This document shows, piece by piece, positions 1-33,224 of a stretch of 33,224 bases of DNA. Every line of letters begins with the position of its first letter. Position 1 is the first letter of the stretch. This DNA comes from Desulfobacca sp. (GTDB taxonomy: Bacteria > Desulfobacterota > Desulfobaccia > Desulfobaccales > Desulfobaccaceae). Under the pieces are notes generated by a model. It was not told where the DNA came from. It searched no databases and saw only the letters and a list, made by a program, of their open reading frames with translations. The stretch lies in NCBI GenBank assembly GCA_028695935.1, contig JAQVHY010000011.1, positions 8,546-41,769 on the forward strand, in the 5' to 3' direction. A program made the position numbers and the translations under genes.

Positions 1-143
1 GAAGCCTTGGCCGCGTCATAGGCCCGGATCGATTCCAACTCTTCCAATTCCTCAAGCAGCTGGTAGTAATCAGAAATATCCAGGACCACTCCGACCCGCT
101 TCCCGGTATCATCGACAATAAAATGTTCTTTGAATTCACTCAT
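1..143 (-). CDS. Phd/YefM-type antitoxin, partial (C-terminus beyond left edge)
   Basis: The minus-strand reading frame opens with ATG at 143 and runs off the window after 47 codons. The translation begins MSEFKEHFIVDDTGKRVGVV and continues with LDISDYYQLLEELEELESIR followed by AYDAAKA. This resembles short Phd/RelB-like antitoxins: a beta-strand N-terminus, then an acidic helix of the type IxDYxxLLEELEEL that leads into the toxin-binding tail. AGGAG lies 9 nt upstream of the ATG, in the 19-nt gap after the argF stop, so the gene could be co-transcribed with argF. Antitoxins of this family bind their own operator and neutralise a RelE/ParE-like ribonuclease toxin. A toxin gene would be expected just beyond the left edge but is not visible. 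The family call rests on pattern recognition of a partial sequence. Confidence 0.7.
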   Translation of the reverse strand, partial: MSEFKEHFIVDDTGKRVGVVLDISDYYQLLEELEELESIRAYDAAKA

Positions 144-162
144 CGTTAATTACTCCTGGTCG

Positions 163-1071
163 CTAGCCCATCAGCCATTCCAACAGCGCCTTCTGGAGAT
201 GCAAGCGGTTTTCGGCCTGGTCCCAGGCGGCGGATTGCGGGCCATCGAGTACCGCGTCGGTAATTTCTTCGCCGCGGTGGGCGGGCAGGCAATGGAGCAC
301 GATGGCCTCGGGCTTGGCCTGTTGCAGCCGTTCGGCATTGACCTGGAAGCGGGCGAATTGCTGTCGCCGTTCCTGGGCTTCGCTCTCCTGGCCCATTGAG
401 GCCCAGACATCGGTATTGATCACCTCGGCGTCCTGGACCGCCCGGTCGGGGTCATCCGAGAGATACACGGCCCGGCCGCGCCCGTGAGCCTGAGCCAGCA
501 ACGCCGCATCCGGCTCATAGCCACGAGGACAGGCCAGGTACAGGGCAAAATCCAGGCGCAAGGCCGCGGTAATCCAGGAATTGGCCATGTTATTGCCGTC
601 CCCCAGCCAGGCCACCTTGAGGTCGGTGACCCGTCCGAAACGCTCCTGAATGGTCAACAGGTCGCTCAATACCTGGCAAGGGTGGTGCGTATCGGTGAGG
701 CCGTTGATCACCGGTATGCTGGAGTGACGGCTCATTTCCTCCACCATCTGCTGCTCATAGGTGCGAATCACCACCCCATCAACGTAGCGGGATAAGACCC
801 GGGCGGTGTCGGCGATCGGTTCCTGCCGGGATAGTTGCGTATCTGTCCGGCTGAGGTAGATAGTGCTGCCCCCGAGCTGCGCCATGCCGGCCTCAAACGA
901 CACCCGGGTCCGGGTAGAGGGTTTGTCAAAGATCATCGCCAGGGTCTTGCCCAGGAGCGGCATATGATTGTGGCCCTGTCGGTGCCCCTCTTTCAACTCC
1001 AGCGCCCGCCGGAGCAGATTTAAGATCTCGGCTTTATCTAAATCCAAAATAGTTAACAGATCCCGCTTCAT
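163..1071 (-). CDS. argF: Ornithine carbamoyltransferase
   Basis: This 302-residue protein has the usual length for the anabolic enzyme, which makes citrulline from ornithine and carbamoyl phosphate in cytoplasmic arginine synthesis. Visible motifs are the carbamoyl-phosphate loop STRTR (52-56), HPCQ (130-133), the ornithine-binding DVWASMG (221-227) and HCLP (260-263) with the catalytic cysteine. All key residues are present. The ATG at 1071 follows the argD stop by one base (TGA-G-ATG), so the two genes are probably translationally coupled. With argD and argB upstream on the same strand it forms a partial arginine cluster. argC, argJ, argG and argH are not in the window. Identification is firm. 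Confidence 0.97.
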   Translation of the reverse strand: MKRDLLTILDLDKAEILNLLRRALELKEGHRQGHNHMPLLGKTLAMIFDKPSTRTRVSFEAGMAQLGGSTIYLSRTDTQLSRQEPIADTARVLSRYVDGVVIRTYEQQMVEEMSRHSSIPVINGLTDTHHPCQVLSDLLTIQERFGRVTDLKVAWLGDGNNMANSWITAALRLDFALYLACPRGYEPDAALLAQAHGRGRAVYLSDDPDRAVQDAEVINTDVWASMGQESEAQERRQQFARFQVNAERLQQAKPEAIVLHCLPAHRGEEITDAVLDGPQSAAWDQAENRLHLQKALLEWLMG

Positions 1072-1072
1072 C

Positions 1073-2311
1073 TCATACCGCCTTTAAGGCCTCGGCCAAT
1101 ATGGTCAGAAATTGATCGATTTCGTCCCGGCTTACCACCAGCGGTGGCAGAAAACGTAAAATATTACCCTGAGTACAGTTGATCAAGGCCCCCTGCTCCC
1201 GACAGGCGACCACTACCGGTCCACCGTCGCGGTCCAGTTCCAGGGCCAGCATCAGCCCCAGCCCCCGGACTTGTTTGATCAGATCATATCGGGCCTGGAG
1301 TTGTTGCAGACGGTTTTTAAAATATTCGCCTTTTTCCCGGACCTCGGCCAGAAAGGTCGGCTGCGAGATGATATCGAGCACGGCCCCTGCCGCCGCCGTA
1401 ACTAGTGGCCCCCCGCCAAAGGTGCTGGCATGGCTCCCTGGACCAAAGGCCTGGGCCACCTGGTCGGTGGCCAATAGACACCCGATGGGCAGGCCGTTAG
1501 CCAAGGCCTTGGCCAAGGTCATAATATCCGGGGCAATGCCAAAATGTTGGTACGCAAAGAGGTTACCGGTACGGCCCATACCGGTCTGCACCTCATCGAA
1601 TACCAGTAACAGTTCATGCTGGTCACAGAGCTGGCGCAGTCCTTCCAGATAACCCGGCCCCGGCATCTGCACCCCACCCTCACCCTGAATCGGCTCCACC
1701 AGGATGGCCGCGGTGTGGGGATTAATGGCCTGTGCCACGGCCTTAAGATCATTGAAGGGCACGAATTCAAAGCCCGGCATCAGCGGGGCAAAGCCGTGCC
1801 AGAATTTTTCCTGGCCGGTCGCCGACAGGGTGGCCAGCGTCCGGCCATGAAAAGAGTTGTGCATGCAGATGATCTGGTAGCGCTCGGGGCCGAAGCGCTC
1901 AAAGGCATAGCGGCGACAGAGCTTGATCGCCCCTTCGTTGGCCTCCGCGCCGCTGTTACAGAAAAAGGCGCGGTCGGCAAAACTCAGATCAGTTAAACGC
2001 TCGGCCAATTCGATCTGGTTAGGGATATGGTAAAGATTGGAAACATGGACCAGTTCCTGCACCTGGCGATTGATTGCGGCGCTGACCTGCGGGTGCACAT
2101 GGCCCAGATTACATACCGAGATCCCGGCGATGAAGTCCAGGTATTCCTGGCCCTCCACATCCCACACCTGCACTCCCTGACCCCGGACCAGCACCAGGGG
2201 CTGGCGGGCGTAAGTCGGGATCAAGACCCGCTGTCCACGTTCCATCCAGTTCTGACTGGTTAAATTTATTGTACTTTCCTGATGTTCCTTTTGCGTTTGT
2301 ACAGTGGCCAT
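1073..2311 (-). CDS. argD: Acetylornithine aminotransferase (class III, PLP)
   Basis: This is a fold-type I class III aminotransferase that converts N-acetylglutamate semialdehyde and glutamate to N-acetylornithine. I chose the ATG at 2311 (412 residues) because GGAAAAG precedes it; an upstream TTG at 2323 would add four residues. Visible motifs are SGAEAN (about 120-125) for PLP phosphate binding, the FDEVQTGMGRTG segment with the pyridine-binding Asp near 239, and the Schiff-base lysine in LAKALANG (about K268). It sits directly upstream of argF. Some family members also act on succinyl-diaminopimelate or succinylornithine, but the arginine neighbours favour ArgD. Confidence 0.96.
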   Translation of the reverse strand: MATVQTQKEHQESTINLTSQNWMERGQRVLIPTYARQPLVLVRGQGVQVWDVEGQEYLDFIAGISVCNLGHVHPQVSAAINRQVQELVHVSNLYHIPNQIELAERLTDLSFADRAFFCNSGAEANEGAIKLCRRYAFERFGPERYQIICMHNSFHGRTLATLSATGQEKFWHGFAPLMPGFEFVPFNDLKAVAQAINPHTAAILVEPIQGEGGVQMPGPGYLEGLRQLCDQHELLLVFDEVQTGMGRTGNLFAYQHFGIAPDIMTLAKALANGLPIGCLLATDQVAQAFGPGSHASTFGGGPLVTAAAGAVLDIISQPTFLAEVREKGEYFKNRLQQLQARYDLIKQVRGLGLMLALELDRDGGPVVVACREQGALINCTQGNILRFLPPLVVSRDEIDQFLTILAEALKAV

Positions 2312-2356
2312 AAGCTTTTCCAATGTTATTAGATCAGTTTTAGAAAAATCAAGGAG

Positions 2357-3286
2357 TTAGTCTCCATGAGCCTCAAATAAGCGCGGGGCTTGCCACTTCA
2401 GGCGGAATTCGCTGATCCGTCGGGCCGCCAATCGGACATATTGTTCTTCTAGTTCATAACCGACATAATCCCGTCCGGCTTTGAGCGCAGCAATGGCGGT
2501 TTGACCACTGCCCATGAAGGGGTCCAACACTACCTCGCCTTTGAAGGTGTACAGTTGAATTAAGCGATAGGGCAACTCCAATGGAAAGGGCGCGGGGTGG
2601 CCTACCGACCGGGCCGGCTCGGCCGGAAAGGTCCAAATACTCTTGGTAAATTCCAGAAAATCGTCTCTAGTAATGGTGCTTTCCCGTTTAAATGGGTTCT
2701 GCCGAGAAAAAGTCCCCTTGGAAAATACCAGAATATATTCATGGACGTCCCGCAAGGTCGGATTAGCCGCCGACCGCCAACTGCCCCAGGCCGTGGACGG
2801 ACTGGCGCTGGCCGCCTTGTTCCAGATGATCTCGCCCCGCATCAGCAAACCCAGGTCCTGTAAATCCTGGGCAATGCAGGCATTAAGGGGCACATAGGGC
2901 TTGCGGCCCAGGTTGGCGATGTTGATACAGGCCCGGCCGCCGGGCACCAGAACCCGGGCCACCTCCTGCCACACCCGTTTCAGGAACTCCCGGTAGCCGT
3001 TGAGCGTCAGGTCGGCATCATATTCCTTGCCGACATTGTAAGGCGGCGAGGTCACCATCAGGTGAACGCTGGCCTCGGGTAATTCTTCCATTAGTTCTGA
3101 AGTCTTACAAAAGATTTTATTTAAACATTCTTCCGGGATCGGGTTTTCCAAATATTCCAACTTCTGTTCCTGGGGTAAGCCGTCATATAATTTACTGGCA
3201 TAAAAGCGACTGGCATCATGGCCAATGCGGCCCGGTGAACCGAAGGCACTGGTCTGGGTTCCTGATCTCTTGGTTCTGTTCCGCAT
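2357..3286 (-). CDS. Solitary DNA methyltransferase (N4-cytosine/N6-adenine type)
   Basis: The 309-residue protein from ATG 3286 is a beta-class amino-methyltransferase. Catalytic motif IV TSPPYN (79-84) comes first, and the AdoMet motif I region with DPFMGSGQT (255-263) lies near the C-terminus. The SPPY form is typical of N4-cytosine enzymes, but N6-adenine specificity cannot be excluded. The N-terminus contains a conserved-looking GxxGRIGHDASRFY stretch, which supports the long form. No restriction endonuclease or specificity gene is visible nearby, so it looks like an orphan modification enzyme. It lies between argB and argD in the same direction. There is no good ribosome-binding site before the ATG, and repeat copy A begins about 10 bp upstream. 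A TTG one codon earlier is also possible. Confidence 0.88.
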   Translation of the reverse strand: MRNRTKRSGTQTSAFGSPGRIGHDASRFYASKLYDGLPQEQKLEYLENPIPEECLNKIFCKTSELMEELPEASVHLMVTSPPYNVGKEYDADLTLNGYREFLKRVWQEVARVLVPGGRACINIANLGRKPYVPLNACIAQDLQDLGLLMRGEIIWNKAASASPSTAWGSWRSAANPTLRDVHEYILVFSKGTFSRQNPFKRESTITRDDFLEFTKSIWTFPAEPARSVGHPAPFPLELPYRLIQLYTFKGEVVLDPFMGSGQTAIAALKAGRDYVGYELEEQYVRLAARRISEFRLKWQAPRLFEAHGD

Positions 3287-3296
3287 CAATAAGCCG

Positions 3297-3459
3297 CTAG
3301 TTAGTATCCTTCCGAAATCTCCCCCGCCCCTGGTGGGAGGGGGCTGGGGGAGGGGGGCGTTAATCTCAACATATTGAGTTTATATAATATTTTTTCACCC
3401 CCACCCTAATCCTCCCCCATCAAGGGGGAGGGAAAAGCAGGTTTCCGGATTGATATAAG

Positions 3460-3462
<3 letters not shown>
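3297..3462 (-). repeat. Dispersed G-rich palindromic repeat, copy A (reverse orientation)
   Basis: This copy lies in reverse orientation between argB and the methyltransferase gene. It has the ends CTAG..TCCTTCCGAAA and TTTCCGGATTG..TTAAG. The plus strand carries GGGAGGGGGCTGGGGGAGGGGGG, broken here for reading as GGG-A-GGGGG-CT-GGGGG-A-GGGGGG, which is a canonical four-run G-quadruplex pattern. The conserved AT core reads CTCAATATGTTGAGATTAAC on the minus strand. The CCCTCCCCC hairpin is present with its loop TTGAT. The argB stop codon falls in its last bases. Confidence 0.9.
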
Positions 3463-4496
<1,034 letters not shown>

Positions 4497-5873
4497 TTAA
4501 AGAATGTAACGGCTCAAATCTTCGTCGGCGATCAGGTTGGCCAACCGTTCCTGGACATAGGCCGCGCTGATGGTAATCTTGGACTTGCCCAGATCCGGGG
4601 CGTTGAAGGAAATATCTTCGACCAATTTCTCCATCACCGTATGCAGACGCCGGGCCCCGATGTTTTCGGTACGTTCATTGACCTGAGTGGCCAGGGCGGC
4701 AATTTCCTTGACGGCGTCCGGCTCAAACTCCAATTCGATGCCCTCGGTGGCCATAAGCGCCTGGTACTGCTTGACCAGGGCATTTTCCGGTTCGGTCAGG
4801 ATGCGTTCAAATTCCTCCTGTCCTAAAGACTGCAACTCTACCCGGATGGGGAAACGGCCCTGCATCTCCGGGATCAGGTCAGAGGGCTTGGAGATATGAA
4901 AAGCCCCGGACGCGATGAATAGAATGTGATCGGTCCGCACCATGCCATGTTTGGTGGTTACGGTGGAGCCTTCGACAATGGGTAACAGGTCGCGTTGCAC
5001 CCCTTCCCGGGACACATCCGGCCCCCGGGTCTGGTCGCGGCCGACGATCTTGTCGATTTCATCGAGAAAAATAATGCCGCTCTGTTCCACCTTGCGGCGA
5101 GCCTGCTCGATCACCCGATCCATGTCGATGAGCCGTTGGGCCTCCTCTTGCACCAGGATTTCCCGGGCTTCACAGATCTTGACCTTACGCCGCTTGGTTT
5201 GGGCCGGAAACAGGTTACCGAACATCTCTTTGAAATTGATGTCCATTTCCTCCAGCCCGGCGCTGGAAAAGATTTCCACGATGGGCATGGTCCGCTGTGA
5301 GACCTCGAGATCTACAAAACGGTCATCCAATCGCCCATCTCTAAGCAAACGCCGGAGTTTCTCCCGGGTCTGCTCGGCGTCCTCCGGTTTGGGAACCTGG
5401 GCTTCGGTCTCCGAACGCCGGGGGCTGGCGGGCAGCAACAGGTCGAGCAGGCGTTCTTCGGCCACTTCCTGGGCCTTGACCTTGACCTTCTCACGCTCCT
5501 CAGCCTTGACCATATTGACCGCCAGTTCCATCAGGTCGCGGATCATCGACTCCACATCGCGGCCTACATAGCCGACCTCAGTGAACTTGCTGGCCTCGAT
5601 CTTCAAAAACGGCGACTGGGCCAGCTTGGCCAGGCGTCGGGCGATTTCGGTCTTGCCGACCCCGGTGGGGCCGATCATAATGATGTTTTTGGGGGCAACC
5701 TCATCGCGCAAACCCTCGGGGATCTGCTGCCGCCGCCAGCGGTTGCGCAAGGCAATGGCCACCGAGCGCTTGGCGTCGGCCTGGCCGATAATGTATTTGT
5801 CCAGCTCCGACACGATCTCCCGCGGCGTCAGATGGTCGCCGCGTATCCGTAATGGTCGTCTCATCAATTCCAT
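4497..5873 (-). CDS. hslU: HslU ATPase, unfoldase subunit of HslUV protease
   Basis: This 458-residue AAA+ protein forms the hexameric ATP-dependent unfoldase that feeds substrates to the HslV peptidase in the cytoplasm. Walker A GPTGVGKT is at 68-75, the pore loop GYVGRD lies near 102-107, Walker B is GIIFLDEID, and the sensor region contains IASGAFH. The C-terminus SRYIL is the conserved tail that inserts into HslV. The length is normal. It lies downstream of hslV and xerC in the same direction, but a gap of about 240 bp containing repeat copy B separates it from hslV. No clear Shine-Dalgarno site is seen before ATG 5873 or the alternative ATG at 5864. Confidence 0.98.
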
Positions 5874-5955
5874 AATAATATGTTAAGCGCCAATTATCGC
5901 TTATCCTCTCTAACTTTTGCTAAACCTGGTAAATTCTAAAAGCCCGAAGGCTTGT

Positions 5956-6117
5956 CTAGTTTCCATCCGGAAACCCATGGTTTTCCTCTCCCTTGATGGG
6001 GGAGGGTAAGGGTGGGGGTGAAAAATATCATATTATCTCAATACCTTGAAATTAACGCCCCCTCTCCCCAACCCCCTCCCACCAGGGGCGGGGGAATTTC
6101 CGGATGAATACTATCTA
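5956..6117 (+). repeat. Dispersed G-rich palindromic repeat, copy B
   Basis: This is a near-complete copy: left end CTAGTTTCCATCCGGAAAC and right end TTTCCGGATGAATACTATCTA. The left arm holds GGGGG-A-GGG-TAA-GGG-T-GGGGG at 5998-6018, a canonical G-quadruplex pattern on the plus strand. The right arm holds a matching pattern on the minus strand. It lies inside the hslV-hslU spacer, and its end supplies the hslV TAG stop. Confidence 0.92.
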
Positions 6118-6672
6118 AAGTTCTTCAATGACAATCTCGGTATTGGTGTAAATACAGCACGAGGCGGCAATGGCCATGGCCTCTTGGCAGATTTGCCGGG
6201 GCTCGAGTTCGGTATATTTAAACAAGGCCCGGGCCGCGGCCAGGGCATAAGGTCCGCCGGAGCCGATGGCCATCAGGCCGTCATCTGGTTCAATAACATC
6301 GCCGTTGCCGGAGATCAGAAAGGTGTTGTCGGCGTCCACCACCAGAAGCAGGGCCTCTAAGCGGCGCAGGATACGGTCGGTGCGCCAATCCTTGGCCAGT
6401 TCGACCACGGCCCGGGTCATGTTGCCCTGATGTTTGTCCAACTTGCCCTCAAAGCGTTCAAACAGGCTGAGGGCATCGGCGGTAGCCCCGGCAAAGCCGA
6501 CAATGATCTTGCCATGATAGATTTTACGGACCTTTTTGGCCCGATGCTTCATCACCATCTCACCCAAGGTCACCTGGCCGTCACCGGCTACCGCCACCCG
6601 GCCACCCCGCCGCACTGCCAATATCGTCGTTCCCTGAAAGGATTTATTTGCCTCGGGGATGGGCACGATCAT
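6115..6672 (-). CDS. hslV: HslV peptidase subunit of HslUV protease
   Basis: This 185-residue threonine peptidase is homologous to proteasome beta subunits and assembles as a double hexamer capped by HslU. The core begins [11 protein letters not shown] and includes AGDGQVTLG, which is diagnostic of HslV. The nucleophile should be the first Thr of the TT pair (residue 15). It is preceded by a 14-residue leader instead of a lone initiator Met, so processing at Gly14-Thr15 is needed. GGAGG stands 4 nt before ATG 6672; a GTG two codons later is the alternative start. The start overlaps the end of xerC by 29 nt. The TAG stop comes from the end of repeat copy B. The C-terminus EIVIEEL is normal or slightly short. 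Confidence 0.97.
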
Positions 6673-7543
6673 ACACCTCCATCAGATAATCCAGATTAAT
6701 ATGGAGATACCTTTGGGTGCTGGAAAGCTGGGCATGGCCCAACAGTTCCTGAACGGCGCGTAGGTCGGCCTTGCCTTCCAGCAAATGGGTCGCAAAGGTA
6801 TGTCGCAAACCATGCGGCGTCAGGGGTTGCAGCAACCCGGCCTGTCTGGCCCATTTTTCCACCAACCGGGCCACACTGCGGGTGGTCAGCCGTCCGCCCC
6901 GATAATTCAAAAATACCGCCGGTGGCTCAGATTCGCCTGGCTGTTTCAGATACAATTCCGGCCGGCGCTCCAGATAGGCGACCAGCGCCCGCCGGGCCGG
7001 TTCGCCCAGGACGGCCAACCGCTCCTTGCCGCCTTTGCCCCTGACCCGGACCCGGCGATGCTCTAAATCCATCTCAGCCAGATTCAGGTTGACCAGTTCG
7101 GAGACCCGCAAGCCGCCGGAATAAAACACCTCCAAGATGGCCCGATCGCGCAGCTCCAGGACCGTGGCCCCGGATACCTCCTCGAGCAGATGAAAAACTT
7201 CATCAATAGTCAAAAAACGAGGCAGATGACTGTCTAACTTGGGGCCTGGGGCCAGGGCCGCCAGGTTTTGGGATAAGACTCCTTGTCTCACCAGGTACTT
7301 GCAAAAAGTGCGGAGCGCCGCCAGTTTGCGGGCTACCGAGACCTTTTGGTTGAGGCGATGGCGATGCGCCAAAAAAGCCCGTAAGTCCTGATAAGTCAAG
7401 CTGGCCAAGGTCCGGGGCGGTTCCATCCCGGCCAGGAAATCCAGAAATTGTCTCAGATCGCTCTGGTAATTGCGGATGGTATGGGGCGACAGGTGACGCT
7501 CGATGTGCAGATGACGGATAAAATCTTCCAAATAGGCCCACAT
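6644..7543 (-). CDS. xerC: Tyrosine recombinase XerC-type
   Basis: This site-specific recombinase is expected to act with a partner at the chromosomal dif site. I prefer ATG 7543 (299 residues, starting [12 protein letters not shown]) because GGAG stands 9 nt upstream. An upstream ATG at 7588 lacks a ribosome site and would add 15 odd residues. An N-terminal SAM-like core-binding domain (about 1-90) precedes the catalytic domain. The catalytic set is R146 (SGGLRVSEL), H244 and R247 ([10 protein letters not shown]), H270 (LGHAQ) and Y279 (TQRYLHI). The xerC-hslV-hslU order is also known in other bacteria (for example codV-codW-codX in Bacillus), which supports XerC over an integron or phage integrase. 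Confidence 0.93.
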
Positions 7544-7570
7544 TAAACCTGACTCCGACCGGTTGATCAC

Positions 7571-7640
7571 GAAAATTAAAATTTTCATACTATATTATCA
7601 TACTTAAAAAATCAAATTTTAAAAGAGCCAGGTTAGGAAC
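7571..7640 (-). promoter_or_regulatory. AT-rich upstream region of xerC block, possible promoter
   Basis: Read on the minus strand, this strongly AT-rich stretch contains TATGATAATAT close to the xerC start region and a small inverted repeat GAAAAT-TAAA-ATTTTC at 7571-7586. A -10-like element is plausible, but no convincing -35 is spaced correctly. It is the only intergenic stretch upstream of the minus-strand block and downstream of a terminator, so a promoter is expected here. Confidence 0.35.
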
Positions 7641-7680
7641 GGTCCCCATTGACACAACTCTTAAATGCAGCCCAGGTGGT

Positions 7681-7709
7681 AAACAAAACAGGCGACTCCC
7701 GGTCGCCTG
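7681..7709 (-). terminator. Rho-independent terminator of the monooxygenase-fold gene
   Basis: On the minus strand there is a perfect 8-bp stem CAGGCGAC/GTCGCCTG (7689-7696 with 7702-7709) and a 5-nt loop, followed by TTTTGTTT. It lies 37 bp downstream of the stop at 7746 and upstream of xerC, separating the two transcription units. Confidence 0.85.
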
Positions 7710-7745
7710 CTTTAGTGAAGCCCCTAAAGGTGGGGAGGCCGCTGA

Positions 7746-8027
7746 TTAATAGGTAAAAATTCGTATATGAGTAGGAGATTCCAAATACTTGTCTAATTCG
7801 GCCTGAAGCTGCTGACGTTCCGGATTATGATGCCAGGCCTCCCAGTCGGACGGGTTTTCCCAGCTACTGATCACCAGATAATAGTTGGGGTCATCGAGGG
7901 CGTGTAAGGTTTCCCCAGAGATATAACCCGGTTGCTGCATGGCCTTGACCCGCAGCATCCTTAATAATCTGACTATTTCAGTGACATTTCTCCCCTTAAT
8001 GCTTCGTTCCATGAACACCTTGATCAT
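7746..8027 (-). CDS. Antibiotic biosynthesis monooxygenase (ABM) domain protein
   Basis: A 93-residue ferredoxin-like alpha/beta protein with the ABM pattern. It opens MIKVFMERSIKG, continues with a helix, then PGYISGETL, a YYLVISSWENPSDWEAW strand-helix segment, and a C-terminal helix. Such proteins dimerise; some are heme-degrading or quinol monooxygenases, but many have unknown substrates, so a specific function cannot be assigned. I chose ATG 8027 over 8063 because GGGGAGG precedes it at good spacing. It forms a single-gene unit ending at the terminator at 7681-7709 and is divergent from the dGTPase-like gene. Confidence 0.8.
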   Translation of the reverse strand: MIKVFMERSIKGRNVTEIVRLLRMLRVKAMQQPGYISGETLHALDDPNYYLVISSWENPSDWEAWHHNPERQQLQAELDKYLESPTHIRIFTY

Positions 8028-8139
8028 GAGCCCGCCCTCCCCATTGATGATGATTAACGACATTCAGAGACCTTTAACTGAAAAATAAGGACGGTCAGAC
8101 CGGGCGTCAAGGAAAATCTGGTAGTGGCGGCGAAACCTC

Positions 8140-8188
8140 TTGTTGGCCGCCCGGCACCTGTGGTAAAATTATCCTGGAGTAGGATTTT
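8140..8188 (+). promoter_or_regulatory. Candidate sigma-70 promoter for the dGTPase-like gene
   Basis: TTGTTG (8140-8145), an 18-bp spacer and TAAAAT (8164-8169) form a plausible sigma-70 promoter. The start point would fall near 8176, giving a very short leader that contains the GGAG ribosome site before ATG 8189. A GGCGGC/GCCGCC inverted repeat overlaps the -35 side and could be an operator, though this is speculative. Confidence 0.4.
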
Positions 8189-9352
8189 ATGACCGATTTA
8201 CAGGAATTACGGGCGGAGTTGGAGCGCCAGGAGGACGCTTGGCTGTCGCCTTACGCCACTCGCAGCCGACAGGCTATCCGTCGGCAATATGAAGAACGGA
8301 TTGATTATGGCCACCGGCAAAATTTTGCGGTGGACACCGATCGCATCCTGCATTCCCGGGCTTACACCCGTTATATTGATAAAACTCAGGTGTTTTACCT
8401 GATTGATCATGAGCAGATCAGTCACCGGGTCCTACATGTGCAACTATTGTCTAAGATTGCCCGGACGATCGGTAAATTTTTGCGTCTCAACGAGGATCTG
8501 TTGGAGGCCATTGCTTTGGGGCATGACATCGGCCACCCGCCTTTTGGCCATGATGGTGAAGCTATCCTCAGCCGTCTGTGCCAGGTCCATGGCATTGGTA
8601 GTTTTGTTCATAGTGTCCAGGGGGTGCGCTTCTTGGATCAGGTGGAAAAAGGGGGGCGGGGGCTCAATCTCAGCCTGCAAGTGCTGGACGGTATACTCTG
8701 TCACGATGGGGAAACGCATATGGAACGGCTGGCGCCGGACCGGGAAAAGACCTTTGCTCAACTGCAGCGCGAAATCGAACTGAAACTGGCCGATCCCAAG
8801 GTAAATCTCAAGCCCATGACCCTGGAGGGCTGCGTCGTGCGTCTGGCCGACACCATCAGTTATATCGGCCGCGATCTGGAAGACGCCATCCTGTTAAACC
8901 TGGTCCAGCGCCAGCAATTACCGCCGCTGGCGCAGACCCGGTTGGGCCAGACCAATGGGACTATAGTTTATACCCTGGTTGCCGATCTGATTAGTAATAG
9001 TTTTAATAAGAATTATGTGTGCTACAGTCCGGAAGTCGGGGAGGCGCTGCGCCAGCTCAAGGAATTCAATTACCAGCGTATTTACAATAATCCCCGCATC
9101 AAGGCCGAGACCGGTAAGATTGAAGAGCTGTCTAACGCGCTGTTTGAGCGCTGCTTGCAAGATCTCGAGCAGGAGTATCAGGAGTCACCGATCTGGATGG
9201 ATTTTCTCGCCCCCATGGCGCCCAGTTATCTGGAAGCCAGTCGTCCGGCGGAGATAGTGCGCGACTATCTGGCCTCGATGACCGATGCCTATTTCCTCCG
9301 GCAATGTCAAGAACTCTTTTTCCCGCAGCCCCTGCCGGCGCGTTTTGCCTGA
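8189..9352 (+). CDS. dgt: Deoxyguanosinetriphosphate triphosphohydrolase-like HD protein
   Basis: This 387-residue HD-superfamily protein has the dGTPase order: an N-terminal RQAIRRQYEERIDYGHRQNFAVDTDRI-type region, SHRVLHV (His79) and the metal-binding HD in GHDIGHPPFGHDGE (His112-Asp113, with His116 and His121). Later segments are GILCHDGE and a DTISYIGRDLEDAI helix with the fourth metal ligand. These enzymes cleave dNTPs to the nucleoside and tripolyphosphate and help control dNTP pools; substrate range differs between members. Its length is that of the short non-Enterobacterial subgroup. GGAG lies 8-12 nt before the start. The next gene begins 26 bp downstream and is likely co-transcribed. 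Confidence 0.92.
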   Translation: MTDLQELRAELERQEDAWLSPYATRSRQAIRRQYEERIDYGHRQNFAVDTDRILHSRAYTRYIDKTQVFYLIDHEQISHRVLHVQLLSKIARTIGKFLRLNEDLLEAIALGHDIGHPPFGHDGEAILSRLCQVHGIGSFVHSVQGVRFLDQVEKGGRGLNLSLQVLDGILCHDGETHMERLAPDREKTFAQLQREIELKLADPKVNLKPMTLEGCVVRLADTISYIGRDLEDAILLNLVQRQQLPPLAQTRLGQTNGTIVYTLVADLISNSFNKNYVCYSPEVGEALRQLKEFNYQRIYNNPRIKAETGKIEELSNALFERCLQDLEQEYQESPIWMDFLAPMAPSYLEASRPAEIVRDYLASMTDAYFLRQCQELFFPQPLPARFA

Positions 9353-9378
9353 AGCGGCCTGGCTTCCAGGGTATAACG

Positions 9379-10143
9379 ATGCGGGTCATGACCTTTAATT
9401 TGCGCTTTGAAACGGCTCAGGACGGGCCTTATCAGTGGAAGTATCGCAAAGAACTGGTGTTGGAAACCATTTGGGCCTATCAGCCGGACCTGCTGGCCAC
9501 TCAGGAATGTACGGTGCCGCAGTTGGAGTATCTGACTACCTATCTTACCGGTTATGTGCCCTTTATCGGTCATCGCCAGATCGACCCGACCTGTCAATAT
9601 CCCACTATTTTCTACCGGCCGCAGCAGATAGTGCCCGGTCCGGGCAGGGAGTTTTGGTTATCCAAAACCCCCGAGGCGCATCGTAGTAAAGATTGGGGCA
9701 GTGCTTTTCCCCGGATGGTAACTTTTGGCCAGTTTCGGCGAGTAGATCAAAAACAGTGGTTTTATTTTGCCGATACCCACCTGGACCATATCTCCGAACC
9801 CGCCCGGCTGATGGGGGCGCAGATCATCCGGGAGCATTTTACCCGGCTGGAGCAGCCGACGATTTTGGCGGGAGATTTTAATGACCGGCCCGGGTCCGAG
9901 CTGCATCGTCTGCTGGTGGCGGACGGCAGTCCGTTTGCTGACACCTGGATGTTACTGAATCGCTCCGAAACCGGGGTTACCACCCAACATACCTTTAGCG
10001 GTGAACGGTTCGGCCACCGGATCGATTGGGTGCTGATTACGCCACCTTTCCGGGTGCAGGAGGGTGTCATTGTCACTTACAATGTCAATGGCCGCTATCC
10101 CTCCGATCATTTTCCTTATGTGGTGGATTTAGAATATGGCTAG
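9379..10143 (+). CDS. Endonuclease/exonuclease/phosphatase family protein
   Basis: A 254-residue protein of the DNase I-like metal-dependent phosphoesterase fold. Motifs in order are MRVMTFNLRFE, ATQE (metal-binding Glu), a PGREFWLS segment, ADTHLDH, the catalytic AGDFNDRPGS, a late GHRIDWVL, and the terminal SDHFPYVVDL with the catalytic Asp-His. No signal peptide is visible. The start at 9379 matches the family N-terminus; a frame-open ATG at 9304 would lie inside the preceding gene. Substrate is unknown: members act on DNA, phosphoinositides or other phosphoesters. It follows the dGTPase-like gene closely. Confidence 0.88.
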   Translation: MRVMTFNLRFETAQDGPYQWKYRKELVLETIWAYQPDLLATQECTVPQLEYLTTYLTGYVPFIGHRQIDPTCQYPTIFYRPQQIVPGPGREFWLSKTPEAHRSKDWGSAFPRMVTFGQFRRVDQKQWFYFADTHLDHISEPARLMGAQIIREHFTRLEQPTILAGDFNDRPGSELHRLLVADGSPFADTWMLLNRSETGVTTQHTFSGERFGHRIDWVLITPPFRVQEGVIVTYNVNGRYPSDHFPYVVDLEYG

Positions 10144-10404
10144 ACTGGTAAAAAATTTTGATAATCACTTTTTTTGGGGGCGAGGGTGAAAATAGACAGT
10201 GCAGTTAGTTTAGTTTTCTATTAGAATTTTAATCCCGTTGATGAAAAAACCTGATTGCACAAGGCTTACGGATTTAATAAGGGAAACCTAACCTGATCAG
10301 CCATCGCCACTGGAACCAGATTAAAGGCATCCACCGATTGACCAGGGCTTACGGAAAATCGATGTCTGCTGGATAGAACCAAGGCGGACAGCTAGGGGGG
10401 AGAA
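10144..10404 (+). promoter_or_regulatory. Leader region of L,D-transpeptidase gene with direct repeat and hairpin
   Basis: The 261-bp gap contains the 10-bp direct repeat GGCTTACGGA at 10263-10272 and 10346-10355. It also contains a hairpin at 10363-10390 (TGTCTGC-TGG/CCA-GCGGACA, one wobble pair) that ends just before the ribosome site AGGGGGGAG at 10394-10402. The hairpin position would allow translational control, but no known riboswitch class is recognised. Confidence 0.35.
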
Positions 10405-11388
10405 ATGGACCGCCGCTTTAACAAGAGCTGGTTATTAATCTGCTTTTTGTTGGCCTGGGGGAGTGTTGCGAAACCGGCCCGAGGGGACCTCGAGGCCCTG
10501 CCGGTCTACCAACAAATCACCGGAGGGACCGAGGAATATCTGGTCAAGAAAGGAGATCAATTACCCCGGATCGCCCTGATGACGGGGGTGCCCCGGCGAG
10601 TATTGGCCCGCCATAATAATTTAACCCAAAAACACCGGTTGCGTCCCGGAATGACCTTGACCATCACCAATACGCGCATTTTACCGGCGGAATTAGACCA
10701 TGGCCTGATCATTAACATACCGGAAATGCGGCTTTATCATTTTGACCAGGGGAAATTTAAACGCCATTACGCCCTGGCCGTAGGGAAGCGGACTTGGGAA
10801 ACTCCTACCGGCGATTTCGAGATCATCAATAAGGTCCGGAATCCGACCTGGCTGGTGCCGCCTTCGATTCAGCGGGAGATGGAGGATAATGGGCAGGTGG
10901 TGTTGACTTCCGTGCCGCCGGGACCGAAAAATCCCCTGGGCCCGTTCTGGATGGCCACCTCGGCCCCGGGAGTGGGAATTCATGCTACCCCCCGGCCCTG
11001 GACGGTAGGTCGTTCGGTGTCGCATGGCTGCATCCGGATGCTGGTCGAAGAAATTGCCGAGCTGTTTGAGCAAGTTGAGGTCGGCACGCCGGTAAAAATT
11101 ATCTACCAGCCCTTCAAAATCGCCGTGACCCCGGATCAGCGGGTCTATCTAGAAGTACACTCAGACATCTATCGCAAAGGCCTAGACCCGATCTCCGGGG
11201 TCGAAAACCTACTCAAAACCTACCAACTCGGCTCTCTGGTAGATTGGAAGCGCGTCTATGAGGTCATCAGAGATCGAGAGGGGGTGGCGGTGGAGATCAC
11301 CAAAATACCCCCAGACACTACGGTGGTCGGCCAAAACGTTCCGCTGGGCAAGAAAAAAACTCCGGTTTCGAACTTGCCAGAATCTTGA
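10405..11388 (+). CDS. L,D-transpeptidase with LysM domain, exported
   Basis: This 327-residue envelope protein has a signal peptide (about 1-27, KSWLLICFLLAWGSVAKPARG), a LysM peptidoglycan-binding module (about 44-88, EYLVKKGDQLPRIA to LRPGMTLTI) and a YkuD catalytic domain (about 101-232). His193 and the SHGCIR motif (206-211, nucleophile Cys209) are intact. Enzymes of this class make 3-3 cross-links in peptidoglycan or attach lipoproteins to it in the periplasm. About 95 residues follow the catalytic domain, including EVHSDIY, a segment shared with the second L,D-transpeptidase in this window. The ribosome site AGGGGGGAG precedes the ATG. Confidence 0.93.
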   Translation: MDRRFNKSWLLICFLLAWGSVAKPARGDLEALPVYQQITGGTEEYLVKKGDQLPRIALMTGVPRRVLARHNNLTQKHRLRPGMTLTITNTRILPAELDHGLIINIPEMRLYHFDQGKFKRHYALAVGKRTWETPTGDFEIINKVRNPTWLVPPSIQREMEDNGQVVLTSVPPGPKNPLGPFWMATSAPGVGIHATPRPWTVGRSVSHGCIRMLVEEIAELFEQVEVGTPVKIIYQPFKIAVTPDQRVYLEVHSDIYRKGLDPISGVENLLKTYQLGSLVDWKRVYEVIRDREGVAVEITKIPPDTTVVGQNVPLGKKKTPVSNLPES

Positions 11389-11540
11389 AAAAACGATAGC
11401 ATTAATCACAGGTGATTGGTTAGAGTGTCCGCTCCGGACCAGCATCATGTCTGGGAGGGACATTTGCGGCCACTCGGCGGTTGCCGGGGCACCGGCGATC
11501 ATGGAGAAATAGTTTAATATTCACAAGTAGTTAAAGGCTT

Positions 11541-11783
11541 ATGGCTTCAACCCCGGCGGAAATCAAGGAAGAGAATCGCAGACTGGCCTATCTGCGATTT
11601 TTGGTCGACCAGGCCTTGCAACTTATCCGCTCCGGGGAAGTTAGCCGGGAGCAGGCCGTAAATATGGTGACCAATATCAGAAGTCAAGCCCTGACCCTGT
11701 TCCCGGGCAAGGAAGCCGTCTTTGAGCTGATTTATCAGCCCCGGTTCCAACGAGCCATTACCGAAACCTTCCGATTACATTAA
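11541..11783 (+). CDS. Small helical protein of unknown function
   Basis: An 80-residue, probably all-helical cytoplasmic protein (EIKEENRRLAYLRFLVDQALQ, then SREQAVNMVTNIRSQALTLFPG, then a FELIYQPRFQRAI helix). It has no signal peptide or Cys/His motif, and I do not recognise a family. AAAGG lies 3-7 nt before the ATG. It sits between an exported L,D-transpeptidase and a secreted coiled-coil protein with a 28-bp gap to the latter, so the two probably share a transcript. Its codon use resembles the neighbours, which supports a real gene. Confidence 0.65.
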   Translation: MASTPAEIKEENRRLAYLRFLVDQALQLIRSGEVSREQAVNMVTNIRSQALTLFPGKEAVFELIYQPRFQRAITETFRLH

Positions 11784-11811
11784 GAATCTCTTAGAATAAG
11801 GAGTGTTAATC

Positions 11812-12339
11812 ATGATCCCCCAGTTGAAGATGTTTAAGATTATGGGAGTCGGATTGCTGGCCCTGGTGCTGTTAGGGGCCCCCGGAGCCGTGGCCCAAAG
11901 TGCGCCTCGCGCAGACCATGCCCAGCTTTATCAGCGCGCCGTGTCACTTTTGGATAAGGCCCAGGAGAAGTTAGACGGCAATTTTACCGCGGAAGCCAAG
12001 GCCATGGCCAAGGAGGCTAACTCTCTATTCGCCACTTTGCAAAAAGAAACTCCGGGGGAGATGTTAAGCCAGGACTTAAGCCCCCAGGAAATGGAGCAAG
12101 AAGCCCTCAACCGGAAGCTGGCCGCTGATTCTTATGCCCAGGGTGATCAATTAATGCAGTCGGCCCAGCAAAAAGAAGCCCAGAGCAAGGCCTTGGAACA
12201 GCAGGGACGTGAGGATGAATCCGTCCAGAAACTTTCCCAAGCCAAACGGGAATATGATCAGGCCCATAAGATGTATGTTAAATCCCAAATCTATAATCTG
12301 CGGAATCAACAAATAGCTTACAGCTTTCTCAAAAAATGA
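11812..12339 (+). CDS. Exported coiled-coil protein, unknown function
   Basis: This 175-residue protein has an N-terminal signal peptide (MFKIMGVGLLALVLLGAPGAVA, cleavage likely after VAQ or nearby). The rest is an Ala/Gln/Glu/Lys-rich helical region consistent with coiled coil, with several near-repeats of the kind EAQSKALEQQGREDE. AAGGAG is 8 nt before ATG 11812; the in-frame GTG at 11803 lies on the ribosome site and is unlikely. It is probably periplasmic. No enzyme motif is visible. Position between an L,D-transpeptidase and a PhoU-like gene suggests an envelope role, but that is inference only. Confidence 0.72.
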   Translation: MIPQLKMFKIMGVGLLALVLLGAPGAVAQSAPRADHAQLYQRAVSLLDKAQEKLDGNFTAEAKAMAKEANSLFATLQKETPGEMLSQDLSPQEMEQEALNRKLAADSYAQGDQLMQSAQQKEAQSKALEQQGREDESVQKLSQAKREYDQAHKMYVKSQIYNLRNQQIAYSFLKK

Positions 12340-12456
12340 GCTAGCGCAGACACCGGTACAACCCATGTTCCGAAAAGCTATTTGAAATTACAGCCATTTT
12401 CTATCCAACCTCAATGCCACTGACTATAACCTTTTTGAGGATTAAGGAGATTGATG

Positions 12457-13080
12457 ATGGATGCCAGCCGAGAGCTGAAGGAGCAGTGGGCACAACTAGG
12501 CCCCGTTGTTGACCAGTTAATTATCATGACCGGGACGGCGCGCGACGCCTTTAACCGGCATCACCGGCAGTTGGTGACCGATCTTAATCAACAACAGGAG
12601 GATTTGGCCCAGAAAATCAACGCCGTCGGCGGTCAGTTAGAAAACCTGTTGCCCAAAAAATCCGGCAGTGAAAAGTCTGCCTTATTGCAACTGCATAGTA
12701 TCCTGTCACATCTGAGCGTGATCGGTGATAATCTGGCCCAACTAAGCGAGCCGCTCCAGAAGAAGATCCAGGGGGCGGTGCTGTTCTCCGATAAAGCAGT
12801 GGCTCAGACCAATTATCTTTTTGATCACCAGGCGGGGATATTGCGCTCTTTGGTGGACATTGTCCATACCGATAATGCCTATCTGAAGAAATACGTGGTC
12901 GAAGAGGGCCAAAAAATGCTCCAGGCCTGCCTGGAATTCGCCACCGAACACGAGGCTCGGCTGATCGAGGGCCTCTGCCTGCCGCAGGCCGGGCCGATTT
13001 TTTTGGCCATTCTCGACCGCATGCGCACTATTACCCAACATGAATCGGAGATTGTCAATATCTTGACAAAGAAATCCTAA
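12457..13080 (+). CDS. PhoU-like helical bundle protein
   Basis: The protein has about 208 residues, is entirely helical and has no signal peptide or membrane segment. Repeated long amphipathic helices with QxxxL spacing, and a C-terminal half reading like the PhoU domain of Na/Pi cotransporter tails (DNLAQLSEPLQKKI, then DKAVAQTNYLFDHQAGIL, then DRMRTITQHESEIVNI), suggest a PhoU-type bundle. AAGGAG at 12444-12449 favours ATG 12457; ATG 12454 is an alternative. No phosphate transporter is nearby, so a role in phosphate signalling is not supported by context. It could be another helical family. Confidence 0.55.
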   Translation: MDASRELKEQWAQLGPVVDQLIIMTGTARDAFNRHHRQLVTDLNQQQEDLAQKINAVGGQLENLLPKKSGSEKSALLQLHSILSHLSVIGDNLAQLSEPLQKKIQGAVLFSDKAVAQTNYLFDHQAGILRSLVDIVHTDNAYLKKYVVEEGQKMLQACLEFATEHEARLIEGLCLPQAGPIFLAILDRMRTITQHESEIVNILTKKS

Positions 13081-13173
13081 GTTATTAGGGGGATTAAACG
13101 CAACCTAATTCAGATGCCGGTAGTGGTAATTTTTGATCGCCGCGGGCTTGTGCCCGGCCGGATCGCAAGCTAA

Positions 13174-13338
13174 CTAGTGCCCATTCGAAAACCTGCTTTT
13201 CCCTCCCCCTTGATGGGGGAGGGTTAGGATGGGGGTGAAAAAATATTATATCATCTCAATATGTTGAAATTAACGTCCCCCCTCCCCCCAACCCCCTCCC
13301 ACCAGGGGCGGGGGAGTTTCCGGATGAAAGCTAACTAA
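13174..13338 (+). repeat. Dispersed G-rich palindromic repeat, copy C
   Basis: The left end is CTAGTGCCCATTCGAAAAC and the right end TTTCCGGATGAAAGCTAACTAA. The perfect 9-bp hairpin CCCTCCCCC/GGGGGAGGG lies at 13201-13223 with loop TTGAT. The right arm has four long C-runs, giving a canonical G-quadruplex pattern on the minus strand. AAGCTAACTA occurs at both borders (13167 and 13328), possibly a target duplication or part of the ends. It occupies the convergent gap between the PhoU-like gene and the second L,D-transpeptidase. Confidence 0.9.
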
Positions 13339-13378
13339 TTTTGCGGCACTAAATCGCTCGGTTCAGGTAGAAGGCCGG

Positions 13379-14287
13379 TTACCGACTGATGTCCAGCGGT
13401 GCCCCGGTTTCTTCTTCGATAGCTCTCAGGAATCGGGGCCAGTTGATCAGGTGCGCCAGTTGTTGGGTGTTAATCAGTTCCCGGGCGTGCAGCAGCATAT
13501 CGGGAATCTTATGATAGACATCTTCGTGCACCTCAACAAAGATGCGACCCTGGCGGAAGCCGATTTTTATCGGTTGATAGATAATTTGCACCGGGGTGCC
13601 GACCGGGGTCAGCTTGAATAATTCGGCAATGTCCTCGGGGTAACATCGGATACAGCCGTGACTGACCAGCCGGCCGACGCCATGCGGATAACAGGTGCCG
13701 TGGATGCCGTAATGCGATAACCCCAGCCAATGGCTGCCGACCGGATTTTCATCCCCCGGCGGCATATAGGACATGCCATATTTTTTCCGTAGGGAAACGG
13801 GGATGCGCCAGCCGGGGTTTTCGGACTTCGAGGTCACCCGGAATTTTTGGAAGGGGGTCTTAAAGTCCATAACCCCGATGCCGATGGGATAGGTTCTTAC
13901 CTGACCTTGTTCCGGGAAAAACCGGTAGAGCCGCAATTCCGCGGCGTTAATGATGATGCCCTGGGGACCATTTACCTGGGGAATAATCCAGCGGGTAGGG
14001 ATCTCGAGGTTCTGATCGTGGGGCAGATACCAATGGTCCAACTCCAGATGGTAGCGGGCTAATTCCCAAAATCCCAGGTCATAACGCCGGGCAATAAAAT
14101 ACATATTGTCGAATCTGACCAGGGCATGAGTCTGGTGTTCGCCAATCACCGTGCAGGCCTGGGGATCAACCCCTCCTGACGTTTGGGGCAGGCGATAGGT
14201 AAACGGCCCGGCTGACCAAACCGGGCTCGCAGTCCAAATGGTGCCCAGTAACACGGTCAAGAGGGGGAGTAGCTTGAGGAGGCTCAT
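13379..14287 (-). CDS. L,D-transpeptidase, exported
   Basis: The 302-residue protein begins with a signal peptide (SLLKLLPLLTVLLGTIWTA, cleavage near SAG 25-27). A region resembling a degenerate LysM or N-terminal L,D-transpeptidase module (about 45-105) precedes the YkuD domain (about 108-240). His196 and SHGCIR (209-214, nucleophile Cys212) are intact. A C-terminal EVHEDVYHK segment parallels EVHSDIYRK in the L,D-transpeptidase at 10405, so the two are distant paralogues. AAGGA is 6 nt before ATG 14287. The role is expected to be peptidoglycan cross-linking or anchoring in the periplasm. It is convergent with the preceding plus-strand genes. Confidence 0.92.
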   Translation of the reverse strand: MSLLKLLPLLTVLLGTIWTASPVWSAGPFTYRLPQTSGGVDPQACTVIGEHQTHALVRFDNMYFIARRYDLGFWELARYHLELDHWYLPHDQNLEIPTRWIIPQVNGPQGIIINAAELRLYRFFPEQGQVRTYPIGIGVMDFKTPFQKFRVTSKSENPGWRIPVSLRKKYGMSYMPPGDENPVGSHWLGLSHYGIHGTCYPHGVGRLVSHGCIRCYPEDIAELFKLTPVGTPVQIIYQPIKIGFRQGRIFVEVHEDVYHKIPDMLLHARELINTQQLAHLINWPRFLRAIEEETGAPLDISR

Positions 14288-14356
14288 CAAACGTCCTTAA
14301 ACAATTCGCGTTCCTTCAATATAAGCTAAAGTGGACCGGCCTCAAAGAGAAAAAAT

Positions 14357-14689
14357 ATGAAACGCCAACGGGGAATCCATAAACCAGCGGCGACCCAGAG
14401 CGAGTCGATACCTGACCCCCTGGTCCTGCCTATAGAAGACTGCCTTGATCTGCATACCTTCCGCCCTGCCGAAATCAGCGAGTTAATTCCGGAATATTTA
14501 GAACTTTGTCAGCAACAGGGTTTATTAGAGGTTAAAATTATCCATGGCAAGGGCACCGGGGCCTTAAAGGCTCGGGTCCGGGCCATTCTGAAGCGGCATC
14601 CCTTGGTAGCCGATTTTATCGACGCGGAGCTGCGGTCCGGCGGTTGGGGGGCTACCTTAGTCTATCTCAACTCGGAGTCTAAACCATGA
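14357..14689 (+). CDS. Smr-domain protein
   Basis: A 110-residue protein whose C-terminal 80 residues form a Smr domain: CLDLHTF (the LDLH motif, about 30-36), then an ELIPEYLELCQQQG helix, and the signature KIIHGKGTGALKARV (about 60-74). Smr domains bind or nick nucleic acids; stand-alone versions in some bacteria cleave RNA on stalled ribosomes, but activity here is not shown. The GxG motif is intact. The stop overlaps the start of the next gene by 4 bp (ATGA), indicating translational coupling. There is about a 67-bp gap from the divergent L,D-transpeptidase. Confidence 0.88.
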   Translation: MKRQRGIHKPAATQSESIPDPLVLPIEDCLDLHTFRPAEISELIPEYLELCQQQGLLEVKIIHGKGTGALKARVRAILKRHPLVADFIDAELRSGGWGATLVYLNSESKP

Positions 14690-15525
14690 TCCTGGACGTT
14701 CATACCCATATGTTTCCGGACCCGGTTATCCGCCACCGGGAAGATTTTTTTGCTGATGAACCAGCCTTTCGCTGGCTATATGAATCCCCTCGCGCGCGTT
14801 TGATCAGTGCCGCCGAACTGGTGGCGGCGATGGCCGACGAAGGCGTGGAGCGCTCGGTCACCTTCGGCTTTCCCTGGCGGCAGGAGCGTCTCTGGCGTCT
14901 GCAGAATGACGCGGTGCTGGAAGCTATGCACCGTTACCCCCAACAACTTATCGGCTTCTGCTGCGTCAATCCGCTGGAGTCCGGGGCGGCTCGGGAGGTG
15001 GAACGCTGCCTGGCCGCAGGTTGTCGCGGTGTCGGCGAATTGGCCTTTTATATTGAGGCCCCAGGCTCGGAGATCGTCTCCGCCCTGGCCCCGATTGCCG
15101 ACCTCTGCCAGGGTTATCATGTTCCCCTGATGCTCCATACCAATGAACCCATCGGCCACTCCTACCCCGGCAAAAGTCCGGTGGGCCTGGAAGAGATTTA
15201 TGCTGTGGTCCGGGCCTTTCCAGATCTGGAGCTGATTCTGGCCCACTGGGGGGGCGGCCTGCTGTTCTTTGGGTTGCTCAAAAAAGAGGTGTTGGAAGCC
15301 TTTAACAACGTCTATTTTGACACTGCTGCCTCTCCATATCTTTACCGTCCCTTAATTTACCGGTTAGCGGCCCAGATCGTCGGACCGGAAAAGATTCTGT
15401 TCGGTAGCGATTATCCCTTGCTGCCGCCTTCGCGCTATCTGGCCGAAATGCAACAAGCCGGGGTTAGCGCCGAGGTTCAGGCCATGATTACCCGCCAGAA
15501 TCTGGAGCGTTTATTAAGGCTCTGA
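14686..15525 (+). CDS. Amidohydrolase-family metal-dependent hydrolase
   Basis: A 279-residue TIM-barrel hydrolase of the amidohydrolase-2 (ACMSD-like) group. Metal and active-site elements are DVHTHMF (His6, His8), LMLHTNEP with a barrel His, ILAHWGGG with another His, and the catalytic Asp in LFGSDYPL. Members decarboxylate or hydrolyse diverse small organic acids, so no substrate is proposed. The start overlaps the Smr gene by 4 bp. The next genes lie beyond two repeats and a possible terminator. Confidence 0.88.
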   Translation: MILDVHTHMFPDPVIRHREDFFADEPAFRWLYESPRARLISAAELVAAMADEGVERSVTFGFPWRQERLWRLQNDAVLEAMHRYPQQLIGFCCVNPLESGAAREVERCLAAGCRGVGELAFYIEAPGSEIVSALAPIADLCQGYHVPLMLHTNEPIGHSYPGKSPVGLEEIYAVVRAFPDLELILAHWGGGLLFFGLLKKEVLEAFNNVYFDTAASPYLYRPLIYRLAAQIVGPEKILFGSDYPLLPPSRYLAEMQQAGVSAEVQAMITRQNLERLLRL

Positions 15526-15639
15526 GGGCGAGCCATTAAGGCCGTTTCTGTAAATTTCTCTATAAAATAGATATTTGAGTTGATATTTCTTAAAAATTGC
15601 TTTAATTTGGTTAATCAGCACTATAGATAATGGTCCTGA

Positions 15640-15742
15640 GGCGGGTGGGGGTGAAAAATATTAGAGGCTCGCATTAATGTAGAAAATTAACTCCCAACCC
15701 CCTCCCGTGCTGGAGAAAAATGAGTTTTTGGACGATTACTAG
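15640..15742 (+). repeat. Dispersed repeat, copy D (left-truncated, degenerate)
   Basis: This copy keeps GGGTGGGGGTGAAAAATATTA, broken for reading as GGGTGGGGGTG plus AAAAATATTA, then a diverged core, CCCAACCCCCTCCCGTGCTGG, and the right end TTTTTGGACGATTACTAG. The left inverted end and first hairpin are missing. It shares the CTAG border with copy E. Confidence 0.75.
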
Positions 15743-15904
15743 ATTAGTGTCCATCCGGAAAACCACTTTTCCCTCCCCCTTGAGGGGGGAGGATCAGGGT
15801 GGGGGTGAAAAAAATTATATGATCTCATTATGTTGCAGATTACCTCTCCATCACCCCAACCCCCTTTCGCGCTGGGGAGGGAGGAGTTTCCGGACGATTA
15901 CTAG
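15743..15904 (+). repeat. Dispersed G-rich palindromic repeat, copy E
   Basis: The left end is ATTAGTGTCCATCCGGAAAA and the right end TTTCCGGACGATTACTAG. The hairpin arm (CCCTCCCCC then GGGGGGAGG) is intact with slight change, and the core reads CTCATTATGTTGCAGATTAC. The right-arm C-runs are interrupted, so only the left arm keeps a near-canonical guanine array. Confidence 0.88.
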
Positions 15905-15928
15905 CTTAGGATTTCCCCCAGACTATGA

Positions 15929-15952
15929 TTCCGATGATCGGAACTTGTTTTT
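15929..15952 (+). terminator. Possible terminator/hairpin upstream of nadB
   Basis: A perfect 7-bp inverted repeat TTCCGAT-G-ATCGGAA (15929-15943) is followed by CTTGTTTTT. The one-base centre means the innermost pairs must open, leaving about a 5-bp stem. It may end transcription from the amidohydrolase gene or act as an attenuator or operator for nadB. Confidence 0.4.
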
Positions 15953-16012
15953 GGTCGGGCTTAGCGCGATGATTTAGCGAAATATTTTTGAGGATTGGGT
16001 AAGGATTAAATA

Positions 16013-17632
16013 ATGCAATACCGATCTGACTTTCTGGTCATCGGCTCCGGTCTGGCAGGTTTGAGTTATGCTCTTAAAGTTGCCCCCTATGGTACGGTCA
16101 ACCTGGTAACCAAACGGGGGATTATGGATACCAGCACCCGTCAGGCTCAGGGCGGCATTGCCGCGGTGTTGAGTCCGGAAGATAGTTTTGATCTACATGT
16201 TAAAGATACCCTGGAGGCCGGGGATGGGTTATGCCATCCGGATATTGTCGAACTGGTGGTCCGCCAGGGACCGGAACGCATCCGCGAACTGATTGAGATG
16301 GGCGCCCATTTTGATCTGCGCAGCACGAGCGCAGATAGTTATGATCTGACCCGGGAGGGCGGGCATTCCAAACGCCGGATCATCCATGCCCATGACATGA
16401 CCGGCGAAGAAGTGGAGCGGATTCTGGTCGATCGGGTCTTAGAGCACCCCAACATCAAGGTTTTTGAGAATCATATTGCGGTTGATCTGATCACTCGTCA
16501 TAAGCTCTTGCGACGGGGCGCGATAGTCACTAATGCCGAGGAATCATGCCTGGGAGCTTATGTCTTAAACATTGACCGCGGCGAAGTCGAAACCTATGTG
16601 GCCCCGATCATTTTACTGGCCACCGGCGGGGCTAGCAAGGTCTATCTCTACACCAGCAACCCGGATATTGCCACCGGGGACGGGGTAGCCATTGCTTATC
16701 GGGCCGGGGCGCTGATCGGTAACATGGAGTTTGTGCAATTCCATCCCACCTGTCTTTATCATCCCCTGGCCAAGAATTTTCTAATCTCCGAAGCCGTGCG
16801 CGGCGAAGGCGGGATCCTGATCGATAAACGTGGCATCCCCTTCATGGAAAAATATCATCCTCTGAAGGACCTGGCCTTTCGGGATGTTGTCGCCCGGGCC
16901 ATCGACGAAGAATTAAAAAAGAGTGGTGATGACTGCGTTTTTCTCGATATCAGTCATAAGCCGGCGGATTTTTTGCGCTCCCGCTTTCCCGGCATCTATC
17001 AGAAGTGTCTGGCCCTGGGCATTGATATGACCAAAGAACCCATCCCGGTGGTGCCCGCCGCCCATTATTGCTGCGGGGGCGTGGTTACCGATGCCGTCGG
17101 TCGGACTACCATCCACAATCTTTATGCTATTGGTGAGGTCTCCATGACCGGTCTGCACGGGGCCAACCGCCTGGCCAGCAATTCCCTCCTGGAGGCTTTA
17201 GTCTTTGCCCATCAGGCCGCCCAGCATTCCAAGGAGCTCTTACCTCAGATGCGCCCGCTGGATCTGTCCGAAGTGCTGGAATGGAACCCGTTCGGAGCGG
17301 TGGACAGCGAAGAAAACGTCGTGGTTTCCCAAAACTGGGAGGAGATTCGCCGCTTCATGTGGAATTATGTCGGGATTGTCCGGACGGATAAGCGGCTTAT
17401 GCGAGCCAAACATCGGATTGACCTGATCCAGCAGGAAATCGATGAATATTATTGGAATTTTTTGATTACCAGCGACTTGGTGGAACTGCGCAATCTCGCC
17501 CTAGTGGCGGAATTGATCATTACCTGTGCCCTGAAACGCAAAGAGAGCCGCGGGTTGCATTACAACCTGGATTATCCCCGTAAAGACGAAGTCGATTGGC
17601 ATCGGGACACCGTGGTCTCCCTGGCCCGATAA
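16013..17632 (+). CDS. nadB: L-aspartate oxidase
   Basis: The 539-residue flavoprotein oxidises L-aspartate to iminoaspartate, the first step of de novo NAD synthesis; in anaerobes fumarate can be the electron acceptor. The FAD motif GSGLAG is at 11-16. Substrate-region motifs [28 protein letters not shown] and [17 protein letters not shown] are all present, and a C-terminal helical domain ends the protein. GGHS and the [10 protein letters not shown] signature favour NadB over SdhA/FrdA. Length is normal. AAGGA precedes the ATG. No nadA or nadC is in the window. A response regulator starts 9 bp after the stop and is likely co-transcribed. Confidence 0.96.
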
Positions 17633-17641
17633 GGTGGTAAG

Positions 17642-19075
17642 ATGGCAGTCCACATCCTGTTAGCCGATGATGACCTCCAGATCATTAGTGCCTTGGAGGA
17701 ATATCTGCAGGCAGTCGGATATCAGGTGCGGACGGTAACCGATGGGAATCAGGCCCTGGCCCAGTTCCAGGCGGAAAAATTCCAGATTGCCATTTTAGAC
17801 CTGTTTATGCCCGGCCGGTCCGGATTGGAACTGCTCTCCGAGTTTAAGAAGATCTCTCCTGAAACTGAGGTCATCATTTTTACCGGCTATGCTGATCTGG
17901 ACAGCGCCATTGAGGCCCTGCGGCGCGGGGCCTATGACTATCTCTTGAAGCCGGTGCCTCGTTTGGAAAGCCTGCATGCCTTGATCGAGCGGGCCTTGGA
18001 ACGACAGCGGCTGTCCCAGGCCAACCAGGCGATGGTCGCGGAACTTACCGCCGCCCGTGAGGCCTTGGCCCAACAACGGCGGCTGGAACTGAAGCGCATC
18101 CGTCAGATCGGCGAAGGGTTGAGTAAAGCCCTAAATCTAGATCGGATCATCGAATTGCTCCTGGATCTGATGTGGGACACGCTGTCCTTAAGCGTTGTAG
18201 GTCTGAAACTAAGGGCTGGGGATAACCTTCCGGATAAATTTGCCTGCCGTGTCCAGGATGGTTGGGATACAAAAATTCAGCCATATTTGGAGACCTGGAT
18301 GCAACAAGCGCTCCAGGCCACCAGCCTGGAAACCCCTCCGGTGATGAATGATTCCTCGTCTGCCAAGTTGGCGGAGCAACCCATAATATTCCGCTCTGGC
18401 AATCTAGACCGGACGATCCCGGCCCTGATCTGGGCCCCACTCTGGGTTAATCATAAGTTAGTAGGGATGCTGGGCAGTGGCCGGGAATCGGCCTTTACAC
18501 CGGAAGAGCAGGAAATCTTTGAGATTTTTGTTCTCCAAACCGTCACCGCCTTGAAAAACCTGGCCCTTTTTGAACAGGTTAAAAACCTGGCTTCCAAGGA
18601 TAGTCTCACCGGCCTCTTCAACCAACGCTATTTCTGGCAGGCTCTATCCAAAGAAGTGAAGCGGTGTCGGCGTTATGGCTGCCCACTGGCTCTATTGTTT
18701 CTCGATCTGGATAACTTTAAGACGATCAATGATCGTTATGGCCATACGGTGGGGGATAAGATTTTGCAGGAGCTGAGTGCCCGGTTACAGGATTTTGTTC
18801 GGTCCACGGATTTAATCTGCCGCTACGGCGGCGAAGAATTCATTATCATGTTAATCCAAACGTCTAAAGACCAGGCGGCCATATTGGCCGAGCGCCTGCG
18901 ACAAAAGATTACTGCTGCCCCGATGAAAATCAATGACCTGGAAATCCCCTTAACCGTGAGTATCGGCGTAGCTGGTCTGACGGATCAGATGGAACCTGAG
19001 GAATTGGTGCACCGGGCCGATAGTGCGATGTACTGTGCCAAGCAGAGCGGGCGCAACCAGGTGATGGTGGACTAA
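17642..19075 (+). CDS. Response regulator diguanylate cyclase (REC-GAF-like-GGDEF)
   Basis: This 477-residue protein has an N-terminal receiver domain (1-120) with acidic pocket D9-D11, phospho-acceptor D53, T81 and K103. A coiled linker (about 120-160), a middle GAF-like domain (about 160-310) and a GGDEF domain (about 315-477) follow. The active site is GGEEF (396-400), and the product-inhibition I-site RSTD (387-390) stands exactly five residues before it. It should make cyclic di-GMP from GTP in a phosphorylation-controlled, feedback-inhibited way. No histidine kinase gene is nearby. The 9-bp gap after nadB suggests one transcript. The stop overlaps the convergent CBS gene by 4 bp. Confidence 0.94.
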   Translation: MAVHILLADDDLQIISALEEYLQAVGYQVRTVTDGNQALAQFQAEKFQIAILDLFMPGRSGLELLSEFKKISPETEVIIFTGYADLDSAIEALRRGAYDYLLKPVPRLESLHALIERALERQRLSQANQAMVAELTAAREALAQQRRLELKRIRQIGEGLSKALNLDRIIELLLDLMWDTLSLSVVGLKLRAGDNLPDKFACRVQDGWDTKIQPYLETWMQQALQATSLETPPVMNDSSSAKLAEQPIIFRSGNLDRTIPALIWAPLWVNHKLVGMLGSGRESAFTPEEQEIFEIFVLQTVTALKNLALFEQVKNLASKDSLTGLFNQRYFWQALSKEVKRCRRYGCPLALLFLDLDNFKTINDRYGHTVGDKILQELSARLQDFVRSTDLICRYGGEEFIIMLIQTSKDQAAILAERLRQKITAAPMKINDLEIPLTVSIGVAGLTDQMEPEELVHRADSAMYCAKQSGRNQVMVD

Positions 19076-19674
19076 CTGATCAACTCTAACACCTGGTGAC
19101 CACGCTCTTTTAAGCTTTTAATAATCGGTTCCAGGTCACATTTATCCAGACGGAAGGAATAGGTGTGCTGCTGACAGCCTTCCAGTCCCAAGCCGACATT
19201 GATCACCTTGCCCCCGGCCTGGTGAATGAGCTGACAGGCCTCCTCAAAAGCCCCCGGACGATCAGCTAGGACCAGATCAAGACGGGAACTGCGCCGCAAT
19301 ACGTCCAGCATATATAAAAAGGCGGATAACAGATCGGCTACGGTTAGGACCCCCACCAGCTTACCCTTTTCCAACACCGGGACGCCGCCGATCTTATAAT
19401 CATGCATCAGATGGGCGGCTTCATCCACGCCGGTCAGGGGGGTAACGGTAAGCGGATCCGTTACCATGACGTCCCGCACCGTAATCTTCTCAATCATGGC
19501 CGCCAACAATACCTGTTGCAGATCGCGAGCCGTGACCCAGCCCACAAATTTTTCACCATCTACCACCGGCAGGTGGCGGATGGAATGTTGCTGCATTATT
19601 TTCAGGGCTTGGTGGACGCTGCTGTCCGGAGCGACGGTAATCGGTTTGCTGATCATGATTCTGCCCACCCGCAT
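19072..19674 (-). CDS. CBS-domain pair with C-terminal ACT-like domain (AcuB family)
   Basis: A 200-residue protein with two CBS motifs (about 1-60, MISKPITVAPDSSVHQAL to GWVTARDL; about 66-125, VRDVMVTDPLTVTP to GVLTVADLL), followed by an ACT-like region (about 131-200, RLDLVLADRPGAF onward). This architecture matches the AcuB group; CBS pairs bind adenine nucleotides and ACT domains bind small ligands, so it is probably a metabolic sensor. The ligand and target are unknown. GGGAGG precedes ATG 19674. It is the last gene of a minus-strand group; repeat copy F separates it from the upstream DUF2333-like gene. Confidence 0.9.
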   Translation of the reverse strand: MRVGRIMISKPITVAPDSSVHQALKIMQQHSIRHLPVVDGEKFVGWVTARDLQQVLLAAMIEKITVRDVMVTDPLTVTPLTGVDEAAHLMHDYKIGGVPVLEKGKLVGVLTVADLLSAFLYMLDVLRRSSRLDLVLADRPGAFEEACQLIHQAGGKVINVGLGLEGCQQHTYSFRLDKCDLEPIIKSLKERGHQVLELIS

Positions 19675-19720
19675 GATTTTCCTCCCTCGCTGAAGCTCTC
19701 AAGCCTTATTAAATCAATAG

Positions 19721-19740
19721 ATCGTAAGCTATCGTAAGCT
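19721..19740. repeat. Tandem 10-bp duplication ATCGTAAGCT
   Basis: Two perfect adjacent copies of ATCGTAAGCT lie about 47 bp upstream of the CBS gene start, just outside repeat copy F. This may be a small replication slip or an insertion scar. No function is evident. Confidence 0.8.
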
Positions 19741-19750
19741 TAGGTAATAT

Positions 19751-19920
19751 CTAGTTCAAGTAGTAGCCCTCCGGAAACCCATTTTTTCCCTCCCCCTGGA
19801 TGGGGGAGGGTTAGGGTGGGGGTGATAATTAATTATATAATCTCAACATGTTATAATTAACGTCGCCACCCAACCCCCTGCCGCCAGGGGATGGGGAAAT
19901 TGCGAAGGAAAACTAATTAG
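19751..19920 (+). repeat. Dispersed G-rich palindromic repeat, copy F
   Basis: The left end reads CTAGTTCAAGTAGTAGCCCT then CCGGAAACC, with an apparently doubled border. A canonical guanine array GGGGG-A-GGG-TTA-GGG-T-GGGGG occurs at 19802-19822. The core is CTCAACATGTTATAATTAAC. The right arm is degraded (GCGAAGGAAAACTAATTAG). The terminal CTA, read in reverse, is the TAG stop of the DUF2333-like gene. Confidence 0.88.
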
Positions 19921-21064
19921 TAGCCAGTACCGTTTGTAAAGTGGAGACGTAATGCTCGGCTTCGCCGATATAGGTCGCCATATTGGCCCGATGGTTGGCC
20001 AAGATGCCGTCTTTGGCGGCATTGGTAATCAACCAGGGGTGCAGTTGGCAGCCCGCGTGTAAGGCATGCACAGCCTCCTCTAGGAGCTTGTGAGAATTTT
20101 TTTTCAGCAACTCCCGACTGAAATCTTCCCGGACCGCCTCCAATATCTCGGACATGCCTAAAGCTACCCCTTGGGAATAATAAAAGTAATTGTCACAAAC
20201 AAACCAGGATACCGTACTGCCGTCGGCTTCTTTATCCTTAATCAGGTTATGGAAACAACTACCCAAAATGTCTTTGTAAGCCATCATCAGGGCGATAAGA
20301 TTATCGACTCGGGGATAGAATCTGCTGCGCTTGTTTTTTAGGTCGTCAATATACTTATGAAGGTCTTGAATGGCTTCCCGATATTTTCCCGAGGCGGAGG
20401 GGAACCAGTATTTATCGGTACTCACCATGAAATAGTTCATGGCCTCATTGAGATGGGGGTTATAGGCCTCGGTCAAGGCAAAGCGGCTCATATTTTCATT
20501 CAAGATGACGGTAGTCCGCCGGGCCACTTCCAACACCCCGATCTGGCGGTTATTAACGTTGTCGGTTAAGCGCAGCATGCCAAACAGGATGGCATTCGGC
20601 CGCCAGCCCAGCCAGGTCTGATTGACCTGATCGTCCATAATTTTGATCACCGCGTGGGTAAAAGCCTCGCCAATCACCGGCTCGATACTGGGCGGGGCAG
20701 GAAACGGAGACTCGACCGGGGGGTGCTGGGAAGGAGGGATGGCCTGGTCGGTTGGCCTAGTGGTCGGTGGCTCTGGTTCGGATGCGGCTTCTGGGGCCGA
20801 GGCAATTTCTGTTTCCGGGGTGGGGGCGGCTAGAGGTTTTTCTACTTTAGCATAAGGAGGGACGACCTGCTCAGAAGTCAATGGTATGGAGCGTTTCATC
20901 TCGGAAATAGAAAAGATTGCGGCCAGAAAAGCAATAATGATCAACACCACGATCAGGAAACGTTTTTCTTTGAGCCACTTTAACCAGGAGGGCGCAGGCT
21001 TAGGAGCCCCCGCCGGGGTGGTAGCCGGAAGCCGGGTGTCCTCGGGTGCAGGATCAGGGGTCAT
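19913..21064 (-). CDS. Membrane-anchored DUF2333-like protein
   Basis: This 383-residue protein has a Pro/Ala-rich cytoplasmic N-terminus, one membrane helix (about 35-53, RFLIVVLIIIAFLAAIFSI) and a Pro/Glu-rich linker (about 60-125). A folded domain (about 130-383) should lie outside the cytoplasmic membrane. Segments such as WLGWRPNAILF, LTDNVNNRQIGVLEVARRTT and KYWFPSASGKYREA recall the DUF2333 family, whose function is unknown; this match is from memory of the family pattern. GAGGTGAG lies before the ATG. The stop codon is provided by the end of repeat copy F. It follows the AMMECR1 gene by 70 bp. Confidence 0.72.
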   Translation of the reverse strand: MTPDPAPEDTRLPATTPAGAPKPAPSWLKWLKEKRFLIVVLIIIAFLAAIFSISEMKRSIPLTSEQVVPPYAKVEKPLAAPTPETEIASAPEAASEPEPPTTRPTDQAIPPSQHPPVESPFPAPPSIEPVIGEAFTHAVIKIMDDQVNQTWLGWRPNAILFGMLRLTDNVNNRQIGVLEVARRTTVILNENMSRFALTEAYNPHLNEAMNYFMVSTDKYWFPSASGKYREAIQDLHKYIDDLKNKRSRFYPRVDNLIALMMAYKDILGSCFHNLIKDKEADGSTVSWFVCDNYFYYSQGVALGMSEILEAVREDFSRELLKKNSHKLLEEAVHALHAGCQLHPWLITNAAKDGILANHRANMATYIGEAEHYVSTLQTVLATN

Positions 21065-21134
21065 AAAGGTCTCACCTCAAAGAAAGGTTGGCGGCGATAT
21101 CGCAAACTGGCCGTCATCTAGTCTTAATCAGGCT

Positions 21135-21671
21135 TTAAAAAATCTCGGCACTGAAAATATAGATCTGAGTATCCGGTTCCTTCCAGGCCTCAGAAGGTAA
21201 ACCGGCCTTACGGCAAGTCTCGCGCAGAAAAGTTTCCCGATTCCAGTGGTATTGGGTGGCTACCTGCGGGAGCAACAGCCCGGCATAGGGCCTCTTGACG
21301 ATATACAATCCATGTTTGCCCACCTCAATGGCTTCGGGGGTTTTAATCTCCTGAAGAGGGGAGAGCACCGAGATCTCGATGTCCACCTCCGGGAATTCTT
21401 GAGAAGATAGGGGTGGAAAACGCGGATCCCGGAAGGCCGCGGCCAACGCCATCTCCTGGATGGCCTGGGCCAGCGGTTTGATCGGTTCGATCAGGCCGAT
21501 ACAACCCCGCAGTTGGCCCCGCAGGTGCAGAGTGACAAATGCCCCCCGTTTCTCCTGCAGGACCGCGGAAGTCGGAGGCAGGGAGGGCAGGGGCTGGCCT
21601 TGCAAAGCCGCCCAGATCGCCTCCCGCGCGATTTGATGTAAGGTCTGTTTGTCCTGAGGGCTGAGTGCCAT
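21135..21671 (-). CDS. AMMECR1-domain protein (AmmeMemoRadiSam system protein A type)
   Basis: From ATG 21671 the protein has 178 residues and is all AMMECR1 domain: AFVTLHLRGQLRGCIG (the signature LRGCIG), AAFRDPRFPPLS, VDIEISVLSPL, and the C-terminal LLLPQVATQYHWNRETFL. AAGGAG stands 6 nt before this ATG, making it the best start. The frame stays open upstream to ATG 21779 or 21767 and would add a clear hydrophobic signal-like stretch (RYLWLLLGLWGVISLGVL), so an exported form is possible. AMMECR1 proteins often accompany MEMO and radical-SAM genes; neither is visible here. The biochemical role is unknown. Confidence 0.9.
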   Translation of the reverse strand: MALSPQDKQTLHQIAREAIWAALQGQPLPSLPPTSAVLQEKRGAFVTLHLRGQLRGCIGLIEPIKPLAQAIQEMALAAAFRDPRFPPLSSQEFPEVDIEISVLSPLQEIKTPEAIEVGKHGLYIVKRPYAGLLLPQVATQYHWNRETFLRETCRKAGLPSEAWKEPDTQIYIFSAEIF

Positions 21672-22185
21672 GTCTTTCTCCTTACCCTGCGTTGGATAAG
21701 TTAACACTCCCAAACTTATCACTCCCCATAAGCCCAACAATAACCACAGATAACGGCATGACGGCATGATGTGCCTCATGAAAACAGTGGAGCAGAAGAA
21801 AATCGCTTCCGCAGATTACCCCAGGGTTGCCATAAGCCGCATGATTTAAAGGTTTGGAAAATCATTTAGTCCCACGCCGGTTAACTTTGGGAAATTGCTG
21901 GTGGGCTTGCTAATTAAACGCCCAAAGTTGTGGCGCAGCTCCAGAAGATGTTCTCAGCCTTCCTTAAGTATCCATCATAGCGAATATTTTTTACTGCTGT
22001 CAACCGGAAAACCGCGGCGCTAGTCAGCAAGTATCTATCCGGAAACCCATTGTTGTCCTCCCCCTTGATGGGGAGGATTAAGGTGGGGGTGAAAAATATT
22101 ATATCATCTTAATATGTTGAAATTTACGCCCCCTCCCCCCAACCCCCTCCCACCAGGGGCGAGGGAGTTTCCGGATGAAAACTAG
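21672..22185. other. Intergenic region upstream of the AMMECR1 gene
   Basis: It holds the possible N-terminal extension of the AMMECR1 frame (21672-21779), a 9-bp inverted repeat AACTTTGGG/CCCAAAGTT (21883-21891 and 21921-21929, 29 bp apart) and repeat copy G. I see no further gene. The inverted repeat could be an operator or part of a stem; there is no T-run after it. Confidence 0.6.
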
Positions 22186-22189
22186 CTAA
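22020..22189 (+). repeat. Dispersed G-rich palindromic repeat, copy G
   Basis: The left end is CTAGTC..TCTATCCGGAAAC and the right end GTTTCCGGATGAAAACTAGC, the best-preserved right terminus. The core is AATATGTTGAAATTTACG. The right arm gives a canonical minus-strand guanine array (GGG-A-GGGGG-TT-GGGGGG-A-GGGGG); the left array is eroded to GG runs. The terminal CTA in reverse is the TAG stop of the thioesterase gene. Confidence 0.92.
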
Positions 22190-22629
22190 CCATTCCCAGG
22201 CTTACTGGCCGTCTGAGTCAAGATTTGCCTGACCCGGGCCGGTAGTTCAATGGCCTGCCACTGCCGATTGATGGATACCAGATTGGCGGTCCCGCGGGCC
22301 AGCAAATCCTGCCCGCCGGCCGGGAAAAACTCAAAGGCAAAGATCAACGCCCGGGGCCGTAATTCCTGAATTCGAGTTTCGATGACCAGCAGGTCGCCAT
22401 AGCGCGCCGGCCGCAAGAAGCGGCATTGCGCCTCCACAATAGGTAGGCCAAAACCTTCTGCCACATTGCGAAAGGTCTCTTCCGGCTTAAGTCCGAGGGC
22501 CCTCAGGTATTCTTCGATGGCGCGATGGCAATAGCGAAAATAACTGACAAAATAGACGATACCGTAGGGATCTGTATCGCCAAACCGGACCCGTACCTCA
22601 GTGCGATGCACAAATTGTTGCCTAACCAT
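22186..22629 (-). CDS. Acyl-CoA thioesterase, hot-dog fold (YbgC/4HBT type)
   Basis: A 147-residue single-domain hot-dog protein. RVRFGDTDPYGIVYFVSYFRYCHRAIEEYL carries the 4HBT signature (broken here by domain position 13-42), with the likely catalytic Asp20 in DTDPYG. Members hydrolyse short-chain or aromatic acyl-CoA thioesters in the cytoplasm. Length and fold pattern are normal; specificity cannot be read. The stop comes from the end of repeat copy G. No Tol-Pal genes are nearby, so it is not clearly ybgC itself. Confidence 0.88.
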   Translation of the reverse strand: MVRQQFVHRTEVRVRFGDTDPYGIVYFVSYFRYCHRAIEEYLRALGLKPEETFRNVAEGFGLPIVEAQCRFLRPARYGDLLVIETRIQELRPRALIFAFEFFPAGGQDLLARGTANLVSINRQWQAIELPARVRQILTQTASKPGNG

Positions 22630-23062
22630 CTGCTACCCTACCCTTTGCTAGGCCAGGGGTGAATACTGCCCCTGGTGGTAAAATAGTATTTTCCGGGCTA
22701 TTGTATCACCCCTGCCGCGCTCTTTTCAATCTAGAGATCGGTGCCCGGAAAATATTTTCCGCCCTGATGATTTTCTGAGTTTAAATTCCCTTGACAATCT
22801 AGTATAAAATTTTGATTGACTAAAAAATCTTGGGAGTGGCTGAGCACGCTAAGCGGAACCGGCCAGCAACTTAGAGGTGGAAAGCGCAGCGACAGGGGCT
22901 GTGACCGAGATAAAAAAATATAAGGTTAACTTAGAGGCATTATAAGATAATCTGAAATTTGTTTTAAATTTAGAGCCGAGCTAGATCAGAATCAGGCATG
23001 GGGCCCGGGGGTGACTAACCCTAAAAAGCCTCATATTGCTTAATGGGAAAGGAGTTTAAATT
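22630..23062 (+). promoter_or_regulatory. Carboxyltransferase upstream region with palindromes and possible structured leader
   Basis: This 433-bp gap has a hairpin CCAGGGG/CCCCTGG (22653-22675) near the thioesterase start and a perfect 14-bp palindrome GGAAAATATTTTCC (22747-22760). A second TATTTTCCG lies at about 22688. TTGACA is at 22791 and TATAAA at 22803, but they are not correctly spaced with each other. From 22830 to 22915 the sequence can form stems AGTGGCTG/CAGCAACT (one mismatch) and CAGC/GCTG within GGT..ACC. AACTTAGAGG occurs twice (about 22868 and 22927). GGAAAGGAG stands before the mmdA ATG. I recognise no known RNA class. Confidence 0.4.
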
Positions 23063-24616
23063 ATGAAAGCCGTGGCTGAGCGGATCGCCGAACTCCAGGC
23101 CAAAGAGGCCGAGATCAAGGCCATGGGGGGACCCAAGGCGGTAGACAAACAGCACCAGACCGGTAAGCTCACTGCCCGGGAGCGTCTGGATCAGTTCTTT
23201 GATCCCGGTACTTTCCGAGAACTGGACATGATGGTGGAGCACCGCTGTATTAATTTTGGCATGGATAAGATGAAAATCCCGGCTGACGGAGTGATCACCG
23301 GATTCGGACAGGTTAACGGTCGTCCGGTCTTTGCCTTTGCTCAGGACTTTACCTCTCGGGCCGGGACCTTGGGAGAAATGCATTCCCGTAAGATCTGCAA
23401 GGTCATGGACCTGGCCCTGAAGGCCGGGGTCCCTTTTGTGGGCTTCAACGACTCGGGCGGGGCACGCATCCAGGAAGGGGTGGACTCCCTGGCCGCCTAC
23501 GGGCAGATCTTCTATCGTAATGCCATTGCCTCCGGAGTTATTCCGCAAATTTCCGGGATTATGGGTCCCTGCGCCGGGGGGGCGGTCTATTCTCCCGCCA
23601 TGACCGATTTTGTCGTCATGGTCAAAAATACCAGCTACATGTTCATCACCGGGCCGGATGTTATCAAAAGCGTCACCGGGGAGGAAATTACCTTCGAGGA
23701 CCTGGGCGGGGCCATATCCCATAATGTTAAAAGCGGGGTAGCGCATTTTGCCGCGGAATCCGATAGCGATGCCATCCACCAGATAAAACGCCTGCTCAGT
23801 TTTTTGCCCAACAACAACATGGAGGATCCTCCCGTCCAGCCTTGCAGCGACCCGGTCAACCGTCAGGAACCGGCCCTCGATGCCATCATCCCTGATAACC
23901 CGCGGGCCAGCTATGACATGAAAGACGTTATCCGGGCCATCGTCGATGATGGCGATTTCTTTGAGCCCCATGCCCTCTATGCTCAGAATATGGTGGTGGG
24001 TTTTGCCCGACTCAATGGCCGGCCGATCGGCATTGTCGCCAATCAACCGTTGGTGCTGGCTGGCTGCCTGGGTGTCAACGCCTCCGACAAGGCGACCCGG
24101 TTTATCCGGTTCTGTGACGCCTTTAATATTCCGCTGTTGACCATTGCTGATGTCCCCGGCTATTTGCCCGGGAGCGACCAGGAATGGAGCGGCATCATCC
24201 GGCACGGGGCCAAGCTGCTCTGGTGTTATTCGGAAGCTACCGTCCCTAAGCTCACCCTGATCACCCGTAAGGACTATGGTGGCTCTTATCTGGCCATGTG
24301 TTCCCGGGATCTGGGGGCCGATATGGCCATTGCCTGGCCTACCGCGGAGATCGCGGTGATGGGGGCTGAAGGGGCGGCCAACATCATCTTCCGCCGCGAA
24401 ATTCAAGGGGCCGAGGATCCCGAAGCCAAACGCCAAGAGAAGATTGAGCTATATCGGGAATTGCTCTACAATCCCTATATTGCCGCGTCGCGGGGCTATA
24501 TCGATCAGGTGATCGTGCCTCGGGAAAGCCGTCCCCGGCTGATTGAGGCCCTGGAAATACTGTGTACCAAGAAAGAGAATCTGCCGCCCAAGAAACACGG
24601 CAATATTCCGATGTAA
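23063..24616 (+). CDS. mmdA: Methylmalonyl-CoA carboxyltransferase 12S-type subunit
   Basis: This 517-residue biotin-dependent carboxyltransferase has two crotonase-like halves. The first oxyanion region is GGARIQEG (132-139), followed by GPCAGGAVYSPA (168-179). The second half has VADVPGYLPGSDQEWSGIIRHGAKLL and KDYGGSYLAM. It transfers carboxyl groups between carboxybiotin and propionyl-/methylmalonyl-CoA. Homologues serve propionyl-CoA carboxylase, Na+-pumping methylmalonyl-CoA decarboxylase or transcarboxylase. The following small subunit and 5S-biotin fusion favour methylmalonyl-CoA:pyruvate transcarboxylase. A strong GGAAAGGAG ribosome site precedes it. Length is normal for the family. 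Confidence 0.93.
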   Translation: MKAVAERIAELQAKEAEIKAMGGPKAVDKQHQTGKLTARERLDQFFDPGTFRELDMMVEHRCINFGMDKMKIPADGVITGFGQVNGRPVFAFAQDFTSRAGTLGEMHSRKICKVMDLALKAGVPFVGFNDSGGARIQEGVDSLAAYGQIFYRNAIASGVIPQISGIMGPCAGGAVYSPAMTDFVVMVKNTSYMFITGPDVIKSVTGEEITFEDLGGAISHNVKSGVAHFAAESDSDAIHQIKRLLSFLPNNNMEDPPVQPCSDPVNRQEPALDAIIPDNPRASYDMKDVIRAIVDDGDFFEPHALYAQNMVVGFARLNGRPIGIVANQPLVLAGCLGVNASDKATRFIRFCDAFNIPLLTIADVPGYLPGSDQEWSGIIRHGAKLLWCYSEATVPKLTLITRKDYGGSYLAMCSRDLGADMAIAWPTAEIAVMGAEGAANIIFRREIQGAEDPEAKRQEKIELYRELLYNPYIAASRGYIDQVIVPRESRPRLIEALEILCTKKENLPPKKHGNIPM

Positions 24617-24630
24617 CGAAAGAGGTCAGT

Positions 24631-24840
24631 ATGGCTCGCCGAGACAAAGTGCTGGCGGCGGTTACCGCGGCCATTCAGGCATATATTCAAGATGAAGAGG
24701 CTATCTTAAGGGCCCAGGCCACGGCTCCCGTGGCGGCCGCGGCTCAGCTTCCGGCTACCCTGCACAATCTGTGGGGCCTGGCGGGCCGACAAGCGGCCAT
24801 GCAATGGCGCGTCATGTTGCAGCGGCGCAGTTTAAGATAG
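24631..24840 (+). CDS. Small subunit of biotin-dependent carboxyltransferase (OadG/MmdD-tail-like)
   Basis: A 69-residue Ala-rich protein from ATG 24631, preceded by AAAGAGG. It begins with a VLAAVTAAIQAYIQDEEAI helix, has an Ala/Pro linker, and ends with NLWGLAGRQAAMQWRVMLQR. This resembles the soluble C-terminal part of OadG/MmdD-type small subunits, but there is no membrane helix. An open frame from 24562 exists but overlaps mmdA and lacks a ribosome site. Lying between the 12S-type and 5S-biotin genes, it probably helps assemble them. The assignment rests mainly on context and composition. Confidence 0.6.
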   Translation: MARRDKVLAAVTAAIQAYIQDEEAILRAQATAPVAAAAQLPATLHNLWGLAGRQAAMQWRVMLQRRSLR

Positions 24841-24897
24841 GCCCTTAGCCCCGGCTAAGTCTAAAAAAAATTTTGAGAATATTTTAGGAGACTAGAC

Positions 24898-26865
24898 ATG
24901 GCAGGTAAAAACCCGATCAAATTTACTGATACTACCTTTCGGGATGGTCATCAATCCTCCCTGGCCACCCGCATGCGGACCGAAGACATGCTTGACATGG
25001 CGGAACGTATGGACAATATAGGCTTCTGGGCCATGGAGGTCTGGGGCGGCGCCACCTTTGATGTCACCCACCGGTTCTTGGCCGAAGATCCCTGGGAACG
25101 CATCCGCACTCTGAAAAAGTATATCAAGAAGACGCCCTTTATGATGCTGTTGCGGGGCCAGAACCTGGTGGGCTATCGTCATTATCCCGACGATGTGGTC
25201 TTTCCCTTTGTAAAATATGCCGCCGAATGTGGCATCAACATCTTTCGGGTCTTTGACGCCTTGAATGATATGCGCAATTTTGAGGCCTCCTTCAAGGCCA
25301 TTAAGGAATGCAAGAAGGCCGGCCTGGATGTACACATTCAGGCCGCAGTGTGCTTCTCCTTGACCCAGCGCCGCATGGGCGGGGAAGTCTATACCAAGGA
25401 CTATTATGTGGATTTTGCCAAACGCTCGGTGGATATGGGCGCCGACTCCTTCTGTGTCAAAGATATGGCCGGCATGATCTCCCCTTACGACGCCTACGAT
25501 CTGATCAAGACCCTGAAGGCCACCATCGACATCCCCATCGAACTGCATACCCACTATACCAGCGGCCAAGCCTCCATGGCTTATCTCAAAGCCATCGAAG
25601 CCGGAGTCGATGTGGTCGATACCTGTCTGTCGCCCTTTGGCCTGCGGACCTCACAGCCCGCCATCGAGCCGATTCTGGTGTCGGTGGAGAATACTGATCG
25701 GGAATCGCCGCTGGATCTGGCCACCCTGATCGAGTTAGTCCAGGATCTGGAAAAGGTGGCCCCCAAGTATCGGGATTTCTTGGACACCAGCAAGATGGCG
25801 GTGATTGACACCGGCGTGCTGCTCCACCAGATTCCGGGGGGGATGTATTCCAACCTGGTGTCGCAACTCAAGCAGGCCGACGCCCTGGACCGCATCCTGG
25901 AGGTGATGCATGAATTGCCCCAGACCCGGAAAGAGCTGGGATATCCCCCGCTGGTCACCCCGACCAGCCAGATCGTCGGCATCCAGGCGGTGCAAAACGT
26001 GCTCTTTGGACGCTACCAGATGATCTCCGGCCAGGTCAAGGATCTGGCCTATGGTCTGTATGGCAAAACTCCGGCCCCGATGGATCCGGAAGTGCAAAAA
26101 CTGATCCTTAAAGGCTACGAGCGGGGCGAAGAGCCCATTACCTGCCGGGCCGCCGATGTCCTCGAGCCGGAATTGGCAAGGGCCCAGGAGGCCACCAAAG
26201 GGCTGGCCAAAAGTATTGGCGATGTGTTGATTTATGCCCTCTACCCCACTACCGGGTTACGATTCTTGAAGTGGAAATATGGGGTGGAACCGATCCCTGA
26301 GGATGTCAAGCCCATTAGTATGGAACAGATCAGACTGGAAGATGAAGTTATCAACAAAATCAAGCAAAAAAACCTCTTCCAGCAGGTCAAAGACTACCTC
26401 GACAGTCTGGACCGGCCAGCCCCGGAAAAGGGCGAGGGGATGCGGACCTTCAACGTCTTTGTGGACGGCGAATATTTTGAGGTGGAGGTGGAATGCACTT
26501 CTGGAGCACCAGTAATTACCGCCGCGACCGCCATGCCCCAACCGGTGGCTGCGCCCCAGCCCGCGGCTGTAGCCCCCAAACCGGCCCCGAGTGCGGCTCC
26601 GGCTAAACCTGCCCCGGCCGCGGCTCCGGTTGCCGGAGTGGCCCCCGGCGAAGTGCCTTTGCGTTCACCGATGCCCGGCATGGTGATCAGTTACAGTGTC
26701 GGCGTGGGCGATCAGGTCAAGGTGGGCGACCCCATCTGCATCCTGGAAGCTATGAAGATGCAGAATAATCTACCGGCCCCGGCCAGCGGCACGGTCAAGG
26801 CCATCAATTACGAACCCGGCGCCTCGGTGGCCAAGGATGCCATTTTGCTGGTGATCGCTACCTAA
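24898..26865 (+). CDS. Pyruvate/oxaloacetate carboxyltransferase with C-terminal biotin carrier (5S-1.3S fusion)
   Basis: This 655-residue protein has an N-terminal HMGL-like TIM barrel (about 1-300): DTTFRDGHQS with metal ligand Asp16, the carbamylated-lysine position K188 in CVKDMAGM, and His217/His219 in ELHTHYTSG. A PYC/OADA conserved domain (about 300-480) follows, then an Ala/Pro-rich linker (about 540-590) and a biotinyl domain with EAMKM (biotin on Lys620). It moves carboxyl groups between pyruvate/oxaloacetate and biotin. It could be OadA or PycB, but adjacency to the mmdA-type gene and the absence of biotin carboxylase or an OadB/MmdB pump favours a transcarboxylase subunit. TTTTAGGAGACTAGAC provides the ribosome site. 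Confidence 0.92.
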   Translation: MAGKNPIKFTDTTFRDGHQSSLATRMRTEDMLDMAERMDNIGFWAMEVWGGATFDVTHRFLAEDPWERIRTLKKYIKKTPFMMLLRGQNLVGYRHYPDDVVFPFVKYAAECGINIFRVFDALNDMRNFEASFKAIKECKKAGLDVHIQAAVCFSLTQRRMGGEVYTKDYYVDFAKRSVDMGADSFCVKDMAGMISPYDAYDLIKTLKATIDIPIELHTHYTSGQASMAYLKAIEAGVDVVDTCLSPFGLRTSQPAIEPILVSVENTDRESPLDLATLIELVQDLEKVAPKYRDFLDTSKMAVIDTGVLLHQIPGGMYSNLVSQLKQADALDRILEVMHELPQTRKELGYPPLVTPTSQIVGIQAVQNVLFGRYQMISGQVKDLAYGLYGKTPAPMDPEVQKLILKGYERGEEPITCRAADVLEPELARAQEATKGLAKSIGDVLIYALYPTTGLRFLKWKYGVEPIPEDVKPISMEQIRLEDEVINKIKQKNLFQQVKDYLDSLDRPAPEKGEGMRTFNVFVDGEYFEVEVECTSGAPVITAATAMPQPVAAPQPAAVAPKPAPSAAPAKPAPAAAPVAGVAPGEVPLRSPMPGMVISYSVGVGDQVKVGDPICILEAMKMQNNLPAPASGTVKAINYEPGASVAKDAILLVIAT

Positions 26866-26881
26866 CCGGACATGCCTGGCC

Positions 26882-27340
26882 TCAGGCCGGGTTGCCCAAG
26901 GTTGCTGTCGCCTCCCGAGGGTTCTCCCCGCGGGCCTCGGGAGGCGAAGGCTCCAAGATCTCGATCTCGGTAATTTTTTCCTCACCATCTACTGCCACCC
27001 GGAGGTCTCTTTCCACCACCTGCCCGGATTGGTCAACAATCCTTTGCTTGGGAAATACGTATAACGATTCCCCCATTCCGGCTTCCTTATTAGTGGGCGG
27101 CCCGAGCCGGGCGATAGCCTTGGCTAAGGGATCACCGACGTCTAGGAAATCCTCAGGATACATAGTCCGGTGCATACGATGACATTCCAGCTGATACTGC
27201 TTTAATTCATTACTCTGGACGGCACTGCGAATCAAAGAGGTGCACAGCTTCCCTACCCCCAATCCGAGCTGTACCGGGGTACAGCCGGTCAAGATCCCGG
27301 CCAGACTAATTATCATTATCTGATGATACCACTGGGGCAT
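26882..27340 (-). CDS. Lipoprotein of unknown function
   Basis: A 152-residue protein with a lipoprotein signal: a hydrophobic stretch and lipobox LTGC ending at Cys20. The mature part has PLAKAIARLGPPT, a segment like the SmpA/OmlA-type 'GxP' repeat seen in small outer-membrane lipoproteins, then ESLYVFPKQRIVDQSGQVVE and a Glu/Pro-rich tail. I do not recognise a named family. GGAG precedes ATG 27340. Its stop lies in a small hairpin (CCTGGCC/GGCCGGG, 26875-26891) shared with the convergent carboxyltransferase gene; there is no T-run, so termination is unproven. Confidence 0.75.
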   Translation of the reverse strand: MPQWYHQIMIISLAGILTGCTPVQLGLGVGKLCTSLIRSAVQSNELKQYQLECHRMHRTMYPEDFLDVGDPLAKAIARLGPPTNKEAGMGESLYVFPKQRIVDQSGQVVERDLRVAVDGEEKITEIEILEPSPPEARGENPREATATLGNPA

Positions 27341-27769
27341 GAGTGCTCCGCCCTTAAGGGTTGGGTTGGGTTGGAATGTTGCATTAAGTGACTCTGCAAT
27401 TTAAGTGCCTGATTAAAAAGCCACGCCATTGTCTGGATAACATATTGATTATTATGAAAAATAATCTTATAAGGACCGAAATCGGCCAGAATTTTGGACT
27501 CTGAGCCGAGCAAGGTTTGCCGCCCGCTTTCAGACAGATAAGGATCGATTTTCCCGCTTCGGGCGACGGCGAGGTAGATCGTTTCTCAAAAATCCAGGTT
27601 TCACGGTCAATTTTAGGGTGTGTTTATCAATCTGAGAAGAAAATCGGTTTGTTAAAAATGGTTTTCTATATAACTAATTAAATATATTAGCTAATCAAAT
27701 TATCGTCTGTTTGGCATTACAGTTGCAGAATTATCTAAGCATATACCTGATAAAGGAGGTAAACCAACC
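27341..27769 (+). other. Intergenic region between divergent lipoprotein genes
   Basis: It holds 429 bp, AT-rich toward the right (27600-27710), with a sigma-54-type promoter match at 27712-27727 and a strong ribosome site AAAGGAGGT at about 27752. A 65-codon minus-strand frame at 27316-27513 starts at TTG without a ribosome site and is not accepted as a gene. Confidence 0.6.
27712..27727 (+). promoter_or_regulatory. Sigma-54 (RpoN) promoter
   Basis: TGGCATTACAGTTGCA matches the -24/-12 consensus TGGCAYG-RNNN-TTGCW with the invariant GG and GC at exact spacing; only position 7 departs from consensus. Transcription would start near 27738, 32 bp before the glycine-zipper lipoprotein ATG. The AT-rich upstream 100 bp could host IHF bending and an activator site, but no enhancer-binding protein gene is in the window. 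Confidence 0.7.
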
Positions 27770-28060
27770 ATGAGCTGGATAAAACGTTTAGCAGTGGTTA
27801 TGCTCATAAGCTTATTCCTGGCGGGCTGCGCCGGTCAGAATCCTTATACTTATCAAGGGGCCGGGATCGGCGGGGCCTTGGGCGCGGGCACGGGAGCCTT
27901 GATTGATAGTAACAATCGTTGGCGGGGAGCTATGATCGGTGGGTTGGGGGGTGCAGCCCTGGGCGGCGCGGTTACCGAAATCAGCCGCCGGGCCGCGGAA
28001 GATTCCATGCAGCGTCAGAACTATTATGACAACCAGTCTCAGAGCCAGTATTACCGATAA
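27770..28060 (+). CDS. Glycine-zipper lipoprotein
   Basis: A 96-residue lipoprotein with signal and lipobox LAGC (Cys20). The mature part contains two glycine-zipper segments (about 30-44, GAGIGGALGAGTGAL; about 53-67, GAMIGGLGGAALGGA) that can pack in membranes, and a Gln/Ser/Tyr-rich tail. It resembles YMGG/17-kDa-antigen-type small outer-membrane lipoproteins linked to envelope stress in other bacteria. The AAAGGAGGT ribosome site is strong, and expression is probably sigma-54 dependent. Confidence 0.85.
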   Translation: MSWIKRLAVVMLISLFLAGCAGQNPYTYQGAGIGGALGAGTGALIDSNNRWRGAMIGGLGGAALGGAVTEISRRAAEDSMQRQNYYDNQSQSQYYR

Positions 28061-28095
28061 ATCGAGGCATACTGGGTGATGGCCGGGTGTTGTTA

Positions 28096-29079
28096 ATGTC
28101 TGACTTCGGCTCGCCGGTATGGAGCTATCAAGAGCTAGCGCTGGCAGCGATAGATCTTACCGATCGTAGTTTTGTAGTTAGCTATGGGTTTGAGCTTGAC
28201 CCCCTGGTGGACTCGATCCGCCAGGTAGGGCTACTTTACCCGCCCTTAGTACGCCTGCAGGCAGACGGCCGCGGGCAGGTGGTCTGCGGTTTAAAACGCC
28301 TTCTGGCCCTGGACCGCTTAGGCCGTAAGCGAATCTCTGTCCGGGTATGGCCGGAGACCACCTCCCCCGCCGTCTGTCTGTTGGCGGCCTTGCACGACAA
28401 TGTCTGGAGCCGGGGGTTTAATCTGGTGGAGCGGGGTGAAATGATTACCCGCTTACTGCGCTATTGGGATCGGGATACCGTCACCCGGAAGTTTCTACCC
28501 CGGTTGAACGTGCCTCCGGCGGCCAAATACCTGGAGCAGTATCAGCAACTGGTCAGACTGGAGGAGCCGTTCCGAGAACTGGCCGCCCAAGACCGCCTCG
28601 GTCTGGGGGTGGCGGCTAGCCTGAGTCACTGGCCTGCCGTCGATCGCCTGGCCCTGCTGCCGTGGCTGGCGCTGGCCCCTTTAAGTTACAGTAAACAGGT
28701 GGAGATGGTGGAGCACCTTAACACCCTCAGCCGCCGAGAGAGACTTAGTCCCCAGGCCATTCTGTCCCGGCCGGCCATTCACGGGCTTTTGGCCGATCCC
28801 GGTCTCAGGCCCCTGGAGAAGGTCAGCCGGGTTCGAGAGCAGTTGCGGCAATGGTGTTTTCCGCGCTACAGCGCTGCCCAACAGCAATTTGACACCTACC
28901 TCAAATCCCTCGGTCTTTACCAGCAATCAGATCTGCGGCTTCAGCCCACCCCGGCCTTTGAAGGAAATACCTTCAGATTGGAACTGCAGTTTGACCATCC
29001 CCAGCATCTGGCGGAGCGTCTGCGCCAATTACTAGAACTCACCGAGCGCGAGGAGTTTCAAGCCTTAACCCGCCTGTAA
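28096..29079 (+). CDS. ParB N-terminal-domain-like protein
   Basis: About 327 residues from ATG 28096 (GTG 28087 is possible; the ribosome site is weak). Residues about 35-85 fit the ParB/Srx-like fold: LDPLVDSIRQVGLLYPPLVR, then QVVCGLKRLLALDRLGRKRI. A segment like the ParB second box follows (LLAALHDNVWSRGFNLVERGEMI), then a helical region, possibly a DNA-binding HTH. The nucleotide-binding GERRxRA motif is changed to CGLKRLLAL, so CTP binding is doubtful. No ParA gene or parS-like palindrome is adjacent. It starts 35 bp after the glycine-zipper gene and may share its promoter. Role unknown; the fold call is moderately firm. Confidence 0.72.
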   Translation: MSDFGSPVWSYQELALAAIDLTDRSFVVSYGFELDPLVDSIRQVGLLYPPLVRLQADGRGQVVCGLKRLLALDRLGRKRISVRVWPETTSPAVCLLAALHDNVWSRGFNLVERGEMITRLLRYWDRDTVTRKFLPRLNVPPAAKYLEQYQQLVRLEEPFRELAAQDRLGLGVAASLSHWPAVDRLALLPWLALAPLSYSKQVEMVEHLNTLSRRERLSPQAILSRPAIHGLLADPGLRPLEKVSRVREQLRQWCFPRYSAAQQQFDTYLKSLGLYQQSDLRLQPTPAFEGNTFRLELQFDHPQHLAERLRQLLELTEREEFQALTRL

Positions 29080-29422
29080 TGTTCCAAAATAAATGGCAGA
29101 TGGAAATCTATTCCCGACATAGATATTGACAATTGAAAAATAGTAACCAATAATATAAATAGATTGTTTAGCCTACCTATAAGATAAAATAACCAGGTCT
29201 TGGAATCCAAATTTTGGGGAGCACAACCCAAGCCTAAGAGCTAACGGTCCGCCTAAAATTAAGGTCAGGGGAGATCGACAGCCGCCTACGGGCAAGGTGA
29301 TGAGAATCTAAAATACTAGTTTTGCCTAATCCTAGTGCGTTCTTACCGTCAACGACACAACATACAATGTTTACTCCTCACTTATTCACGGTAAAAAGCG
29401 CTAGCCAGTGGGAAGGAACTAC
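29080..29422 (+). promoter_or_regulatory. Upstream region of the DUF255 gene with candidate promoter
   Basis: TTGACA (29126-29131) is followed 17 bp later by AATAAT (29149-29154), a plausible sigma-70 promoter. Start would be near 29162, leaving a leader of about 260 nt. The leader is rich in short complementary segments (29230-29310, for example around GGTCCGCC and CCGCCTACGG), but no riboswitch family is recognised. GGAAGGA precedes ATG 29423. Confidence 0.4.
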
Positions 29423-31504
29423 ATGGATAACGATGGGGTCCCCAACCGGCTCCTCCATGAAAGTAGTCCATATCTGCAACAGCATGCGTATAATCCGGTA
29501 GATTGGTATCCCTGGGGACCTGAGGCTCTGGCGCGGGCTCGCCGGGAAGATCGTCCCATCCTGCTCAGTATTGGCTATTCTACCTGCCATTGGTGCCATG
29601 TCATGGCCCATGAGTGTTTTGAGAATCCGCAAATTGCTAAAATAATGAACGAGCGCTTTGTAAACATCAAGGTCGATCGCGAAGAACGTCCGGACCTGGA
29701 TGAAGTCTATATGAACGCCGTTCATCTGTTGACCGGTCGGGGGGGCTGGCCCCTAACCGTGTTTTTGACCCCAGAGCTTAAACCTTTTTATGGCGGCACC
29801 TATTTCCCTCCCGAGGATCGGGGGGGGCTGCCGGGGTTTCCCTGGTTGCTCACCGCCCTCAGCGAAGCCTATCAACGTAAGAAGACCGACATTAATATCG
29901 CCGCGCAGAGCTTGAGTCAGAAGATCAATATTATCGGGGAGATTAGGGAAGCCAGGCAGGAACCGACCCTCGAGGCCTTGGAGGCCGCCTACCAGAAAAT
30001 GATCCAAGATTTTGACGCGGTTCATGGCGGTTTCGGCTCGGCCCCGAAATTTCCACCGTCACTGGACCTGGACTTCCTGGAGCGCTGCTACTACCGCACC
30101 GGTGACGAAGCTTGCCGGGACAAACTAATCCTGACTCTGACCCGGATGGCTCGGGGTGGCCTCTATGATCAGCTGCGCGGCGGTTTCCATCGCTACACCG
30201 TCGACAGTGTCTGGTTGATCCCCCATTTTGAAAAGATGTTGTATGATAATGCCCTGCTGGCCCGGCGTTATCTGGAGGCCTTCCAAATCACCGGCGACCC
30301 CTGGTTCGCTCAGATTGCCCGAGAAACCTTAGATTATGTCCTGGCGGAAATGACGGCCCCGGAAGGCGGCTTCTATGCTGCCCAAGACGCGGATAGCGAA
30401 GGGGAAGAAGGCAAATTTTTTGTCTGGACGCCGGAGGAAGTCAAACAGGCGGTAGGCCCTGAGTACGCCCCAGTGGTAATTGCGGCCTATGGGGTAACTC
30501 CCGACGGCAACTTTGAACATGGCACCAGCGTTTTGCATCAACCCTTCTCCCGGGCCGAATTAGCCCAGCAATTCTCGATGTCAGAGGAAGAACTCGAAGA
30601 CCTTCTGGGGCATTGCCGGAGGCAAATGTTAGATTTCCGGGAGACCCGGGTCCGACCGCACCGCGATGACAAGATCATCACTGCCTGGAATGGCTTGATG
30701 ATCTCGGCCATGGCCTACGGCGGCCAGGTCTTGGGAGATGAACGTTACCGCCGCGCCGCCAGTAAATGTGCCAACTTCGTCCTGGATAAGCTTTTACAAG
30801 AAGAAAACTTAAAGCGCATCTGGGCCCAGGGTCGGGCCCGGCATCCCGGCTTTTTGGATGATTACGCCTGCCTGGTGGCCGGATTGTTGGACCTGTTTGA
30901 GACTGATTTCAACCCAGACTGGCTGTTGCCGGCGATCTTATTATCCGGCCTGATGGACGAGCGCTTTTACGATCCGGAGCAGAAATATTTTTTCTATTGT
31001 GCCCATGATCACGAGCAATTGATTACCCGCCCGCGTAACTTTTTTGATCAGGCCCTGCCCTCCGGGAACTCGGTGGCGGTCCATAACCTGATCCGCCTTT
31101 ACCGGCTTACGGAGAATCCGAGCTATCAAGAGCAGGCGGGGGACGTGCTCTCGCGGTTTCAAGGTATAATCACTGATAATCCCCGCGCCTTGGCTTATCT
31201 GTTGTCAGCCCAGGAGTCTTATCTGGCCCCGACCCTGGCTCTGACCCTGGTGGGCGATCCCGCGGATGAAACCATAACTCAGATGTTGGGCGTGATCTAC
31301 CGGCGTTATCTCCCACATCGCCGCCTGGTGCTGAAAAGTCCCCAGAATTGCACTGCCCTGGCCGGACTGGTGGCCGCGGTCAAGGAGTATGAAGCCCTGG
31401 AGGGCAAACCTACCGCCTTTGTCTGCCATGGATTTACCTGCCTGGCCCCGGTGCACACGGCTGCCGAACTTGAGGCCCACCTGGATAACTTGCCCCGACC
31501 GTAA
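29423..31504 (+). CDS. DUF255 thioredoxin-like/glycosidase-fold protein (YyaL type)
   Basis: A 693-residue protein of the YyaL/spermatogenesis-associated-20 type. The N-terminal thioredoxin-like domain (about 1-170) has [15 protein letters not shown], the CHWC motif (55-58), [10 protein letters not shown] and [11 protein letters not shown] with FYGGTYFPP. An alpha/alpha six-hairpin glycosidase-like domain (about 180-693) follows with [20 protein letters not shown] and [12 protein letters not shown]. The motifs and length match the family, whose function is unknown. No signal peptide is visible, so it is cytoplasmic. It is preceded by a long leader and ends before repeat copy H. Confidence 0.93.
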
Positions 31505-31617
31505 GCCCAGGTTGGCGGCTGTAGTTCACCTTATTGCTTATCCATTCAGATTACGGGCAAATATCAAAGCTTTCCCGGCAGGTGCGCTACGACCTGCGCA
31601 CTAATCCATATCATGCA

Positions 31618-31776
31618 ATATTTACCTAAAACTCCCCCGCCCCTGGTGGGAGGGGGTTGGGGGGAGGGGGATGGTAATTTTAACGTATTGAGATTATAAA
31701 ATATTTTATCACCCCCACCCTAAACCTCCCCCCTCAAGGGGGCGGGGAAAGCGGCTTTCCGGATGGGCTCTAATTA
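31618..31776 (-). repeat. Dispersed G-rich palindromic repeat, copy H (reverse orientation)
   Basis: In the convergent gap between the DUF255 and PfpI genes. One end reads TTTCCGGATGGGCTCTAATTAG; the other end is eroded. The plus strand has GGG-A-GGGGG-TT-GGGGGG-A-GGGGG, a canonical guanine array. The hairpin and AT core (CTCAATACGTTAAAATTA on the minus strand) are present. Its end lies 6 bp from the PfpI-gene stop. Confidence 0.88.
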
Positions 31777-31782
31777 GGGATT

Positions 31783-32304
31783 TTACCCTCCCAGGGCCTT
31801 AATAACGGCCTGACAGAACGCCGGCAAGTCTTCCGGTTTGCGGGAGGTAATGAGGTTGCCGTCCACCGCCACTTCGGCATCGATAAAAATGCCCCCGGCG
31901 TGCACCAGGTCGTCTTTGATGGCAAAAAAGGCGGTCACGGTTTTACCCTGGACCACTTCCGCGGAGGCCAACATCCACCCGCCATGGCAAATCGCGGCCA
32001 CCACTTTACCCTGGGCGGCCATGTCTTTAACCAGGCGGACCATCGCCGGATAGCGGCGCATAATATCCGGGGCATAACCCCCGGGAATGATCACGGCATC
32101 AAAATCCGCGGCCTGGACCGCGTCGGCGAATTGATCTACGGCCACGGGATAGCCGAGTTTGCTGGTATGTTCCGGGGCACTGCCGGAGCCGACCACCACC
32201 ACCTGGGCCCCCGCTTCCCGGAAGCGCAATAATGGATACCAGACTTCCAGTTCCTGGTAGAGATTTTCGGCGAGGATAGCGATTTTCTTACCTGACAGAC
32301 TCAT
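31783..32304 (-). CDS. DJ-1/PfpI family protein (glutamine amidotransferase-like)
   Basis: A 173-residue single-domain protein with the DJ-1/PfpI fold. Visible are KKIAILAENLYQELEVWYPL with the conserved acidic residue near Glu18, VIIPGGYAPD, and the nucleophile elbow AAICHGGWML with Cys106-His107. Members include intracellular peptidases, deglycase-like or chaperone proteins; the activity here is unknown. GAGGAG stands just before ATG 32304, so this start is preferred to the open frame to 32355. It lies 52 bp downstream of the E1-beta gene and is probably co-transcribed with it. Confidence 0.9.
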   Translation of the reverse strand: MSLSGKKIAILAENLYQELEVWYPLLRFREAGAQVVVVGSGSAPEHTSKLGYPVAVDQFADAVQAADFDAVIIPGGYAPDIMRRYPAMVRLVKDMAAQGKVVAAICHGGWMLASAEVVQGKTVTAFFAIKDDLVHAGGIFIDAEVAVDGNLITSRKPEDLPAFCQAVIKALGG

Positions 32305-32356
32305 AGCTCCTCCTCTGCGTGGTTTCAAGTTTCGACCATAAACTAAAACTACCAAC

Positions 32357-33224
32357 TCAGAAATTAACCACCTTGCGAATGGCCCGACTGATCCGAAAGG
32401 CGTCGGGCAGATAATGTTCTTCCAACTTTAACAGCGGAAATATGGTATCAAAGCCGGTAACCCGTTCGATGGGGGCAGCCAGCGACAGAAAGGCCTTTTC
32501 ATTGACGCGGGCGATGATTTCCGCGCCCAGCCCCGCGGTCCGGCAGGCCTCATGGACTACCACCCCCCGCCCGGTTTTTTGGATAGAATCCACCACGGTG
32601 GCGTCGTCCATGGGCGATATCGTCCTAAGATCAATAACTTCCACGCTAATGCCTTCTTCGGCGACTGCCTCGGCGGCCCTCAGGGTTTCCCGGACCATGG
32701 ACCCCCAAGCTACCGCCGTGACCTGGTCGCCGGACCGGACAATCTGGGCCTGGCCCAGGGGCACGGTGAACTCCCCGGCCGGAACCTCTTCGCGGATGGC
32801 CCGGTAGATGCGCTTCGGTTCCAAAAAAATCACCGGATCCGGATCCCGCAAGGCCGAGATCAACAGACCCTTGGCATCGTAGGGGGTGGCGGGGATCACT
32901 ACCTTGATCCCGGGGATATGAGCTAAGAGGGCTTCGGTGCTCTCCGAGTGGTGCTCCGGGGCGTGGATGCCGCCGCCGTAGGGCATGCGGATCACCAGGG
33001 GCAAGGAGTAACGCCCTCGCGTGCGGTTGCGATAGCGGGAGATATGGGAGATGATCTGGTCCAGGGCCGGATATAGGAAGCCCATAAACTGGAGTTCGGC
33101 TATCGGCTTAAAGCCCCCTACGGCTAGCCCCAGGGAGGTCCCGACGATCGCCGCCTCAGCTAAGGGAGTATCGATGACCCGCTCCGGGCCAAACTGAGCC
33201 TGCAAGCCGTCGCTGACCCGAGAT
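32357..33224 (-). CDS. 2-oxoacid dehydrogenase E1 component, beta subunit, partial at right edge
   Basis: The minus-strand frame enters from the right edge (first visible residues SRVSDG) and runs to a stop at 32357, giving 289 codons of an expected 325 or so; the N-terminus is missing. Motifs include FGPERVIDTPLAE, GGFKPIAELQFMGF, a HAPEHHSESTEALLAHIPG segment, LEPKRIYR, and a transketolase C-terminal domain with VIDLRTISPMDD and VVHEACRTAGLGAEI. It forms the TPP-dependent E1 heterotetramer with an alpha subunit, expected just beyond the edge. Pyruvate or branched-chain 2-oxoacids are the likely substrates; HHSES with a short loop does not decide between them. Confidence 0.93.
   Translation of the reverse strand, partial: SRVSDGLQAQFGPERVIDTPLAEAAIVGTSLGLAVGGFKPIAELQFMGFLYPALDQIISHISRYRNRTRGRYSLPLVIRMPYGGGIHAPEHHSESTEALLAHIPGIKVVIPATPYDAKGLLISALRDPDPVIFLEPKRIYRAIREEVPAGEFTVPLGQAQIVRSGDQVTAVAWGSMVRETLRAAEAVAEEGISVEVIDLRTISPMDDATVVDSIQKTGRGVVVHEACRTAGLGAEIIARVNEKAFLSLAAPIERVTGFDTIFPLLKLEEHYLPDAFRISRAIRKVVNF

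Follow-up and report, generated by a model that had tools for sequence, protein, structure and literature searches.

A predicted sigma-54 control region ahead of a glycine-zipper lipoprotein gene in Desulfobacca, and its apparently ECF-controlled counterpart in a sister family

Is the gene for a 96-residue glycine-zipper lipoprotein of Desulfobacca read from a sigma-54 promoter, as a single -24/-12 match ahead of its start codon suggests, and is the same control found among its relatives? The window, meaning the whole stretch of DNA that was analysed (33,224 bases), lies on contig C50 of a 3.17-Mb draft genome (G000). Comparison of sequences across the order indicates that positions 27620-27769 are very probably the sigma-54 control region of the lipoprotein gene, with an apparently ECF-controlled counterpart in the sister family. 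The features concerned are as follows.

24898..26865 (+), oadA-like oxaloacetate decarboxylase/pyruvate carboxylase B-type subunit, an upstream neighbour common to the sister family
27582..27588 (+), possible second half-site of the upstream activating sequence (UAS), TTTCTCA; weak, seen by eye, and in the same place in genome G001
27620..27642 (+), predicted UAS palindrome with core TTTATCAATCTGAGAAG at 27623-27639, from a profile match; its centre is 81 bp ahead of the -24 T
27712..27727 (+), predicted sigma-54 -24/-12 promoter TGGCATTACAGTTGCA, from a pattern match and conservation in 7 of 8 rows
27738 (+), predicted transcription start, about 12 nt past the -12 GC, placed by the general geometry of sigma-54 promoters
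27752..27760 (+), ribosome-binding site AAAGGAGGT, from sequence
27770..28060 (+), 96-aa glycine-zipper lipoprotein with lipobox LAGC, from the ORF and Pfam
28096..29079 (+), ParB-like protein (ParB_N), with an alternative GTG start at 28087
29408..31504 (+), DUF255/thioredoxin-domain protein, a downstream neighbour common to the sister family

The lipoprotein gene and its promoter

The lipoprotein is recognized by the YMGG-like Gly-zipper model of Pfam at 33.2 bits (cut-off 28.9) and lies above the cut-offs of PF13441 and PF05433. Its best NCBIfam matches, to OmpA-type lipoproteins, are far below cut-off, the best match to a solved structure is weak (6x65, E 0.031), and a low-confidence model (mean pLDDT 65.7, pTM 0.40) places helices at 3-20, 25-45 and 50-94. 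A 152-aa ORF with the lipobox LTGC lies on the opposite strand (26882-27340) between oadA and the sigma-54 region, is also present in the sister species G002, and has neither a Pfam match over cut-off nor an NCBIfam match.

The initial annotation had described an invariant GG and GC, correctly spaced for sigma-54, before the lipoprotein start. These are located on the plus strand in TGGCATTACAGTTGCA at 27712-27727 (GG at 27713-27714, GC at 27725-27726), and 42 nt separate the end of this element from the ATG at 27770. Transcription by sigma-54 polymerase begins some 12 nt past the -12 GC, which gives the start predicted at 27738. The exact pattern TGGCAYN5TTGCW occurs once in the 33,224 bases, where 0.11 occurrences are expected; 10 of 100 shuffled windows contained at least one exact match, and with up to two mismatches there were 18 matches in the window, fewer than the 29.3 given by chance. 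Taken alone, the site is thus suggestive at most. The genome nonetheless has the means to use it: G000 carries one copy of rpoN, sigma-54-activator AAA+ domains (18 strong matches and one weak), and exact promoter matches in clear excess over the reversed pattern (10 versus 0 of the TGGCAC type, 12 versus 1 of the TGGCAT type), and sigma-54 is therefore very probably in use there. Other signals were sparse, with one weak sigma-70-like match (9/12) at 27437-27465 and no RNA elements at Rfam cut-offs in 27000-29500.

The comparison covered 29 genomes of the order, which we take to be the Desulfobaccales of GTDB, comprising seven from the window's family (f1, presumably the Desulfobacca family) and 22 from the sister family (f2, presumably family 0-14-0-80-60-11). 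Lipoprotein matches at E<=1e-12 were present in 23 of the 29. The 54 lipoprotein-like matches at E<=0.001 include 33 with loci inspected, from which 29 rows were scored. The unscored loci are L033, truncated at a contig end and bearing the ECF motif described below, and L034, L035 and L036, weak matches to another lipoprotein type, the last with a TTAAT variant of that motif; the other 21 matches, also unscored, are mostly weak and include second copies in G016, G022 and G028.

Within 300 bp of the lipoprotein start, TGGC-N7-TTGCW, a pattern settled on after the sites had been seen, is present in seven of the eight rows from f1 and the f2 genome G010 (G000, G001, G003-G006 and G010) and in none of the 21 rows from the 16 other f2 genomes, the chance expectation being 0.0026 per 300-bp region under a first-order Markov null. 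The site lies at a similar distance from the start in five of the seven, namely 58 bp in G000, 57 in G004, 56 in G003 and G005, and 54 in G010, with outliers at 161 bp (G001) and 205 bp (G006). Among the seven sites the core is 97% identical, a figure that follows in part from choosing the sites by pattern, while flanks and spacer agree at about 30%. The exception is G002, where a gap of about 260 bp removes both the palindrome and the sigma-54 site, and in whose genome (93% complete) no strict palindrome match occurs anywhere. Since its lipoprotein is 99% identical and yet both elements are missing, either the promoter is dispensable in G002 or the assembly is wrong. The gap was mapped by comparing window positions 27290-27800 with L147 positions 5050-5420.

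These data bear on the possibility that the -24/-12 match arose by chance and that transcription of the gene starts instead at a sigma-70-type promoter or one of some other kind. Such a reading would draw on the expectation of 0.11 exact matches in the window, the weak sigma-70-like site and the persistence of the gene in G002 without a sigma-54 site, but it is very improbable in view of seven sites in eight rows at 0.0026 expected for each, flanks that have diverged around a conserved core, a UAS at looping distance, and the genome-wide enrichment of promoter matches over the reversed pattern. Comparison across orthologues thus appears to turn weak single-site evidence into strong evidence. 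The proposed sigma-54 control of the lipoprotein is well supported by conservation of the site in diverged orthologues together with the enhancer palindrome that they share.

The ParB-like gene downstream had been proposed to lie on the same transcript, which is plausible in the window's species because the gap from the lipoprotein stop is 26 nt (GTG 28087) or 35 nt (ATG 28096) and no terminator-like site was found between the two genes. The ParB_N domain scores 19.9 bits in the window's copy, under the Pfam cut-off of 26.3, and is found in all eight aligned orthologues at E<=0.01 (best 1.9e-6). The proposal does not generalize, however. G002 has the same arrangement as the window, but in G001 the ParB-like gene is split over three frames (L146, about 3833-4781), through real decay or sequencing error; in G003 it lies on the opposite strand beyond DUF255; it is more than 1 megabase away in G004, and is on other contigs in G005, G006 and G010. 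Co-transcription is thus plausible in the window's genus alone, and, since the ParB-like gene is displaced in G003-G006 and G010 and split in G001, the predicted sigma-54 control is tied to the lipoprotein and not to the ParB-like gene.

The upstream palindrome and the genes it accompanies

It had been suggested that an enhancer motif be sought in 27590-27700, and one was found there: the palindrome TTTATCAATCTGAGAAG at 27623-27639, a zero-mismatch match to the palindrome pattern beginning at 27623. The recurring palindrome was first spotted by reading upstream of seven sigma-54 sites, partly at these same promoters; the profile used to score it was built from 19 copies at loci elsewhere, with p values from 400 first-order Markov samples (floor 0.0025). 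Positions 27620-27642 are the window's top match to this profile, at 21.8 bits against 14.6 for the next, and the half-site at 27582-27588 received no ranking from it. Upstream of the lipoproteins the profile reaches the floor of 0.0025 in G000, G001, G006 and G010 and is weaker in G003 (p=0.04), G004 (0.10) and G005 (0.22); over 21 f2 lipoprotein regions one reached 0.03 and the others exceeded 0.05.

Over the 29 genomes the pattern TYTMTCRAWNTGAKAA gives 45 matches, against 4 when reversed, at 38 distinct places. TGGC-N7-TTGCW lies 81-153 bp away at 22 of these 38, which is the usual enhancer geometry for sigma-54; at nine the promoter of an ECF sigma gene lies 16-26 bp past the palindrome centre, and seven have neither promoter type in strict form. 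The nine copies just ahead of ECF-gene promoters lack a strict sigma-54 site, and an operator role would be natural for them; together with the finding that, by eye, no activator-like gene was among those read beside the palindrome, they could indicate that it serves as an operator for a repressor, or for some regulator unrelated to sigma-54, and lies near sigma-54 promoters by coincidence. This is unlikely given the 22 places at which a strict sigma-54 site stands 81-153 bp away, and an enhancer is the preferred interpretation. A putative enhancer-binding protein would bind TTTMTC-N5-GAKAAA at 27623-27639, and DNA looping would let the bound activator, in response to a presumed signal, open RNA polymerase-sigma-54 at 27712-27727. 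Transcription of the envelope lipoprotein would follow, in the window's genus probably extending into the ParB-like gene downstream.

The cognate activator was sought with a hand-made palindrome score at the sigma-54/activator loci of G000, and no convincing match preceded an activator gene. The best score (15.0/17, in L063) should, by its position, fall inside the gene. An activator on the same contig as the G000 synthase gene (C128:8904) was not named as the regulator, GAFTGA being absent from it by motif check.

Behind 18 of the 22 pairs of palindrome and sigma-54 site, in 16 f2 genomes and in G000 and G005 of f1, lies a gene for one and the same kind of membrane glycosyltransferase, as judged by eye from its opening residues. 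Because these pairs span both families, sigma-54 control of this polysaccharide synthase appears to have been kept in both. One copy was scanned, that of G007; it is a family-2 glycosyltransferase and comes closest to the NodC and PgaC/IcaA models, reaching the cut-off of neither. Three further pairs precede the lipoproteins of G000, G001 and G010, and the remaining one stands ahead of a nifH-like gene on G019 C248 and may have no connection with the others. A fusion of cyclic-nucleotide-binding, rhodanese and MauE/DoxX-like membrane segments (L191 14212-15651) is divergent from an f2 synthase.

In G000 itself there are four palindrome matches, before the lipoprotein, before the glycosyltransferase on C128, whose gene runs off the contig, and before the genes for a DUF6600 protein on C158 and an RlpA-type protein on C4. 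The sigma-54 promoters of the last two are imperfect, and G001 C30 resembles C4. The C4 gene (L190 2957-3535) has an apparent ATT start after a strong ribosome-binding site, and its G001 C30 counterpart (L245) is alike. The palindrome is thus best described as the predicted mark of a sigma-54 regulon. A PgaC/NodC-like polysaccharide synthase is the conserved member of this regulon, and the lipoprotein and, in G000, apparently the RlpA-type and DUF6600 proteins would also belong to it. As to the inducible envelope response that had been envisaged, these companions would fit its envelope part, and inducibility stays a proposal. A single -24/-12 match would in this way have led to a defined regulon for which the enhancer sequence can be given.

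A composite scan of named genomes for palindrome and promoter together returned 33 stretches, of which 32 were read. Nine carry a synthase ORF behind the elements (L199, L201, L211, L215, L218, L228, L196, L213 and L222), and the first 110 synthase residues are identical between isolate CG07_land_8_20_14_0_80_60_11 (L228) and the f2 genome G024. Eight Firmicutes stretches (L197, L198, L200, L204, L208, L212, L217 and L221), which have a similar AT-rich palindrome before genes that by eye resemble diaminopropionate ammonia-lyase, probably belong to another activator and were set aside; the remainder are mixed and were likewise taken as other regulators.

Apparent ECF-type control in the sister family

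A second motif, TTAAC-N18/19-TC[TA]A, stands 68-81 bp before the lipoprotein start in 18 of the 21 f2 rows, every one of the 16 genomes contributing at least one, and in none of the eight f1 and G010 rows; the chance expectation is 0.0086 per 300-bp region (first-order Markov). The three f2 rows without it include G015b and G017b, the second genes of tandem pairs. A stricter form has 31 matches in 17 of the 29 genomes (none for the reversed pattern), and is absent from the seven f1 genomes, from G010 and from the f2 genomes G015, G019, G021 and G023. Among 30 strict-motif loci read, seven precede a lipoprotein, seven an RpoD-like sigma gene and one an ECF sigma gene, and the remainder precede exported proteins or other genes or are unassigned. 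Tyrosine/proline-rich exported proteins also follow the motif in f2 (among L088, L089, L094 and L106). For the long sigma gene that follows ECF-type promoters in f2, an identity as RpoH was considered and rejected, the nearest NCBIfam model for the one copy scanned (L089) being RpoD, below cut-off.

The same motif lies just upstream of an ECF sigma gene in all 22 f2 copies (L116-L137), and 21 of the 22 have a zinc-finger anti-sigma signature behind that gene. Orthologues of this sigma factor (68-100% identity) occur in 22 of 22 f2 genomes and in none of the seven f1 genomes; the best ECF matches in f1 reach 34-39% identity, a level at which f2 genomes hold a further ECF gene. At E<=1e-45 it is found in eight of 297 genomes sampled over the phylum, all of them f2. 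Given this distribution, the ECF sigma factor looks like a gain of f2. The f2 lipoprotein would be among the targets of this RpoE-like ECF sigma factor, which would regulate its own gene and has a zinc-finger anti-sigma partner. In the window, no ECF promoter precedes the lipoprotein gene, and no orthologue of this sigma factor was found in G000.

The two promoter types are thus complementary in distribution, and promoter type follows the lipoprotein lineage in the rows scored. Control of the lipoprotein gene would lie with sigma-54 in f1 and G010 and apparently with an ECF sigma factor in the rest of f2, and the gene may have changed regulators. Sigma-54 control is likelier to be the older state, as we infer. 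Shared gene order speaks to the course of events: the lipoprotein is flanked by oadA and the ParB-like gene in the f2 genomes G013, G015 and G017 as it is in the window's genus, with a DUF255 gene on the same stretch (the G017 contig begins inside oadA).

The genome that complicates this history is G010, which has the ECF sigma gene with its own promoter and yet carries its lipoprotein under a sigma-54-type promoter, outside the usual oadA/ParB-like slot. In a lipoprotein tree (29 rows, short alignment) G010 joins f1, with the split at 100/99, but in a ParB-like tree it groups with f2 at 100/100; both are midpoint-rooted trees of short or single genes, with long-branch warnings for G018a (near the f1 group) in the former and for G010 in the latter. 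Transfer of the gene, its relocation, or a loss of different paralogues in different lineages could each account for the pattern. On the last of these, which concerns history only, the f1/G010 and f2 lipoproteins would be old paralogues that had acquired their own promoters before the families split, different copies having been kept. The discordant position of G010 in the two trees and the two scored copies in five of the 16 scored f2 genomes, where more copies exist, lend this account some weight, and we consider it a real, if lesser, possibility. The oadA/ParB-like slot shared by the window's genus and the f2 genomes read favours instead one locus with altered control, and no scored genome bears both promoter types at its lipoproteins. 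For the G010 copy, which is outside the slot, transfer or relocation is also possible.

A more speculative reading, and one that we hold to be rather doubtful, draws on the palindrome found 16-26 bp ahead of the ECF sigma gene promoter in nine f2 genomes (g3, g4 and g9). Here a single circuit would act directly in f1, from activator to lipoprotein through sigma-54, and indirectly in these nine genomes, from activator to ECF sigma factor to lipoprotein. If this were so, the response would have been conserved, but its wiring would have been diverted to pass through the ECF sigma factor that f2 had gained, and G010 would represent an intermediate. Together, the two families would offer a natural experiment, a single envelope gene being driven by an activator-dependent sigma-54 switch on one side and apparently by a stress-type ECF sigma factor on the other, with the synthase under sigma-54 on both sides. 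The sigma-54 version is open to experiment because Desulfobacca acetoxidans (DSM 11109), a cultured f1 member, carries it, with the site 57 bp ahead of the lipoprotein start.

Comparison with known systems

The window's protein has the lipobox and glycine zipper of the YMGG, Rickettsia 17-kDa antigen and SlyB lipoproteins, and differs from them in being 96 aa long with NCBIfam matches far below cut-off. SlyB acts in envelope stress. The f2 sigma/anti-sigma pair resembles RpoE-type ECF operons in its Sigma70_r2 and r4 domains, its zf-HC2 partner and its own promoter motif, with RpoE the nearest NCBIfam model, below that model's cut-off; this sigma factor was not found in the window's family and is known here from sequence. 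In the part of the literature covered, no paper was found on a glycine-zipper lipoprotein under RpoN or on sigma factors of the Desulfobaccales, and, on regulatory rewiring of orthologous promoters involving sigma-54, the two papers that came up concern, by title and abstract, other matters.

The predicted control region of the lipoprotein has the anatomy of an ordinary sigma-54 one, and its closest parallels link such promoters to exopolysaccharide. Desulfovibrio vulgaris, likewise a sulfate reducer, has many activators, and the portions of the two reports considered here demonstrate or predict sigma-54 promoters before exopolysaccharide/biofilm and envelope-stress genes (PMC4641369, PMC3333781). 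The main text of the first contains no mention of a lipoprotein, TTCTCA or TGAGAA, its motif logos being figures outside the comparison, and the second, in the part considered, reports no validated binding motif for the D. vulgaris exopolysaccharide regulators (PMC3333781). The PEP-CTERM or PrsR-PrsK regulon similarly joins a sigma-54 promoter to an upstream activator motif and to exopolysaccharide (PMC1569441, PMC9850573). Its activator motif is described around TTTACA, however, and the palindrome reads TTTMTC-N5-GAKAAA and contains no TTTACA; PrsR was set aside as the regulator on this described motif alone. Logos apart, no motif matching the palindrome appears in the portions considered of the D. 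vulgaris and PEP-CTERM texts (PMC4641369, PMC3333781, PMC1569441, PMC9850573). More broadly, sigma-54 has been portrayed as governing the exterior of the bacterial cell (PMC3162934), and, as far as that account was consulted, a lipoprotein, a polysaccharide synthase and wall-related genes would fit its theme. The lipoprotein departs from the theme in one respect, in that the corresponding gene of the sister family appears to lie outside sigma-54 control.
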